A stretch of DNA of 64,000 nucleotides from Cellvibrio sp. pealriver (GTDB lineage: Bacteria > Pseudomonadota > Gammaproteobacteria > Pseudomonadales > Cellvibrionaceae). The stretch's first letter is position 1, and the number at the start of each line of letters is the position of its first letter. Shown piece by piece: positions 1-64,000 of the stretch. The translations under genes and the position numbers were made by a program. The notes beneath the pieces are model-generated. The model did no database searches, had not been told where the DNA came from, and worked only from the letters and a program-made list of their open reading frames with translations. Location of the stretch: NCBI RefSeq assembly GCF_001183545.1, contig NZ_KQ236688.1, positions 649,149 to 713,148 on the forward strand. The letters run 5' to 3'.

Positions 1-1433
1 AAGGTTGGCGCAGCAAGATGTTTGCGGCTGAGCATATCAATGCAACGGAAGATCGCGCTGTTATGCACGTTGCCTTGCGCGATAAGTCTGACAAGCCAAT
101 TATCATCGATGGTTCTGATGCGCGTCCGGCCATTAATGCCGAGCTGGAACGCATGCGCAAGTTGAGCGAGAAGTTGCGCTCGGGCGCTTGGACTGGCTAT
201 ACCGGTAAAACGATTACTGACATTGTTAGTATTGGTATCGGGGGGTCCAATCTCGGCCCGCTCATGGTGTGTGAAGCGCTCAAAGATTACAGCGATAAAC
301 GTTTTAACATGCATTTTGTATCCAATATCGATGGCGTGCAGATTGCTGAAGTGTTGGCCGGTTTGAATCCGGAAACGACGCTGTTTGTTATCTCCTCCAA
401 AACTTTTACCACTCAGGAAACTATGACCAATGCCCGCACTGCCGAGCAATGGTTTATGGCGGCAGCGGGCGACAAGGCTGCGATTGCCAAACACTTTGTA
501 GCAGTCTCCACCAACCGCAAACTGGTAACTGCATTTGGAATTGCAGAAGAAAATATCTTCGATATGTGGGATTGGGTAGGTGGGCGCTTCTCATTGTGGT
601 CCGCAATTGGTTTGCCAATTGTGTTGTTCCTCGGTTATGCGTTATTCGATGAGCTGTTACAAGGCGCTTATGAGATGGATCAACATTTCCAAACAGCGCC
701 GTTGGCTGAAAATGCTCCGGTGATGTTGGCGTTAGTAGGGGTCTGGAATCGCAATTTCCTTGGTTATCCTGCTCATGCGTTGCTGCCATATGACCAATGC
801 TTGCATCGTTTCCCTGCCTACATGCAGCAGGCGGAAATGGAAAGTAATGGTAAGTCCGTTAATTGGGCCGGTGAGCAAATTACTTATGGTAGCGTGCCGT
901 TGGTCTGGGGTGAGGTGGGTATCAACGGACAGCATGCTTTCTATCAAATGTTGCATCAGGGTACGGATATTATTCCGGCTGATTTCATTGGTTCGATTGC
1001 GCCGACTGTGTCAGTTGAAGGGCATCATGATGCGCTAATGGCTAATTTCTTTGCGCAGACCCAAGCCTTGATGTTGGGTATTGATGCGGATCAGGTGCGC
1101 CGTGAGCTTTCAGCTAAAGGTGTCAGTGCCGAGCGTATCGAAGAGATTGTTGAGCACAAAGTGCATCGCGGTAATCGCCCCACCAATACCTTTCTGCTAA
1201 ACAAAGTAGATGCCCGCTCACTGGGGGCATTGATTGCGCTTTATGAGCACAAAATTTTTGTACAAGGTATCATTTGGCGTATTCACTCCTTCGATCAATG
1301 GGGGGTTGAGTTAGGCAAAGTACTTGCTGCGGGTATACAGCCTGAGTTGGATACCGGCAAAGCGACTAATGCCAAGCACGATGCCTCAACGCGTAACTTG
1401 ATTGATTTTTATAAGCGCGCGAAAAGCGTGTAA
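1..1433 (+). CDS. pgi: Glucose-6-phosphate isomerase, 5' end outside the window
   Basis: Interconverts glucose-6-phosphate and fructose-6-phosphate in the cytoplasm. The open frame runs to the left window edge (frame starts at base 3). The first methionine at base 18 is internal, because the preceding in-frame residues GWRSK and the following MFAAEHINATEDRAV match the region about 75 residues into the family. Family length is near 550 residues; 471 follow that methionine. Typical PGI stretches are visible: SIGIGGSNLGP, ISSKTFTTQET, WDWVGGRFSLWSAIG, and the C-terminal SFDQWGVELGK. It heads a block of Entner-Doudoroff genes on the same strand, with 217 bases to edd. A short stem-loop (1441-1458) lies in that gap without a T-run. 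Identification is secure. Confidence 0.97.
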   Translation, partial: GWRSKMFAAEHINATEDRAVMHVALRDKSDKPIIIDGSDARPAINAELERMRKLSEKLRSGAWTGYTGKTITDIVSIGIGGSNLGPLMVCEALKDYSDKRFNMHFVSNIDGVQIAEVLAGLNPETTLFVISSKTFTTQETMTNARTAEQWFMAAAGDKAAIAKHFVAVSTNRKLVTAFGIAEENIFDMWDWVGGRFSLWSAIGLPIVLFLGYALFDELLQGAYEMDQHFQTAPLAENAPVMLALVGVWNRNFLGYPAHALLPYDQCLHRFPAYMQQAEMESNGKSVNWAGEQITYGSVPLVWGEVGINGQHAFYQMLHQGTDIIPADFIGSIAPTVSVEGHHDALMANFFAQTQALMLGIDADQVRRELSAKGVSAERIEEIVEHKVHRGNRPTNTFLLNKVDARSLGALIALYEHKIFVQGIIWRIHSFDQWGVELGKVLAAGIQPELDTGKATNAKHDASTRNLIDFYKRAKSV

Positions 1434-1650
1434 CTGTTTCGAGGCAGGTCGTTGCCTCAGACAGTTAGATTAACTGATTAGAAGTTGAAAGCGTCGGGCA
1501 ATGAACCCGGCGCAGGATGCACAACCGCTGTGGGCAACTTTGCCTGCTACAGGCTTAAAATCCTGTTTCGGTTGGTGTACGAAGTTGAGCACCTCGGTTG
1601 CAAATCTATGGTTTGCGGTAGGTTATAGCCCTAAGAGCAATGGTATTCAC

Positions 1651-3489
1651 ATGACAGACGTTTCAGCTGTAAAGCCCAATACAGATCCAAGACTTGTTGC
1701 TATCACCGAGCGAATTATCGCCCGTAGCCGCGATACTCGTGCCGCCTATCTTGCGCGCGTTAATAAATTTCGTAGCAAAGGTCCTGCTCGCCATCATTTG
1801 GGTTGTGCCAACCTCGCGCACGGTTTTGCTGCCTGTAATAGTGCGGATAAAGAAGCTTTGGCGGAGGGGCAGGCCCCTAATTTGGGTGTTGTAAGTGCGT
1901 ATAACGAAATGTTATCGGCTCATGTTCCCTATGGCGAATATCTGGAACCTATCAAAGCTGCAGCCAAAGAAATGGGTATGACTGCGCAGATGGCGGGTGG
2001 TGTACCTGCGATGTGTGATGGCGTGACCCAGGGGTTTCCGGGGATGGAGATGTCGCTGTTTAGTCGCGATGTGATCGCCATGAGTACAGCAATTGCACTT
2101 TCGCACGATATGTTTGATGGTGCTATCTGTTTGGGGGTGTGTGACAAAATCGTCCCCGGCCTGATGATGGGCGCGCTCTCTTTCGGCCAGCTGCCTATTA
2201 TTTTTATCCCGGCAGGGCCAATGACTCCAGGATTGCCGAATGCTGAAAAAGCCAAGGCGCGCCAGTTGTTTGCTGAAGGTAAAGTGGGGCGTAAAGAGCT
2301 ATTGGCTGCTGAGAGTGCCTCTTACCACAGTGCAGGTACTTGTACTTTTTACGGTACAGCCAATACGAATCAGATGCTGATGGAGATTATGGGGGTTCAT
2401 TTACCCGGAAGTACATTCATTAATCCCTATACTCCGCTGCGGGATGCCTTAACTCGCGCTTCTGTCCATCAATTGGCACGTATCACTCGTGATGAGGTTG
2501 TTTCGCTCTCGGACATAGTCACTGAAAAGTCTATTGTTAACGGTATCGTAGGTTTAATGGCAACCGGCGGCTCAACCAACCATGCGATGCATATTGTTGC
2601 GATTGCCAGAGCCGCTGGTGTGCAAATTAACTGGCAGGATTTGTCTGACATTTCAGATATAATTCCACTTATGTGCCGCATTTACCCGAATGGTCTTGCT
2701 GACATTAATCGCTTCCAGGCTGTTGGTGGTATGGGCTTTTTGATGCGTGAACTGCGCAACGCCGGTTTGTTACACGATGATGTCAAAACAGTCATGGGCG
2801 GTACTGGATTGGCGGCTTACACCAAAGAGCCTTTTTTGGAAAATGGCGAAGTGGTATGGCGCGAAGCTGTGCAGGAAAGTCTGGATGATGCAGTTCTGCG
2901 CCCGGTTGCCAAACCCTTTGCTCCTGAAGGTGGAATGAAATTATTGAAAGGTAATATAGGTCGCTCAGTGATCAAGATATCTGCAGTTAAGCCGGATCAT
3001 CGTAAAGTCACTGCACCGGCAATCGTATTTCATAGTCAGGAAGAGTTGCAGGCTGCATTTAAACGCGGTGAATTGGAAAAAGATTTTGTTGCTGTCGTTC
3101 GTTTCCAGGGGCCTAAAGCCTGTGGAATGCCCGAGTTACATAAGCTGACTCCACCTCTGGGGGTACTGCAAGATCGTGGTTTCAAGGTTGCACTCTTGAC
3201 TGATGGCCGCATGTCGGGAGCGTCTGGTAAAATTCCAGCAGCAATTCATATGACACCGGAGGCTCTGGATAATGGGCCGATAGGTTTGATCCGTGATGGC
3301 GACATGATTGAATTGGATGCTGAGGCGGGTACGCTTCAGGTTTTGGTGAGTGAAGATGAGTTGAAATCCCGCCAACCAGCGCAATGTGATTTATCGGCTG
3401 TCCACTACGGTATGGGGCGTGAATTATTTGCTCCGTTACGTGCCACTGTGGGCTTGGCCGAAGAAGGAGCTACTGTATTTAATTGGTGA
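1651..3489 (+). CDS. edd: Phosphogluconate dehydratase (Entner-Doudoroff)
   Basis: Dehydrates 6-phosphogluconate to 2-keto-3-deoxy-6-phosphogluconate (KDPG). It belongs to the IlvD/Edd family; the cysteines expected to hold the Fe-S cluster sit in [10 protein letters not shown] and [11 protein letters not shown], and the C-terminal domain shows [16 protein letters not shown]. The frame is open upstream to 1501, but the extra 50 residues there do not look like the family. The ATG at 1651 gives 612 residues beginning [15 protein letters not shown], close to the usual 600-610. The ribosome-binding site is weak. zwf follows 95 bases on. Its product goes to Eda, encoded at 5860. Confidence 0.96.
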
Positions 3490-3505
3490 TACACCGTTAA
3501 ATCTC

Positions 3506-3535
3506 GACCCCGGACCTGTGTTCGGGGTCTTCGTT
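3506..3535 (+). terminator. Stem-loop between edd and zwf
   Basis: GACCCCG (3506-3512) pairs with CGGGGTC (3523-3529) around a 10-base loop, followed by a short T-rich stretch. It may end or attenuate edd transcription before zwf. The T-run is interrupted, so partial termination is more likely than full. Confidence 0.55.
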
Positions 3536-3584
3536 TCTAAACAACTAAAACCACTATCAAGATTCACGAACAGGATTACTCCTC

Positions 3585-5072
3585 ATGCTCGACGCATTTG
3601 ATTTTGTCATCTTTGGTGGCGCAGGCGACTTGGCTCTGCGCAAATTGATTCCCGGCTTGTATCGGGCTCATCGCGAAGGCTCCCTGCATGTTGGTGCTCG
3701 TATTATCCCGACTTGCCGCAATACCCAAATGGTCACCGAGTACAAAGATAAAGTGCGCGCAGCGGCTGAAAAACATCTGAATGCTGATGAGTTTGTAGCA
3801 GCTGATTGGGATGAGTTTGCCAAACGTTTATTTCCGGTATTCGTTGATATCGGTACCAAAGATGAGCATTGGGACGCACTGGCAAAACTGTTGAACAATG
3901 GTGGCAATAGCGAGCGTGTTTTCTATCTATCAACTCCTCCGTCTGTATTCAGTATTTGCTGCAAACACTTGCATGAATGTAATTTGATTACCGACAAAGC
4001 GCGAGTTGTTGTTGAAAAGCCCCTGGGTTACGACGCGAAAACGGCAGAAGAAATCAACAGTCAGATTGCTGAATATTTCCGTGAAGAAGCTATTTTCCGC
4101 ATTGACCACTATTTGGGTAAAGAGACCGTTCAAAATCTGCTGGCATTGCGATTTGCCAATGGCATGTTCGAGCATTTGTGGGATGCAAAATCAATCGATC
4201 ACGTTCAGATCAGCATATCAGAAACAGTTGGGCTGGAAGGTCGTGCCAGCTTCTATGATGGTGCTGGGGCACTGCGTGACATGGTGCAAAACCACATCCT
4301 CCAGTTGTTGTGTCTGGTGGCGATGGAATCACCTAACAAAATGACTGCTGAGCGTATTCGCGCTGAAAAATTAAAAGTGCTGGAGAATTTGCGTCCTCTG
4401 ACGGGCAATACCGTTAAATACAATACTGTGCGTGGACAATACGTTGCCGGCGAGATGGATGGCAAACAAGTGCCAGGTTATCTGGAAGAATTGGGGCAGG
4501 CGAGCAACACGGAAACCTTCGTTGCAATCCGTGCGTACATCGATAATTCCCGCTGGGCAAACGTACCTTTTTACCTGCGCACAGGTAAGCGCATGAAGCA
4601 GCGTTTTGCAGAAATCGTTATTCAATATAAAGATGTTGCCCACCGCGTGTACCCTGAGTCGGCAGGCGCTGCTACACCTAATCGCCTCATCATCCGCCTG
4701 CAGCCGGAAGAGAGCATCAAAATTATCATGGTTTCCAAAGATCTTGAAAAACATGAAACCCATTTGCGTCCGGTTGTGCTGAATTTAAATTTCGCTGACA
4801 CCTACAAAGATTTCTACTCAGATGCATACAAGCGTTTGATGCTTGATGCCGCCGCAGGTGATGCAAGTTTATTTATCCATCGTGCTGAGGTTGATGCTGC
4901 ATGGGCTTGGATTGATCCGATTATTGAAGCATGGCAGCGCCCTGAAAATAAACCGCACGGTTACATGGCAGGTAGTTGGGGTCCGCAAGCATCTGCACAA
5001 TTGATGGCAAGTGATCGTCGTCGCTGGTTCTCGATTGATGAAGTTTTATCGGGAGCTGATCAGGAATGGTAA
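3585..5072 (+). CDS. zwf: Glucose-6-phosphate 1-dehydrogenase
   Basis: Oxidises glucose-6-phosphate to 6-phosphogluconolactone with NAD(P)+. The 495 residues match the family length. The N-terminal nucleotide-binding motif is FVIFGGAGDLALRKL (a Rossmann GxxGDLA), and the substrate/catalytic motif RIDHYLGKETVQN lies near residue 173. The C-terminal half carries AWAWIDPIIEAW. The ATG at 3585 gives the expected start a few residues before the Rossmann strand. Its stop overlaps the start of pgl (5066) by 7 bases, so the two are translationally coupled and catalyse consecutive steps. Confidence 0.97.
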   Translation: MLDAFDFVIFGGAGDLALRKLIPGLYRAHREGSLHVGARIIPTCRNTQMVTEYKDKVRAAAEKHLNADEFVAADWDEFAKRLFPVFVDIGTKDEHWDALAKLLNNGGNSERVFYLSTPPSVFSICCKHLHECNLITDKARVVVEKPLGYDAKTAEEINSQIAEYFREEAIFRIDHYLGKETVQNLLALRFANGMFEHLWDAKSIDHVQISISETVGLEGRASFYDGAGALRDMVQNHILQLLCLVAMESPNKMTAERIRAEKLKVLENLRPLTGNTVKYNTVRGQYVAGEMDGKQVPGYLEELGQASNTETFVAIRAYIDNSRWANVPFYLRTGKRMKQRFAEIVIQYKDVAHRVYPESAGAATPNRLIIRLQPEESIKIIMVSKDLEKHETHLRPVVLNLNFADTYKDFYSDAYKRLMLDAAAGDASLFIHRAEVDAAWAWIDPIIEAWQRPENKPHGYMAGSWGPQASAQLMASDRRRWFSIDEVLSGADQEW

Positions 5073-5776
5073 CCGAGCATTTATTCGATAATCGCGCAGA
5101 TATGATTGCGGCGTTGCAAGCGGAATGTGAAACGGCGCTGCGTCAGTCGATTGAAGAGCGTGGCGAAGCTACGTTCTTGGTGTCTGGCGGTAGTACGCCA
5201 GAACCTTTGTATAAAGCATTGAGTCACTCTGATCTGGATTGGGAATCTATTTATGTTGCTTTGGTTGACGAGCGTTGGGTTGATTTTGGTCATGATAAAA
5301 GCAACGAAGCGTTCACCGTAAAACATCTGATACAGAACAAAGCAGCAGTAGCGAATTTAGTGGGTATGAAAAACTCTGCTGAAACTGCGGCAGAAGGTTT
5401 GGTTGATTGTGAAGCGGCCTATCAGCAATTGGCTCAGCCATTTGACATCACAATTTTGGGTATGGGATCTGATGGGCACACAGCATCATTATTTCCTCAT
5501 GCGCAAGGCTTGGATGAGGCGCTTAATCCGGATTCCGCTCAACTTTGCGCAGCGATTATTGCAAAACAAAGCGAAGTAACCGGTGCTATCGTGGAGCGTA
5601 TGACCTTGTCTTTGGCTGGACTATTGCGCTCCAAATCACTGGTGTTGTTAATCACTGGTGATGAGAAGCTTGCCGTATTGCGTGCTGCCCAGGCTGGAAC
5701 CGATGTAAAAGAAATGCCTATCCGTGCGGTGTTACAGCAGCAACTGGTTCCGGTAAGCATTTACTGGGCACCTTGA
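5066..5776 (+). CDS. pgl: 6-phosphogluconolactonase
   Basis: Hydrolyses 6-phosphogluconolactone to 6-phosphogluconate, the step between Zwf and Edd. It is a SugarP-isomerase/NagB-fold protein of 236 residues (the DevB/Pgl type). VSGGSTPEPLY and VALVDERWV are typical phosphate- and substrate-binding segments, and LGMGSDGHTASLFP is the signature segment in the middle. The start ATG lies inside the 3' end of zwf. The stop codon is 83 bases before the chosen eda start. Confidence 0.95.
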   Translation: MVTEHLFDNRADMIAALQAECETALRQSIEERGEATFLVSGGSTPEPLYKALSHSDLDWESIYVALVDERWVDFGHDKSNEAFTVKHLIQNKAAVANLVGMKNSAETAAEGLVDCEAAYQQLAQPFDITILGMGSDGHTASLFPHAQGLDEALNPDSAQLCAAIIAKQSEVTGAIVERMTLSLAGLLRSKSLVLLITGDEKLAVLRAAQAGTDVKEMPIRAVLQQQLVPVSIYWAP

Positions 5777-5859
5777 TTGTTACCAAATTATTGAGCGAAC
5801 CTTTATTTTTTTCAGGTGAAGGTTTTTTACGAACCTCTTTTATGAACGAGGGACATACA

Positions 5860-6492
5860 GTGGCTTTAACTATTGATCAAATTGTAAAAGTAGCACCAGT
5901 TGTACCGGTGATGGTGGTAGAGCGCATTGAGGATGCTGTGCCTCTGGCGACAGCACTTTATAACGGTGGTTTGAAAGTATTGGAAATTACTCTGCGCACC
6001 CCTTGTGCGCTAGATGCCATTACTGCAATGGTAGAAGCTTTACCGGACGATGCTGTTATCGGTGCCGGTACCATTATTACTCCAGCAGATCTGGAGAAAG
6101 CAGTAAAAGCAGGCTCTACCTTTTTGGTAAGTCCAGGTACTACACCGGCATTGATTGAAGCGGCGAAAGCCTCGCCTGTACCTTTACTGGCTGGTGTTGC
6201 AACGCCGACGGAAGCGATGAATCTGTACACTCAAGGCTTCACTCACCAGAAGTTTTTCCCTGCAGAAGCCGCCGGTGGTGTGCCAATGTTGAAGTCAATC
6301 GCCGGTCCATTGCCGCAAATTACTTTCTGCCCAACTGGCGGTATTGATCTGGCCAAGGCACCAAGTTATCTAGCGCTGCCTAACGTACATTGCGTAGGTG
6401 GTACTTGGATGGCACCAAAAGAATTGATGAAAGCAGGGCGCTGGGATGAAATTGAGCGTCTTGCCCGCGAAGCAGCCAGCCTGCCGCGCTAA
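5860..6492 (+). CDS. eda: KDPG aldolase (2-dehydro-3-deoxy-phosphogluconate aldolase)
   Basis: Cleaves KDPG into pyruvate and glyceraldehyde-3-phosphate, completing the Entner-Doudoroff route; it may also act on 4-hydroxy-2-oxoglutarate like its relatives. The frame is open back to a TTG at 5773, but the GTG at 5860 has GAGGGA 7 bases upstream and gives a 210-residue protein beginning VALTIDQIVK, close to the usual 205-213. ATG 5842 is the alternative. Visible motifs are GGLKVLEITLRTP, FLVSPGTTP, and HQKFFPAEAAGG, where the lysine is the expected Schiff-base residue. It lies downstream of zwf-pgl and is followed by a strong terminator. Confidence 0.95.
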   Translation: MALTIDQIVKVAPVVPVMVVERIEDAVPLATALYNGGLKVLEITLRTPCALDAITAMVEALPDDAVIGAGTIITPADLEKAVKAGSTFLVSPGTTPALIEAAKASPVPLLAGVATPTEAMNLYTQGFTHQKFFPAEAAGGVPMLKSIAGPLPQITFCPTGGIDLAKAPSYLALPNVHCVGGTWMAPKELMKAGRWDEIERLAREAASLPR

Positions 6493-6502
6493 CTAGGTCC
6501 AG

Positions 6503-6534
6503 CAGGGGCGCAATTATTGCGCCCCTGTGTTTTT
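6503..6534 (+). terminator. Intrinsic terminator after eda
   Basis: CAGGGGCGCAA pairs perfectly with TTGCGCCCCTG around a 3-base loop (6503-6527), followed by TGTTTTT. It closes the edd-zwf-pgl-eda block before gap. Confidence 0.9.
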
Positions 6535-6544
6535 AACTTACAAG

Positions 6545-6560
6545 GGCACAGCATTGTGCC
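6545..6560. promoter_or_regulatory. Inverted repeat upstream of gap
   Basis: GGCACA-GCAT-TGTGCC is a perfect 6-base inverted repeat 44 bases before the gap start. It could be an operator for gap/pykA or a short leader hairpin. It does not match the HexR or GntR sites I know, so no regulator is assigned. Confidence 0.3.
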
Positions 6561-6603
6561 TATACAGCAAAAGAATCAGCGAAAGTTTACTTAGGAGAAT
6601 GTA

Positions 6604-7611
6604 ATGACTATCAGAGTGGCAATTAACGGTTACGGTCGTATCGGTCGCAATGTACTGCGTGCACTATATGAATCAGGCAAGCGCAGCCAAATTCAAATCG
6701 TTGGTATCAACGATCTTGGAGATGCCCACCTCAATGCGCATCTCACCAAATACGACTCTGTTCACGGTCAATTTAATGGCACTGTGAAATTCGAAGGCGA
6801 CACAATGTTCGTTAATGGTGATGCGATTCGTATTACCGCTGAGCGCGATCCATCCAAATTGCCTTGGGCGGAATTAAATGTTGATGTGGTTTACGAATGT
6901 ACCGGTATTTTTACCAGCAAAGAAAAAGCGGGCGCACATTTAACTGCAGGTGCTAAAAAAGTCATTATCTCTGCTCCTGGTACCGATGTGGATGCAACCG
7001 TTGTTTTCGGTGTGAATCACAATGTGTTGAAAGCCACTGACACCATTATTTCAAATGCATCTTGCACCACTAACTGCTTGGCTCCTGTTGCTAAAGTATT
7101 GAACGATAAGTTCGGCATTGTGCAAGGCTCTATGACAACTATCCACGCATACACCAATGATCAAGTGCTGTCCGATGTATTCCACAAAGATATCTATCGT
7201 GCGCGTTCAGCTACCCAATCAATGATCCCGACCACCACAGGTGCTGCTAAAGCAGTAGGTCTGGTATTGCCAGAATTGAAAGGCAAAATGGACGGTATTT
7301 CTGTGCGCGTTCCAACCATCAACGTATCTCTGGTTGATTTGAACGTGTTGGTAGAAAAGGATGTCTCTGTTGAGGCAATCAACGCAGCAATGAAAGAAGC
7401 CGCTGAAAAAGAAATGCCGGGTGTATTGGCATATGTTGATGAGCCGTTGGTATCAGTCGATTTCAATCACAACCCTCACTCATCTAACTACGACTCATTG
7501 CAAACCAAAGTGTACGGCAAGTGGGTAAAAGTATTGAGCTGGTATGACAACGAGTGGGGTTTCTCTAACCGTATGTTGGACAACACCATTGCCCTGATGA
7601 ATGCTAAATAA
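6604..7611 (+). CDS. gap: Glyceraldehyde-3-phosphate dehydrogenase, type I
   Basis: Oxidises and phosphorylates glyceraldehyde-3-phosphate to 1,3-bisphosphoglycerate. It is 335 residues long. The N-terminal NAD-binding segment is [16 protein letters not shown], the catalytic cysteine lies in [13 protein letters not shown], and [12 protein letters not shown] is the C-terminal signature. AGGAG precedes the ATG at good spacing. It sits after the eda terminator and 11 bases before pykA, so gap-pykA form a separate unit that takes the triose made by Eda on to pyruvate. Confidence 0.97.
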
Positions 7612-7622
7612 GAGAGCCCATC

Positions 7623-9068
7623 ATGTTAAGACGTACCAAGATCGTCAGTACTTTAGGGCCTGCTTCTGAATCACCGGAAGTGCTTGAGCGTTTGATTCTC
7701 GCAGGCGTTAACGTTGTGCGCTTGAATTTTTCCCACGGCTCACCGGAAGATCACAAGCGTCGTGCAGAAACCGTACGCGCACTTGCTGCCAAACATAATC
7801 GTTTTGTAGCAGTGTTGGGTGATTTGCAAGGGCCAAAAATTCGTGTTGCACGTTTTGCTGAAGGCAAAATTCATTTAAAAGTAGGCGACAAATTTATTTT
7901 GGATGCTGCTTTGGGGCGCGATGAAGGCAACCAGCATCAAGTAGGTATTGATTACAAAGAATTGCCGAACGATTGTAAAGCCGGTGATGTTTTGTTGCTC
8001 GATGACGGTCGTGTTGTACTGACTGTCGACAAAATCGAAGGCACTCGTATTTACACTACCACTAAAGTGGCTGGTCCTTTGTCAAACAACAAAGGCATCA
8101 ACCGTCAAGGTGGTGGTTTGACTGCGCCTGCACTGACTGAAAAAGATATTGCTGATATTAAAACTGCAGCAGAAATTGATGTGGATTATTTGGCTGTATC
8201 TTTCCCTCGCTCAGCAGAAGATATGAACTATGCGCGCAAACTGATGCAAGAAGCTGGTGGGCGTGCAGGTTTGGTATCCAAAGTTGAACGTGCCGAAGCA
8301 GTAGCAGATGATGAGACGTTGGATAGCATCATCATGGCCAGCGATGCGGTGATGGTTGCTCGCGGTGATTTGGGCGTAGAGATTGGTGATGCAGCATTGA
8401 TTGGTGTACAAAAGCGCATCATTGCTCGCTCACGCGCGCTGAACAAAGTTGTGATCACCGCAACCCAGATGATGGAGTCGATGATCAACAGCCCGTTGCC
8501 AACACGTGCGGAAGTATTCGACGTTGCTAACGCTGTGCTGGATGGTACTGATGCGGTAATGCTGTCTGCAGAGACTGCAGCGGGTAGCTTCCCAGTTGAA
8601 ACGGTTGAGGCAATGGTGCGTATTATTCTCGGTGCTGAAAAACATCCTACGGCGAGTTTTGATAACTATCGCATGGATCAAGCATTCAGTTCCGTTGATG
8701 AGTCTATCGCATTGGCATCTATGTTCACTGCCAATCACTTGGACGGTGTTAAAGCCATTATTTGCTTTACTGAATCTGGTAGTACGCCGCGCTTGATGTC
8801 GCGCGTTGGATCACAGTTGCCGATTTTTGCATTCTCCCGTCATGTGAGCACTCAGCGTAAAGTGGCTATGTATCGCGGAGTGCAGCCTATTGCATTTGAT
8901 ACTAACAGCGCACCTTGCGCAGATGATTTTGTGCGTGCAATCGCGATGCTCAAGGCACAAGGCACCTTGGCGAATGGCGATTTGGTAATTGTGTCCAGCG
9001 GCGATACCACATTGCTGGGTGGTACAAATACCATGAAGATTTTGCGCGTTGATGAAACGATGAAATAA
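7623..9068 (+). CDS. pykA: Pyruvate kinase
   Basis: Transfers phosphate from phosphoenolpyruvate to ADP, giving pyruvate. The 481 residues begin [15 protein letters not shown], the usual N-terminus. Active-site segments are [31 protein letters not shown] (lysine and glutamate for catalysis and metal), [11 protein letters not shown] and [11 protein letters not shown]. The C-terminal allosteric domain ends [20 protein letters not shown]. Length and sequence fit the PykA rather than the PykF type, by general resemblance only. It is cotranscribed with gap and followed by a strong terminator. Confidence 0.95.
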
Positions 9069-9082
9069 TCGTGGCGAAAAAG

Positions 9083-9113
9083 AAAAAACGGCAGCTTGTC
9101 TGCCGTTTTTTTT
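9083..9113 (+). terminator. Intrinsic terminator after pykA
   Basis: AAAAAACGGCAG pairs with CTGCCGTTTTTT around a 5-base loop, followed by further T residues. It is a strong symmetrical terminator separating pykA from the M23 peptidase gene. Confidence 0.92.
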
Positions 9114-9144
9114 GTCCAAAAATTACCTTTTTCAGGAGCTAATT

Positions 9145-9960
9145 GTGAAGCTGCCACAAATTGCTATATGTCTCTTTTCCATGCTAGTAAGTATGGGCTC
9201 CACTGCTTTGGAAGTAACTGGCGAATGGCAGCAGGGAGGTGTGATTATCGGTAAAGTCCCACAGGGTATGTCAGTGGAGTATCGCAATAAACTATTGCGC
9301 ATTTCGCCAACGGGTGAATTTGTGATTGGGCTAGGTCGCGACGCAGACAAAATAGCAACTCTCATTACTATTGATAGCGCAGGCGTTCGTCGTGAACATC
9401 GGTTTACAGTGAAGTCACGTACTTACCGAACTCAAAAAGTGACAGGTGTTCCGCAGCAGACGGTAGAACCAGATCCAGCTCAAGTTGAACGTGCAAAACG
9501 CGAGGCGCAAATGGCAGCTGATGCGCGCAAAAGTGATTTGCCTCTTATGTTTTTTACGCAGAAATTTGAATGGCCACTTATTGGGCCTGTTACAGGCGTT
9601 TATGGGAGCCAGCGATTTTACAATGGTGTTCCTAACTCTCCACATTATGGTGTTGATATTGCCAAACCTGTAGGCACTCTTGTGAAAGCACCCGCAGGTG
9701 GCGTGGTGACATTGGTTCATCCCGATATGTTTTTTTCAGGGGGGACATTAATTATTGATCATGGTCATGGTCTTTCATCAACGTTTATTCATCTCAGCAA
9801 AATTTTGGTTAAAAAAGGCGATGCAATTATACAGGGTCAACCAATCGCCAAAGTCGGTAAAACCGGGCGCGCTACGGGGCCGCATTTAGATTGGCGGATG
9901 AACTGGTTTGAGGAGCGCATTGACCCGCAGTTGCTCGTACCGCCTATGCCGGCAGAATAA
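9145..9960 (+). CDS. Exported M23-family (LytM-type) metallopeptidase
   Basis: Probable envelope peptidoglycan endopeptidase or regulator of one. GTG 9145 is chosen because AGGAG lies 6 bases upstream and the product (271 residues) then starts with a signal peptide, followed by LEVTGEW as the likely mature start. The C-terminal peptidase domain has the zinc motif HYGVD (H167, D171), DHGHGLSSTFIHLS, and GPHLDW (H247). The second position of the last motif is Asp rather than the usual His, a variant I believe recurs in a subset of gammaproteobacterial members. The N-terminal half is a beta-rich targeting domain. It may be inactive or use Asp as ligand; the sequence cannot decide. Confidence 0.85.
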   Translation: MKLPQIAICLFSMLVSMGSTALEVTGEWQQGGVIIGKVPQGMSVEYRNKLLRISPTGEFVIGLGRDADKIATLITIDSAGVRREHRFTVKSRTYRTQKVTGVPQQTVEPDPAQVERAKREAQMAADARKSDLPLMFFTQKFEWPLIGPVTGVYGSQRFYNGVPNSPHYGVDIAKPVGTLVKAPAGGVVTLVHPDMFFSGGTLIIDHGHGLSSTFIHLSKILVKKGDAIIQGQPIAKVGKTGRATGPHLDWRMNWFEERIDPQLLVPPMPAE

Positions 9961-9989
9961 AAATAGTTGCTGTTGGTATGTAAATTTTA

Positions 9990-11846
9990 ATGAGTGTTGA
10001 TAATGGATTTTATATGAAACGCATGGTTCTACTTGCCTTTTCTTTTTGCACGGGTGTTGTGTTAACACTGATGGCGACACAAGGAACATTTCGTGACTTG
10101 CGATTTGCGTTTTCTCCCGTTCTTAATTTTGCAGATGGAGCAACCTATGTTGGCGACCTAAATACACAAGGTCAGTTGGAGGGACAAGGTCGCATGCGTT
10201 GGAGTAATGGCGATGAATACGATGGGGAGTTTTTAGCGGGATTGATGCATGGTAAGGGCACATTTACATCGGCTCATTCCGGTATTTACACAGGGGATTA
10301 TGTGCGCGGGCAAATGGAAGGGCATGGTCTGCTGATTTATCCGGACGGCAGCCGTTATGAAGGCGGGTTTGTTGCAAATCAATTCCATGGCAGGGGCGTT
10401 CTCAAATATATTCGTGGTGACAGATATGAAGGTGAATTTGAAAAAAATAAGATGCATGGACACGGCAAATGGGTGTTTGCGGATAAGTCTATTTATATCG
10501 GCCAGATAGCTGAAGGAATTATTCAAGGTAAAGGCGAGTTAAGCCGCGTTACGGGTGAAAAGTACACCGGTGATTTTTTCGCTGGAAAAATGCACGGCCA
10601 AGGTCTTTTTAATGATGGACAAGGAAACCAATATAGTGGTGATTTTGTTACAGATAGTTTTACTGGTTCAGGCTCTCACACCAGTAGTGATGGGTTCACA
10701 TATGTTGGTGAATTCAAAGACTGGTTGCTCAATGGTGAAGGAGTGCAAACCGATGCTGAAGGTAATCACTGGCAGGGAATGTATCAAGACGGTCAGCTGG
10801 AAGGTAAAGGCAACTACATAGCGAAAAACGGCGAACAATACACGGGTGAATTTCAAGGTGGAAAATACAGTGGGCACGGAAAATTAATTGCTAGCAATGG
10901 CGATGTTTATGAGGGAGAGTTTTCTTATGGCAGAAAACATGGCAAAGGTATATTGATTTACCAAACTCCAATAGATGGCGTTGGTCGCATCGATGGACGT
11001 TGGGAATATGATCGTTTGGTTGATGGCGGTGATGCAGTTAAAATTTTTACTCCGGAAGAAGTTGCCGAGTACGCTCTGTATAAAGAGGCTGATGAATTGT
11101 CGCTTGCATTGAATTCATTGCAGGCATCTAATCCGGAAAAAATCGAGTTATACAGTTTGGTTGTTGCGGGTTATGGAACTGAAGAGGTGTTTCGTCGCGA
11201 GAGTAAAATAATTGAAAATTTATTCAGTGCTCAATATGGAAATCGTGCAACAGCCATTTATCTGGTCAATAGCCAACGCTCATTAAATGAAAGGCCTATG
11301 GCGACCTTAACGAGTATTGGCGCATCTATTGCGCGTATTGCCGAGCGCATGGATAAAGAGAATGATATTTTTTTCTTGTATATCACTAGCCATGGTTCAA
11401 AAGATAAAAAAATTTCACTTCATCACAATGGGTTGCAGCTGGCAGATATTGATTCGCAATGGTTGGCTGGTCAGTTGAAAGCAACCGGAATCAAACATCG
11501 AGTGGTAGTACTTTCTGCTTGTTATTCAGGAGGGTTTATCGATGACTTGAAGGATGAAAACTCACTCATCATGACTGCTGCATCAGCCGATAAAACCTCT
11601 TTTGGTTGTGCGGATGATAGTCTGTCAACCTATTTCGGTCGGGCATATTTTCAAGAATCCCTTAAGCCGGGAGTTGATTTTGAGCAAGCTTTTTATCAGG
11701 CTAAATCTTTGGTTGAATCCTGGGAAAAAGAACAAAAAATAATCGCATCCGAGCCGCAAATCGTGCCCAATCCGAGTGTTCTTGCTCAGGTAAAACTGTG
11801 GCAGCAGGGTCTGGATACCCCTGTTTCTGTCGATTTAAAACCCTAA
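9990..11846 (+). CDS. MORN-repeat protein fused to a C13-type caspase-like peptidase
   Basis: Starts with a hydrophobic anchor or signal (MKRMVLLAFSFCTGVVLTL; the ATG at 10014 is an alternative start, and neither has a clear ribosome-binding site). About eleven to twelve MORN repeats of the form Y-x-G-x-F-x5-HG-x-G follow, over residues about 50-345. The C-terminal domain (about 385-590) resembles family C13 (legumain-like, clan CD), with the expected catalytic pair in YITSHGSKD (H468) and VVLSACYSGGF (C511). MORN repeats commonly bind lipid or protein, so a membrane- or envelope-attached protease is likely. Substrate and role are unknown. It stands alone between the M23 gene and a Trm112-like gene. 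Confidence 0.82.
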   Translation: MSVDNGFYMKRMVLLAFSFCTGVVLTLMATQGTFRDLRFAFSPVLNFADGATYVGDLNTQGQLEGQGRMRWSNGDEYDGEFLAGLMHGKGTFTSAHSGIYTGDYVRGQMEGHGLLIYPDGSRYEGGFVANQFHGRGVLKYIRGDRYEGEFEKNKMHGHGKWVFADKSIYIGQIAEGIIQGKGELSRVTGEKYTGDFFAGKMHGQGLFNDGQGNQYSGDFVTDSFTGSGSHTSSDGFTYVGEFKDWLLNGEGVQTDAEGNHWQGMYQDGQLEGKGNYIAKNGEQYTGEFQGGKYSGHGKLIASNGDVYEGEFSYGRKHGKGILIYQTPIDGVGRIDGRWEYDRLVDGGDAVKIFTPEEVAEYALYKEADELSLALNSLQASNPEKIELYSLVVAGYGTEEVFRRESKIIENLFSAQYGNRATAIYLVNSQRSLNERPMATLTSIGASIARIAERMDKENDIFFLYITSHGSKDKKISLHHNGLQLADIDSQWLAGQLKATGIKHRVVVLSACYSGGFIDDLKDENSLIMTAASADKTSFGCADDSLSTYFGRAYFQESLKPGVDFEQAFYQAKSLVESWEKEQKIIASEPQIVPNPSVLAQVKLWQQGLDTPVSVDLKP

Positions 11847-11936
11847 TTGTCACTATAGATTTGTGGTTCTAGAGACAGGGCTGTAACTGGCAGTGTAAGA
11901 TACCGCCCCCGGCTTAACTAACCGCGACTTAATATC

Positions 11937-12131
11937 ATGATCGATAAAAAACTACTGAGTATTCTGGTGTGTCCGGTCAGCAAAGGTGAACTGGATTATC
12001 GCCCTGAGCAACAGGAATTAGTGTGTTGGGAAAGTGGTTTGGCTTACCCGATTCGCGACGGCATCCCGGTGATGCTGGAGCATGAAGCGCGCAAACTGAG
12101 CGTGGAAGAACAGGAACAGCATCACGCCTGA
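11937..12131 (+). CDS. Trm112-like small protein (YcaR type)
   Basis: A 64-residue cytoplasmic protein of the Trm112/DUF343 family: [16 protein letters not shown] at the N-terminus and [19 protein letters not shown] at the C-terminus are typical. Relatives are zinc-ribbon proteins; eukaryotic Trm112 activates methyltransferases, but the bacterial role is not settled. Only one of the usual Cys pair is plainly placed (CP); a second Cys is in ELVCWESG. In many gammaproteobacteria it sits between lpxK and kdsB; here it is followed by alaS. Confidence 0.85.
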
Positions 12132-12167
12132 GTGCGGATACCCAAGATTCGAAGACGAGTTGAATAA

Positions 12168-14798
12168 ATGATGAAAAGCGCTGAAATTCGCGATGCTTTT
12201 TTAAAGTACTTTGAGAGCAAAGGCCACACTATAGTGTCGAGTAGCTCGCTTATTCCCGGCAATGATCCTACCTTGTTATTCACCAATGCGGGTATGAATC
12301 AATTCAAGGATTGTTTTTTGGGGGCTGATAAACGCTCTTATAATCGAGCAGTCAGCTCCCAACGCTGTGTTCGTGCTGGTGGTAAACACAATGATTTGGA
12401 GAATGTGGGATATACCGCACGTCACCATACTTTTTTTGAAATGTTGGGTAATTTCAGCTTCGGTGATTATTTCAAGCACGATGCTATCCGTTTTGCTTGG
12501 GAGTTTTTGACATCCAAAGACTGGCTTGCTATTCCCACGGAAAAATTGTGGGTGACTGTCTATGCATCAGATGACGAAGCCTACGATATATGGAATAAAG
12601 AGGTCGGTGTTCCTGCTGAACGTATTATCCGCATAGGCGACAACAAAGGTGCGCCCTACGCATCTGATAACTTTTGGGCCATGGGTGATACAGGTCCCTG
12701 TGGACCCTGTACTGAAATTTTCTATGATCACGGTGCTGATATTTGGGGCGGGCCACCGGGGTCGCCAGAAGAAGATGGTGATCGTTACATAGAAATCTGG
12801 AATAACGTATTCATGCAGTTCAATCGTACAGCTGATGGTGTTTTACACCCTTTGCCTGCACCTTCTGTCGATACTGGTATGGGATTAGAGCGCATTTCTG
12901 CGGTTATGCAGCATGTTCATTCCAACTATGAAATTGACCTGTTCCAGCATTTGTTGAGCGCAGCGGCTGATGCTACTGGTAACCACGATATGGAAAACAA
13001 ATCACTGCGAGTGATTGCTGACCATATTCGCTCCTGTTCTTTCCTCATCAGTGATGGTGTTTTACCGTCCAACGAGGGGCGTGGTTATGTGTTGCGTCGT
13101 ATTATTCGCCGCGCAATTCGCCATGGTAATCAGCTGGGGCAAAAACAACCTTTCTTCCACAAGCTGGTGAAAGCGTTGACCGAAGTGATGGGGGATGCTT
13201 ATCCCGAGTTGCACAAGAACCAAGCGCATATCGAGAAAGTTTTGCTGCAGGAAGAAGAGCAGTTTGAAAAGACACTCGATAAAGGTATTGCTGTTCTTGA
13301 AGATGCTTTGAGCAAAATTTCCGGCACTGAAATCCCGGGAAAAGTGGTTTTCACCCTTTATGACACCTATGGATTCCCTGTTGATTTGACTGCGGATATT
13401 GCGCGTGAGCGCGGTTTGACGATCGATCAGGAAGGTTATGAAGCCGCAATGGCTGAACAGCGCGCACGTGCTCGTGCCGCTGGCAGTTTTAAAGTCGATT
13501 ATTCGGCGGCTGGGCTTGATTTGCCGGCGAGTGAATTCCTTGGTTATAGCTCTTTGGCTGAATCGGGCAAGGTGCTTGCGCTGGTTAAAGACGGCAAAAA
13601 AGTGGATCGTCTTGTGGAAGGAGAGGATGGTGCTGTAGTGCTTGATCGCACACCTTTCTATGCAGAATCTGGTGGCCAGGCCGGTGATTGTGGTTATCTT
13701 GAGCTGGGCGGCAATCGTGTAGAAGTACGTGATTGCCAGAAGCAGGGATTATCTAATCTTCATATTGTGCGCGTACTCCAAGGAGCGATTTCGGTCGGTG
13801 ATATTTTTTCCGCCAAGGTAGACGCCGGTGTGCGTCAGGCAACAGCTCTCAATCATTCGGCAACCCATCTGGTGCATGCTGCCTTGCGCAAAGTTCTTGG
13901 GGAGCATGTTACCCAAAAAGGCTCTTTGGTTGATTCAGAGCGTTTGCGCTTTGATTTTTCTCACTTCGAGGCCGTCTCCGCAGAGCAATTAAAGGCGATA
14001 GAAACGCTCGTTAATGATCAAATTCGTGCCAACTCTGCCGTTGCAACTGAGTTGTGCAATATGGATGAAGCAAAGGCCAAAGGTGCTATGGCTTTGTTCG
14101 GTGAAAAATACGGTGATACCGTCCGAGTACTCACCATGGGTGATGGGTTCTCTGTTGAGTTATGTGGTGGCACGCATGTCAAACGTACCGGAGATATAGG
14201 GTTGTTCCGGATTGTTTCAGAATCAGGCGTGGCTGCGGGCGTAAGGCGCATAGAGGCGATTACCGGGAGCAAGGCGCTTGTTCACTTTGATTATGTTGAG
14301 TCGTTGCTTGATGCAGCGGGTCGTAGCCTTAAAGCCAATCGCGATTCATTGATTGAAAAACTGGATGCCTTGGTTCTCCAAAACCGCAAATTGGAAAAAG
14401 ACCTTGCTGCGTTAAAAACAAAATTGGCTACCGCTGGTAGTGGTGATGTTTTGTCGCAAGCGGTTGATATTGCGGGTATTAAAGTGTTGGCCTTGAATTT
14501 GGAAGGGGCAGACGCCAAGTCCCTGCGAGATACAGTGGATCAATTTAAAAACAAGTTGGGCTCGGCAGTAGTATTGCTGGCAGCAGTCGAAGATGAAAAG
14601 GTTGCTTTGGTTGCAGGTGTCACCCAGGATGTCACCAATAGGGTTAAAGCGGGTGATTTAATGGGATTTGTCGCTGGGCAATTAGGCGGCAAAGGTGGCG
14701 GTCGCCCTGATATGGCGCAAGGTGGTGGTGCAAATATCGCTGCCTTGGATGATGCACTTGCTTCTGTTGTACCTTGGGTAAAAAATCAGCTTGGCTAA
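12168..14798 (+). CDS. alaS: Alanyl-tRNA synthetase
   Basis: Charges tRNA-Ala with alanine. The 876 residues match the family. Class II catalytic motifs occupy the N-terminal half ([43 protein letters not shown]). The editing domain has the zinc motif [12 protein letters not shown] together with [13 protein letters not shown]. The C-terminal C-Ala domain ends with [15 protein letters not shown]. The start is ATG 12168 or the adjacent ATG 12171. lysC follows after 151 bases. Confidence 0.97.
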
Positions 14799-14949
14799 CA
14801 GGCTATTAATGGGATCGAAAGCATCATAATCTGCTTTTTGTCACTTGCTTGGGTTAACTTTTTTTGCGATCTGGTGTTTAATTGACGCCTTTTTGTGATC
14901 TGGTTAGTAAGTGTTGGCACTTTTTACATATATAGAAGGATAGGCTGTA

Positions 14950-16197
14950 ATGAGCTTATTGGTTCAAAAATACGGTGGTACCTCAGTCGGTTCGATTGAG
15001 CGAATAGAGCAAGTTGCCGATAAGGTAGCCAGTTTTCGTGCCCAAGGGCACGATATGGTAGTTGTGTTATCTGCAATGAGTGGCGAGACCAATCGTTTGA
15101 TTGGTTTGGCTCAGCAGATTCAGACAACTCCTGATCCGCGCGAGCTGGATGTTTTGGTGTCTACCGGAGAACAAGTCACCATTGCGCTGTTGTGCATGGC
15201 GTTGAAAAAACGTGGTGTTGATGCCCGCTCCTACACGGGTGGGCAGGTGCGCATTTTGACTGATAACGCCTATACCAAGGCTCGTATTCAGTCTATCGAT
15301 GAAGCCAACATGCGGGCGGACCTCAAAGCGGGGCGTGTAGTCGTTGTTGCTGGATTCCAGGGGGTTGATGAGCAAGGCAATATCACTACCCTTGGTCGTG
15401 GCGGCTCAGATACTACAGGTGTTGCATTGGCGGCTGCGCTCAAAGCTGATGAATGTCAGATCTACACTGATGTTGATGGCGTATATACCACCGATCCACG
15501 TGTTTGTGAGCGTGCGCGTCGTCTGGAAAAAATTACCTTTGAAGAAATGCTGGAAATGGCTAGCCAGGGCTCTAAAGTTTTGCAAATCCGCTCTGTAGAA
15601 TTTGCTGGTAAATATAAGGTGCCTTTGCGTGTGTTACACAGTTTCAAAGAAGGTCCTGGAACCCTGATTACCCTCGACGAGGAAGATTCAACTATGGAAC
15701 AACCTATTGTTTCCGGTATCGCATTTAATCGCGATGAAGCTAAAGTCACTGTTGCTGGTGTACCTGATACCCCCGGCGTAGCCGCAAAAATTCTGGCACC
15801 AATTGGTGCAGCCAACATAGAAGTCGATGTTATTGTGCAAAACGTGTCAGCCGATGGCACTACTGACCTGACATTTACTGTTCATAAAAATGATATGAGC
15901 AAAGCTGTTGCTGTGTTGCAAGCAGTAGCACAAGAGATAGGTGCACGCGAAGTGCGTAGCGATGATAAGGTAGCTAAAGTGTCTATCGTGGGTGTTGGTA
16001 TGCGTTCCCATGCAGGCGTTGCATCGCGTATGTTCACTGCATTGGCGGAAGATCGTATCAATATTCAAATGATCACCACCTCAGAAATTAAAATTTCGGT
16101 GATTATTGATGAACGTTACTTGGAGTTGGCTGTGCGTAGTCTGCACACCGCTTTTGGTTTGGATGCCGAGCCGTCAGAAAGCCGTGTGAGGGGCTAG
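14950..16197 (+). CDS. lysC: Aspartate kinase
   Basis: Phosphorylates aspartate, the first step towards lysine, methionine and threonine. The 415 residues begin LVQKYGGTSVGSIERI (ATP site) and contain TLGRGGSDTTGVALAAAL. Two ACT-type regulatory domains fill residues about 265-410, so feedback inhibition by lysine and/or threonine is expected. AGAAGG lies upstream of the ATG. The order alaS-lysC-csrA is conserved in pseudomonads and relatives. It is a monofunctional kinase with no homoserine dehydrogenase domain. Confidence 0.95.
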   Translation: MSLLVQKYGGTSVGSIERIEQVADKVASFRAQGHDMVVVLSAMSGETNRLIGLAQQIQTTPDPRELDVLVSTGEQVTIALLCMALKKRGVDARSYTGGQVRILTDNAYTKARIQSIDEANMRADLKAGRVVVVAGFQGVDEQGNITTLGRGGSDTTGVALAAALKADECQIYTDVDGVYTTDPRVCERARRLEKITFEEMLEMASQGSKVLQIRSVEFAGKYKVPLRVLHSFKEGPGTLITLDEEDSTMEQPIVSGIAFNRDEAKVTVAGVPDTPGVAAKILAPIGAANIEVDVIVQNVSADGTTDLTFTVHKNDMSKAVAVLQAVAQEIGAREVRSDDKVAKVSIVGVGMRSHAGVASRMFTALAEDRINIQMITTSEIKISVIIDERYLELAVRSLHTAFGLDAEPSESRVRG

Positions 16198-16416
16198 GTT
16201 TTCTAGAAGGGCGGTTTAGTTAAGGTGTTTGAGCTGCATTACTGTCTATAACGTAAATAGATAGAAAAATGCTGGAGGTTTCTTCCCTTTCGTGAAAAGT
16301 AGACGATACTTAAGCCAGACATTCAGTTGTCAGGAAGCGACAAGGGGCTATTGGGGGTCGATGGTGGCAAGGGGTGTCTAGTCGTACTCTTACAGGATGA
16401 GTGAAGGAGATTAAAG

Positions 16417-16608
16417 ATGTTAATTTTGACTCGCCGTATTGGCGAAACCTTGATGGTTGGTGACGAGGTGACCGTTACCGTATTAGGTGTAAAAGGCAAC
16501 CAGGTTCGTATAGGTGTCAATGCTCCTAAAGATATTGCTGTGCACCGTGAAGAGATATATCAGCGTATCCAACGCGAGAAGCAAAATCAGGAAGAGCAAG
16601 ACAATTAA
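16417..16608 (+). CDS. csrA: Carbon storage regulator CsrA
   Basis: A 63-residue RNA-binding dimer that controls translation and stability of mRNAs for carbon flux, motility and biofilm. [34 protein letters not shown] is the full conserved core, and the C-terminal [12 protein letters not shown] is typical. GAAGGAG stands directly before the ATG. The leader just upstream contains two GGA motifs (CAGGA and AAGGA), the second overlapping the ribosome-binding site, so CsrA may repress its own mRNA. tRNA-Ser follows, an arrangement common in the group. Confidence 0.97.
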
Positions 16609-16782
16609 TTTTAATTAAATGTTTTGTTGTTCAATGCTTTTCAACTACGCGGCGATATGAGTGATCATTCGCCGCGTAGGCGTTTATGGCAGTGCCTTTT
16701 TTAAAACAATTTTTGAATTGTATGGAAATCATGCAGTATTAAAATAATTACCATTTTAATCGGTAAATTTATCTTCAAGACT

Positions 16783-16809
16783 TTGATTTTTAGAGAATTA
16801 TGGTATTAT
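16783..16809 (+). promoter_or_regulatory. Probable promoter of tRNA-Ser
   Basis: TTGATT (16783-16788) and TATTAT (16804-16809) are 15 bases apart, or TTTGAT with 16, lying 43 bases before the tRNA. GC-rich GCCGCACC follows the -10 element, as in stringently controlled promoters. Confidence 0.5.
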
Positions 16810-16852
16810 GCCGCACCTGTTGAAACGGAGCCTGCTTTGTTTAAACAGATGT

Positions 16853-16943
16853 GGAGAAGTGGCCGAGTGGCCGAAGGCACTCCCCTGCTAAGGGAGCATA
16901 CCCCAAAAGGGTATCGGGGGTTCGACTCCCCCCTTCTCCGCCA
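16853..16943 (+). tRNA. tRNA-Ser(GCU)
   Basis: A 91-nt class II tRNA. The acceptor GGAGAAG pairs with CTTCTCC, followed by G and encoded CCA. The anticodon arm CTCCC-CTGCTAA-GGGAG gives anticodon GCU, reading AGC/AGU. The long variable arm (CATACCCCAAAAGGGTATC) is the serine hallmark, and the T-arm has GGTTCGACTCC. Confidence 0.95.
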
Positions 16944-16955
16944 TTGAATATCAAC

Positions 16956-16985
16956 AAAAAGCCCAATCGAAAGATTGGGCTTTTT
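16956..16985 (+). terminator. Terminator after tRNA-Ser
   Basis: AAAAAGCCCAATC pairs with GATTGGGCTTTTT around GAAA, and more T residues follow. It is 12 bases after the tRNA CCA end. Confidence 0.92.
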
Positions 16986-17128
16986 GTTTTTTTACCTTTC
17001 AAATTTTTCGCCATGCTTATGGATTGAGCCACGCCGTGCAGGCTGAGTGCAGTGGTGCCTAACGTAAAAGTCGCAACACCTAAATTTAATCGATAAAAAT
17101 CTAATAACTTAATCTCCGTGCAAATAAA

Positions 17129-17156
17129 AAAGGCCAGTGTATAAACGCTGGCCTTT
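17129..17156 (-). terminator. Terminator of valS
   Basis: AAAGGCCAGTGT and ACGCTGGCCTTT form a stem with a short loop. Read on the minus strand it ends in six T residues, 26 bases beyond the valS stop. Confidence 0.88.
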
Positions 17157-17181
17157 GAAATTTTATAGCAACACTAAAAAG

Positions 17182-20040
17182 TTACAGAGCACTAATTTTT
17201 TGAATTTGCTCGCGCAACTTTTCTACCGCAATTTTATTTTCCGCAACACGGTTGCGCTCGTTGGCAACAACGTCTGCTGGAGCTTTTGAGACAAACGCTT
17301 CATTGCTTAGTTTGGCTTCTGTGCGTTCGATATCTTGCTGTAATTTGTTGCTCTCTTTGGTTAGGCGAGCGATTTCAGCATTCTTATCGATAATCCCTGC
17401 CATAGGTACCAAAATTTCCATTTTGCCCACCAGTGCAGTCGCAGACATGGGTTCTGCATCGCCAGCATTTAACCAGGTAACGCTTTCAAGAGAGGCAAGC
17501 TTCTTGAGGAATTGTTGGTTTGCGTGCAATCGCTTCTGATCGTCTGTGCTTCCATTTTTAAACAGTACGTTCAGATCTTTCGCTGGAGATATGTTCATCT
17601 CGCCGCGAATATTGCGCACCCCCAAAATTACTGATTGCAACCACTCAACATCTTTCAATGCTTGCTGATCGATTTTACTTTCATCGGCGATAGGGTAGTT
17701 GGCTTGCATAATGGTTTCGCCGGTTGCGCCTGCGAGTGGTTTGATTTTTTGCCAGATTTCTTCAGTAATGAATGGCATTAATGGATGAGTTAAACGCAAA
17801 ATAGTTTCGAGCACGCGAATCAATGTGCGGCGAGTACCTTTTTTACGCGCATCACTGCCTTCAGACTTATCAAACAAAATCGGCTTGGATAGTTCCAAAT
17901 ACCAGTCGCAATATTCGTTCCAAATAAACTCATAAATTGCTTGGGTTGCCAAATCCAAGCGATAGGTATCAAGTGCTTCAGCAACAGCTTTTTCAGCTAA
18001 TTGCAGTTTGCTGATAATCCAGCGATCGGCAACTGACAATTCGTAATCAGTTGAGCCATCTTGCGCGCAATCTTGACCTTCGCATTGCATTAATACATAG
18101 CGAGTGGCATTCCAGATTTTGTTGCAGAAATTTCTGTAACCTTCTACGCGGCCCATATCGAATTTGATATCGCGACCAGTTGATGCAAGTGAACAGAAGG
18201 TAAAGCGCAGCGCATCGGTCCCATAGGCTTGAATGCCTTCAGGAAACTCTTTGCGAGTTTGCTTTTCGATTTTTGCAGCATCTTTTGGATTCATTAATCC
18301 TGTGGTACGTTTTTGTACCAATGTTTCCAAATCGATACCGTCAATAATGTCGAGTGGATCGAGCACATTTCCTTTTGATTTTGACATTTTTTGGCCTTGG
18401 CTATCGCGTACCAAGCCATGCACATAAACCGTTTTGAACGGAATTTGCGGTGTGCCGTCTTCATGCTTCACCAAATGCATGGTGAGCATAATCATACGCG
18501 CAACCCAGAAGAAAATAATGTCGAAGCCGGTTACCAACAAATCGGTTGGATGGAATTTTTTCAGGAATTCAGTTTGCTCTGGCCAACCGAGTGTTGAGAA
18601 AGTCCATAAGCCTGAACTGAACCAGGTATCCAGCACATCTTCGTCTTGATTCAAGGCAACATCGGTAGCGAGATTGTATTTGCTGCGCACTTCCGCTTCA
18701 TTGCGGCCCACGTACACTTTACCGCTTGCGTCATACCATGCAGGAATACGATGTCCCCACCACAATTGACGGCTGATACACCAATCCTGAATATCGCGCA
18801 TCCAGGAGAAGTACATGTTTTCATATTGCTTTGGTACGAATTGGATACGGCCATCTTCAACCGCAGCAATGGCTGGCTCAGCTAAAGGTTTGGTGCTCAC
18901 ATACCATTGATCGGTTAACCAAGGCTCAATAACAACACCAGAGCGATCGCCGCGCGGTACTTTCAAGCCATGATCGTCGATTTTTTCGAGTAATTCCGCT
19001 GACTCGAAATCAGCAACAATGCGTTTGCGCGCTTCGTAGCGATCAAGCCCTGCATATTGAGCGGGTAGGGTGCCGTCAAGTTGAGTATTGAGGCTGCCGT
19101 CCAAATTAAAAATCTGTGCGGCTCCGAGAATAGCAGCATTTTTATCGAGCACATTAATTAGCGATAAATTGTGGCGCTTGCCAACTTCATAGTCATTGAA
19201 ATCGTGTGCTGGTGTAATTTTTACGCAACCAGTACCAAATTCACGATCGACATAATCATCGGCGATGATGGGAATCAAGCGATTAACCAGAGGAAGGAGT
19301 ACATATTTTCCGATTAGTGATTTGTAACGCTCATCTTCCGGGTGTACTGCTACAGCGCTATCGCCCAACATAGTTTCGGGGCGCGTGGTGGCGACGACCA
19401 GATAGTTTTTACCTTCTGCGGTCGTTGCTCCATCGGCTAGCGGATAACGCAGATTCCACAAGAAACCTTTTTCATCGTGGTTTTCCACTTCCAGATCAGA
19501 AATGGCGGTGTGTAATTTAGGGTCCCAATTGACGAGGCGTTTGCCGCGATAAATCAATCCATCTTCATACAAGCGGACAAAGGCTTCTTGAACTGCAGTT
19601 GAAAGTCCATCGTCCATAGTGAAACGTTCGCGGCTCCAATCTACGGAGGAGCCCAAGCGGCGAATCTGACGGGTAATAGTGCCGCCAGATTGCTCTTTCC
19701 ATTCCCACACTTTCTCAAGAAATTTTTCACGGCCGAGATCGTGGCGGCTTATACCTTGCGCTGCGAGCTGGCGTTCAACCACCATTTGAGTTGCGATGCC
19801 CGCATGGTCAGTACCCACTTGCCATAACGTTGTGTCGCCCTTCATGCGGCGATAGCGAATGACTGTGTCCATCACCGCATTATTAAACCCGTGCCCCATA
19901 TGCAGGCTGCCGGTAACGTTAGGTGGTGGGATCATCATGCTGTAAGGCGTACCGTCGCCTGCAGGCTTGAAATAGCCCTTATCTTCCCAGGTTTGGTACC
20001 ACTGGCGTTCAATAGCATGGGGTTCGTAGGTTTTTTCCAT
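17182..20040 (-). CDS. valS: Valyl-tRNA synthetase
   Basis: Charges tRNA-Val and edits mischarged threonine. This 952-residue class I enzyme has the HIGH-type motif [18 protein letters not shown] near residue 38 and KMSKS in [16 protein letters not shown] near residue 560. The CP1 editing domain lies between (residues about 200-400, with [21 protein letters not shown]). The C-terminal coiled coil (residues about 885-950) has the usual [16 protein letters not shown]. It faces csrA and tRNA-Ser convergently. Nothing unusual. Confidence 0.97.
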
Positions 20041-20269
20041 AGCGATAACAGGCTCTTTTTTGGGCTTGGCGCTGCGCCCGGAATATGGCCGGACGAGTGC
20101 GGGAATGGTCTAAAAATTGGGTTAGCGATTATACAGTCTGTGGTTGATATGGCCTAGGTTGGATTACCATTTGTTTCATTCGGTTAAGGGATTATTCCAA
20201 GTGAAATGTTAAGATGCAGGCTTAATCTTTAACGGTATCGTTTGGGTTGTTTAATTGTAGGATGTTGTA

Positions 20270-21085
20270 ATGAAACTAAAAGAACTGCCGTTATCCTGGT
20301 GGACTGCGCGTAAATTGGCGGCTGTAAAAGTCAGTGAGCTGGAGCGAAAAGAGGCACTTGTTTTGCCGGTAATAGTTTCACTTACATCCATTCCCAGTCG
20401 ATTGGATATTATTCATCTGACCGTCCGCAGTTTGTTGTTGCAATCGAAGCGACCCGAAAAAATAATTTTATGGCTCAATGAGAAGTTGCGGGAATATTTG
20501 CCAGCTTCTTTAAGTCAGCTGCAAAATTCAGTATTTGAAATCCGCTATGTTGAGTTGACTTGTTCGCATCGCAAATTGATCCATTCTTTGGAGGCCTTTC
20601 CAGAAAAAATTATTGTCACTTGCGATGATGATTTGATGTACAACGTCACCTGGTTGGAGCGTTTGTACAATGATCATCTGCGTTACCCACGTTCGGTTAT
20701 TGCGCATGAGTGCCGTCTCATTGCTTTTTCAGGGCCAGGGGTGCCTGCACCTTATGATCAATGGAAAACCGAGTCGCGCACAGATTTTTCAGCGCCTTGG
20801 TTAATGCCGATCGGTTATGGCGGTGTTCTATACCCACCGCACTCATTGCATGAAGATGTACAAAATCGTGAGTTGTTCTTGCAGTTAACACCGAGAGCAG
20901 ATGATTTGTGGTTCAAAGCAATGTCGTATCGTGCGGGAACAGAAACTCGTCGTTCAAGTAATCCGGAAAACAAACCTATCCCTATTATTGCATCACAAAA
21001 AGAATCGCTGAAAAAAACAAACGTAAAACAAGATGGCAACTACCAGCAGTGGTTGGCTTTATGTGAATACTATAAATTCCAATAG
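20270..21085 (+). CDS. Probable glycosyltransferase (GT-A type)
   Basis: A 271-residue cytoplasmic protein. It shows VIVSLTSIPSRLDIIHLTVRSLL near the N-terminus, like proteins that act on surface glycans, and a possible DxD-type metal/nucleotide-sugar motif in VTCDDDLMY near residue 123. The frame ends 19 bases before a Stealth-family gene on the same strand, so the pair is probably cotranscribed. The donor and acceptor are not predictable. It sits in an LPS/capsule-type region (20.3-24.5 kb). Confidence 0.7.
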   Translation: MKLKELPLSWWTARKLAAVKVSELERKEALVLPVIVSLTSIPSRLDIIHLTVRSLLLQSKRPEKIILWLNEKLREYLPASLSQLQNSVFEIRYVELTCSHRKLIHSLEAFPEKIIVTCDDDLMYNVTWLERLYNDHLRYPRSVIAHECRLIAFSGPGVPAPYDQWKTESRTDFSAPWLMPIGYGGVLYPPHSLHEDVQNRELFLQLTPRADDLWFKAMSYRAGTETRRSSNPENKPIPIIASQKESLKKTNVKQDGNYQQWLALCEYYKFQ

Positions 21086-21104
21086 CGACAGGAAAAGCTA
21101 GCAC

Positions 21105-22145
21105 ATGGCAACAATTGTTGAACAAGAACCTGTTGATGCAGTTATTACTTGGGTGGATGGGGCTGATCCCAAGCATAAAGCCAAGTTAGATAAGTATTTG
21201 GCTCAAATAGGCGGGGCGCGCCCGCGAGCAGCTAATCCATCGCGTTTTCATAATTCAAACGAAATTGAATATTGTGTTGTGTCGCTTTTGCGTTTTGCTC
21301 CATGGGTTAGAACGATATTTATTGTTGCCGATGAACAACAGCCAGAGTTTGTTGCTCGTCTGCAGGGAACTGTATATGAGTCGCGTATTAAGGTGGTCGA
21401 TCACAAAGATATTTTTGGTGGTTACGAAGACTCGCTTCCAACTTTCAATATTCGTTCAATTATGACGCTTTTATGGCGTATTCCAGGTTTGTCTGAAAAT
21501 TTTATATTTTTAAATGATGACTTTGCCCTGATTCGACCTGTTGAGAAAACAGATTTTTTCAGAGATGGGAAAGTGGTGGTTAGGGGGCGTTGGGTTAAAT
21601 TTTCTGAGCGTAAATTTGCTCGTAAAATTGTGGCTTGGTGGCGTAATTTTAGTGGTGCAAGTCAGCAGAAGAAATCCCAAATGCGCGTTAGGCATTTGGC
21701 AGCGCAGGAATACAGTGCAAAACTGGCAGGCATGAAAACACATTATTACCAGTTACAGCATAACCCTCATCCTTGGCGGCGATCTACCTTTGAAGCTTTT
21801 TTCTTTGCCAATCTACCTCTCTGTGAAGAAAACCTTAAGCATAGATTTCGCTCGGCAGACCAATTTATTGGTGAGTGTCTGGCCGCGCATTTAGAAATTA
21901 GTCGTGGAGAGGCAATACTTGAAAATACGTTGGAGACCTTGCAGTTAAAGCCTGCGGAGCAAAGCCTTGTTCGATTGAAGCAAAAACTGTCAGCAGCAGA
22001 CGTTGGTGATAAATATGCTTTTGTTTGTGTGCAAAGCTTGGAGGATGCATCACCAGAAGCAGTTAATTTGGTGAAAGAATGGCTTAACCGAAAGGTAGGG
22101 GATTTAACTGGGTTATTAAAAGCACAAAAAAGCGTTGATCAATAA
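21105..22145 (+). CDS. Stealth-family sugar-phosphotransferase
   Basis: The 346 residues show the conserved regions of the Stealth family, whose characterised members transfer hexose-1-phosphate from a nucleotide sugar to a capsular glycan. CR1 is VDAVITWVDGADPKHK. CR2 is RFHNSNEIEYCVVSLLRFAPWVRTIFIVAD followed by PTFNIRSIMTLLWRIPGLSENFIFLNDDF. CR3-like sequence follows around HNPHPWRRSTFEAFF. It is coupled to the glycosyltransferase just upstream. The likely product is a phosphosugar on LPS or capsule; which sugar cannot be read from the sequence. Confidence 0.85.
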   Translation: MATIVEQEPVDAVITWVDGADPKHKAKLDKYLAQIGGARPRAANPSRFHNSNEIEYCVVSLLRFAPWVRTIFIVADEQQPEFVARLQGTVYESRIKVVDHKDIFGGYEDSLPTFNIRSIMTLLWRIPGLSENFIFLNDDFALIRPVEKTDFFRDGKVVVRGRWVKFSERKFARKIVAWWRNFSGASQQKKSQMRVRHLAAQEYSAKLAGMKTHYYQLQHNPHPWRRSTFEAFFFANLPLCEENLKHRFRSADQFIGECLAAHLEISRGEAILENTLETLQLKPAEQSLVRLKQKLSAADVGDKYAFVCVQSLEDASPEAVNLVKEWLNRKVGDLTGLLKAQKSVDQ

Positions 22146-22173
22146 TTGAATTTTTGTGCTTTTCTTTGAGTGA

Positions 22174-23004
22174 TTAAAGTGATGTTTTTTTGACAATCCC
22201 ATTCTCTGCCCAAAACCTTCCTGTGCGTTTCACTTCATTACGAATCGCGTAATTCTTTTTCCAGGTTTCCGGATTATCGTAAGCGCGCGGGTGATCCAGG
22301 TGCAAACAATTGACGCTGTAGCGAACTTGTTTTCCTTTCAGGCCGTGGTTGTATAAACGTTCACCCAATTCGCGATCCAAGCCGCCGTATTGCATATCTT
22401 CATTAAAACCATTGCAGGCTTTGATGTCGCTTGTCCATGTCGAACTGTTCATGCCATTCCAGGTGGCCTTGGTGGGAGTGATAGCATTAAGTAAGGCTTT
22501 GAGTGTTTTGTTTTTGAGTAACTTCCATAGTTTATGGCTTGCAGGTTGGCCTGCTTTTTTGAGCCAGTCGATATTGAAAATAATGCCGCTTGCGATATCT
22601 GCTTCTGTAATTTTTTCTGATACTGGTGTCGTGAGTTTTACATATCCGCCCGATAAAAAATAACCCGGTTGTGCGAGTGACTGATGAATGCTGATGAAGT
22701 CGGGTTCGGGGATGCAATCACCATCAGTGAAGATTAAATAATCACAATCGGTTTGCGCGATAGCTTTATTAAGGATTTGGCATTTTTGGAAGCCTTTATC
22801 TTCATGCCATATATGTTGGATATTTAATTTCCCGCGCGCCTGAAAAAATTCAATGACATCTCGTGTAGGCTGGCCTGATCCATCGTCGGCAATAATCACA
22901 GTAAAATTATTGTGACGTTGCGCTTCGTAGCCGAAGAGCACATTTTTGAGCCACTTGGGTTGGTTGTAAGTGGTAATGACTACGCCCATTTTTTGCGGTG
23001 TCAT
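22174..23004 (-). CDS. Family 2 glycosyltransferase
   Basis: A 276-residue GT-A enzyme: MGVVITTYNQPKWLKNVL opens the fold, VIIADDGSGQPT and LIFTDGDCIPEP give the nucleotide-sugar and DxD-type motifs, and GLDRELGERLYNHGLKG belongs to the galactosyltransferase-type C-terminal part. AGGAATTATTT precedes the ATG. The heptosyltransferase gene (ending at 23041) lies 36 bases upstream on the same strand. Probable role is core-LPS or related glycan extension. Confidence 0.85.
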   Translation of the reverse strand: MTPQKMGVVITTYNQPKWLKNVLFGYEAQRHNNFTVIIADDGSGQPTRDVIEFFQARGKLNIQHIWHEDKGFQKCQILNKAIAQTDCDYLIFTDGDCIPEPDFISIHQSLAQPGYFLSGGYVKLTTPVSEKITEADIASGIIFNIDWLKKAGQPASHKLWKLLKNKTLKALLNAITPTKATWNGMNSSTWTSDIKACNGFNEDMQYGGLDRELGERLYNHGLKGKQVRYSVNCLHLDHPRAYDNPETWKKNYAIRNEVKRTGRFWAENGIVKKTSL

Positions 23005-23040
23005 AAATAATTCCTGAATAATTTCGTTAGCTTGAATGCG

Positions 23041-24081
23041 TCAGTGGGTATATTCACCAAATATTTTTTGCTGTAACGCCTGCCACACTTCGTTTGCTTT
23101 GATGCCGCTCATACATTGGGGAGTTGATGTACTGTTCTCTGGCAGCCATTTGCAATGGCGCTTGTGGCAGGGCATGCAATCCAAAGGCGTGTTGAGCTGT
23201 AAATTTTGTGTGTGTTCACCAATGAGACCTACTTTAATAGGCGAGGTTGCGCCATAAAGTGCAATAGTCGGTGTTTCCAGCGCACCTGCAAGATGTGAAA
23301 ATCCTGTATCCAAACCTACAACCCCGGCAGCGCCCACCAATTTTTCAGCAATAGTGGTGATAGATAAGCGCTGATCAGGGCGCGTCGCTTGTGGGCAAAA
23401 TGCAATAATTTGATCTGCGATCGCACGCTCTTCGAGGCTGCCCCACATGATTTCAACACTGTAACCTTCATCAACTGCAATTTTGGTCAGCGTTTGCCAC
23501 TCACTGGTAGACCACAGTTTGGTTATCCAGCTGGTGCCAATAATAAAAATAAGTTTGTGTGTGTCTTTTTGCACATGAGTGAAATTTTGGTTGATTCCAA
23601 AATTTAATTTTTTTACAGGTGTATAGCCCAATACCTTTCCCAGTAATTGGCGTGTTCGCTCTACCGCATGCTGGTTTTTATCTATGTTATGGGAACGCTT
23701 GTAAAACCAATGCGAAATAGGCTCACGTACCGAATCCTTATCATAGCCATCAATACTCCTTCCCGATGCGCATTTGGCGACCAAGGCACTTTTAAGCAAA
23801 CCTTGGGCATCAATAATGTAATCGTAGTTTTCGGTACGCAATTCACTTCGCCAGGATTTAAATTCTTGCCAGGATTTTTTATTGCGCTGTTTTACCCAGC
23901 GGCGCAGGTGAATCGGAATAACCTTATGAATGGCGGGGTGCCAATCCACAATTTCTTTAAAGCCGTCCTCTACTACCCAATCAATTTGGGCATCAAGAAA
24001 ATTTCTTTTGATGTCACTGATCGCAGGAAAAGTATGGAAAATATCGCCCATCGAGGACATTTTAATAAGGAGAATCTTCAT
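23041..24081 (-). CDS. waaC: Lipopolysaccharide heptosyltransferase I-like (GT9)
   Basis: Adds the first heptose to Kdo in the LPS inner core. The N-terminus MKILLIKMSSMGDIFHTFPAISDIK is the canonical start. ALVAKCASGRSIDGYDKDSVREP and the GT9 nucleotide-binding part VGLDTGFSHLAGALETPTIALYGATSP are both present. It is 346 residues long, slightly longer than the usual 320-350. No strong ribosome-binding site is visible. It is the second of three leftward genes (DUF6165, this, GT2). Confidence 0.87.
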   Translation of the reverse strand: MKILLIKMSSMGDIFHTFPAISDIKRNFLDAQIDWVVEDGFKEIVDWHPAIHKVIPIHLRRWVKQRNKKSWQEFKSWRSELRTENYDYIIDAQGLLKSALVAKCASGRSIDGYDKDSVREPISHWFYKRSHNIDKNQHAVERTRQLLGKVLGYTPVKKLNFGINQNFTHVQKDTHKLIFIIGTSWITKLWSTSEWQTLTKIAVDEGYSVEIMWGSLEERAIADQIIAFCPQATRPDQRLSITTIAEKLVGAAGVVGLDTGFSHLAGALETPTIALYGATSPIKVGLIGEHTQNLQLNTPLDCMPCHKRHCKWLPENSTSTPQCMSGIKANEVWQALQQKIFGEYTH

Positions 24082-24129
24082 GGACGATATCGTTCTGGCT
24101 GTGAGTACAATGACGTTTGAGCAATGGGA

Positions 24130-24525
24130 TTACTGATAATCTTTGTAAGATTTTTCTTCGATTAATTCAGATCCAAAGGCGAGGTTGATATCTTTTTTCA
24201 CTTTGGCGCGTTTGTCGTTAGTCACGTAAACTGCGCGTGCGAGTTGGATAAATTTATCGCTAAAATCTTTTGCGTATTCGCAATCGCGAATATCGTCTTC
24301 AATAATCCACAATTCCTGATTGATATCTTTGAGCGCTTGTTTGAGCGGTGCCAGTTTGGCTTGGCCAGCAGCATCCAGTAACTGCGCAACCTTTGCATTA
24401 AGAATATTCAGCTCGTGGGTCACATTTTTGAGTTTGGTTTCATCGCCAATGTTCACGGCTTTGATTTCCAGAATAGTGATCTTGTCGATCAATTCGCCAA
24501 GGGAAATAGGGGCTTCAATCAGCAT
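24130..24525 (-). CDS. DUF6165 family protein
   Basis: A small soluble protein of 131 residues beginning MLIEAPISLGELIDKITILEIKA, the typical DUF6165 start. It is mostly helical with no catalytic motif I recognise. Members often lie in glycan-biosynthesis clusters, as here upstream of the heptosyltransferase (48 bases). Function unknown. Confidence 0.75.
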   Translation of the reverse strand: MLIEAPISLGELIDKITILEIKAVNIGDETKLKNVTHELNILNAKVAQLLDAAGQAKLAPLKQALKDINQELWIIEDDIRDCEYAKDFSDKFIQLARAVYVTNDKRAKVKKDINLAFGSELIEEKSYKDYQ

Positions 24526-24632
24526 GGTTGTGCTCTCTCAGAGGATTTTTTTGTGGCGGGGATTCTAACAAATCAAGGTGACGCTGGCGAATGAACAAAT
24601 CCCTCCAGCCCTGCATTTAATAAGGAAATGCA

Positions 24633-24772
24633 GTCATTTAGCTTCTCTCATCTGAAAAGGGGGAGACTGGAGGGGATTCCGGTTTTAGCTCCCCCTCTGA
24701 AAAAGGAAGAGCCCGGGAGGATTTCTGGTTCTAGCGCCTCCCCTTTGAAAAAGGGGAGGTTGGGAGGGGATT
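24633..24772. repeat. Three tandem degenerate 46-48 bp repeats after the RND gene
   Basis: Units are 24633-24678, 24679-24724 and 24725-24772. Each ends with a GGGAGG-x-GGATT-like segment and has a CTGAAAA/TTGAAAAAGG centre. The last unit forms a hairpin (CCTCCCC with GGGGAGG, 24737-24759) and overlaps the RND stop codon. This resembles the dispersed CCTCCCC-type intergenic repeats of many proteobacteria. No long T-run follows on the minus strand, so terminator function is uncertain. Confidence 0.7.
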
Positions 24773-27700
24773 ATTTGTAGTGATAAGCGTAATACACCAC
24801 CGGAATCACCACTAAAGTGAGTATGGTAGACACCAGCAGACCAAAAATCAGGCTCACCGCAAGCCCACCAAAAATCGGGTCGTCGAGGATAAAAAAGCCG
24901 CCCATCATGGCTGCCAGCGCGGTCAGGCCAATGGGCAGGGCGCGCACGGCGGCGGCGCTGATGGTGGCGTCCTCCAGCGTTTTTCCGCTGCGCACTTCCT
25001 GCTGGATAAAGTCCACCAGTAGTATGGAATTGCGCACAATAATGCCGGCGAGGGCAATCATGCCGATCATGCTCGGTGCGGTGAATTGCTGCCCGAGCAG
25101 AGCGTGGCCGGGCATGATGCCAATTAGCGTGAGCGGGATCGGCGCCATAATAATCAGCGGCACCGAGTAGCTTTTAAACATGCCCACCACCAGCAAATAA
25201 ATCATCACTAGGCCAACCGAGTAAGCGATGCCCATATCGCGGAAGGTATCCAGCGTGACTTGCAATTCGCCATCCCACTTCAGGCTCCAGTTAACCGGAT
25301 TCTCGGGTTGTGAATTCAGGAATTGGTCAATGACTTGCCCATCAATTGGGGTTTCGGCGATGCGTTGATAAATCGCGGCCAAGCCGTAAAGCGGGCTGTC
25401 GGTTTCACCCGCTACATCGCCCAGCACATAGACTACGGGCAGCAAATCTTTGTGATGAATCGTTTGCTGGCGCTGGCTTTCAATCACCTGCGTCAGTTCC
25501 GCGAGTGCGATCAGTTTGCCGTTTTGGGCGCGCACTTTTATTGCGAGCACTCGCTCAAGGCTGTCTTTTTCACCGGCGGGCAACTCCAGGCGCAGCGGCA
25601 GGGCGACCTTGGCACTGGCGCTGTGCAGGTAGGCGGCATCCTCACCGGCGAGGGCGGTGCGAATGGCGTTGGCGATGCTGGTTTGATCCACACCCAAGCG
25701 CGCAGCGCGGGCGCGATCCACCGCGATTAACCAGCGGGTTTGCGGCGCCTCGATGGAATCGTCCACATCCACCACATCGGGCGTGGCCTCAAACGCCGCG
25801 CGCACCTGTTTGGCGACATCGAGCTGGCGGGTGTAATTCAAGCCGTAAACCTCGGCCACCAGTGGCGATAACACCGGCGGGCCGGGCGGAACCTCTACCA
25901 CTTTGACACTGGCATTCATCGCCTTGGCGGTTTCCGCCAAGAGTTCGCGCGCGGCCAGGGCAATCTCGTGGCTTTTGCGCTGGCGCAGGTGTTTATCCAG
26001 TAGGTTGACTTGAATCTCGCCCATGTAGGGCGCACGGCGCAAATAATTTTGCCGCACCAAGCCATTAAAATTAATCGGCGCGGCGGTGCCGGCGTAGAGT
26101 TGGTAGTCGGTCACTTCGGGAATGGTTTCCAATTTATCCGCGAGTGCCTGCAATACGGTTTGGGTGTTTTCCAGCGGTGTGCCTTCGGGCATATCCACCA
26201 CAATCTGGAATTCACTTTTGTTGTCGAAGGGCAGCATTTTTAACATCACCGCTTGCACAACGACCAAACCAATCGACGCTGCAATTAAACCGAGAATGCC
26301 GCCCAGCAACCACAGGCGCGCTTTTTTTCCAGCTTCGCGATTTAACAGCGGCGTCATAATGCGGGTAAAAAACGGCAAGAATTTATTGCCGTTGGATTCA
26401 TGTGCATTCGCACTGGCGTTAACACTGCCGTGATCAACATGCGCAAATAAACGGCGATACAACCAAGGCGTAAACATAAAAGCCACGGCAAGGGAAATCA
26501 GCATGCCGGTGGAGGCGTTAATCGGAATGGGCAACATATAAGGGCCCATCAAACCACTCACAAACGCCATAGGCAAAAGTGCAGCAATCACCGTGAAGGT
26601 TGCGAGAATGGTTGGGCCGCCCACCTCATCCACCGCGAGTGGAATCGCTTCATTGAGCGATAACTTTCCCTGACTCATGTGGCGATGAATATTTTCCACC
26701 ACGACTATGGCGTCATCCACCAAAATACCGATGGAAAAAATCAGCGCAAACAGCGATACGCGGTTGAGCGTAAAACCCCAAGCCCAGGAAGCAAACAGAG
26801 TGATGGCGAGAGTCACAATCACCGCCGCGCCCACCACCAGAGCTTCGCGTTTGCCCAAGGCAATCAGCACCAGAATAATGACTGAGAGTGTGGCAAAAAT
26901 TAATTTTTTAATTAGCGTTTGCGCTTTGTCTTCGGCCGTCGCGCCGTAGTTGCGAGTCACATCTACATTCATTGCATCCGGCAGGCTCACACCGCGCAGT
27001 TGTTCAACGCGCGCGATGACTTGCTCAGCAACATCCACCGCATTTTCGCCGGGTTTTTTAGCGATGGATAAGGTAATAGCGGGGTAGCGACCGCTGTTGC
27101 TTTCGTTGTTATCAGCGACTGCAGAACCAAAGCCGTGGGTGACATAGTGTGTGGGTTGATCGGCACCCAAACTGACGCTGGCTACATCGCGTAAAAAGAC
27201 TGGCGCACCTTGGTAAACACCTACCACCAGATCAGCTACTTCTTCAGCCGTTGATAAAAAAGTGCCTGCTTGCACTAACATCTCGCGGTTGTCGCTCACT
27301 ATAGTGCCAGCGGCTTGTGAGCTGTTGGCGCTGCCCAGTGCGCGGCGTAAATCGTCCAGTGCCAAACCAAAAGCGGCCATGCGTTCAGGGTCAAACAAAA
27401 CGCGCAGGGCTTTATCGCCACCGCCAATAATTTCTATATCGCGGGTGCCGGGCACGCGTTGTAATTGGGTTTGTAATTCGCGCGCAACACTGAGCAAATC
27501 GCTGTTGGTTGTCGCTGCGTTTTTGCTCCACAGGGTTAAGGCAACTATAGGCACATCGTCTATGCCTTTGGGTTTAATGAGCGGCTGGCCGACGCCCAAA
27601 TTTTGTGGCAGCCAATCGCTGTTCGCATAAAACGCGTTGTATAAACGCACTATGGCATCGGTGCGCGGTTCACCCACTTTGAAACGCACCGTGAGGCTAG

Positions 27701-28010
27701 ACATACCGGGTGATGAGGTGGAATAAATATGTTCAACCCCTTCAATTTCAGAAACGATTTGTTCAGCAGGGTTAGTCACCAGCGCTTCCACTTCTTCTGG
27801 CGTAGCGCCGGGGAAGGGAATAAACACGTTGGCAAAGGTCACATTAATTTGCGGCTCTTCTTCGCGCGGTGTAATCAGCACCGCAAAAATACCGAGCAGT
27901 AATCCGGTCAGTGCTAACAGTGGTGTAATTTCCGTGGTTAAAAACGCGCGGGCGATACGGCCGGAAATCCCCAAGTTTGAATGATGGGATGAATCTTGCG
28001 GAGCGCTCAT
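24771..28010 (-). CDS. RND-family efflux transporter, inner-membrane subunit
   Basis: A 1079-residue proton-driven pump of the AcrB/HAE1-like superfamily. There is one N-terminal membrane helix (about 32-50), a first periplasmic domain with FPGATPEEVEALVTNPAEQ, a helix block (about 365-560) with the proton-relay helix FSIGILVDDAIVVVENIHRH, a second periplasmic loop, then helices from about 925 to 1075. GGGGAG lies before the ATG. It starts 3 bases after the adaptor stop. No outer-membrane channel gene is nearby. Its place at the end of a sulfide-type operon is unusual; the substrate is unknown. Confidence 0.92.
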   Translation of the reverse strand: MSAPQDSSHHSNLGISGRIARAFLTTEITPLLALTGLLLGIFAVLITPREEEPQINVTFANVFIPFPGATPEEVEALVTNPAEQIVSEIEGVEHIYSTSSPGMSSLTVRFKVGEPRTDAIVRLYNAFYANSDWLPQNLGVGQPLIKPKGIDDVPIVALTLWSKNAATTNSDLLSVARELQTQLQRVPGTRDIEIIGGGDKALRVLFDPERMAAFGLALDDLRRALGSANSSQAAGTIVSDNREMLVQAGTFLSTAEEVADLVVGVYQGAPVFLRDVASVSLGADQPTHYVTHGFGSAVADNNESNSGRYPAITLSIAKKPGENAVDVAEQVIARVEQLRGVSLPDAMNVDVTRNYGATAEDKAQTLIKKLIFATLSVIILVLIALGKREALVVGAAVIVTLAITLFASWAWGFTLNRVSLFALIFSIGILVDDAIVVVENIHRHMSQGKLSLNEAIPLAVDEVGGPTILATFTVIAALLPMAFVSGLMGPYMLPIPINASTGMLISLAVAFMFTPWLYRRLFAHVDHGSVNASANAHESNGNKFLPFFTRIMTPLLNREAGKKARLWLLGGILGLIAASIGLVVVQAVMLKMLPFDNKSEFQIVVDMPEGTPLENTQTVLQALADKLETIPEVTDYQLYAGTAAPINFNGLVRQNYLRRAPYMGEIQVNLLDKHLRQRKSHEIALAARELLAETAKAMNASVKVVEVPPGPPVLSPLVAEVYGLNYTRQLDVAKQVRAAFEATPDVVDVDDSIEAPQTRWLIAVDRARAARLGVDQTSIANAIRTALAGEDAAYLHSASAKVALPLRLELPAGEKDSLERVLAIKVRAQNGKLIALAELTQVIESQRQQTIHHKDLLPVVYVLGDVAGETDSPLYGLAAIYQRIAETPIDGQVIDQFLNSQPENPVNWSLKWDGELQVTLDTFRDMGIAYSVGLVMIYLLVVGMFKSYSVPLIIMAPIPLTLIGIMPGHALLGQQFTAPSMIGMIALAGIIVRNSILLVDFIQQEVRSGKTLEDATISAAAVRALPIGLTALAAMMGGFFILDDPIFGGLAVSLIFGLLVSTILTLVVIPVVYYAYHYK

Positions 28011-28013
28011 GGT

Positions 28014-29036
28014 TTATTGCTCCCCGCTGTGGATTTTTTTATAGGCATTGGCCGCCGCGATGGGATCGAGCGCGATGGTTTCACCCGCGTTAAGTCCCGC
28101 CAGCACCGGGTAATGTTTAGCGCTGTTGAGCGAGCCGAGATTGACTTGGCGAAATTCCAGCGAGGTCTCTTTGATCACATAGACACCGCTAACTTCACCG
28201 CGCTGGCTAATGCTGCTCGCCGGGATTAATAATTGCTCCTTCTCGCCGGTGACAAAAGCGATTTTTACAAAAGTGCCGGGGAATAAATCGTGATTGCCCT
28301 CGGGCAAATTCACCAGCACACTAAACGAATGGGTTTGCGGGTCGGCGCTGGGGGGAATGCGCAGCTCGCTGCTGTGCAATACCTCGCCACTGTCTAAATA
28401 AATTTGTGCTTGTTTGTATTTGCGCACCGGGCCTATGTGTTGTTGCGGAATATTCACTTGCGCGCGCAATTGCTCCAGCGACAAACCAGTCATTAGCGGT
28501 TTGCCCGGTGCCACGGTTTCACCCACATTGACTGCGCGGCTCACCACAATGCCGGAGTAGGGCGCATATATACTTGTGTAAGCAAGGTTTTGTTCGGCCT
28601 CGCGCAGTGCCGCTTCAGCAGCTTTAAACGCGGCTTGGCTTTTATCAAAATCCGCTTGCGCAATTAATTTTTTGCTGAGCATTTCCTGCATGCGCGTGAA
28701 CTGCGCTTGGGTTTCATTAAATTGCGCTTGCGCACTGGCGGCGCGCGCTTTTTGTTCGGTGTCGGTAAAGCGAATAATTAAATCGCCCTTGGCCACAAAA
28801 TCGCCTACATCCACCGGCATTTCCACAATGCGACCAGAGGTTTGCGCCGAGACGGTGGCTTGGTTAATCGCTTCAATTACGCCGTCGTATGTCACCGTTT
28901 GCGGGCTGGTTTGTGCTTGCAGTGTGAGTCTTTCCAGATCGGGAATACCTTTTGCCGCTGCAGGCACAGGGGATTCTTTGCTGCAGGCGGATAACAACAT
29001 TACCGCGCCGATCATTGCCAAAAATTTGCTGTTCAT
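28014..29036 (-). CDS. RND adaptor lipoprotein (membrane fusion protein)
   Basis: The periplasmic adaptor of the pump encoded downstream. The 340 residues start with a lipoprotein signal whose lipobox is LLSACSKE. A lipoyl/barrel-sandwich half motif (GRIVEMPVDVGDFVAKGDLIIRF), a coiled-coil hairpin (about 90-140) and the returning half (YAPYSGIVVSRAVNVGETVAPGKPLM) follow, as in the HlyD/AcrA family. AAGGAAT precedes the ATG. It is 25 bases after the ETHE1-like gene, pointing to one transcript. Confidence 0.9.
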   Translation of the reverse strand: MNSKFLAMIGAVMLLSACSKESPVPAAAKGIPDLERLTLQAQTSPQTVTYDGVIEAINQATVSAQTSGRIVEMPVDVGDFVAKGDLIIRFTDTEQKARAASAQAQFNETQAQFTRMQEMLSKKLIAQADFDKSQAAFKAAEAALREAEQNLAYTSIYAPYSGIVVSRAVNVGETVAPGKPLMTGLSLEQLRAQVNIPQQHIGPVRKYKQAQIYLDSGEVLHSSELRIPPSADPQTHSFSVLVNLPEGNHDLFPGTFVKIAFVTGEKEQLLIPASSISQRGEVSGVYVIKETSLEFRQVNLGSLNSAKHYPVLAGLNAGETIALDPIAAANAYKKIHSGEQ

Positions 29037-29061
29037 TGCTATTCCTTGTTGAGGGCTTGGT

Positions 29062-29757
29062 TTAATTTTTACCGCAAGCGCGATTGGCGGGCACGGCTAT
29101 GTCCATGAGTTTTGGATTGGGCAATTTCAGGTTGTTCATTAGCTCTACATAAGCTGCGACATCTTTTACTTGCAAGCGTGGGTTGTGGTTTTTTTCTTCG
29201 CCAAGGGTGCTGCGTGTCCAGCCTTTGTAATCGTGGCCGGGGTAAACCCAGGTGGTTGCAGGCAAGGTTAATAATTTGCCAAAAATACTGTCGTATTGAT
29301 CACGCGCATTACCGTTTTGGAAATCGGTGCGGCCGGTGCCGCGAATTAATAAGGTATCGCCAGTAAATAAATACTGCTCATCGCCATCGATTAAATGATA
29401 AGTGTAGGAGTCATCGGTGTGACCGGGGGTGTGAATCGCAGTGAGCGTTAATTCACCCACTTGAATTTTTTCACCATCGCGCAATGCGTGGGAAACACAA
29501 GCGGAATTGGCTTCTTCACCCAAAAGCGTGGTGCAGTCAGTTAAATCGCGTAGCGCACCAGCGGCGGTAATGTGGTCAGCGTGGGTGTGCGTATCCAGCG
29601 CGTAAACCAGCGTTAAATCCAACTCTTGCAGCAGTTGTACATATTTAGGCAGCTCTTCTTTGACTGTATCAATCAACGCCGCTTTGCGGGTTTTTTCGCA
29701 GGCGATGAGATAGGTGTAAGTGCTGGATTCGCGCTCAAAGAGTTGACGGAAAATCAT
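29062..29757 (-). CDS. ETHE1-like persulfide dioxygenase (metallo-beta-lactamase fold)
   Basis: Probably oxidises glutathione persulfide to sulfite. The frame is open to 29907, but ATG 29757 has GCGAGG in front and gives 231 residues beginning MIFRQLFERESSTYTYLIA, the family start. Metal ligands are in DTHTHADH, HTPGHTDDSY, FTGDTLLIRGTGRTDF and VYPGHDY. The C-terminus AVPANRACG is typical. The start overlaps the stop of the TauE-like gene (ATGA). The rhodanese, exporter and ArsR regulator beside it support a sulfide/persulfide detoxification role. Confidence 0.87.
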   Translation of the reverse strand: MIFRQLFERESSTYTYLIACEKTRKAALIDTVKEELPKYVQLLQELDLTLVYALDTHTHADHITAAGALRDLTDCTTLLGEEANSACVSHALRDGEKIQVGELTLTAIHTPGHTDDSYTYHLIDGDEQYLFTGDTLLIRGTGRTDFQNGNARDQYDSIFGKLLTLPATTWVYPGHDYKGWTRSTLGEEKNHNPRLQVKDVAAYVELMNNLKLPNPKLMDIAVPANRACGKN

Positions 29758-30578
29758 AAGTACCTCGCAAGAGTAATCAGTGCAACCGCTAACAAACCAA
29801 TCGCAAATAATTTTTGTAACCACACATTGGCAATTTTGTGGCTGACGGCTTGGCCGATCATCATGCCCACCAAACCGCCTGCGGCTACCAATAACAACCA
29901 ATTCCAATGTTGGTTTTCACTCAGTGCCACATGGCTAATAAAACCTGAGCTGCTAATCAACGCGATAATAAATAGCGATGTGCTCACCGCCTGCGCCATG
30001 CTCACCGCGCTTAAGGCCAACAGCAGCGGCACAATTAAAAAACCGCCGCCCACACCAAATAAACCCGATAACAGCCCAACCACTAAACCGCCAATTAATA
30101 AACCGGTTACGCAGCGCGGGCGCAGTTCAAATTGGCCGGTGGGATTCAAATTGCATAAATGATCGGGGCTGGGTGTTGCCGCAAAATTACCGGCGCGCAC
30201 TACACTCGCAGCCTGCGGATTGTTGCGTGCACTCATCCACATGCGCAGGGCGATGATCGCCGCCAACAGACTAAAACCACTGACTAACCACAGCTCATCC
30301 AACTGCATGCCCAACCATTTACCCAGTGGTGCGGTAAGAGCGCCGCTCAAGGCCAGAATCAAACCCGGCTCCCACAAGAGCGGCACTTGTTTACGCGAAA
30401 CACTGTTGCGCAGGCTGGCGTAAATGGTGGTGGCGGCAACTGCACCCAGGGAGATGCCTGTAGCATCTGCCATAGACATACCTCCGAGTAGTAATAACAA
30501 CGGCACCGCAAACACCGAGCCGCCAGCGCCGGTCAGGCCAAGAATTAATCCGATGAATAAACCAATCAGCAGCAACAC
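29754..30578 (-). CDS. TauE/SafE-family sulfite/anion exporter
   Basis: A 274-residue inner-membrane protein with about eight hydrophobic helices in two homologous halves, each with a conserved glycine-rich segment (LGLTGAGGSVFAVPLLLLLGG near residue 13; SGLFGVGGGFLIVPLLL near residue 172). The start is GTG 30578 with GAGGAAT upstream. In this operon it probably exports sulfite or thiosulfate made by the persulfide dioxygenase. Its stop overlaps the next start. Confidence 0.87.
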   Translation of the reverse strand: MLLLIGLFIGLILGLTGAGGSVFAVPLLLLLGGMSMADATGISLGAVAATTIYASLRNSVSRKQVPLLWEPGLILALSGALTAPLGKWLGMQLDELWLVSGFSLLAAIIALRMWMSARNNPQAASVVRAGNFAATPSPDHLCNLNPTGQFELRPRCVTGLLIGGLVVGLLSGLFGVGGGFLIVPLLLALSAVSMAQAVSTSLFIIALISSSGFISHVALSENQHWNWLLLVAAGGLVGMMIGQAVSHKIANVWLQKLFAIGLLAVALITLARYL

Positions 30579-30632
30579 GTTTTATTCCTCAGGTGAGGTG
30601 ATCAACAGCTCGCGCTATTTATTCCACGGCAT

Positions 30633-31163
30633 CTATTTATTCCAGGGTGCCTTGGCAATCAGCATTCCCATGGGGCAAATATCGGTGACGCCGGCAAAAA
30701 CCAGTCCTGCGCCCACAAAGGCGGATAAACCGTAAAACGCCGGGTTAAACCAGGTGCCTAATACCGCGCCGGTAATCACTAGCAAACCGGCGACGATGCG
30801 CACCTGACGCTCCAGCGGAATCACTTTTTTACCGGTGGCCGCAAGCGGAATGTTGGATTGTTTAACCGCGTTCATGCCGCCTTCAATCACCACTAGCTCG
30901 GCGTTGATCTGGCCTTTCAGTTGATCGGCCGCCATTTCCGCGCGCTTGCCGCCTTGGCAGAGCAAATACACCGCACTGCCGTTTTTGCCGCTCTTGGCGA
31001 TTTCTTCCTGCAGGCGCGCTGGCGTTAATTCATGCAGAGGGATGTGCAAGCAATCGGGCAGGCCGGCAGCTTTCACTTCGGCAGCGGTACGCACGTCCAA
31101 AATGCACAGATCGGCGCTTTTGTTGGCCATTAAATCAACGGGGTGGATGCGTTTGTGGCTCAT
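30633..31163 (-). CDS. Rhodanese domain fused to DUF2892 membrane domain
   Basis: The 176 residues have an N-terminal rhodanese domain (about 1-105) with catalytic Cys69 in the loop LLCQGGKRAEM, and a C-terminal DUF2892 domain (about 118-172) with two hydrophobic helices and a VTDICPMGMLI end. It probably moves sulfane sulfur at the inner membrane. AGAGG precedes the ATG. It lies 57 bases downstream of the ArsR-type regulator and 54 bases before the exporter. Confidence 0.88.
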   Translation of the reverse strand: MSHKRIHPVDLMANKSADLCILDVRTAAEVKAAGLPDCLHIPLHELTPARLQEEIAKSGKNGSAVYLLCQGGKRAEMAADQLKGQINAELVVIEGGMNAVKQSNIPLAATGKKVIPLERQVRIVAGLLVITGAVLGTWFNPAFYGLSAFVGAGLVFAGVTDICPMGMLIAKAPWNK

Positions 31164-31220
31164 GGTTTTACCTCTTGGTTAAAAATGGTGAGTCAGGTTT
31201 TAAACAGTTAATGCGATCCA

Positions 31221-31544
31221 TCAGCCCGGTGGGCAGTAAATGGATTGCAGCAGTGCAATCACTTTGGGAGCTTCATCGCCCTGCACCCGGTAAAACACCG
31301 TCTGCGCCTCTTTGCGCGTTGCCACCAAACCCGCCTCGCGCAAACTCGCCAAATGCTGGGAGAGGGCGGACTGGCTCAGCGGCACTTGTTCGTTTAACTC
31401 GCCCACCGACATTTCACCCGCCATCAGGGTGCACAAAATCATCAGCCGGTTTTCGTTGGCCAAGGCTTTGAGCAGTGCGGCGGCGGCTTGGGCGTGTTGC
31501 TGTAGTTCGGATAGTGGCATCGGGTTAATTGCTGTGGCGGTCAT
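31221..31544 (-). CDS. ArsR-family regulator, persulfide-sensor type (BigR/SqrR/YgaV-like)
   Basis: A 107-residue winged-helix repressor. The recognition helix is in LSQSALSQHLASLREAGLV, and the wing is EAQTVFYRV. Two cysteines, C38 (LMILCTLM) and C104 (SIYCPP), sit where BigR and SqrR have the pair that bridges through sulfur on persulfide exposure; there is no metal-type ELCVC motif. That makes sulfide/persulfide sensing the best inference. GAGGA precedes the ATG. It heads the leftward operon, whose promoter carries a palindrome at 31591-31610. Confidence 0.87.
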   Translation of the reverse strand: MTATAINPMPLSELQQHAQAAAALLKALANENRLMILCTLMAGEMSVGELNEQVPLSQSALSQHLASLREAGLVATRKEAQTVFYRVQGDEAPKVIALLQSIYCPPG

Positions 31545-31572
31545 GGGTTGTATCCTCTGTGTTCATGAATTT

Positions 31573-31610
31573 ATTGTATTAGAGTTTATTAAATTAGCAA
31601 TATCTAATTT
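31573..31610 (-). promoter_or_regulatory. Promoter and palindromic operator of the sulfur/RND operon
   Basis: On the minus strand TTGCTA (31600-31595) and TACAAT (31578-31573) are 16 bases apart. A perfect 7-base inverted repeat, AAATTAG-N6-CTAATTT (31591-31610), covers the -35 element. An ArsR repressor bound there would block transcription, and AT-rich ATTAG half-sites are what BigR-type regulators use. Confidence 0.65.
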
Positions 31611-31712
31611 AGATTGTTTTAATGAATTAAGTAATGTTTATCCATCGATCAACCTGATCTGTTTGTTGTGTTGGCGCGTAAAGCATTCCCAACTCATTAA
31701 AAGGTGGCTCTG

Positions 31713-32987
31713 ATGGAAGGTACTTACAATTGGATACTGGTGTTTGCGTCTTATTGCGTTGCAGTGATCGCTTCCTACACGGCGATCTATTTCGGCACAC
31801 GGGTATTCTCGTTAAGCGGACAGTCGCGCCGGTTCTGGCTGGCAGCGGGTGCGCTTAGCCTTGGCAGCGGTATCTGGTCAATGCACTTTGTTGGCATGAG
31901 CGCCTATACCATGCCCATGCATATGCACATGAGCTTCAACGCCACCCTCACATTGCTCTCCTGGGTTCCCGCCGTGTTTGCATCGGCACTGGCGCTGTAT
32001 GTCATCACCTTGCCAAAAGTGTCGTTCAAAACGATTTCTGCCAGTGCATTCATCATGGGTGCAGGTATTTTTGCGATGCATTACGGCGGTATGTATGCAA
32101 TGCAAATGCACCCAGGTATTGAGTACGACACCTTGCTAGTGATCTTGTCTGGTGTGATTGCGGTAGTCGCTTCGGGTGCGGCATTGGTGATTTGTCGCAA
32201 TGTGCGCGATGTGCCTCCGCAATACGCGCTTGCAATTAAAGTGGCGGCGGCTTTAGTGATGGGAGCCGCCATTTGCGGTATGCATTACACCGGAATGGCA
32301 GCCGCGAGCTATCCGATGGGCGCACAGAGTAACCCCGACAATATATTGCGCGGCGATTGGATGGGCATTCCTACGGCGGTTGCGGCAAGTGTGTTGTTAT
32401 TGCTTGCTCTTTATTCTGCGTACACCGATTTTCGGGCGATGGAGCGTGCGCGTCAGGCGGAAAGAGCGCGCAATGAATCTGCGCGCCAAGCTGCTTTTTA
32501 TGATGCTCACACCGGGTTGGCTAACCGCAGTTTGTTGGAGGCGCGTGTATTGGAAAAACTCACTGTGACCGATACCAACAAAGCCCCGCCTGCCTTTATG
32601 CTCGCGTATTTCGAGTTGAGTGATTATCGTGACATTTTGCAGGAGCAGGGTGATGTTTATGCGCAGGCATTGATCAATTATTTTGTCGCTGAACTGCGTG
32701 AAAAATCACCTACAGCAGAATTAATTGCGCGTTACAGTGCCAACAGTTTTATGCTGCTCATTCCATCTTGCGATTCATCAATATTGCAAAAGCTGGTGCA
32801 GAAAATGACCGATGCGTTTAAAAGTCCAGCGGCAATTAGTGGTAAGCAGACGCTGTGCAAATGGGGCTTTGGTTTTAGTGAGTATCCTAAATCCGGCACC
32901 AATAGCCGCAATCTCATCCGCGCAGCACAGCGCATTCGTTTTGCCTCTGTCGATGAAAGCAAGCAACCCGAATTACAGTTGGTGTAA
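31713..32987 (+). CDS. MHYT-domain membrane sensor with degenerate GGDEF domain
   Basis: The 424 residues start at ATG 31713, with AAGGTGG at good distance (GTG 31704 is the alternative). Seven hydrophobic helices carry three MHYT-type motifs (MHFVGM, MHYGGM, MHYTGM) in the first 250 residues, proposed to bind copper and sense a diatomic gas. The C-terminal part has the GGDEF-domain opening DAHTGLANRSLLEARV, but where GG(D/E)EF should stand it reads RYSANSF, so diguanylate cyclase activity is unlikely. There is no EAL domain. It is divergent from the sulfur operon. It may be an inactive or receptor-type c-di-GMP protein. Confidence 0.85.
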   Translation: MEGTYNWILVFASYCVAVIASYTAIYFGTRVFSLSGQSRRFWLAAGALSLGSGIWSMHFVGMSAYTMPMHMHMSFNATLTLLSWVPAVFASALALYVITLPKVSFKTISASAFIMGAGIFAMHYGGMYAMQMHPGIEYDTLLVILSGVIAVVASGAALVICRNVRDVPPQYALAIKVAAALVMGAAICGMHYTGMAAASYPMGAQSNPDNILRGDWMGIPTAVAASVLLLLALYSAYTDFRAMERARQAERARNESARQAAFYDAHTGLANRSLLEARVLEKLTVTDTNKAPPAFMLAYFELSDYRDILQEQGDVYAQALINYFVAELREKSPTAELIARYSANSFMLLIPSCDSSILQKLVQKMTDAFKSPAAISGKQTLCKWGFGFSEYPKSGTNSRNLIRAAQRIRFASVDESKQPELQLV

Positions 32988-33429
32988 CGCACGAATGTTT
33001 GCTTGCTTGATTCGGGTTCGAGTTTTTTATATCAATGTCCCACATGCCACTTTTACACAGTGGCACTGGGGGGGAATGACTTTCAAAAAGGTTAATAGCG
33101 AGAAAAAAATCACGTTTTTTTGCCGCAAGTGTTTCTTATAAACCCAAAATATCTATTGGGTTCACATTTGTAATGCTCACTTCACATTGATCTGCTAGTG
33201 GGACGACACTCTTGTCCCATCTCCGTAATATTTTCTCCCGACCACTACACAAATGCCATCGCACTGCTTGATACAGCGCAGTGCATTAACCGCAATCGGT
33301 GTTTGTGTTTCGCAACAGCAGTGAAGCTGGCTCTAATTCAAATGGATGCAGGGTTATCAAACCGTTGCTCCCGTCTCGCTGTCCGCAGGGCAACCTCTCA
33401 ATAATAAATTTAACGCAGAGGCACATCAC
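32988..33429. other. 442-base intergenic stretch
   Basis: No convincing gene. It holds three short inverted repeats without T-runs: TGCCACT...AGTGGCA (33045-33065), AACCCAA...TTGGGTT (33141-33162) and GGGAC...GTCCC (33199-33217). The frame of the next gene is open to 33346, but those residues do not look coding. Confidence 0.6.
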
Positions 33430-36252
33430 ATGCGAATACTACCGCTCAATTCCAGAGCTACTTGGTCTAGAGCAGTTTGGTTATTTGCCGCATTAACCAG
33501 CTTGGGTTTATGTGTGCAAACGACAAACGCGCAAACGATCAATATTAATCCGGTCAGTGCGACCGGCAGCACCAACTTGCAGCCCGCCAATTTGGCGATC
33601 GACAACAACGGCAGCACCCGTTGGGAATCCAATCACGGTGTTTCACCCAGCTCGCTCACACTCGATTTAGGCCAGGCTTATGCGCTTAACCAAGTGGTGA
33701 TTTTGTGGGAGGCCGCAAACGCCGCGAGCTATGAAATTCTTGGCTCCAATAACAATTCCACCTGGACCCAACTCAGCCTGCGCACCGGCGGCACTTTTGG
33801 CAACCGCACCGACACAGTGCCGCTTGCCGGAACCTACCGCTACGTGCGCATGAATGCATTAACCCGCAGTGCCGGCAACAACTGGGGCTACTCCATTTTT
33901 GAAATGGATGTGTTTGGTTCATTGCCTGCGTCTTCATCCAGCTCGGCAGCAGGCAACTGCAATTCCGGTTGTGTGACCACGCTCAATAGCAGCACCTTGC
34001 GCGCAACCGTTACACAAGCGGATATCGTGGATATTCACTATCGCGTCAACAACGGCGCGCAACAAAATGTGCGCATGAATCTGGCGAATGGCGTATGGAC
34101 TTACGATATTCCCGGCCTGAATGCGAGCAGTGTGGTGAGCATCAACTTCACCATTATCCGCAATGGTGTAGGGCAGGATACGCCTTGGCAAAATTACACA
34201 CTGGGTACGCCTGCATCGAGTGTTGCACCATCAAGTTCGTCGCGCAGTTCGGTTGCGCCATCGAGCACGCCGCCTTCAAGCTCATCGCGCAGCTCAACAC
34301 CGGTCACACCATCCAGCTCATCAGTGGCGAGCCTTGGTAGCATAGTGCCGCTTTACAACAACACTACGGCGCTTGAGCCGGTGATCAAGTTTGACCGTGG
34401 TGATGCTCTTGTTACCCGCATTGCCGACCGTGCCCGCGACCGCCATGCCAAGGAAAACCATTTCCAGGCTTACGATCACTACCTCACCTTCTATTGGGAG
34501 CAGCGTACCGCCACTATCGAGATAGTGGATTACGTCGCCAAAGGCGGTACCACTGTGCGTATGAACGTGGTCACTCAAGGCCGTTTGGATGACCTGCAAG
34601 CGGAAAACCGTTGGTTCTATATCGGCATGAACACTCTGGCCGAGTACTGTGGCAACGGGGTGATGAACCGCATCAACGACTTCAATTACTGGAAAGAAGC
34701 CAGCTGGAATTGCCGCGAAAATCGCCCGATTCAGATTGGCGATCGCCTTGAGTTTGAACTCAGCCAGTTCCTGGATAAAAACGCGGTAATTCGCGGCCGC
34801 GACAATTACTACGGCACTACCTATTTATATATAGTCGGGCAGGGCATAGTGCCGTGGGATGTCACCGATAAGGTTCCTTTTGTCGGTGGTGTATTCAAAC
34901 AGCGCGATTCCATGCCTATGCCGGTCAATGCCCGTTTGGGTGGCGATACCAGTTTGCACGTACAAATGACCGCCGAACCCGACGGCCACTTCCAGCAAAT
35001 GGCGACTAACCTGAGCGCGGTCAATGGGCAGGCATTTGTGCTCGGCCGTCGCGTACACCACACCTCCTTTGTGGATGGCGGTCATGACGAAAATCCTGAA
35101 AATGGCATTTTCAATGAAATGGTGGGCAAATCCGGTACCCGTTATGTGAGTGATCGCTGCTCGCACTGCCACGAGCGCAACGGTCGTGCACCTGTCGCTG
35201 CGGTCGGCGAGGCGTTGGATCGCTGGGTATTCAAAGTGGGCAACGCACAGGGCAATCCGCATCCGCAAATGGGGCGCGTGCTGCAACCTAAAGCCAATGG
35301 TGGTGCTACCAGTGAAGGCAATGCCTCTATCGCCTTCTGGACTGAATCTGGCGGTTTGCGTTCACCTAACTACCAATTTACCGGTTTGCGTCCAGAAACC
35401 TTCTCCGCCCGTTTGGCTCCGCAGCTAGTCGGTATTGGCTTACTGGAAGCGATTCCTGAATCGACCATTCTTGCCCGTGAAGACATCAACGATGCAAATG
35501 GTGATGGCATTTCCGGCCGTGCCCAACGCATCGTGGATCCGGTGACCGGTCAAACCCGTTTGGGTCGGTTTGGTTACAAAGCGGCTACCACCAGTGTTAA
35601 GCATCAGGTGGCATCGGCCTTCAATACCGACATGGGCGTGATGACGGCTATGTTGCCTAACCCTGATTGCGGCAGCAGCCAAACCAACTGTGGTGCAAGC
35701 GGTGCTGAAATCTCGGAGCAGCAAGTGAACAACCTGGTGAAATACGTTGCGCTGCTGGGTGTTCGTCCACAACGTGATTACAACAATGCCCAGGTGATCA
35801 ATGGCCGCACGGTATTTAATAACATCGGTTGTAACGGGTGCCATGTGGAGAGCATGACTACCAGCCAATACCATCCATTCGCTGAATTGCGCTCGCAAAC
35901 CATTCGCCCCTACACCGACATGCTATTGCACGACATGGGTCCCGGCCTTGCCGACAATTTGGGTGAAGGCCAAGCCAGCGGCGCTGAATGGCGTACCGCA
36001 CCGCTGTGGGGCTTGGGTGTTTCTGCCTGCGTTACCGGCGGTGTGACAGGACAACGTGGTGGCGTGCCCTTTGGTGTGGATGGCAACGAAGTTTGTGTGC
36101 CTAAAGCCAGCTATTTGCACGATGGCCGCGCACGCACGATTGAAGAAGCCATCCTTTGGCACGGTGGTGAAGGGCAGAACGCTAAAAACAATTACTCGGC
36201 ACTTTCTGCCAGCCAAAAACAGGATCTGCTGCGCTTCCTGCAATCGCTTTAA
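33430..36252 (+). CDS. Secreted CBM-linked di-haem oxidoreductase
   Basis: A 940-residue exported protein starting at ATG 33430 (GAGG upstream), with a signal peptide ending near TTNAQ. Residues about 35-165 are an F5/8-type C (CBM32-like) domain. About 175-258 is a second small beta domain. About 259-300 is a Ser/Pro linker. Residues about 305-940 resemble the DHOR-type di-haem oxidoreductases with two c-type haem sites: CSHCH (C577-H581) and CNGCH (C801-H805). Serine linkers and sugar-binding modules suggest action on plant polysaccharide, perhaps passing electrons to lytic oxygenases as proposed for Cellvibrio redox partners. Substrate unproven. It stands alone, with its own terminator. 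Confidence 0.8.
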   Translation: MRILPLNSRATWSRAVWLFAALTSLGLCVQTTNAQTININPVSATGSTNLQPANLAIDNNGSTRWESNHGVSPSSLTLDLGQAYALNQVVILWEAANAASYEILGSNNNSTWTQLSLRTGGTFGNRTDTVPLAGTYRYVRMNALTRSAGNNWGYSIFEMDVFGSLPASSSSSAAGNCNSGCVTTLNSSTLRATVTQADIVDIHYRVNNGAQQNVRMNLANGVWTYDIPGLNASSVVSINFTIIRNGVGQDTPWQNYTLGTPASSVAPSSSSRSSVAPSSTPPSSSSRSSTPVTPSSSSVASLGSIVPLYNNTTALEPVIKFDRGDALVTRIADRARDRHAKENHFQAYDHYLTFYWEQRTATIEIVDYVAKGGTTVRMNVVTQGRLDDLQAENRWFYIGMNTLAEYCGNGVMNRINDFNYWKEASWNCRENRPIQIGDRLEFELSQFLDKNAVIRGRDNYYGTTYLYIVGQGIVPWDVTDKVPFVGGVFKQRDSMPMPVNARLGGDTSLHVQMTAEPDGHFQQMATNLSAVNGQAFVLGRRVHHTSFVDGGHDENPENGIFNEMVGKSGTRYVSDRCSHCHERNGRAPVAAVGEALDRWVFKVGNAQGNPHPQMGRVLQPKANGGATSEGNASIAFWTESGGLRSPNYQFTGLRPETFSARLAPQLVGIGLLEAIPESTILAREDINDANGDGISGRAQRIVDPVTGQTRLGRFGYKAATTSVKHQVASAFNTDMGVMTAMLPNPDCGSSQTNCGASGAEISEQQVNNLVKYVALLGVRPQRDYNNAQVINGRTVFNNIGCNGCHVESMTTSQYHPFAELRSQTIRPYTDMLLHDMGPGLADNLGEGQASGAEWRTAPLWGLGVSACVTGGVTGQRGGVPFGVDGNEVCVPKASYLHDGRARTIEEAILWHGGEGQNAKNNYSALSASQKQDLLRFLQSL

Positions 36253-36306
36253 TAAAAACACCTTCTCTCTGGCAACTAGCACAACTAGTTGGCTGGTGTT
36301 CTCCTT

Positions 36307-36335
36307 GCCCCGGTTAATCACCGGGGCTTTTTTTT
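36307..36335 (+). terminator. Terminator of the di-haem protein gene
   Basis: GCCCCGG pairs with CCGGGGC around a 7-base loop, followed by eight T residues. Confidence 0.92.
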
Positions 36336-36424
36336 GCATTTTTTTCGCGTGTGAATTTCTACTGACAACATTTGGTGAGTGACAAGACTAGGCTAGGAAT
36401 TCCATCAACCACAAGGAAAAATGT

Positions 36425-36844
36425 ATGAGCACGCAAAACCCCAGCATCATGTCCCACGTATCCATCGGTACCAATGATTTTGAAAAAGCTCGCGCGTTTT
36501 ACCAAAAAGTGTTGGCCGCGCTGGATATTCACATCCTGATGGATTTCCCCGGCGCGACGGCATTTGGTCGCTACTATCCAGAGTTTTGGGTACAAACACC
36601 TATCGATGGAAAACTCGCAGCAGTAGGTAACGGCACTCACTTCGCTTTTGTTGCAGAAAACAAACAACAAGTGCACGCGTTTTACGATGCCGCAATCGCT
36701 GCTGGCGCAATCTGCGATGGCCCACCCGGCCCGCGCCCACTGTATAGCGATGCGTATTATGGTTGTTTTGTGCGTGATCTGGATGGCCACAAAATTGAAG
36801 CAACGTTTTGGGATGAATCGCTCGCACCGGCGGCTGCGCATTAA
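36425..36844 (+). CDS. VOC-family (glyoxalase/bleomycin-resistance fold) protein
   Basis: The 139 residues show the paired beta-alpha-beta-beta-beta pattern. They start MSHVSIGTNDFEKARAFYQKVL and end with YYGCFVRDLDGHKIEATFW. Candidate metal ligands are the His of SHVSIG and the Glu of HKIEATFW. AAGGAAAA precedes the ATG. Family members range from lyases to dioxygenases and resistance proteins; the substrate cannot be assigned. Confidence 0.85.
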   Translation: MSTQNPSIMSHVSIGTNDFEKARAFYQKVLAALDIHILMDFPGATAFGRYYPEFWVQTPIDGKLAAVGNGTHFAFVAENKQQVHAFYDAAIAAGAICDGPPGPRPLYSDAYYGCFVRDLDGHKIEATFWDESLAPAAAH

Positions 36845-36896
36845 CAGCTGTGCTATTTAATGAATATCTACGTTATTTAATTAACATTTGCGCTAC

Positions 36897-37421
36897 TTAA
36901 TTAATATCTGCGCTGCTCAGTAAATATTCCCGCATTAATGTCCTTGCACGGTGCAGGCGGCTTTTGATGGCGGGAATATTTTCATTTAATCGCGCTGCAA
37001 TTTCCGCGATGCTGAGCTCTTCAAAATCGCGCAATAAAATGATTTCCAAATAATGTGGCGGGAGCGATTCCAGCGCGGCAATTAATTCAGTTTTTAAACT
37101 GTGCGTGGGGGTGCGTTCAATAAATTCACTCCACTCGGCATCGGTTAAATGTACGTTGATATTAAAGGCGCGGAATAAATAGTGGCATTGTCTTTTTAAA
37201 ATCGTCACTAACCACGCGAGCCATGAATGCAATTGGCGCAGGCTGCGAATGTTGCGCGTTGCAATCAACAGCGTCTCTTGAATTGCATCTTCTGCGTGGC
37301 TGGCGTGGCAATGTTTTTGTGCGTAGCGGCGTAAATCCGGATAGCTGTTGCTAATCAATTGCTCCAGCGCAAACGGATCGCCCGTTTGCGCTGCGCTAAT
37401 TAATGATGCCGGTGCTTTCAT
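36897..37421 (-). CDS. RNA polymerase sigma factor, ECF-like
   Basis: The 174 residues have region 2 (about 25-85: DLRRYAQKHCHASHAEDAIQETLL) and region 4 (about 110-165: LPPHYLEIILLRDFEELSIAEIAARLN, the DNA-binding helix-turn-helix). ATG 37421 overlaps the stop of the peroxiredoxin-like gene (TGA 37420-37418), so the two are translationally coupled. No anti-sigma gene is adjacent, and the partner is a redox-type protein, so oxidative control is a reasonable guess. Confidence 0.87.
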   Translation of the reverse strand: MKAPASLISAAQTGDPFALEQLISNSYPDLRRYAQKHCHASHAEDAIQETLLIATRNIRSLRQLHSWLAWLVTILKRQCHYLFRAFNINVHLTDAEWSEFIERTPTHSLKTELIAALESLPPHYLEIILLRDFEELSIAEIAARLNENIPAIKSRLHRARTLMREYLLSSADIN

Positions 37422-37975
37422 GCAACTTCATTCTCTGTGCGGGCGAGCGTTAATAATTCGTCAACCGACCATTGGTCATTCGCGTGTTTACCGTAATGCG
37501 CAGCGACTATCTTGCCATCGCTGCGGATCAGGAAATCGGCAGGCAAACCAAGGCTGGTTTCATCATCGCGTGGTACTTGTACGCCAAATTGCATCGCCCC
37601 ACGCAATGCAGGCAACCACACAGCCGGGTTCAATACTGCCATCACCGATTGGTCTACGCCAAACTCAGCATATAAAGACCTGTGCGGGTCAGCAATCAAT
37701 GTAAATGGGCAATCAGGCAGATCAGCCAGAATCCGTTCGCGGGTTGAATTGAAAATAATCATTTCCTGTATGCCTGCATCGCGTATTTCGTTTTGGCGGG
37801 CGATGAAACTGTGCAGATGTAAATTGCACACCGCGCAACCGGAATAACGCCGGAATTGCAGATGTGTCCAGCCGTCAGCGGCTGGGATACTGACTTCTCG
37901 CCCATTGGCATTTTGCCAAACCCGCTTGGAGATTATGCTGCCGGGTTTCAGTTTGGTGCTGGTTAGCATGTGCAT
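37418..37975 (-). CDS. Peroxiredoxin-like (AhpC/TSA, thioredoxin-fold) protein
   Basis: The 185 residues have a thioredoxin fold with a CxxC site in RRYSGCAVCNLHL near residue 47, and later FTLIADPHRSLYAEFGV, QVPRDDETSLGLPADFLI and RSDGKIVAAHYG, as in the AhpC/TSA redoxin superfamily. AAAGGA lies before the ATG. It is coupled to the sigma-factor gene downstream. Thiol peroxidase or redox sensor are both possible. Confidence 0.83.
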   Translation of the reverse strand: MHMLTSTKLKPGSIISKRVWQNANGREVSIPAADGWTHLQFRRYSGCAVCNLHLHSFIARQNEIRDAGIQEMIIFNSTRERILADLPDCPFTLIADPHRSLYAEFGVDQSVMAVLNPAVWLPALRGAMQFGVQVPRDDETSLGLPADFLIRSDGKIVAAHYGKHANDQWSVDELLTLARTENEVA

Positions 37976-38232
37976 AGAGTTTTCCTTTTGGCTATGGTGA
38001 AAGAACGTTTTAAATGTTCTTGAAGTCTTCTATCCACTAGTGGGAGTGGTGAGCCAAATGGATTCGCCATGATAAAAATAAATTGCTTCTCATTTGTGAG
38101 AAGCAATAGCGGAGATTTAATGATGAGTTTGAGTTTCGGTGTCTATCTAGGAGGTGGAAATAGGTTTAAGCAATATTAACGTTAACGATCAGTTCGACCT
38201 TAATGTGTGGCGGTCACAACAGTTTTGCGCCT

Positions 38233-39249
38233 TCACCCCGTAAATAACATTTTGATATTACGTTGGCTGCTGTTGTCGTTGAGTTTTTTTAAGGCCCAAT
38301 TATTAACTATCCAAACTTGTACCCAGGTCAATAGACAAGCGGCGCTCAGCACTAGTAGATATCTAACATGAAAAGGGCCCGTGGCTACTTTTACAAAGGG
38401 AATATGCCATAGGTAAATCCAGATACTATTTTGCGCGATAAATAATGTAACCACTTTGAGTAAAGTCACTTTGTCCAGCAAGCGTTGCACGGTTTCGCTT
38501 AGCACCCAGGCTATTAACGCTATACCCAATGCGTAAGAAAAATAATAAAGAGTCGGTGGATATTTGTGTTTTTGGGTAGCAACAAAGCCTCCGGTTTGTA
38601 TAAACGAATATAGCGCTACTGAGACAAAGAGTAAGAGGCACATGGCGGCGATCCATAGAACTTCATTTCTTTGGAGCGATGGTAGACGTAGGCCAATAGC
38701 GAAAACTAACGAATAAGGAATCAAATAGTGGCTGATGGCTTCAATGATTTTACCTGGTTCGGTGTTAAAAAAATCTTGTGAGAGCAATCTTGTTATTTCA
38801 TAGCCGAAAAAAGCAAAGCTAATGTATGAAAAGTAGAGTTTGTTGCTGGGTATCGTTTTGTGAAAGCGATAAATCAGTGGTGATACCAGTGCCACTAGCA
38901 GGAAGACTTTAATAATCCAAACATAGCCAATCCCATCGATCAATAAATAGGAGCGAATAATTTTTTCGGCGGACAATGTCTCAATTTTCAGATCCAACAG
39001 CGCTAAGGTAACAAAGTAGCCGGTAAGGAAAATCCATACCGGGAATACCAGTCGTTTTATTCGTTTCCAGAGATAGTGGCTGTAGGCTTCCTGTTTGAAC
39101 GAGAGTCCGAACGCCATGCCAGATATCAATACCATTAAGGGTACGTCAAAATTGCGTAGTTGATGGATAACCGCAGGTGGTGAAATGTGTGCAAGGATGA
39201 TCATCGCCAGTCCCAAGGCACGTACTATGTCTATTTGTATGTTTCTCAT
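38233..39249 (-). CDS. Acyltransferase 3 family membrane protein
   Basis: A 338-residue integral membrane protein with about ten helices. It begins MRNIQIDIVRALGLAMIILAHISPP, containing the R-x10-H pattern of the family, whose members O-acylate LPS, exopolysaccharide or peptidoglycan. AGGAAG lies just before the ATG. The acceptor is unknown. It stands alone, divergent from gltX. Confidence 0.83.
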   Translation of the reverse strand: MRNIQIDIVRALGLAMIILAHISPPAVIHQLRNFDVPLMVLISGMAFGLSFKQEAYSHYLWKRIKRLVFPVWIFLTGYFVTLALLDLKIETLSAEKIIRSYLLIDGIGYVWIIKVFLLVALVSPLIYRFHKTIPSNKLYFSYISFAFFGYEITRLLSQDFFNTEPGKIIEAISHYLIPYSLVFAIGLRLPSLQRNEVLWIAAMCLLLFVSVALYSFIQTGGFVATQKHKYPPTLYYFSYALGIALIAWVLSETVQRLLDKVTLLKVVTLFIAQNSIWIYLWHIPFVKVATGPFHVRYLLVLSAACLLTWVQVWIVNNWALKKLNDNSSQRNIKMLFTG

Positions 39250-39485
39250 AACTTCCTGTTTTGACTTGCTACGGGTATTAATGAAGAGAAAAGGCGCTTA
39301 CGGGCGGGTGGCGATTGTAGAGGTGGGATGTTAAGTTTGCAAAAGAAAAGCGTGAGATATGCACGATCCGGGCGAATATTAATCGCGACTGGTGATAGTG
39401 ATGGCGCTGGCGGTGAAGTGCTCGGCGCTCAGTGCAATCTCCTTTATAATGGCGGCCTTTTACCGATTCTCAGAGAAAGGCTCAA

Positions 39486-40991
39486 ATGACCATCCGCACC
39501 CGTATTGCCCCATCGCCCACTGGCGACCCGCACGTAGGCACCGCTTATATCGCTTTGTTCAACCTGTGTTTTGCCCGTCAGCACGGCGGCAAATTCCTGT
39601 TGCGCATTGAAGATACCGACCAAACCCGCAGCACCCCCGAATCCGAACAGGCGATTCTGGACAGCCTGCGCTGGTTAGGTTTGGAATGGGACGAAGGCCC
39701 GGACGTAGGCGGCCCGCACGGCCCTTATCGCCAAAGCGAGCGCATGGATATCTACGGCAAATACGCCATGGAGTTGGTCGAAAAAGGCCACGCTTTTTAT
39801 TGCTTCGCCACTGCCGAAGAGCTGGACGATATGCGCCGCGAACAACAAGCGCGCGGTGAAACGCCCAAGTACGATGGTCGCGGTTTGAAATTATCGCCCG
39901 CTGAAGTGCAAGCGAAACTCGATGCAGGTGAGCCTTACGTGATCCGCATGAAAATCCCGGAAGAGGGCGTGTGTGAAATCGACGATATGCTGCGCGGCAA
40001 GATCGAGATCGAATGGTCGCAAGTGGACATGCAAGTGCTGCTCAAAGCCGACGGCATGCCCACCTATCACCTCGCCAACGTTGTGGACGATCACCTGATG
40101 CAAATCACCCACGTGATTCGCGGTGAGGAGTGGATCAACTCCGCGCCCAAACATTTAAAACTCTACGAATACTTCGGCTGGCAAGCGCCCGTGCTGTGCC
40201 ACTTGCCGCTGCTGCGCAATCCGGATAAATCCAAACTCAGCAAACGCAAAAACCCCACCAGCATTCTCTATTACAAGCGCATGGGTTATTTGCCCGAGGC
40301 GATGCTCAACTATTTAGGTCGCATGGGCTGGTCAATGCCGGACGAGCGCGAGAAATTTACCCTCGCCGAAATGCAGGAACACTTCGATTTGCTGCGCGTT
40401 TCCCTCGGCGGCCCGATTTTCGATGTGGAAAAACTCAGCTGGTTAAACAGCCTGTGGATTCGCGAGAATTTCACTATCGAGCAGCTGGCAGAGCGTTTAC
40501 ATAACTGGGCGCTCAACAAAGAAACCCTGTTGCAAGCACTGCCACACGCCCAATCGCGTATGACAACGTTGAGCGACTTTGCACCGCTTGCCGGTTTCCT
40601 CGTGAGCGGCATGATGCCAGTGACCGAAGCGAGTTTTGCAGGCAATAAGCTTGATATCGAAAAACAAAAAGAATATCTGCAATTTGCGCTCTGGCGTTTG
40701 GAAGCCTTACGCACTTGGGATCGCGATACTTTGTTTGCCGAATTGAAACTACTTGCCGATCAAATGGGCCTGAAAATCAAAGACGCCATCGCCCCCGTGT
40801 TTGTCGCCATCGCCGGTTCCACTGCGTCTTTCCCGGTAGTGGATTCCATGCAAATCATCGGCCCCGACATGAGCCGCGCGCGCATCCGCCACGCGATCAA
40901 TGCACTCGGTGGCTTTGGTAAAAACAAACAAAAAGATTTGGAAAAGGTCTTTGATAAATTAGGCGCAACCCCCGAACAACCCGCTGCCTAA
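39486..40991 (+). CDS. gltX: Glutamyl-tRNA synthetase
   Basis: Charges tRNA-Glu with glutamate. This class I enzyme has 501 residues. The HIGH-type motif is in [21 protein letters not shown], and the KMSKS-type motif is SKLSKRKNP near residue 248. AGAGAAAGG precedes the ATG, and a -10-like TTTATAATGG lies about 40 bases upstream. tRNA-Ala follows 174 bases downstream. Confidence 0.97.
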
Positions 40992-40997
40992 TACCCA

Positions 40998-41027
40998 CTG
41001 GCCTCAACACAGCCGTGCTGAGGCCAG
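40998..41027 (+). terminator. Stem-loop after gltX
   Basis: CTGGCCTCA pairs with TGAGGCCAG (9 bp) around a 12-base loop, 6 bases after the gltX stop. No T-run follows, so it may protect the 3' end rather than terminate. Confidence 0.5.
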
Positions 41028-41101
41028 CAAATACGGCATTGTTGTTAAGTAACTGGTTGATTTACAAACAAAATCAGCGCAGAGGGTGGAGTAAAAACTG
41101 C

Positions 41102-41130
41102 TTGACACTCCGCCAGTCGCTGCATAGAAT
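41102..41130 (+). promoter_or_regulatory. Promoter of tRNA-Ala
   Basis: TTGACA (41102-41107) and TAGAAT (41125-41130) are separated by 17 bases, a near-consensus sigma-70 promoter 35 bases before the tRNA. GCGCGCC after the -10 element is a typical GC-rich discriminator. Confidence 0.88.
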
Positions 41131-41165
41131 GCGCGCCACTTACGACACAGTCGTATCCCGTTTTT

Positions 41166-41241
41166 GGGGCTATAGCTCAGCTGGGAGAGCGCAACACTGG
41201 CAGTGTTGAGGTCAGCGGTTCGATCCCGCTTAGCTCCACCA
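41166..41241 (+). tRNA. tRNA-Ala(GGC)
   Basis: A 76-nt cloverleaf with encoded CCA. The acceptor GGGGCTA pairs with TAGCTCC (with the G-T pair diagnostic of alanine tRNA). The anticodon arm CAACA-CTGGCAG-TGTTG gives anticodon GGC. The T-arm is GCGGTTCGATCCCGC. Confidence 0.96.
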
Positions 41242-41247
41242 AATACT

Positions 41248-41280
41248 AAACCCGCGTTTCTCACGAAACGCGGGTTTTTT
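41248..41280 (+). terminator. Terminator of tRNA-Ala
   Basis: AAACCCGCGTTTC pairs with GAAACGCGGGTTT around a 4-base loop, followed by T residues, 6 bases after the CCA end. Confidence 0.92.
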
Positions 41281-41305
41281 ATTTGCGCGAAAATAAATGT
41301 TCGAA

Positions 41306-41485
41306 GTGGAGCTAAGTGGGTGAGAGCCGCTGATGCGGTTCACAAAACGGTAGGATAGCCGTTTTGCACAGCGAAGCTGCCCGCAGGGCGAGGCACATGG
41401 ATGTGCCGAGTGCATCCCGCGGTCGGGATGTTTAAGCTAAGTCTATGGATTGGCAGGATTGTGGGTGGAGCAGACTTAGCTCCAC
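41306..41485. mobile_element. Hairpin-rich element bounded by tRNA-derived inverted repeats
   Basis: GTGGAGCTAAGT (41306-41317) and ACTTAGCTCCAC (41474-41485) are perfect 12-base inverted repeats made of the tRNA-Ala 3' acceptor sequence. Between them are at least four stem-loops in a row: GAGCCGC/GCGGTTC (41324-41341), CAAAACGG/CCGTTTTG (41343-41366), GGCACAT/ATGTGCC (41392-41407) and CATCCCG/CGGGATG (41413-41430). No ORF. It could be a miniature mobile element or a structured RNA. Confidence 0.5.
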
Positions 41486-41490
41486 CAAAT
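41475..41490 (+). repeat. Direct repeat of tRNA-Ala 3' end (candidate attachment site)
   Basis: CTTAGCTCCACCAAAT here is identical to 41229-41244 at the end of tRNA-Ala. In both places a terminator containing AAACCCGC follows. This is the pattern expected of an integration core duplicated at a tRNA gene, but the two copies are only 246 bases apart and no integrase is present. Confidence 0.55.
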
Positions 41491-41491
41491 T

Positions 41492-41526
41492 AAAAACCCG
41501 CTTATCGCAAGATAAGCGGGTTTTTT
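41492..41526. terminator. Bidirectional terminator beside the ApeA-like gene
   Basis: AAAAACCCGCTTATC pairs with GATAAGCGGGTTTTT around GCAA. It can end the leftward higBA-ApeA-like transcript (stop at 41535) and anything coming from the left. Confidence 0.88.
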
Positions 41527-41534
41527 GTTTTGTG

Positions 41535-43001
41535 TTAGCTAGTTGGGTTGGTCTGTGCTTTTTCCTGTACTGACAGCCAATACATTCGGTTGTACCAGCC
41601 CTCGCGCGCAAGTGTGGGAGAGTTGATCTCAATTCCTTTTGGTACTTCTGTATCAAGCAAGATAAAAGCAAGTCGTTCAGCGAGGCGAGCTAAATGCCAG
41701 TGAGCTACAGCAATTGCTTGAGCGTTGTGTCCCTTTCGTAACTGGTGTGCCAGCAAGTCGCGGATTTGTTTTAAACCGGGTTTTTTTTCATTTCCTGAGA
41801 TTGGCCATAAATCTGAAGTGTATCGGTTGAAATGGGGATAAGTATTTTGAAATTTTTTAAGTCTCACCATGAAGCTTGGTGGGGATGGATTTTTGACTTT
41901 AGAAATTAACCCATCTATTCGGGCTGTTAGTATCTCGGCATGAGTACGATTTTCGCCCTGGATGTCTAATTTTAACTTGAGCAGTGCTGAGATAAGTGCA
42001 TAATCTGTTTCATGGAGTTTCTTTTTATCTTCCTTAGTTAATTTCTCAATCGATACCACTTGTTCTAAAACACTAAATAACGCAAAAAAATTTGCGGATG
42101 TCGTTTTTTCAAGATGTGGTGATAATGCGGCAGATAACAATGTCACGGCCTCTTTTATTTCGGCATTGGACGCAAGAAATTTTTCAACCATATTTTGTGC
42201 TTGAGACTGAAATTCTTTTTCAATGCAGAGATCCAGAATCGGTTCTATTGCCATGTCAGGTGCGAGATTAGGGTTAAGAGGATAAATCCAAGTAGTTTCC
42301 GTGCCATCGCTTTTGCACCATTCCCAGCCATGCAGGGTGATTGCTTGCCGAGTCAAGATTGACAGAGGTATGAGAATATCTCGGATTTGATTGGAAATCT
42401 CTGTAATGCAGGTTTTCATTGTTCCTGCGCAATTTACTTCTACTGCGAAGCTTGCATGAATTTCTGCTGTGATATCTTTTTTCTCAATATGGTGGATGTA
42501 CCAGTGCTTTATGAATCGAATATCTCCAAGTTCTGTTGTATTCAGTTTAAACAGCTCTAGCTCCATGCTTGGAAGATTTGAATAATTAACAACAATTGCA
42601 TTGAGATGCTCTTGAAAGAACCTTATTGGCGAAAGATTAAATCTGAGTCGCGGTAGGTTACTCTTGCAATGATGTGATCGTATTGAAAGTTGGCCTGCGT
42701 GTTCAATTTTAAAAGTTCCTCTTTCATGCTTCCTACGAGTCCTGCCAGCAGGCATTGATCGATACCAAAGGTCTTGAACTTCAATGTCATAGCTACTGTT
42801 TATGCTATGTAATATGCAAGGGTTTTCAAAGGAGGTGATTTCCTCACCCATTAAAGGAATTTCTATCGAAATATCTGCGGGTAAACCGCTTGATGGCGGT
42901 TCGGAGATTCTGCACTCTGCCTCCAGTTTTTTTCCGTTGGAATCGGTTATTACTGCGTCGAAGGAAATATTTTTAATAGTCATGTGTTCGTCTAGTGCCA
43001 T
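41535..43001 (-). CDS. ApeA-like HEPN-domain protein, putative phage defence
   Basis: A 488-residue soluble protein. The N-terminal two-thirds is mixed alpha/beta with no motif I know. The C-terminal part (about 330-470) is helical and carries R414-DLLA-H419 in LKQIRDLLAHQLRKG, an R-x4-H motif like that of HEPN ribonucleases, followed by a helix LARLAERLAFILL. Layout and size fit ApeA-type HEPN proteins, some of which protect against phage; this is a tentative call. ATG 42983 is an alternative start. It lies 25 bases downstream of the HigA-like gene, probably in the same transcript, next to a tRNA. Confidence 0.55.
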   Translation of the reverse strand: MALDEHMTIKNISFDAVITDSNGKKLEAECRISEPPSSGLPADISIEIPLMGEEITSFENPCILHSINSSYDIEVQDLWYRSMPAGRTRRKHERGTFKIEHAGQLSIRSHHCKSNLPRLRFNLSPIRFFQEHLNAIVVNYSNLPSMELELFKLNTTELGDIRFIKHWYIHHIEKKDITAEIHASFAVEVNCAGTMKTCITEISNQIRDILIPLSILTRQAITLHGWEWCKSDGTETTWIYPLNPNLAPDMAIEPILDLCIEKEFQSQAQNMVEKFLASNAEIKEAVTLLSAALSPHLEKTTSANFFALFSVLEQVVSIEKLTKEDKKKLHETDYALISALLKLKLDIQGENRTHAEILTARIDGLISKVKNPSPPSFMVRLKKFQNTYPHFNRYTSDLWPISGNEKKPGLKQIRDLLAHQLRKGHNAQAIAVAHWHLARLAERLAFILLDTEVPKGIEINSPTLAREGWYNRMYWLSVQEKAQTNPTS

Positions 43002-43026
43002 GTAGTGTTGTTGGACAAGAAGTTCG

Positions 43027-43341
43027 TTAAGCGTGAGAGCGCCAAGCTCTCACTTTGCTAACATGCAATTCCAAATTCAACGACTTGAGCACTTTGAGAA
43101 TTGTAGCGAAGCTCGGGTTGCCTTCACCTGATAAAGCTTTATAAAGACTCTCGCGGCCAAGGCCGCAATCTTTTGCCAATTGGGTCATTCCTCTGGCTTT
43201 GGCAACGTTACCTAAAGCTTTGGCGATAAAGGCCGCATCATAACCTGCTTCTTCAAAGCAGGTTTCCAAATAAAGAGCTATGTCATCTTCTGTTGTTAAG
43301 TGCTCAGCAGAATCCCATTTGCGCAGTTTTAATGCGGCCAT
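43027..43341 (-). CDS. higA: HigA-type antitoxin (addiction-module antidote)
   Basis: A 104-residue DNA-binding antitoxin: LRKWDSAEHLTTEDDIALYLE and then a Cro/CI-type helix-turn-helix (AKDCGLGRESLYKALSGEGNPSFATILKVLKSLNLEL). This is the HigA-like antidote type that pairs with the short RelE-superfamily killer upstream. It should bind the toxin and repress the operon. It follows the toxin gene by 27 bases, toxin-first order being usual for hig. Confidence 0.88.
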   Translation of the reverse strand: MAALKLRKWDSAEHLTTEDDIALYLETCFEEAGYDAAFIAKALGNVAKARGMTQLAKDCGLGRESLYKALSGEGNPSFATILKVLKSLNLELHVSKVRAWRSHA

Positions 43342-43368
43342 TTTATAACTCCAATTCTTTGGCGAGAG

Positions 43369-43638
43369 CTATCGCCATTTTATATCTTTTGGTTGCGATG
43401 ATTTGTCGCCACCAACTAACAACACAATAATTTCCAGTCCCGAGCGTTTGAAATAAATTCTGTAGCCCGCGCCATGATGTATGCGTAATTCAGATACACC
43501 ATTGCCTACGGATTGGCAGTCACCAAAATTGCCGTCTTCCATACGATTGATTCTGACCTGTACCAGTGTTTTGGCTTTTCTATCGCGGAGTGAGGTGAAC
43601 CATTTATCAAATTCTTCTGTGGTGAGAATGCTATACAT
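43369..43638 (-). CDS. higB: RelE/HigB-superfamily toxin (addiction-module killer)
   Basis: An 89-residue basic protein. TEEFDKWFTSLRDRKAK, VRINRMEDGNFGDCQSVGNGVSELRIHHGAGYRIYF and ELIVLLVGGDKSSQ-like C-terminal residues match the TIGR02683-type killer proteins of the RelE/ParE fold. It is likely an mRNA interferase. It is the first gene of a leftward unit: toxin, antitoxin, ApeA-like HEPN gene. Confidence 0.88.
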   Translation of the reverse strand: MYSILTTEEFDKWFTSLRDRKAKTLVQVRINRMEDGNFGDCQSVGNGVSELRIHHGAGYRIYFKRSGLEIIVLLVGGDKSSQPKDIKWR

Positions 43639-43814
43639 GCTGAGTGTATCCTAAAGTATACATATTTCAATCCTTGTGTACTGCGATAGAGCGAGTAGTT
43701 TTGCTTGGTGGAATATACCTGAATTTATTTTGAGCCTCCTGCACTCGATTTGAATGCTTGAGGGAGGTGCGGCATCCAAGCTATATGAGATTGATTTTTA
43801 GTCACCCCAATGCT

Positions 43815-43850
43815 ACAACTGTCCTTTGTCCTGAAACAAAGGACAGTTGT
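43815..43850. promoter_or_regulatory. Perfect 15-bp inverted repeat upstream of the AbiEi-like gene
   Basis: ACAACTGTCCTTTGT (43815-43829) and ACAAAGGACAGTTGT (43836-43850) are exact reverse complements around CCTGAA, ending 31 bases before the ATG at 43882. It is probably the operator bound by the winged-helix product of that gene; AbiEi antitoxins are known to autorepress through inverted repeats upstream of their operon. No T-run follows, so a terminator is less likely. Confidence 0.65.
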
Positions 43851-43881
43851 GTTTTGATGGTAAACCACCAAGGGTATAGCG

Positions 43882-44421
43882 ATGAAAAGCCAGGACATAC
43901 TGCTGTTGCTGAAATTGATAAGCATGGAAAAGTCCGGTGCGCCGGATGCGGATTATAGTGTGCGTCAATTGGAGGCGTTTACTGGTATCAGTAAATCGGA
44001 GCTTAGTGCATCGCTTAATCGCTGTATTCGTGTCGGGTTAGTTGCGCGCGAGCATCAAACTGGTGTGCCAAAAGTGAATCGCAAGGCGCTGTTAGGGTTT
44101 TTATTGAATGGTATTCGGTATGTGTTCCCGGTTCGACCTGCTGAATTAGTGCGTGGTATTCCAACGTCGTTTGCTGCGCCGGTGATGGAAGGTAAGGTGA
44201 TGTCTGCCGGTGACATCATTAATGTATGGCCTGATGCAACCGGTAAAACGAAAGGGCAGGCAATTGTGCCTTTATTTAAATCTGCGCCCGCAGCTGCCAA
44301 AGCAGATCCAAAACTTTATGAATTGTTGGCATTGGTCGATGCTGTGCGTATAGGAAATGTGCGTGAAGCCCAGCTTGCGGCTCAATTACTTGAAAAGGAA
44401 TTTGTTTATGAATCGTTATAA
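43882..44421 (+). CDS. Winged-helix regulator, AbiEi-like antitoxin candidate
   Basis: The 179 residues have an N-terminal winged helix (about 1-75: DILLLLKLISMEKSG, YSVRQLEAFTGISKSELSASLNRCIRVGLV). The C-terminal half (about 76-179) contains YVFPVRPAELVRGIPTSFAAPVM and KGQAIVPLFKSAP. Proteins of this type precede a nucleotidyltransferase gene, as in AbiEi/AbiEii pairs. AAGGG lies before the ATG. The stop overlaps the start of the (broken) nucleotidyltransferase by 14 bases. With the toxin gene deleted it is probably an orphan regulator. Confidence 0.7.
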   Translation: MKSQDILLLLKLISMEKSGAPDADYSVRQLEAFTGISKSELSASLNRCIRVGLVAREHQTGVPKVNRKALLGFLLNGIRYVFPVRPAELVRGIPTSFAAPVMEGKVMSAGDIINVWPDATGKTKGQAIVPLFKSAPAAAKADPKLYELLALVDAVRIGNVREAQLAAQLLEKEFVYESL

Positions 44422-44825
44422 CACTCACCGCGATATGATCGCTATAGTTGCCAAGGCGTTGTCAGGATTTTTTGAGTAGTCGTGATATTGAAGATATTCT
44501 CAATTTAGTTGATGGCCGAGTTGAACTTGGAGTAGAAGTTACCCAAGCTCCTGATGACGTTAAGGCTTATTTAATTTCGGAGTTCGCTAACTTTCTTGCT
44601 TCACCTGACGCTCTTTATGCCGTGCAATCCACGGCTAATGGCGATGTTGCACGCGAGAAAATTATTTTTGAGCGTATTGAGCATATTATCTTTCTTGGAA
44701 AAAACGATACGGAAGTGAGTAACCAGTTCCGACCATCGACATCACGATTAAGTGCGATTATTAAAGAGGGAGAAGATTTAATCGCGAATACAAAAGCGGA
44801 TGATTTGAAAGGTTTTTCGGAGTAA
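44408..44825 (+). pseudogene. Nucleotidyltransferase (AbiEii-like partner) with internal deletion
   Basis: ATG 44408 with AAAAGGAA upstream opens MNRYNTHRDMIAIVAKALS, the usual N-terminus of the family, then ends at a stop (44477-44479). The C-terminus, DFLSSRDIEDILNLVDGR to the end (VTQAPDDVKAYLISEFANFL), continues in another frame to 44825. The whole nucleotidyltransferase core, with its GG and DxD motifs, is missing; by comparison with full-length relatives roughly 150 codons are gone, at about 44465-44472. The product would be inactive. Confidence 0.8.
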
Positions 44826-44882
44826 TTCTGCCCGGCTGCCTGATGAAAAATAAGACGTGATGGGTTTACCTAACCCATCGCA

Positions 44883-45254
44883 TCATTTCCCAAACACCAT
44901 TACCCCCACCACAATCAAAAACAACCCCCACGACAACGCCAGCAATACCCACGGCAAGCGGGTATTGGTTTGGGGTGTGGTGATTTCTTCTTGAGTGTTG
45001 TCTGGTTTTTGTTGCGACAACTGATTGGACAATTGTTTTACTTTTTTTACGCGTTTATCTAATTCGCGAGTTTTTTCGCTTTGTTGACGCAAAAATATTT
45101 CCATTCCCCGCTGGATTCCGTTGGCGATGGCTTTGGTTTCGACCGGGGTTTGGCCTTCGGATTTGATGGTGTTGGCGATTTTTAGCGCTTCAACGCGCAG
45201 GTCGCGTGCGTTTTTCTTTTGTTTGGTTTTAGTTGCGGGTTGTTGTTGCGTCAT
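44883..45254 (-). CDS. DUF2956 family membrane-anchored protein
   Basis: The 123 residues are a basic, Lys/Gln-rich helical N-terminal part (about 1-75, probable coiled coil EKTRELDKRVKKVKQLSNQL) and one C-terminal helix (LPWVLLALSWGLFLIVVGVMV). VETKAIANGIQRGMEIFLRQQ resembles DUF2956 proteins of marine gammaproteobacteria. Function unknown. It lies 30 bases downstream of the thioesterase gene on the same strand. Confidence 0.72.
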   Translation of the reverse strand: MTQQQPATKTKQKKNARDLRVEALKIANTIKSEGQTPVETKAIANGIQRGMEIFLRQQSEKTRELDKRVKKVKQLSNQLSQQKPDNTQEEITTPQTNTRLPWVLLALSWGLFLIVVGVMVFGK

Positions 45255-45284
45255 AACGGGATCTCAACAATTGCAGGGAGACGA

Positions 45285-45758
45285 TTAAATAAAAATACGC
45301 ATTTCTTCGCCGATTTTTTTGCGCATCTCCATTAATTTAATGGCGGTTTCGTGTTGTTGTTTATCGTCTTCGGTTTGTGGTATCCATGTTGGTACGGGAA
45401 CCGGTTGGCCGGATTCATCGACCGCGACCATGATGACAATGCAATGTGTGGTGAGCCGTCTGCTCAGGGATTTTGGATCGCACGCGTTTACTTCAATGGC
45501 GATGTGCATGGATGATTTGCCGGTATAAATAATTTTTGCGGCGACCTCTACCAAATTGCCCACATGGATGGGTGATACGAAACGGATACCGCCTGCATAA
45601 GCGGTTACGCAATAGCGGCCGCTCCATCCAGCGGAGCAGGCGTAGGCTGCAAGGTCGATCCATTTCATCACGGCACCGCCGTGCACTTTTCCTCCAAAAT
45701 TAACATCTTGTGGCTCGGCTAAAAAACGGAGGGTGATGTCGCGTTGCGGATTGTTCAT
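45285..45758 (-). CDS. Acyl-CoA thioesterase, hotdog fold
   Basis: The 157 residues match the BACH/YciA-type hotdog thioesterases: FGGKVHGGAVMKWIDLAAYACSAGWSG supplies the catalytic Asp, and VGNLVEVAAKIIYTGKSSMHIAIEV is the long strand-helix part. Such enzymes hydrolyse acyl-CoAs; the chain length is not predictable. It is between the EamA transporter and DUF2956. Confidence 0.88.
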   Translation of the reverse strand: MNNPQRDITLRFLAEPQDVNFGGKVHGGAVMKWIDLAAYACSAGWSGRYCVTAYAGGIRFVSPIHVGNLVEVAAKIIYTGKSSMHIAIEVNACDPKSLSRRLTTHCIVIMVAVDESGQPVPVPTWIPQTEDDKQQHETAIKLMEMRKKIGEEMRIFI

Positions 45759-45810
45759 AGTTGTTCTCGCTGGAAAATAGTGGTTGTCGTCATCGCAATA
45801 TCGGATGATT

Positions 45811-46719
45811 TTATTTGTTTGCTGTTACCAAGCCAACACCGCCAATCACCAGCGCAGCGCCGAGTAATTGCACCAGTGTAATGTGTTCGTTTAAAACGAG
45901 TGCACCTAAAAATAAGGTGATCACCGGGCCTATGCTGCCGAGTACGGCTGTTTTGCCGCTGCCCAGTAAGCTGATGCCTTTATTCATTAAAAAGCTGGGG
46001 ATAACGGTGCAGAAAAAAGCGAGCAACAGTGCGAGCACATAAACATGATTGGATTGGTGTAGTTCAGCAAGGTCACTCAGTGTAACGCCATGCACAATAA
46101 CACCGGTGCAAGCCGATAACATTGCATAGGCGGTGAAGCGGCTGGAACCGACTTTGCGGATCATATCGCCTGCGAGCACGACAAATAATGCAAAGAAAAT
46201 CGTGCTGAGCATCACCAGACCAGCACCGAGCAGTGTGAGGTTCCAATCGCTGGTGAGGCGTAAATCCTGAATAAAAACCAACAGCATACCGCTGTAGGCA
46301 ATCGCTAATGCAATTTTGGTTTTGCCGGTTATTTTTTCTTTTTTCCAATATGCCAGCATCAATAACACCAGCGTTGGGTACACATACAAAATCAAACGCT
46401 CAAGTCCGGCGGAAATATATTGCAGCCCCATAAAATCCAGCAGGCTGGATAGGTAATAACTAAGCAGGCCTAAGCCGGCGATTTTCCATCCGTCGCCTTT
46501 TGCAAGCGGCGCTACCTTTTGGGCATGTATCCAGAGCGCGACGGCAGCATAAAACGGCAGTGCAAATAACATCCGCAATAACAATAAAGGTGCGGCAGTA
46601 ATACCGTATTGATAGGCGAGTTTGATGATGATGCCTTTGCTTGCAAAACAAAATGTGCCGATAAATACGCACACAATACCGATAACGGTGGGAGAGAAAC
46701 GGGAGTGGGAATTTTCCAT
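45811..46719 (-). CDS. EamA/DMT-superfamily transporter
   Basis: The 302 residues form ten hydrophobic helices in two EamA halves: the first about 12-145 (VFIGTFCFASKGIIIKLAYQYG), the second about 160-300 (FFCTVIPSFLMNKGISLLGSGKTAVLGSIGPVITLFLGALVLNE). It is probably a metabolite exporter of the inner membrane; the substrate is unknown. No clear ribosome-binding site lies before ATG 46719. Confidence 0.87.
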   Translation of the reverse strand: MENSHSRFSPTVIGIVCVFIGTFCFASKGIIIKLAYQYGITAAPLLLLRMLFALPFYAAVALWIHAQKVAPLAKGDGWKIAGLGLLSYYLSSLLDFMGLQYISAGLERLILYVYPTLVLLMLAYWKKEKITGKTKIALAIAYSGMLLVFIQDLRLTSDWNLTLLGAGLVMLSTIFFALFVVLAGDMIRKVGSSRFTAYAMLSACTGVIVHGVTLSDLAELHQSNHVYVLALLLAFFCTVIPSFLMNKGISLLGSGKTAVLGSIGPVITLFLGALVLNEHITLVQLLGAALVIGGVGLVTANK

Positions 46720-46854
46720 AAGACAGGTGCACCGACAAAACAGGATTGCACCTTGCCACAGATAATAACGCTGGGCAAATTAACCTGCTCAGTCAATAAA
46801 GCAGGCGGCTAATAAAACAGAGAGCAACTAAAACTCGCAGTAAATAAAACAGAC

Positions 46855-46888
46855 AGCAAGCAAAACGACGGCCGCCGTTTTGCTTGCT
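46855..46888 (-). terminator. Terminator of the pectate lyase gene
   Basis: AGCAAGCAAAACG and CGTTTTGCTTGCT form a 13-bp stem with an 8-base loop 20 bases past the stop. A T-rich GTCTGTTTTATT follows on the minus strand. Confidence 0.75.
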
Positions 46889-46907
46889 GAATTTTCAGCG
46901 GTAACGA

Positions 46908-48452
46908 TTAACGCTTATAAGAACACTTGTTTGGATTGCCGCCCGGGTCAGAACCAAAGGCTGCTACGGTGCATGCAATACTGCCAGGCACGGATACACG
47001 TTTGGTCACCCACTTACCTTTGCGGCCAAAGGCAACCCAGCCATCACCAGAGGTGACTGAACAAGTGCCACCCAAATCTGCGCACTTGGAAAAACCATCA
47101 GGGTAATCGCCCGTACCGGTTAATACCGGCGCGCCAGATGAACTTGCCGCTGCGCTTGATGGAGTGACTGATGCTGCCGAGCTGGATGAGCGACTGGAAG
47201 AAACCGCTGCAACCGACGAGCTTGCAGGCTTGCTGGATGCAGCAATGGATGACGCTGTTCCGCTACAAGCAGCTGCAGTGAGTTGCGCACCGTTTTTACC
47301 CACGCCGGCATATTGCGCCAGCTTGTCCTTCACGCATTGCGGACTCACCGGCGAATAGCTGTAAGGGATGCTGATAGGGAAGGGGGCAGTGGTTGTCCAG
47401 TTGGTGGCATCGATGGTGCCGCCACTTGTCCAGGTGATGTTATAGGTCGCAAAATCGCCCGGGCTCGTGATGTTGTTGCCGCGCAATTCCCACTTGCCAC
47501 AGTTGCTGCTATCAAAGCGGCAGGTCACCGGGTTAAGCGAATTTTGGAACCAGTTATTTTCAATCAGCGCGTAACCATTCTGGCGAACATTAATACCGGA
47601 GCCGGTGATGCCGTCGTAAAGGTTGTTGTACATGTGCGTCCAACCACCGCGTTGCAGTGGCAAGCGCGCATTTACGTTGCGATAAATATTATGGTGGAAC
47701 GTAATCTCGCGCCCACCGGCAATATCGCTACTGCTGGAACCATCGAGCCCGACTTTTTTACTATCGCGGATCAGGTTGTAAGACACCGTAATATTGTGCG
47801 AATCTTTTTTAATATCGATTGCACTTTCAAATGTCAGATCGCCATCGGGTGAGCCATTACATTCGTTATTCACTGCAAATAATTCGTTGTGATCAATCCA
47901 CACATTGCTGCCGCTATCGATGCGCAACATATCCGCATCGTTATTGGCACCGGCGAGCGCACCGATTTTCATATTGCGCACAATCACGTTATTAGATTTA
48001 TTAATCACAATACCAAAGTTGGCAGAAGAACCATTTGCACCAACGATAGTAATGCCCTTGGTAAATTCTTTGATTTCCACATAGCGGTAGGCATCATTCC
48101 AGCGCGCTTTGGGGCAATTGCCGGATGAATCGACGGTGTGGTCACGAATCACTTGATTGATCAATGCATCTTCATTGCCGGTGTAAGTGATGATGAGCGG
48201 ATAAGCGCCGCCCGTCACTTTATTGCCGTTTGCATCCAGCTTGGCATTGGCGATGATGGTGTTGATTTGCTCGTAAGTTGATGCAGTGAACGATTGCGCA
48301 CCTGAAATGTTGCCGCCATCGGTTGTAGAGAAACCACCGGTTGCTGCAGCAAAAACAGTTCCGCTCGTTGCAAAAGCAACTGCTGTGGCGATGGATTTAA
48401 TGCGGAAAGAAATTCCGTTTTGGTGTGATCCAAAAGGTTGAATAGTAAACAT
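46908..48452 (-). CDS. Secreted pectate lyase (PL1) with serine linker and C-terminal module
   Basis: Cleaves polygalacturonate by beta-elimination outside the cell. The 514 residues start with a signal peptide ending near GTVFAAAT. The beta-helix PL1 domain (about 40-380) shows NVWIDHNELFA and DGDLTFESAIDIKKDSHNITVSYN (calcium and substrate region), and NARLPLQRGGWTHMYNN, where the arginine is the expected catalytic base. Residues about 395-445 are a Ser/Ala linker. The last 70 residues (DGFSKCADLGGTC...NPNKCSYKR) are a small Cys-rich module, perhaps carbohydrate-binding. The serine linker is a Cellvibrio hallmark. No neighbouring pectin genes. Confidence 0.9.
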   Translation of the reverse strand: MFTIQPFGSHQNGISFRIKSIATAVAFATSGTVFAAATGGFSTTDGGNISGAQSFTASTYEQINTIIANAKLDANGNKVTGGAYPLIITYTGNEDALINQVIRDHTVDSSGNCPKARWNDAYRYVEIKEFTKGITIVGANGSSANFGIVINKSNNVIVRNMKIGALAGANNDADMLRIDSGSNVWIDHNELFAVNNECNGSPDGDLTFESAIDIKKDSHNITVSYNLIRDSKKVGLDGSSSSDIAGGREITFHHNIYRNVNARLPLQRGGWTHMYNNLYDGITGSGINVRQNGYALIENNWFQNSLNPVTCRFDSSNCGKWELRGNNITSPGDFATYNITWTSGGTIDATNWTTTAPFPISIPYSYSPVSPQCVKDKLAQYAGVGKNGAQLTAAACSGTASSIAASSKPASSSVAAVSSSRSSSSAASVTPSSAAASSSGAPVLTGTGDYPDGFSKCADLGGTCSVTSGDGWVAFGRKGKWVTKRVSVPGSIACTVAAFGSDPGGNPNKCSYKR

Positions 48453-48746
48453 ATTTACAATCTCGTCTCAGTTATTAATTGGTTTATTAATCAGGACGGA
48501 TTGACCGAAATAGGCTGGAGATGGGTAAAACTTTTTCCAGTAACACAAGGCCGTATTATTGTTATTTATGCCTGCCCGGAGCGACTATCGATACCAACTG
48601 TACATCAGTGTCAGGGAAGTGCACGGTGCACTTTAATGCGCACCGTGTTTCTATTTTTACACCCGCGTAGGCAGAAATTCAAATTTTTAATTCTGGCGAG
48701 ATTCACTTGTTTCAAAAAGTGACAATGCAAAAACTACGTCACACAT

Positions 48747-49208
48747 TTATTTTTCCTTGGCGGGTTTAAGCGCAATAAAACCGGCGGCTGGCCGTGTCTC
48801 GTTGTAATCGCCGTGATACATATCCAAATACACACTGTGTGTAACGGCTCCTTTGTTGGTATCGCAAATCACATCATACAGATCGATAATGTTGCCGAAG
48901 GGGCCGATGCCCGCGTTGCCTGCGCGTTGGAATGCCGATACTGGCTCATTGTTGTCGCACACCAAACGCGAGAGATAATAGCGTTGCCCCATAGGGCCAC
49001 TTACGCGCACAGGGTTGTCTTTTGAGCCCAGCGGATATTTGGCTACTGCTTTCTCATCCACTTTTTTACTTTCACCCAAAAGTGCGACGATTGCGGAGGC
49101 GAGTTCCTCGTCTGACATTTCCTCTTTTGCCGTTGGCTCAGGCTTGGTGGCGCAAGCGCTCAGCAACAAAACGATAACGGCAATGTAACTGGTTTTGATG
49201 ATAGTCAT
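48747..49208 (-). CDS. Putative lipoprotein, unknown function
   Basis: The frame is open to 49280, but ATG 49208 has AAGGA upstream and gives 153 residues starting with a lipoprotein signal (TSYIAVIVLLLSACATKP; lipobox LSAC). The mature part has an acidic helical stretch (EEMSDEELASAIVALLGE) and a C-terminal globular part with three Cys. I do not recognise the family. It lies 35 bases after the TMEM220-type gene, so the two may be cotranscribed. Confidence 0.75.
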   Translation of the reverse strand: MTIIKTSYIAVIVLLLSACATKPEPTAKEEMSDEELASAIVALLGESKKVDEKAVAKYPLGSKDNPVRVSGPMGQRYYLSRLVCDNNEPVSAFQRAGNAGIGPFGNIIDLYDVICDTNKGAVTHSVYLDMYHGDYNETRPAAGFIALKPAKEK

Positions 49209-49242
49209 GGTGAAATCCTTGCAGTGTATTGAGTAATTGTTT

Positions 49243-49617
49243 TTATTTTGGATGGCGTGATAACAAGTGACTTGCCACAATCATGGCCAAAGCAATCAAC
49301 GCACCTAAAAATTCCCGCGCTTCTTCAATGTAAGGTTTTTGCGGATTCATGCTTTGCATCAGTGGCTCGGTGTTGCGGTGCAGGTAATAGTTATAAGCAC
49401 CTTCGGCATACAGCCCCAATGTAATTCCACAAATCACCAGTGCAATCCAGAACACCGATTTCATCGGGCGGTTCATTAATGCCAGCAGCGGCACTGCGGC
49501 ACAAATCAGGTAAAACAAAATCCAACTTGCAGGGTCCGGATCATTGATTTGTAACGCAGCAAATGCGAGTAAGCACAGAGCAAATAATAAATGAATGGAT
49601 TTTTTTAAGTAGATCAT
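49243..49617 (-). CDS. TMEM220-like membrane protein
   Basis: A 124-residue protein with four hydrophobic helices (about 8-22, 32-50, 55-75, 100-118). The conserved AALQINDPDPASWILFY after the first helix is the mark of the TMEM220 family. Function unknown. It is followed by the lipoprotein gene and preceded on the same strand by a methyltransferase remnant. Confidence 0.78.
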   Translation of the reverse strand: MIYLKKSIHLLFALCLLAFAALQINDPDPASWILFYLICAAVPLLALMNRPMKSVFWIALVICGITLGLYAEGAYNYYLHRNTEPLMQSMNPQKPYIEEAREFLGALIALAMIVASHLLSRHPK

Positions 49618-49637
49618 AGTGGTTGCTGTTCCTCTAA

Positions 49638-49839
49638 TCAGTGTTTGATGGCAACAAAAAATGCATTAGCTGCACCGGTTTCCCAAGGGGCGATGGTCGC
49701 GCCAGCGCGCATAGTTGCTCTGCTCGTGATAATCAATATCGGCACACATAAGATCATAGTAACCAGAGAGGTCGGTATAGAGCGCAGAGGAGGTTGTAGC
49801 AGCAGAGGGGGGCGTAACGGAGGGTTTGTTTGCAGTCAT
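49638..49839 (-). pseudogene. SAM-dependent methyltransferase remnant with internal deletion
   Basis: ATG 49839 opens a frame whose residues 17-41 (TSSALYTDLSGYYDLMCADI and on) match the N-terminus of a class I methyltransferase family. It reaches a stop after 57 codons. In the next frame the sequence ETGAANAFFVAIKH and a stop (49640-49638) looks like the C-terminus of the same family. The SAM-binding core is missing, so about 180 or more codons have been lost. Not functional. Confidence 0.68.
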
Positions 49840-49929
49840 AGGGCAGGGTATTCCGGTTTGTGGAGCGCAAACAGCGCGGGGCTGTTTGCGCGAGCGCTTA
49901 AGGATCGCTCTTTAGGCGGCAATACACAA

Positions 49930-50439
49930 TTACATATCGCCCAGCAGTGCTTTATCGTTAGGCGCTTGCAACCATTGGGCAACGTCCTTACCCATGGCTT
50001 TCATGGTACGGCCCAGTACGGAACAAGAACCTTTGTAGCCTGCAAACGCGCCACCCATTGATTGGCGGCGTGCTTCAAATTCCGCCACTTTTTTACCGTC
50101 CTCATAGAGCGTACCGCGCGCAGCGGCATATTTATTGTGGCCCATGAATGCGTTGCCCATGCTCACCGCTTCGGTAATCTCCATTTGCAATACACGGCCT
50201 TTAGCCGCGGTATCGATGGTGCCTGCCAGTTGTACCTCAACTTTGAATTTCTTACCAAACTCCTGGGTAAACTCGGCAAACTGTGTACCCAGTTTGGTAC
50301 ATTCATTGCGGATATTCTGGGCAATGCGCGAATCCGCTGCATAAGGAATAACCGATTGAACAACAACAGGGTCAGCAAAGCTGACTGTGCTAAATGAAGA
50401 TGCCAACACTGCAATAGCCAATGTAGATTTTTTTAACAT
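49930..50439 (-). CDS. Exported protein of unknown function
   Basis: The 169 residues have a Sec signal peptide ending near VSFADP. The mature domain has strands such as FKVEVQLAGTIDTAAKGRVLQMEITEAVSMGNAFMGHNKYAAARGTLYEDGKKVAEFEARRQSMGG, which resemble DUF4410-like periplasmic proteins, and an ending rich in Lys and Gly. Two Cys (NECTKLG, GSCSVLG) could form a disulfide. No partner is obvious. It faces the lipoprotein at 50691 divergently. Confidence 0.78.
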   Translation of the reverse strand: MLKKSTLAIAVLASSFSTVSFADPVVVQSVIPYAADSRIAQNIRNECTKLGTQFAEFTQEFGKKFKVEVQLAGTIDTAAKGRVLQMEITEAVSMGNAFMGHNKYAAARGTLYEDGKKVAEFEARRQSMGGAFAGYKGSCSVLGRTMKAMGKDVAQWLQAPNDKALLGDM

Positions 50440-50690
50440 CGTGTAATCCTTGTTCCTGATTGAAAATTAAATTGTTATATAAGGCTTCGCCCGATAAGCC
50501 ACGAAGGCTGGAGCAAATATACACGATAACGGTAAATTATCTATTCCGGCCTGTAATCCAATCAGGCAAGCGCCGTCTGCGCAGTACGAATGGAAACAAG
50601 GTGTTACAACCAGCATGTTTCAAACAAGGTAGGGTAGGTTCATACACTACAGACTATAAAATAAAATCATCCAGCCTTAAGGATATAAGC

Positions 50691-51071
50691 ATGAACATTA
50701 AAGCAGTCATTGCCTGTGTGTTGGGCGTTCTTTTGTTACAGGGTTGCGAGTCAACTTACCAGTCATTCAATAAAGACATTCCTGATAAATATATTGAAGT
50801 CGTTCAGGACGATCCGAACGTGGATGTGGAGGAAACCCTTAAAGCATCAGGCAAGCCTTATGTGTGCAAAGAATTGTACTTTGGCCATAACTCCTCCCAA
50901 AACCGCCGCGCGTGTTTTATTAAATTACCGGAAGATGACCAGATCGAACGTCTGAAAATCAAAATGGAAGGTACCCCACAAGCCATGTTGTTAGATACTG
51001 GCAAAAACGTCCTTGTTGTCGGTGAGGTATTCCTTGGTTTTTTATTTTTTGGGTATGTGCCGCTGGATTAA
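50691..51071 (+). CDS. Small lipoprotein of unknown function
   Basis: The frame is open back to 50460, but ATG 50691 has AAGGA at good spacing and gives 126 residues beginning MNIKAVIACVLGVLLLQGCESTYQ, a lipoprotein signal with lipobox LQGC. A soluble middle follows, then a hydrophobic C-terminal stretch (NVLVVGEVFLGFLFFGYVPLD). I recognise no family. Confidence 0.75.
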   Translation: MNIKAVIACVLGVLLLQGCESTYQSFNKDIPDKYIEVVQDDPNVDVEETLKASGKPYVCKELYFGHNSSQNRRACFIKLPEDDQIERLKIKMEGTPQAMLLDTGKNVLVVGEVFLGFLFFGYVPLD

Positions 51072-51072
51072 A

Positions 51073-51726
51073 TCAAAACGCGTAACCGGCTCCCACCATC
51101 ACTACCAGTGGATCAATACTGGCATCGACGCTTGCGGCTTTTTTGCCATTAACGGAAATGTCGGCCGTTGTCTCGATATCAATTTTCCAGACGGCCGCAT
51201 TCAAATACCAATTGTCGGTGAGTTGCCAATCTGCACCGACTTGAAATGCCAGCCCAACAGAATCATCCAGTGAAATATCCGTTTTGCCTGCAAGTGCGGT
51301 GTCTAAAGTGTTGCTGGTATCGTTACTAAAAAAAGTGGTGTAATTCAGCCCGATGCCAATATAAGGTTGGAATTTGCTCTCGCTAAGTGGGTAGTACTGC
51401 AGTGAAAGAGTGGGTGGCAAATGTTTGGTGCTGCCAATATCAACACCGTCTAACGCACCGGTACCCACAATGTCATGCTCGAACGGAAAGGCTGCCAATA
51501 ATTCAATACCAATGTGCGGTGTTGCAAACCAGGTGCCGGAAAAGCCTATGCCTGTTGCACTATCTACATCCACTCCGCCGCCTAACACAGTACCGCTACT
51601 GGCATCGGGTTCAATCTGCACTGCACCCACACGCACAAAAAACTCGCCATCTTCATGTGCGAATACCGGCGCTGTAATACAGGCACTACCTAATAAAACC
51701 ATTAATCCCAAATGACGCATTTGCAC
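51073..51726 (-). CDS. ompW: OmpW-family outer-membrane protein
   Basis: The 217 residues have a signal peptide ending near APVFAHE. The 8-stranded barrel shows FFVRVGAVQIEPDASSG, GIGFSGTWFATPHIGIELLAAFPFEHDI, LPPTLSLQYYPLSESKFQPYIGIGLNYTTFF and the C-terminal aromatic MVGAGYAF, all OmpW signatures. AGAGG precedes the ATG. It is proposed to pass small hydrophobic compounds. The stop lies 1 base from that of the lipoprotein on the other strand. Confidence 0.9.
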   Translation of the reverse strand: MQMRHLGLMVLLGSACITAPVFAHEDGEFFVRVGAVQIEPDASSGTVLGGGVDVDSATGIGFSGTWFATPHIGIELLAAFPFEHDIVGTGALDGVDIGSTKHLPPTLSLQYYPLSESKFQPYIGIGLNYTTFFSNDTSNTLDTALAGKTDISLDDSVGLAFQVGADWQLTDNWYLNAAVWKIDIETTADISVNGKKAASVDASIDPLVVMVGAGYAF

Positions 51727-51931
51727 TACCTCTGTTGTTAATCACAGAGGTAGTGTTGCGAAATTTATGGCTGTAGTGATTGATGTATATCAACTGATAA
51801 TCGGTATGAAAAAAATAAGCAAAAATAATAATAAAATTTGATCTGGTGCAAAGTGCTTAGCGTGTAAATGTACAATTGGGTCTGCTTCCAGAGTTAAGTC
51901 TGCGTAGTTTTTTTGTGCACTTGTATGACTT

Positions 51932-52639
51932 TCACTGCTGTTGCTTACAATTCAGTTGGGTGCGATAGGGGATGTAAATTACCAAATCGATAATGCCCGT
52001 GCGCTGCCATTTAACACGGTTGGAAATGCCGTCTAATTGAATATCGCAGCTCTGGCCGATGGCTTGGCGAAGCGTGTTATTTTCCTCCGCGATTTTCTTG
52101 ATCACCTCGTAGCGGTATTTTTCTGGGTTTACAATGCTCAGGTCAGCTTCACCGCTTAAATCCAATTCTGTACGGCCAATCTTTTTGGCCGATTTAATGA
52201 ATTTCTCAAGCGATGCTTCTTGTTCAGTGGCCGGTAATTGTGGATTGACCTTTTGCTTCACAGAAAAGTAAAAATAACTGGTATCTGCACGCGACCTGTC
52301 TTCGGTAAATACCAATGATTTATCTTTCGGGTCGAGTGTACGCAGGAATTCATCGCCATAAGACAGTTGCATATCCCCTTGCTTCTTGGCGGATTCTGCT
52401 AATGCCAACAGGGTTTCACGTATTTCCTTTTCACGCATTTTTTTATCGCGCGTATCGTTAATCATCTTAACGTCTTGCACCAAAAAATCGCCTTGCTTTT
52501 TCAGCGTAACTGCAGGCATTTCATAATAACCATCCGTCTCCATAATGCCGGTGACGATAACCTCTTCAAGCACATCGTCCTGCGCTTGGGCGATTCCGCA
52601 AGTTAATACCAGGGTGGTAGCGATTATTTTTTTAAGCAT
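51932..52639 (-). CDS. Exported protein of unknown function
   Basis: The 235 residues have a signal peptide ending near CGIAQAQDD. The mature start DVLEEVIVTGIMETDG recalls the N-terminal box of TonB-dependent proteins, but the protein is far too short to be a receptor. The rest is charged and mostly helical, with KKIAEENNTLRQAIGQSCD near the C-terminus. AGGAATAATC precedes the ATG. Function not assignable. Confidence 0.72.
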   Translation of the reverse strand: MLKKIIATTLVLTCGIAQAQDDVLEEVIVTGIMETDGYYEMPAVTLKKQGDFLVQDVKMINDTRDKKMREKEIRETLLALAESAKKQGDMQLSYGDEFLRTLDPKDKSLVFTEDRSRADTSYFYFSVKQKVNPQLPATEQEASLEKFIKSAKKIGRTELDLSGEADLSIVNPEKYRYEVIKKIAEENNTLRQAIGQSCDIQLDGISNRVKWQRTGIIDLVIYIPYRTQLNCKQQQ

Positions 52640-52682
52640 GATTATTCCTTTGTCTAATTGTTTGATGATTTTTCTGTACCCT

Positions 52683-53513
52683 TTAACTGCTTTTTTCTTT
52701 TGATCTGGTCATTTCATATATTTTTGTTCTTTCATTTATTCGCCTAAGTTCTGACTTGGAAAGATAGATCCAAAAAATAGTTGGCGGTAGGAGAATTAAT
52801 AGAAAGATTAAGCTTTTATTGATTGACTTTTGTAGATACTCTTCGATGGAGTTGCTTGATTTAATTAGGTTGCAAAGTGCAGTGTGCTCATTTTTGGAAA
52901 GATATGAGCTTTCTGTGTTTTCGGTATTACAATCTGAGGTAAGTGAAAAATGACTTTCAAATATCGGTAGGTTGGTGACCGTATTGCTGGAGTTTATCAG
53001 AAGGTAGTGTTTGGTTTCTTTTGTTTTAATTAGTGCGAATCCAAATACTCCAGAAAGGTATGGCGTGCTGAATATTAAGACTGCGAGGAAAAATGATAAG
53101 GTAATCTGTGTTATTTGTAAGCTTTTTTCAATTTTTACAAAGCTTGGTTTTTTGAAATTAATGCCGTTGTTGTCTTTGTTGTAGATTATGCTAGAAGAAT
53201 GAGCTCTTGCTTCTGTTAAAGATAAGTCATATTTTTCGCACCATTTAATTATTGCTTTTGCATGGTCTAGGCTTGTTATATTTAGCCCCCAGAAAGCAAT
53301 TTTTATTTTTTCCAAGTCTAGTTGTTTTTTTACATGATTGTTTAGATCTTTGTCGTCGAGAGTGAAGTTTTGATTAAATATTTTATTCCAAAGATAATGG
53401 ACTAACATTATGCGAGCGCGCGGGCTTGCTATCAAAATAAGCAGTGGAATTAATATATATGCCCAATCTTTTAGAAATGCGTATCCAAATTCGTATAGAT
53501 TTGTGTTTTCCAT
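52683..53513 (-). CDS. AT-rich membrane protein of unknown function
   Basis: The 276 residues have three hydrophobic segments (about 15-35, 130-155, 238-258). The cytoplasmic or periplasmic domains between them carry no motif I know. Base composition is clearly more AT-rich than the neighbours, suggesting transfer. GGGAAAA lies before the ATG. It lies beside a repeat fragment and the HEPN/MNT pair, in accessory DNA. A membrane effector of a defence system is one possibility, not supported by any motif. Confidence 0.65.
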   Translation of the reverse strand: MENTNLYEFGYAFLKDWAYILIPLLILIASPRARIMLVHYLWNKIFNQNFTLDDKDLNNHVKKQLDLEKIKIAFWGLNITSLDHAKAIIKWCEKYDLSLTEARAHSSSIIYNKDNNGINFKKPSFVKIEKSLQITQITLSFFLAVLIFSTPYLSGVFGFALIKTKETKHYLLINSSNTVTNLPIFESHFSLTSDCNTENTESSYLSKNEHTALCNLIKSSNSIEEYLQKSINKSLIFLLILLPPTIFWIYLSKSELRRINERTKIYEMTRSKEKSS

Positions 53514-53541
53514 AAATTTTCCCTTTTTCTATTGGTAATTC

Positions 53542-53612
53542 GGTGGTGAGAACCCCAACATGACCATGTGTTCGCAACCACCAAAACCAAAATCTGTGTG
53601 CTTATATTTGGT
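53542..53612. repeat. Truncated copy (A) of the large palindromic repeat
   Basis: GGTGGTGAG-AACCCCAACATGACCAT and the CCACCAAAACCAAAAT part match the left half of the repeats at 55314, 55969 and 56598. The right half is missing. Confidence 0.7.
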
Positions 53613-53619
53613 GTGTAAG

Positions 53620-54030
53620 TTATTTATCTTGTAAAAGCTGTTTTGAAAAATTAAGAAAATCATCCAAATGGTTGGCGATGATGTTTTCCACTATAGGCAG
53701 CAAGAGTTTTTGGTAATCGTGAACCGCAATATTGCGGAAACCGATCATTCGTTTCATGGTTTCGGCGAGGGTATCATCGATAAGACCTGCTTGAGCGAGC
53801 AGGGTAAATACATCGCGCGCACTTTGCGTTACGCCGAGCTGTTTGGTGCGAATAATGTGTTGCCCCATATCCAGAGAGGCTTCGCAGGCTCGTTGAATAT
53901 TCAGGATTGCCGCATCTTGTCTGCTGTAATCAATCGCAAATTGGGCACCGGCTTTGGTGTACTCCTCGCGTACGCGATTAATGCATCGCTCTATGCTGGC
54001 GGCTTTATTGATTAATATGTCATTTACCAT
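53620..54030 (-). CDS. hepT: HepT-type HEPN ribonuclease toxin
   Basis: The 136 residues, counted from ATG 54030, form a four-helix HEPN domain (DUF86 type). The catalytic R-x4-H-x-Y motif is R99-NIAV-H104-D-Y106 in GFRNIAVHDY. The longer frame to 54081 is less likely, since ATG 54030 sits inside the end of mntA with an 11-base overlap, typical of the pair. It is expected to cut RNA unless its Tyr is AMPylated by MntA. Confidence 0.88.
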   Translation of the reverse strand: MVNDILINKAASIERCINRVREEYTKAGAQFAIDYSRQDAAILNIQRACEASLDMGQHIIRTKQLGVTQSARDVFTLLAQAGLIDDTLAETMKRMIGFRNIAVHDYQKLLLPIVENIIANHLDDFLNFSKQLLQDK

Positions 54031-54439
54031 ACACACGTCCAGTCTTGCGGATTTCATTGAGTTGTTCTGCGCGCAGTTCATCTAAAGCCATTTTTTCATT
54101 CAATACAAATACATCGAACAAATCGGCTTGCATATCTTTCGCCCACAAACGACGGCCAGTGGTGATGACTTGGTGCTGCATCACGGTAGAGGCGGCGCGC
54201 AGGTCGAGCAAGTCTATCTCGTAACCGAGTTTGTCGGCCAATTGGTTTGCCATTTCAAATAGCTGCAATGGGTCTGCATAACCTGTGACTAATACCGCTA
54301 AATCCAAATCGCTTTGGGCGTTGGCCGTGCCTTGCACGCGGCTGCCGAAGGCGTAAATACCGAGTGCATTGGAAAAGGCTTTTTGCAGCTCGGTGCAGAT
54401 TAGGGCTTCGGCTTCGGGTGTTAATGAATGGTCGGTCAT
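54020..54439 (-). CDS. mntA: MntA-type minimal nucleotidyltransferase antitoxin
   Basis: The 139 residues start at ATG 54439 with GGAG 6 bases before it. The nucleotidyltransferase motif is G32-S33 with SDLDLAV (D44, D46), the GS-x10-DxD pattern of the MNT fold. MntA proteins AMPylate the HepT tyrosine and so neutralise it. It overlaps hepT by 11 bases. The frame stays open upstream to 54562. Confidence 0.88.
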   Translation of the reverse strand: MTDHSLTPEAEALICTELQKAFSNALGIYAFGSRVQGTANAQSDLDLAVLVTGYADPLQLFEMANQLADKLGYEIDLLDLRAASTVMQHQVITTGRRLWAKDMQADLFDVFVLNEKMALDELRAEQLNEIRKTGRVYGK

Positions 54440-54562
54440 TGCAGCTCCAGGGTTATTCTTGTCACCATAAACCAAATCATCTTTTTCATGCAAATGTACT
54501 TTTGCATTGGGGTGATAGAAGCCACCGCGTTTGCCTTTGTTGAAATCGTATTCGTCGCGCAT
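54440..54562 (-). other. In-frame leader resembling the start of another antitoxin
   Basis: The 41 codons before the mntA ATG, in the same frame, begin MRDEYDFNKGKRGGFYHPNA. This closely resembles the N-terminus of a small conserved protein common in toxin-antitoxin contexts. It is either a truncated gene fused to mntA or a real N-terminal extension. The good ribosome-binding site at 54439 favours a remnant. Confidence 0.5.
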
Positions 54563-54623
54563 ACAGTTTCTTCTAAATAAAATTGTGGGCGAAGTGTGCA
54601 GATAATCATGCCCAACCTAAGTG

Positions 54624-55253
54624 TTAGATGTAATCAAAAAACTTGCGGCGCTCTGTGCCCGCGCTGTTCGAATTTATTTTATTGGGGTGTTTGTATTCCC
54701 TCCAGCGGTCCACCTGCTTGCCCACGTTCAAGTGTGGGAACTCGCCAGCAGCGCTGCTATCGATACCTAAAAAAACCAATAATTGTTTCAAGTTGCCTGA
54801 CTGACTAATGTCGATTGAAAGAAAATCATCGCGCTGGGAAAAATAGTTAAACACTGCTTTTTTGTGCGTGTTATAACAATTTTCCAGATGCGCTTGGGAT
54901 AGTGGATTTTCACAGTTAAAAAGTGAAAAGGTATTATTCATGCAGCGTTTCAAGACTGGATTAAGATAGCCAGTTTTGGGCGCTAACTCCGGCAGCATTT
55001 TATTCAGGAGCCTTTGCATGGAAGGCACCCATGCGCTCAAGGCTCTATCCAGATACACAAACTTTGAGTTGGGGAAAAGCGCATCCAATTCTTTGTAATC
55101 AGCAAAACAGGGTGCATCTGAAATGACATCGGCCAATTCAAATGCACGCTTGGTGTAAGCCGTGTGTGCTACTTTAAATCCGTAATCCAGCAACGCAACA
55201 CTAATACTGGTAGTGCCAGTGCGCGGTAGGCCGATGATGAAGATTTTATTCAT
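54624..55253 (-). CDS. Sulfotransferase family protein
   Basis: The 209 residues begin MNKIFIIGLPRTGTTSISVALLDYGF. The 5'-phosphosulfate loop is GLPRTGTTS, and the 3'-phosphate-type segment follows at FVYLDRALSAWVPSM. The C-terminal part FPHLNVGKQVDRWREY fits the family. It probably sulfates a glycan or small molecule with PAPS; the acceptor is unknown. It stands alone beside repeat copy B. Confidence 0.78.
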   Translation of the reverse strand: MNKIFIIGLPRTGTTSISVALLDYGFKVAHTAYTKRAFELADVISDAPCFADYKELDALFPNSKFVYLDRALSAWVPSMQRLLNKMLPELAPKTGYLNPVLKRCMNNTFSLFNCENPLSQAHLENCYNTHKKAVFNYFSQRDDFLSIDISQSGNLKQLLVFLGIDSSAAGEFPHLNVGKQVDRWREYKHPNKINSNSAGTERRKFFDYI

Positions 55254-55313
55254 GGATGCCTATATTGCCGGTTGAGTTTTCGTTTTCGTTAACGGTTGCG
55301 GTTCGTAAGCGGC

Positions 55314-55469
55314 GTAGGTTGGCGGTGAGGAACGAACCCCAACATAACCATACCTCCGCAACCACGGAAACCAAAATGTGTGCACCGTTGATTGGTTTTC
55401 CGTATTCACAAAACATTGTGCGATTTGCGAATACGAGTGTTGGGGTTCGCAAGCTCACCGCCAACCTAC
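55314..55469. repeat. Large palindromic repeat, copy B
   Basis: A 156-base element from GTAGGTTGGCGGTGAG to CTCACCGCCAACCTAC, whose ends are exact inverted repeats. Inside, AACGAACCCCAACAT is mirrored by GTTGGGGTTCGCAAG. It supplies the stop codon (55466-55468) of the RAYT gene. Confidence 0.85.
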
Positions 55470-55927
55470 GCGAACTGATGAATGCTTGAATACGGCCAGT
55501 CTTGCGCGTTGCCTACGTAACCGTGTTTTACAGGGTTGTAATGTATGTATTCAATGTGATTGTAAAAATCCCGTTCGTCACGAATCGTATGCTCCCAAAA
55601 GCGGCGTTGCCAGATTCCGCGTTCGCCCTTTTTTAAACGAGTGGTTTTTATTAATTCATCTTTGGCAATGCGGCGGGAGAAGTTGGCTTTGATCAACGCC
55701 CAGCGGGTAGAGTAGTCGTAATCATTGCGTGGCAATGTCCACAAGCAATGCAGGTGATCGGGCATTACCACCATCGCATTAATCTCAAACGGATGGTTTT
55801 GTTTTACCGTTTTAACCGCCGCTCGCAAACAATCAATCTCCTTCACCAATAAATCGCTCTTACGATCCGGCAACGCCAAGGTAAAAAAATAATGCCCACC
55901 CTCAACATAAACCCGCCGGTATTTCAT
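55466..55927 (-). CDS. REP-associated tyrosine transposase (RAYT)
   Basis: The 153 residues start at ATG 55927 with AAGGAGAG in front (the frame is open to 55951). It is a Y1/HUH-type transposase: HYFFTLALPDRK, VVMPDHLHCLW (the HUH pair), ALIKANFSRRI, RGIWQRRFWEHTIRDERDFYNHIEYIHYNPVKHG. The expected nucleophile is a Tyr in the IEYIHYNPVKHG helix. Such proteins mobilise REP palindromes. Repeat copy B touches its 3' end and copy C lies 41 bases upstream of its start. Confidence 0.92.
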   Translation of the reverse strand: MKYRRVYVEGGHYFFTLALPDRKSDLLVKEIDCLRAAVKTVKQNHPFEINAMVVMPDHLHCLWTLPRNDYDYSTRWALIKANFSRRIAKDELIKTTRLKKGERGIWQRRFWEHTIRDERDFYNHIEYIHYNPVKHGYVGNAQDWPYSSIHQFA

Positions 55928-55968
55928 AAACTCTCCTTGTAAATAATTCAATTTATTTCATTGCACCC

Positions 55969-56137
55969 GTTGGTTGCGGCGGGGCGCGTAGCCTGAGGAA
56001 CGAACCGCAACATGACCATATATGCTCAATCACCAAAACCAAAATGCATGTGCCGTTAATCGGTTTTTCGTATTCACAAAGCAATGTGCTGTTTGCGATT
56101 ACGAATGTTGCGGTTCGCAGGCTCACCAGCAACCTAC
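55969..56137. repeat. Large palindromic repeat, copy C
   Basis: A more divergent full-length copy (GTTGGTTGCGGCGGGG to CACCAGCAACCTAC) with the same AACGAACC-CAACATGACCATAT and GTATTCACAAAGCAATGTGC internal segments. It lies upstream of the RAYT gene. Confidence 0.8.
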
Positions 56138-56148
56138 ATCAGTCCAAC

Positions 56149-56361
56149 CTACGTGCTATCGATTTTGCGGATTAACAAAAATGGGTGACCTAATTCAATA
56201 GCGCCTTCAAAAAACTCCTGCCCAATTAAATGTGGTTCCACATTTTTCCAGCCATAGCTGCTCTGACTACAGGCAGAATTCACCTTGCCCAGAGCCAAAT
56301 CGCCAGCACGAATCATATCCCCATCTTCGACCTTACAATAGCCCTGTGGAATAGGATGCAT
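56149..56361 (-). CDS. Small hypothetical protein
   Basis: A 70-residue frame without homology I recognise (SSYGWKNVEPHLIGQEFFEGAIELGHPFLLIRKID). It is not made of repeat sequence, and its composition looks protein-like. It could be a real small gene or a remnant trapped between repeats C and D. Confidence 0.4.
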   Translation of the reverse strand: MHPIPQGYCKVEDGDMIRAGDLALGKVNSACSQSSYGWKNVEPHLIGQEFFEGAIELGHPFLLIRKIDST

Positions 56362-56430
56362 TAATAATCTACCTAGTCTGATGCCCTTAAGTTAGTGCGT
56401 AATAAAAAATCACTACGCCCCCTTTAATCT

Positions 56431-56566
56431 ATATGCTCAATCACCAAAACCAAAACCAAAACCAAAACCAAAATTCATGCACCTTTAATTGGTTTTTCGT
56501 ATTCACAAAACATTGTGCCATTTGTGATTACGAATGTTGGGGTTCGCAAGCTCACCGCCAACCTAC
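56431..56566. repeat. Palindromic repeat, copy D, with CCAAAA expansion
   Basis: The right part of the element ends CTCACCGCCAACCTAC. At 56443-56472 the CCAAAA unit present once or twice in other copies is expanded to about five, a slippage microsatellite. Confidence 0.8.
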
Positions 56567-56597
56567 ATGTTCTCGCGTAATTTGTTCAAGGTGCTCC

Positions 56598-56753
56598 GTA
56601 GGTTGGTGGTGAGGAACGAACCCCAACATGACCATATATCCGCAACCACCGAAACCAAAATTCATACACCGTTGATTGGTTTATCGCATTCACAAAACAA
56701 TGTGCCGTTTGCAATTACGAATATTGGGTTTCGCAAGCTCACCGCCAACCTAC
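56598..56753. repeat. Large palindromic repeat, copy E
   Basis: A full-length copy with ends GTAGGTTGGTGGTGAG and CTCACCGCCAACCTAC, the closest relative of copy B. The 31 bases between D and E and the tail after E carry no gene. Confidence 0.85.
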
Positions 56754-56778
56754 ATTCAGCCCAACCTACGTGCTACAT

Positions 56779-57636
56779 TCAGCCCAACTTACAAGCTATG
56801 TGTTTTTGAGTTGCATTCATATTTCTAAGAACTTCTTCATTTGAATTCATTATTGTTGAAAATGCATCTTCTAGTTTTTTGAGTCTCGATAGGTCGTAAT
56901 GTGGGTCAAAACTACATGCGTAAAGTAATAGGCTGGTGAGCTTCCATGCGGAGTCCAATGGCACTAGAAAAGTATCTGCAAATTGCTCGCTGGTTAATCG
57001 AGATTTAATAGATACTTTGGTTTCGTCAAACATATTTTCTTCGGCAAAATCTGTCAGCCGTAAAAATATTTCGGTGCCGCTGGTAAGCATTTTTTCTTTT
57101 ACTGATTCTAGATTCTTTACGGAATGATTTTTCTCGTAGAGTTTTATTGGTTTTATTAATGCAATAATAACTTTCATGGTTTTTGATATTTCCGATGCGG
57201 AAATTCGATAGTCGCCGTGTTTTGCAAGAGGGAATAGCAAATTGTGCAATTTTCTTGAGTTTATGTTTATAACTCGGTTGCTTTGGTATGCGTCCATATA
57301 TTTCGTAAAGAATTCTATGTGACTGTAATAATTCGAAAAAGTGTTTTGCTCTTTCGAAAGTCTATTCGATTCTTTGGATTGCTCTGAAATGTGGTTGGCA
57401 GCAAAAACTGCAAGAATGGGAATTAGGGTTGCTAGGATGCTAAGGGGAACTTTGAATACGGTTAGGAGTTGATTTATTCCTTTGTACGAATAGTCTGCTT
57501 CTAAATTTGAATTTTTTATAATTATAATGGTTACAGCAATAGAGGCCGCAGCTAATGCTCCAATAAATAACCTGACAATAAAAAGATTAAAAAATGATTT
57601 GTCAGGATCAAAGTATTTAGATGTTCTTTTGTGCAC
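56779..57636 (-). CDS. Membrane protein of unknown function, two N-terminal helices
   Basis: The 285 residues have hydrophobic segments at about 22-45 and 65-85, then a cytoplasmic helical domain (about 90-285) opening with a coiled-coil-like SEQSKESNRLSKEQNTFSNYYSHIEFFTK. Base composition is AT-rich. It resembles single-gene membrane proteins found in variable islands, but I assign no family. It starts 30 bases left of the terminator of a tiny upstream gene. Confidence 0.65.
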   Translation of the reverse strand: MHKRTSKYFDPDKSFFNLFIVRLFIGALAAASIAVTIIIIKNSNLEADYSYKGINQLLTVFKVPLSILATLIPILAVFAANHISEQSKESNRLSKEQNTFSNYYSHIEFFTKYMDAYQSNRVININSRKLHNLLFPLAKHGDYRISASEISKTMKVIIALIKPIKLYEKNHSVKNLESVKEKMLTSGTEIFLRLTDFAEENMFDETKVSIKSRLTSEQFADTFLVPLDSAWKLTSLLLYACSFDPHYDLSRLKKLEDAFSTIMNSNEEVLRNMNATQKHIACKLG

Positions 57637-57665
57637 GTGCCATCCTTTTTTGTTCTGTAAATAAC

Positions 57666-57687
57666 AAAAAAGGCAGCTTGCGCTGCC
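57666..57687 (-). terminator. Terminator after the 31-residue ORF
   Basis: GGCAGC-TTGC-GCTGCC (57672-57687), with six T residues on the minus strand (57671-57666). It lies 9 bases past the stop of the small ORF. Confidence 0.8.
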
Positions 57688-57695
57688 CGTTTTGT

Positions 57696-57791
57696 TTACA
57701 ACGGATACACCAAGATCAATATTGCGGATGCTCTAATAATCGAGGCAATGTCTATCGTAATTGTGACTCTCTTGGTACTAAAAGTGAACAT
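57696..57791 (-). CDS. Tiny (31-residue) probable membrane peptide
   Basis: ATG 57791 has TGAGGA 7 bases before it. The product has a basic N-terminus (FSTKRVT) and a hydrophobic C-terminal stretch (IASIIRASAILILVYPL), and a proper terminator follows. That combination argues for a real gene. A small toxin or regulatory membrane peptide is possible. It starts 10 bases after the stop of a 67-codon frame. Confidence 0.45.
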   Translation of the reverse strand: MFTFSTKRVTITIDIASIIRASAILILVYPL

Positions 57792-57801
57792 TGTGTGTTC
57801 C

Positions 57802-58005
57802 TCAATCAGTCCCAAGCCGGCTCAGGATAAAATTAATCACCCAAAGTTTAACGTGGTCGGCCACCACGCCAATTAGAGGTTTGCTGCCTCTTTCATGGAT
57901 TTTTTGCTGATAGTTCGAATACCAGCATCGGAGTGTCGAACCTCTTGCGTTCAAGCCATATCGTAGGCCGACGAACAAGCACTGCTTGCATGAACACTCA
58001 AGCAC
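57802..58005 (-). CDS. Short ORF upstream of the tiny membrane peptide
   Basis: A 67-codon frame (start GTG 58005 with AAAGAGGA before it). KIHERGSKPLIGVVADHVKLWVINF looks protein-like but I cannot name it. It may be a gene remnant at the transposon boundary. It ends just before the tiny ORF. Confidence 0.3.
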   Translation of the reverse strand: MLECSCKQCLFVGLRYGLNARGSTLRCWYSNYQQKIHERGSKPLIGVVADHVKLWVINFILSRLGTD

Positions 58006-58058
58006 TCCTCTTTGATGAGAAGGTTCACCCTAGCTCATCGCGGTTCTTTTTCGGCGAA

Positions 58059-58187
58059 CGACACATCCAGTGTCATAGCGTACCTATTAAAATCAATGAG
58101 TTAGCCCTCTGTCGCGACGCAACCTACCACTTCAGTGCGACACATCATATGTCATTTTTCCCCAAAAACGACACAACCCGTGACATA
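58059..58187. repeat. Cluster of 19-bp repeats, candidate transposase-binding end
   Basis: Three copies of CGACACA-N5-TG(T/A)CAT(A/T) lie at 58059-58077, 58138-58156 and 58169-58187, with a weaker one at 58115-58133. The middle two frame TGTCATTTTT-CCCC-AAAAACGACA (58150-58173), whose arms recall TGTC-starting ends of Tn5053/Tn7-like elements. They are probably TniA/TnsB-binding sites of the left end of the element carrying tniABQ. The exact boundary and target duplication are not resolved. Confidence 0.55.
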
Positions 58188-58274
58188 AAAATATTTGCTT
58201 GTTTTTGCTATCATTATCAATCTTTTAATAATTAAAAACTATTGCGAGATAAGTGCTCTATCGGAGAGGTTAAG

Positions 58275-58412
58275 ATGTTAATAGCTCCTTTCCGGTTAAA
58301 GCGGCCACCTTTTGCTGGCCCAGATCAAGCAGTGTTCGATGGAGAGATAGCCGAGGGGGATTTTCATCCAAGGGGAAGGTGCTGCCTTATCACGGCGCAC
58401 GCTAAGAGCTGA
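58275..58412 (+). CDS. Short ORF inside the transposon left end
   Basis: ATG 58275 has GGAGAGG 5 bases upstream and encodes 45 residues (MLIAPFRLKRPPFAGPDQAV...). AAAGCGGCCACCTTTTGCTG within it recalls sequence seen near IS21-type elements, so it may be an insertion-sequence remnant instead of a gene. Low confidence. Confidence 0.25.
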   Translation: MLIAPFRLKRPPFAGPDQAVFDGEIAEGDFHPRGRCCLITAHAKS

Positions 58413-58472
58413 CATATGGATTTTTGCCTGCAAAATTATGTTTTAAATACGATATTTACGGCACGTTAGTAT

Positions 58473-58700
58473 CTAACGTGATGAATTCATAACACTCTCC
58501 AGTGAGTTTTCATCACTCATGTTATTGGTCGCCCGCGCGCCCCTTAAAAATCCTTTGGACGAACCAACGGCTTTTTTCACAACTGAAATAACTCCCTTTC
58601 GATCTACGAAGACTGATACTTCATCACCCGGCTCGATACCTGCTAAGAGACACAAATCGATAGGCAATGTGACTTGTCTTTTGGAACTTACTTTTGACAT
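58473..58700 (-). CDS. AbrB/MazE-type antitoxin-like DNA-binding protein, no toxin partner
   Basis: The 75 residues have the swapped-hairpin AbrB domain (SKVSSKRQVTLPIDLCLLAGIEPGDEVSVFVDRKGVISV, residues 2-41) and a C-terminal tail with GSSKGFLRGARATN of the kind that binds a toxin. Such proteins usually precede a PIN toxin. Here nothing suitable follows in the 250 bases downstream on the same strand. It is probably an orphan antitoxin or regulator carried by the transposon. Confidence 0.8.
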   Translation of the reverse strand: MSKVSSKRQVTLPIDLCLLAGIEPGDEVSVFVDRKGVISVVKKAVGSSKGFLRGARATNNMSDENSLESVMNSSR

Positions 58701-58837
58701 AAGTACCCCTTTAAATATTGGCTCCCTTATCGAATGCGAAATTCAAGAACCAGATTTTTGATATTTGGAAAACCATACTTTAGCTCTTTATTTATAGGTA
58801 AGACAGATACCTCCGGTCTCGGCATTTGATTACTATA

Positions 58838-58867
58838 TTTACATTTCAATAAAGTGGCTTCTATAAT
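58838..58867 (+). promoter_or_regulatory. Promoter of small RNA 1
   Basis: TTTACA (58838-58843) and TATAAT (58862-58867) are 18 bases apart. The region is nearly identical to the promoter of small RNA 2 (TTTACATT-x2-AATAAA-x2-GGCTT...ATAATC). Confidence 0.75.
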
Positions 58868-58873
58868 CGACTG

Positions 58874-58955
58874 GCCGATAAAGTATCTTCTCGACGACAG
58901 GCCAACTAACTCCTGGCATGTCCAAAAAGCCGCCTACCGAATAGGCGGCTTTTTG
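58874..58955 (+). ncRNA. Candidate small RNA 1 (tandem paralogue)
   Basis: The expected transcript runs from about 58874 to the intrinsic terminator AAAAAGCCGCCTA-CCGA-ATAGGCGGCTTTTT (58924-58954), about 80 nt, with no ORF. From the -10 box through AAGTATCT (58881-58888), GACGA, CCA, CT and TGTC it aligns without gaps to small RNA 2. The family is not one I recognise. Its terminator lies about 35 nt after the conserved AAGTATCT block. Confidence 0.65.
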
Positions 58956-59005
58956 TTTTTGAGGGGGAGACTTTGAGAAAGCAGCATGTGATTTCTGAGC
59001 AGAGG

Positions 59006-59033
59006 TTTACATTGTAATAAAACGGCTTATAAT
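59006..59033 (+). promoter_or_regulatory. Promoter of small RNA 2
   Basis: TTTACA (59006-59011) and a perfect TATAAT (59028-59033) are 16 bases apart, about 50 bases after the terminator of small RNA 1. Confidence 0.8.
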
Positions 59034-59039
59034 CCAAGA

Positions 59040-59117
59040 ACTGACTAAGTATCTGCATGACGATAGCCCAGCTCACCACTGTGTTGTCACAAAAAACCGC
59101 TGAAAAGCGGTTTTTTT
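59040..59117 (+). ncRNA. Candidate small RNA 2 (tandem paralogue)
   Basis: The expected transcript runs from about 59040 to the terminator AAAAACCGCT-GAA-AAGCGGTTTTTTT (59091-59117), about 78 nt. The block AAGTATCT (59047-59054) lies 13 bases after the -10 box, exactly as in small RNA 1, and about 24 of the next 35 positions are shared. Divergence outside the shared blocks suggests separate targets or an old duplication. Confidence 0.68.
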
Positions 59118-59254
59118 GTTTTTGGAGAAATATTTTATAATAGGTTACAACTATCGATTATAACCTGGCTGATATCTGTACTGCTCGGTAAAGCCATAAG
59201 CACCGAAAGTGGTTAGATAGCAGTGCCATATAGTTTTACCTAAAGTCTCTAAAT

Positions 59255-59713
59255 CTAGAGGAGATTATTATCTCTTGCTGTTTTATGTGCTCCTGCTCTG
59301 TAGTAGTAGGCTATAAAGAGCATTAAAACTCCCATTAATCCCCCAAGCAATACTTTGATCATACTTGGATCATCTTTAAGTAGGATCATTGTCGTCAGAA
59401 TCATAAATACCATCCCATAGACCGTCATCAGCGCGGAAAAAAGAACCTCTACAATGACCATTCCCCAAGCCGAAATTTTTCGTGTTAAGGGCGACGGGGC
59501 AGGGATAGCGGAAAAATGATTTCTAGCTTCCTGTTTTATTCTAGTAACCATCAGAGGAATCGCTCTAACGAGGAGTCGGACTAAGTGATCGATTAGCCGA
59601 TTGAGCTTTCCTTTCAGTACTGTGTCAAACAATCCAAATAAAAAAGCTGAAAGCACTATTGTTTTAAGTGGCTCGCTTTCAGTTAGCGCAGTAAACACAT
59701 CAGGGCTTAGCAT
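59255..59713 (-). CDS. Small membrane protein of unknown function in the transposon
   Basis: The 152 residues start at ATG 59713 (AAAGGAA 8 bases before; ATG 59734 is the alternative). Hydrophobic segments lie at about 20-35, 83-107 and 115-135, with a basic stretch between (RAIPLMVTRIKQEARNHF). It ends in a polar tail (RAGAHKTARDNNLL). I recognise no family. It has its own promoter and lies between tniQ and the small RNAs, on the strand opposite to them. Confidence 0.7.
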   Translation of the reverse strand: MLSPDVFTALTESEPLKTIVLSAFLFGLFDTVLKGKLNRLIDHLVRLLVRAIPLMVTRIKQEARNHFSAIPAPSPLTRKISAWGMVIVEVLFSALMTVYGMVFMILTTMILLKDDPSMIKVLLGGLMGVLMLFIAYYYRAGAHKTARDNNLL

Positions 59714-59791
59714 AATGAGATTTCCTTTTAGCATGGGTCAGCAAGGTAGGTAGTGTCCCGATCTAATCGAATCATGAGTCGGTTAAATAAC

Positions 59792-59861
59792 ATACTATCC
59801 TTGATTTACGGCATGGTCAAGAATACAGTATGTTTTTATATACAGTAATTGCTTGTACAGT
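59792..59861 (-). promoter_or_regulatory. Promoter with three upstream ACTGTA repeats
   Basis: On the minus strand TTGACC (59820-59815) and TAGTAT (59797-59792) are 17 bases apart, driving the small membrane protein. Directly upstream are three same-direction ACTGTA copies (TACAGT on the plus strand at 59824, 59841 and 59856). Their spacing of 15-17 bases does not match a LexA box; an activator site is possible. Confidence 0.6.
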
Positions 59862-59903
59862 TATACGCCCTATGTCTCTGATGAACATTATGCGCACTTC
59901 CAA

Positions 59904-61892
59904 TTATCTTTCGGCGGCCATACCAAATTTTTCCTTTAAACGCAGAAAATTTATATCGTCTATTGAGTACAGGTCGAGCTTTTTCTCGGTATCGAATGGT
60001 GCGTGACAGGGTATTATTTGACCTCGCTTTTTAAGATTATTTATATGGGTGCGGTGTCGTCCAAGAAACCTGCTAGCTTCATATGAAGTAAAGTGAGTGT
60101 CACGTATATCAATCATCGTCTGCGCGTCAGAGAGTGACATCAGAGTCCAATATTTGTAATCGTATATGGGTAAAATTTCCTTGTTGATTATGTTGATGTA
60201 AAGCCATTGCTTGGTGCAGCCAATCAGCTTACATGCGCCGTTGATACTAATTAGATCTGTCCGATTAATTTGATGTTTTAGAAACGTAACAGACTCAAGA
60301 GTTATGAAAATTTTAACCTTTTCGCATGGATCTCTTTTTAAGATTCCCTTTCTAACCAGCGTGGCTACCTTTTGTTGGCTGAGCTCTAGCAGCTGAGATG
60401 CTTCTGGAACTGATACGCTTGTTTTAACGTTCTGTGCCTGCGTTCGAGATCCATTAGGCTTTCGGCCAGCATTGGTCTTGTAAACCTTAATACTGTTTAT
60501 CATTTCCTTGGAAATTTTTTCTAGGTCGCTACGCCGAAATAATGTCGTTAGAAGTCCATCAATTGAGGGGCCTGCGATAGGCTCTATATCAATTGATTTG
60601 AGTTTTTCAGCAAGATTCGTTGAGTTTAGCTCAAGCTCTTTCGCGAGCGTCCCAACAAGCACGTATTGCGCATCAAAGTCGATGAGATCCTGTTTAAGGA
60701 TGACTTTTCTGAATTGCCCATCGACCAGCAGCTCCTCCGTTTTAAGCCAATTGTGTTTACAGAGACTTCGGACATATTCTGTATTTATCATAAGCTCGTC
60801 ACCAGCTGTCGGAAAATCGGTATATTCATTTGGTAAACTAAGCTTCTTGGGTTTGAAGAATGCCTTGCTATTGTGAATGGCTGCATTTGCCTTTTTTAGA
60901 ATATCTAACGGTGCTTTTGCTTCCCGGCTTTTAGTCGTTGGCCAAACGACAATTTCTTTCTCTATGTAGGTATTTAATTTTTTTTGGCTTATTCGGAGAA
61001 GTTCGGCAGCCTGTTTTTTGGAGATGTCTGCTTGTATATACATTTGCAGGTCATTAAATTCTTCCCTGTTTATCAGCTCATGCAATAGCGGATCTATGAG
61101 ACTTTTGGGTAGGTTGAACTGTAAATTAAGCCAATCCAGGAAATCATGAGGGTTTTTAACGCGAACTTTTGTGTATATGGACGAAGCTAGCAAGTTTGCC
61201 GCTTTGTTATGATCACAATACATCTCATACAGTATTTCGTTGGTTTCGTAACGCGTTAATGAGGTATTTAGCTCTTTGGTAAATTTCTCAATAAATAGCC
61301 AAAGATTCTTATATCGATCGGCATCATCCTGTGATTTGAAAATGTGGTTTTCAAATAGGAAGCGAAATTTGGACGCATCCACTGATGGTGAACTCGGCAG
61401 TTCAGCATCGCACCTCTTGCAATAGTTAATAGATCCGCGAAATGCATTGGTTTCCCTATGGCATTTTTTGCAAATTGTAATAATTTCTTTTTGATGGATG
61501 TGACATACGGAGTAGGGGATAAAACGCCAAATCTTTCTTAGGTATCCGTATTCCCTAATGCAGTCGGGGCAATATGCTATTCCATCTTTTCGAAAAAAGG
61601 ATTGCGGATATTGAACGTCATTGATAACTATGTCTGAAAAGTTAGTGGAAATCAGTTTTGGATAAACCAGCTCGTGCGATAAACTAAAGCCTAAGAGTTT
61701 AATTAGATCATTAAAACGAGTTTGATCATGCAAGTCTCCGTGGTTGATAAATTTATCTTCACGATCCAATGCAAGAGTAAATAAACGGTGAACCGATTCA
61801 TGGCCATTTGCTTGCGCTGAACGAATCAGCAGACTTGCTGCTGATTCGTCAGGGAATGGAATTGGCTTAACCGGGAGGTTAATGGACTCCAT
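59904..61892 (-). CDS. tniQ: TniQ/TnsD-type target-selection protein with multiple HTH modules
   Basis: Chooses the insertion site for the transposase. ATG 61892 is preceded by GAGG, overlaps the tniB end by 14 bases, and gives 662 residues. The N-terminal TniQ domain (about 10-170) starts PFPDESAASLLIRSAQANG and has zinc-finger Cys/His in YCPDCIREYG, YSVCHIHQ, ICKKCHRET and YCKRCDAEL. The rest is long, as in TnsD proteins, and contains about five helix-turn-helix modules: near 290-318, 410-440, 492-520, 547-577 and 601-630. No Cas gene is near, so target choice is probably by direct DNA recognition. Confidence 0.88.
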   Translation of the reverse strand: MESINLPVKPIPFPDESAASLLIRSAQANGHESVHRLFTLALDREDKFINHGDLHDQTRFNDLIKLLGFSLSHELVYPKLISTNFSDIVINDVQYPQSFFRKDGIAYCPDCIREYGYLRKIWRFIPYSVCHIHQKEIITICKKCHRETNAFRGSINYCKRCDAELPSSPSVDASKFRFLFENHIFKSQDDADRYKNLWLFIEKFTKELNTSLTRYETNEILYEMYCDHNKAANLLASSIYTKVRVKNPHDFLDWLNLQFNLPKSLIDPLLHELINREEFNDLQMYIQADISKKQAAELLRISQKKLNTYIEKEIVVWPTTKSREAKAPLDILKKANAAIHNSKAFFKPKKLSLPNEYTDFPTAGDELMINTEYVRSLCKHNWLKTEELLVDGQFRKVILKQDLIDFDAQYVLVGTLAKELELNSTNLAEKLKSIDIEPIAGPSIDGLLTTLFRRSDLEKISKEMINSIKVYKTNAGRKPNGSRTQAQNVKTSVSVPEASQLLELSQQKVATLVRKGILKRDPCEKVKIFITLESVTFLKHQINRTDLISINGACKLIGCTKQWLYINIINKEILPIYDYKYWTLMSLSDAQTMIDIRDTHFTSYEASRFLGRHRTHINNLKKRGQIIPCHAPFDTEKKLDLYSIDDINFLRLKEKFGMAAER

Positions 61893-62838
61893 TTCCACCT
61901 CGCAAATGTGAAGCTAAAACACCTGGACTCATTTTGAATGGGTTGGTTTTAGTTCGGCTAGCCAGCGAGCATATTCCGTCCTCCCAAGCCAAGCCAAAAT
62001 CATCTACAGTAACTATGCTTCCACCACTTTGTGTGGTGATATAGATTGCTTCTTTAAGCAGGGACATAACAAATGCTGGATTTCCGGAGGTCGCAGCATA
62101 AATTTGGTTGCAAGTATGGTCTTCAGAAAAATCGGAAGTAAAATCGATACCCAAAATTTTCTCGCAACGTAAGATTATTCCCTCAACAAACGGCTTTATT
62201 GATCCAGAATATTCCTGTGTTGAAGGTTGCAGTGGATGCATTCGAAATTCTTTTGGAAAGCGCCTACTGAGTTGAGAATCGTGTACTAAATGGCTAGGAA
62301 AATCAATATTTCCAACCAAACAGAACATTATTGCTGTGTCATTAACTATGGACTTAATCCAATTGCAAACCGCCGTATTCACTCGTGTTGAGTTTCGTAA
62401 ATTGTCATAGAGATGATGAAATTCATCGAGGAAGACTAACCTTGTTTCACATTTTTTCAGTAAGTGACAAACTCGCTTGGTTAACTGAGCAGTTGTACCG
62501 ACAAAGGGATTTGGATCTTTGAGTTGAATAAGTAAGGCGATTGCTACACTTTTAACGGTCGCAGGCGAAGGCACAGAACAGTAAAAAGCAGGTATCACGA
62601 TTTTTTCATGGTTATCTACAATTTTTGTTTCACTGGGCATTTTGGACATGACAACTCGACAAATAGTTGTTTTTCCATAACCACCTTGACCAGTTAGCAT
62701 GCACCCGACAGGTTCTCGGAAAGCACTACTTTTTTGCAGGCAGTGTTCAATACCCTCAATTGCTCTGTCAAAATCTGGATGACAGATAACAATTTTGTCG
62801 AGTTTTGCAATAGATTTGATTGAGTTATCGGTATTCAT
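61879..62838 (-). CDS. tniB: TniB/TnsC-type AAA+ transposition ATPase
   Basis: Links the target-bound TniQ to the transposase. The 319 residues have Walker A GQGGYGKT (50-57) and Walker B RLVFLDE (133-139) followed by FHHLYDN. A sensor-type region lies at IMFCLVGNIDFPSHL, and the AAA lid at ATSGNPAFVMSLLKEAI. GGAG precedes the ATG, 4 bases after the tniA stop. It overlaps tniQ, so the three genes form one leftward operon. Confidence 0.92.
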   Translation of the reverse strand: MNTDNSIKSIAKLDKIVICHPDFDRAIEGIEHCLQKSSAFREPVGCMLTGQGGYGKTTICRVVMSKMPSETKIVDNHEKIVIPAFYCSVPSPATVKSVAIALLIQLKDPNPFVGTTAQLTKRVCHLLKKCETRLVFLDEFHHLYDNLRNSTRVNTAVCNWIKSIVNDTAIMFCLVGNIDFPSHLVHDSQLSRRFPKEFRMHPLQPSTQEYSGSIKPFVEGIILRCEKILGIDFTSDFSEDHTCNQIYAATSGNPAFVMSLLKEAIYITTQSGGSIVTVDDFGLAWEDGICSLASRTKTNPFKMSPGVLASHLRGGNGVH

Positions 62839-62842
62839 AGTC

Positions 62843-64000
62843 TTACTCCAGCTCGATAGATTTGAAAGAATTGTAGTTTTCGTTTTTGATACAAGGTTTA
62901 TTGGACTCGCTCAGCGAAATTACCTCTATTGCAGGGGCAGGTGAGGCCACCTGTTTCCCTGGTTTACTATCTTGAGTTGGTGGTGAGATTGAATTGTTGA
63001 TCTCTGATATCTTTCTCTGTGTGTAAACATTCCGAGATTCACCATTGGTGAGTTTTTTTATCCAGCGCTTCATTTTTATCGCTTGTTCCTGTACTCGCTC
63101 AAGAAGTTTCCAGCGAGACAATGCAAATGAGAGCTTTCCTAATTTAGAGATATCCGACTTTGTCATTTCCTTGCGAATTTTCTTGGCCTCTTGATGCTCA
63201 TAAATAGTCAGACCTGTGGTGTACTCTGGATCATTGGATTCAGCAAGAATTAGAGTTGCTTTATCCTCAGGGTGTTGGACCAGAATAGAATTAAGGTTGA
63301 GATCATCAATAAGAATCGTCACATTGGTGTGTCCTTGGGCTTCCAAGGTGGCGAGAGCATGTGAAAAATATTCAATATAATCGTACTGAATTAACCCTTT
63401 GTTAATTGAACGTGTTTCAGGCCGGCGAGCGAGAGCGTTCACCTCGTCTTCTGACAGCGATATTGGAGCGATATTTTTGGTCTTTTCTTCCCAAAAACAA
63501 ATTGGTGCTCGGCCCGTTTTGGTGTGTATCGTTTTGTGATATATCTCGTTGATCCACTCTTCTATAAAGCTACGGATTTGATCAATCGTAAAAACCGATT
63601 TTTTTAATGAGTCGTAGTCGCCAAGCTCGGTCGGGTTTGAAAATGTTGTTCCCGGAAGTTTCTGTACGATTCCGTGTGTCAATGTGCGGAATAGAGATTC
63701 AATATGTGCTTTACCATCTGGATCTCGAATTTGTGCTGGCGAAATTGTTACAGCAAGAAACTCACATATCCTGGCAAACGAAGTGTTAGCGAACTCCACT
63801 CCGTTATCTGGGACTATGCGAACTGGAATACCGCCTGGCAACCCTCTATTCGCGCGTGACAACATATCCTTAAGTGCTCCCAGTGCGGTTGTTGCACTTG
63901 GGGGATACATACATATATGAATACCAACAATTGCCCGTGTTGCAATATCCATTACGCACGTCAGAAATGGCCTTCCAATCACATCGCCGGTACTTTCATC
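62843..64000 (-). CDS. tniA: TniA/TnsB-type DDE transposase, 5' end outside the window
   Basis: The frame is open to the window edge, giving the last 385 residues or so. It carries the retroviral-integrase-like core: RPFLTCVMDIATRAIVGIHI, the second catalytic Asp in RIVPDNGVEFAN, and the catalytic Glu in GKAHIESLFRTL. A Mu-type C-terminal beta domain follows (INKGLIQYDYIEYFSHALATLEAQG...), then a basic, partly disordered tail that may contact TniB. The first catalytic Asp should lie just outside. Whether a tnsA gene lies upstream cannot be seen. Confidence 0.92.
   Translation of the reverse strand, partial: DESTGDVIGRPFLTCVMDIATRAIVGIHICMYPPSATTALGALKDMLSRANRGLPGGIPVRIVPDNGVEFANTSFARICEFLAVTISPAQIRDPDGKAHIESLFRTLTHGIVQKLPGTTFSNPTELGDYDSLKKSVFTIDQIRSFIEEWINEIYHKTIHTKTGRAPICFWEEKTKNIAPISLSEDEVNALARRPETRSINKGLIQYDYIEYFSHALATLEAQGHTNVTILIDDLNLNSILVQHPEDKATLILAESNDPEYTTGLTIYEHQEAKKIRKEMTKSDISKLGKLSFALSRWKLLERVQEQAIKMKRWIKKLTNGESRNVYTQRKISEINNSISPPTQDSKPGKQVASPAPAIEVISLSESNKPCIKNENYNSFKSIELE

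Follow-up and report, generated by a model that had tools for sequence, protein, structure and literature searches.

Two homologous small RNA (sRNA) genes lie side by side in a Tn7-like transposon of Cellvibrio sp. pealriver, within the 64,000-nt stretch of DNA that we analyzed (the window). At the sequence level, the units occupy positions 58838 to 58960 and 59006 to 59122, and each has its own promoter and terminator. Comparison with other Cellvibrio genomes indicates that units of this kind almost certainly form a real family of RNA genes. Out-of-sample detection and covariation, both read from sequence, mark the family as new. Its kind is ordinary; what sets the family apart is its narrow distribution, its multiple copies, and a location that is mostly next to defense genes. 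The units probably encode trans-acting sibling sRNAs that act by base pairing, as sister genes of this new family carried as cargo on mobile, defense-rich Cellvibrio islands.

The two units and their host element

Both units are on the plus strand, in the gap between an AbrB-type gene and a gene for a membrane-like protein. The initial annotation had given this gap as 554 bases, which is its exact size (58701 to 59254). A consensus scan of 58400 to 59900 found five promoter-like sites, compared with 3.6 in shuffles, and the two unit promoters scored highest (11/12). The same region has two terminator-like sites (1.0 in shuffles), one behind each unit promoter. Transcripts of about 80 and 78 nt had been proposed, close to the lengths predicted here (Table 1).

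Table 1. Positions of the RNA units, their parts, and neighboring features. Window numbering is used unless a locus (L) is named.
Feature	Position	Strand	Remarks
Promoter, unit 1	58838..58867	+	TTTACA-18-TATAAT; -10 at 58862-58867; 11/12 consensus matches
Promoter, unit 2	59006..59033	+	TTTACA-16-TATAAT; -10 at 59028-59033; 11/12 consensus matches
Predicted sRNA, unit 1	58874..58958	+	about 85 nt; putative start 7 nt past the -10 box
Predicted sRNA, unit 2	59040..59120	+	about 81 nt; putative start
Hairpin, unit 1	58896..58922	+	GACAGG 58896-58901, 15-nt loop, CATGTC 58917-58922; one mismatched pair
Hairpin, unit 2	59062..59088	+	GATAGC 59062-59067, 15-nt loop, GTTGTC 59083-59088
Intrinsic terminator, unit 1	58923..58960	+	scan site 58923-58955
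Intrinsic terminator, unit 2	59091..59122	+	scan site 59091-59116
TTTTT target duplication, left copy	58047..58051	.	right copy L023 7383-7387
Left end of the Tn7-like element	58052..58187	.	bears the inverted repeat CGGCGAACGACAC plus three transposase-site-type repeats (58057, 58136, 58167)
AbrB/MazE-type DNA-binding protein	58473..58700	-	divergent from unit 1; PF04014, 1e-07
159-aa membrane-like protein	59255..59734	-	convergent with unit 2; no Pfam domain
tniQ	59904..61898	-	PF06527, 3.6e-14
tnsC/tniB	61879..62838	-	PF05621, 2.9e-25
tnsB	62843..64000	-	continues past the window
TTTATTTCCATTTCAGCG element	L025 8537	-	
TTTATTTCCATTTCAGCG element	L026 9781	+	
TTTATTTCCATTTCAGCG element	L027 13127	-	
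TTTATTTCCATTTCAGCG element	L027 9429	-	
TTTATTTCCATTTCAGCG element	L076 2672	-	

The aligned window units have a mean column identity of 79%, and their cores are 72% identical. From the start site to the end of the first hairpin, they gave a local alignment score of 34, whereas 2,000 shuffles averaged 14.9 and never exceeded 29. With promoter and terminator removed, the similarity thus still exceeds all shuffles, and therefore the likeness is not limited to those parts. The scan, this alignment, and detection by model R3 (below) bear out the proposal of two tandem homologous units with separate promoters and terminators. It had been considered that the likeness might be confined to promoter and terminator, with no conservation in other genomes. 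This is not so, because the conserved block is a covarying hairpin that other genomes have kept as well. The loop of unit 1 (58902 to 58916) contains CUCCU, which is complementary to the Shine-Dalgarno sequence; the loops of the other units lack it.

The transposon that hosts the units is Tn7-like and spans 20.2 kb, from 58052 to about 78233, past the window end. The units are 0.8 kb inside its left end, between that end and tniQ, and their placement near the end of a Tn7-like element was therefore correct. The presence of tnsB, tnsC, and tniQ, inverted ends with repeated sites, and a 5-bp duplication assigns the element to the Tn7-like class. Three CGACACATCCAGTGTCATA-type repeats at the left end (Table 1) have inverted counterparts at 78228, 78206, and 78184. 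The outermost repeats share CGGCGAACGACAC, and TTTTT flanks both sides. The element is inserted next to a gene that we take by eye to be nrdB, its far end lying 11 bp past the stop codon of that gene.

Along with the RNAs, the element holds the AbrB gene, the membrane gene, tniQ, tnsC, tnsB, a gene that we take by eye to be tnsA, a 429-aa gene, QatA to QatD, two further genes, SIR2, and HerA. The QatABCD and SIR2-HerA defense genes lie beyond the window end (L022, 16877 to 20000; L023, 2 to 7034). With its tnsABC-tniQ set, paired ends, and defense genes, the element resembles the Tn7-like transposons with defense cargo described in the available part of a survey (PMC8649781). According to that part, the survey annotated non-coding RNA by Rfam thresholds, so a family absent from Rfam would have gone unseen. 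A HepT-like and nucleotidyltransferase pair (53620 to 54562) is 3.5 kb to the left of the element and hence outside it.

Distribution and anatomy of the RNA family

A blastn search of the window region against 145 relatives matched 25 genomes, mostly at the terminator only. Most of the 32 matches listed covered just the unit 2 terminator and were not counted as relatives. Real relatives were found on two contigs of one genome (G002) and in a second genome (G001). Multi-unit loci have three units at L025 (G002:C47), three at L026 (G002:C324), and two, 3.7 kb apart, at L027 (G001). Model R1 was built from ten units, the window's two among them. It detected single units absent from its build in G019 (E = 6.6e-4), G012 (E = 7.1e-4), a third G002 contig (E = 0.0044), and G017 (E = 0.030), and all four read as units on inspection. 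Model R2, built from all 14 units, finds these 14 in 6 of 21 Cellvibrio genomes, each at E ≤ 7.8e-6. Three of the six genomes have 2 to 7 units, and the other three have 1. For an out-of-sample test, model R3 left out the window's own two units and used the other 12. In the window, it located 59041 to 59096 (E = 2e-8) and 58875 to 58930 (E = 8.3e-6); its third best match had an E value of 3.3.

The remaining 123 of the 144 genomes from the family yielded just one weak match to R2 (G081, E = 0.049), which is antisense inside a long frame and was dropped. Across 390 genomes drawn from the order, the window was the sole match of R1; the large genome sets were scored with stricter filters, which weak relatives may escape. 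A partial match in G021 (E = 0.048) and a match in G019:C5 (E = 0.23) were also dropped. A pattern scan of wider genome contigs gave nine stretches, three in Cellvibrio and six elsewhere. Only one of those six, L044, scored with the models (E = 0.58 for R1 and 1.3 for R2), and their number is in line with the roughly seven chance matches expected from a rough, uncalculated estimate. Two pattern scans of viral contigs gave 22 and 41 stretches, with best model E values of 0.62 and 0.18. Unit 1 had no match among phages, and unit 2 had none among plasmids.

Over the window, only tRNAs scored at or above an Rfam gathering threshold, which agrees with the initial annotation in that no known family was recognized. 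Searching 58700 to 59250 gave 22 sub-threshold matches, with a lowest E value of 0.0054 (IS128, 25 bits versus 80), and L025 to L027 gave no Rfam matches. In open-licence literature, judged by titles and abstract openings, we found nothing on a Cellvibrio sRNA family or on tandem sRNAs in Tn7-like elements.

The 14 aligned units share one plan: a purine start, AAGUAUC, 8 to 25 nt, a 6-bp helix, a 14- to 15-nt loop, an A-rich spacer, and usually a terminator. The loop sequence CAACUNACCACUG is near-constant across units; unit 1 deviates, with CAACUAACUCCUG. With the best hexamer in a 25-nt range as the -10 box, AAGTATC follows this box at 13 or 14 nt in all of the 14 units but L074. Standard pairs make up 89% of 82 helix cells, compared with 32 to 49% when the helix is slid. 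Both sides have changed in 17 cells, a count as high as which none of 500 shuffles gave, and 15 such cells are left when the window units are omitted. Two of five covariation measures are weak (18/500 for pairs with double changes and 59/500 for further pair types). These shuffles keep relatedness in, and therefore the slide control weighs more.

Folded alone, the first hairpins are no more stable than shuffles (z = -1.26 for unit 1 and +0.11 for unit 2). The whole window units, terminator included, are more stable than shuffles (z = -5.4 and -3.4). Terminator stems of at least 9 pairs with a T-rich tail are present in 9 of 14 units. By eye, the terminators of L026a and L076 are interrupted, and none is obvious in L025b, L026b, and L074. 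No start codon in L027a or L027b yields even 5 codons, so there is no conserved frame. We dropped a pseudoknot of the 5' segment with the loop, because two 5' types (CUGGUU and CUGACA) have the same loop by eye.

An 18-bp element, TTTATTTCCATTTCAGCG or a close form (15 to 18 of 18 positions), is found 87 to 92 bp before the core in 5 of 14 units, and 0 of 1,000 shuffled motifs did as well. It is not found at this distance before the core of either window unit. The element is likely an upstream promoter or activator site. A role as an attachment site was dropped, because the recurring distance to the core favors a promoter element.

Islands around the units

Mobile islands are generally rich in defense genes. 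PADLOC gave strong anti-phage defense matches at six of eight unit loci, the window element included, in a scan of 50 hand-picked proteins that gives this link without a background control. GajA and GajB (Gabija) are 0.2 kb upstream of the L026 array. L027 has four ThsB-like TIR proteins (Thoeris-like); L074 has IetS, IetA, and a methyltransferase; L077 has a type IIG enzyme and a WYL protein; and L025 has Upx, AbiH, and a kinase. Matches are weak at L075, where AriA/OLD-like and PD-DExK-like proteins are 7 to 10 kb from the unit. There is no strong match at L076, which has an IetA-like ATPase alone, its partner being absent.

Several loci have flanks in common. L025 and L075 share Rmf-like and dnaE2-like genes, and L026 and L075 share SRAP, imuA-, imuB-, and dnaE2-like genes; all these names except SRAP are presumptive and were given by eye. 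L026 and L027 share a far flank. Therefore, part of the spread of the units reflects one chromosomal hotspot. A recurrent hotspot of Cellvibrio islands lies beside the SRAP and imuA-imuB-dnaE2-like genes, with RNA units at its border. SRAP in this flank is the SOS-response peptidase, and its identity with the recombination factor Srap of SE elements was rejected.

L026 and L027 begin with operons that by eye resemble recombinase trios; Pfam gave an integrase match at L027:85-1119 only (7.6e-05, below the cut-off). Islands of the GInt/SE type carry an operon of three tyrosine-recombinase-type genes and a small gene, according to the available parts of two reports (PMC10214605; PMC5385486). L026 and L027 may belong to this type. 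A blastp comparison of all frames of at least 60 aa found no protein family common to all unit loci. The L074 unit has a 140-aa gene as its neighbor, but we rejected a connection between the two: where this gene has homologues (G010, G003, and G017:C92), the flank taken contains no unit.

Proposed function and alternatives

The fixed 5' segment, the near-constant loop on a compensating stem, and the U-rich end fit sibling base-pairing sRNAs, as in Neisseria. We propose that both RNAs would be transcribed and would base-pair in trans with mRNAs, using the 5' segment, the loop, or both. Hfq, whose gene is present in the genome, would assist them. The siblings would act redundantly or additively, mostly lowering translation. 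The divergent AbrB-type gene here and the TTTATTTCCATTTCAGCG element in five units elsewhere suggest regulated transcription, and the AbrB-type gene may encode the regulator.

The multicopy sRNAs PrrF, LhrC, and AbcR, the latter two named in the available part of one report (PMC9973317), each comprise several related RNAs with a presumed common seed. The Cellvibrio units differ from these groups in that no Rfam family reached threshold for them. In the same part of that report, Neisseria NgncR_162 and NgncR_163 are adjacent homologous sRNAs with hairpin loops and a sibling arrangement, as here (78% identity there, 72% core identity here). However, they are reported to be core regulators of metabolism and have known mRNA targets, whereas the Cellvibrio units are accessory and are carried on mobile islands; the sequences were compared via Rfam only. 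The sgm-sRNA of SGI1 also comes from a mobile island, but the available part of its report describes it as required for mobilization and as arising by processing of a long transcript (PMC9299015). In contrast, the Cellvibrio units are short independent genes and are absent from two related elements.

Action on the host had been one of three options in the initial annotation. Action in trans fits best, and the searches for a target found none. When both RNAs were paired in silico with the starts of 21 genes within or next to the element, none of the duplexes stood out (best z = -1.9, qatD). Exact loop complements in six genomes numbered 24, compared with 8 for the reversed pattern. Six of them are RNA genes, and the other 18 are in or antisense to frames of at least 200 aa, none at gene starts.

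The main alternative, which we regard as unlikely, is that the near-constant loop on a variable stem forms a protein-binding hairpin, so that the RNA would serve as a decoy, as an RNA antitoxin, or as part of a defense complex. The outcome of the target searches would fit this reading, as would a stem that varies with compensation beneath a loop of nearly fixed sequence and length, and the strong defense matches at most unit loci. However, the loci have no protein family in common, and conservation also extends to the 5' segment, a feature superfluous for a single hairpin site. We think it quite unlikely that the RNAs control, or function within, the anti-phage defense carried by the islands. 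They would then be a mobile RNA switch, with copies acquired with different islands and one conserved loop setting the level or trigger of unrelated defense systems. If this were true, many islands of one genus would answer to the same RNA.

It is very unlikely that the units are DNA landmarks that merely resemble RNA genes, serving as attachment sites or as the termini of integrating islands. Islands do recur beside units, as the common chromosomal flanks of L025, L026, and L075 and the common far flank of L026 and L027 indicate, and the trio-like operons also point this way. However, the fixed -10 distance, the helix compensation, and the terminators are traits of RNA genes, and the Tn7-like ends are located elsewhere. 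In addition, units of the two G002 arrays correspond type for type at 90 to 92% and are not identical repeats. The G002 assembly is 6% contaminated, so its two arrays may stem from two strains.

The position between tniQ and the left end had raised the option that the RNAs control Tn7-like transposition. They might do so by forming duplexes with tnsABC-tniQ mRNA, for instance, or by serving as targeting RNAs. Our results disfavor this option, and we consider it highly improbable. Among 243 relatives, we found two related tnsABC-tniQ sets (three genomes match, the window's own included). They belong to Tn7-like elements of the genus (L103 in G003 and L104 in G001) whose TniQ is 24 to 41% identical in pieces. 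The 15 to 17 kb taken around these elements (G003:C34 and G001:C14) contained no unit (best E = 0.27, filters off). At E ≤ 1e-10, TniQ had no match in four of the five other unit-bearing genomes, and the fifth (G001) has TniQ on a different contig. Twelve of the 14 units are in loci where we noticed no tns genes by eye, and no duplex was found at tns gene starts. The two related elements without units and the location of the other copies elsewhere therefore suggest that the RNAs are cargo and not transposition machinery. As for traits of CRISPR-transposon guide RNAs, there were no array-like repeats in 57000 to 59900 and no cas match among eight element proteins scanned. The tniQ match in G001 has one internal TAG.

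We give hardly any credence to cis regulation, in which unit 2 or antisense read-through would silence the convergent membrane gene, or the units would answer only to, and act only on, AbrB: the convergent and divergent gene order fits, but neighbors vary by locus. Control of the membrane protein opposite, proposed earlier, found no support in the duplex search, and the 159-aa protein has just one weak relative (27%) near another unit locus (L025, 2109 to 2582). Only four relatives of this protein were found in the database, none with a Pfam domain; the best of them (91%) comes from a 2.6-kb contig.

Trans-acting sibling sRNAs thus remain our preferred reading of the units, which represent a structured RNA family that rides on defense-bearing mobile elements and was missed by Rfam-based annotation. 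Should these RNAs set the expression of defense genes, or make it less costly once an island has been transferred, they would help to explain how newly acquired defense islands come to be tamed. With fourteen aligned copies and a working model, this idea can be tested.
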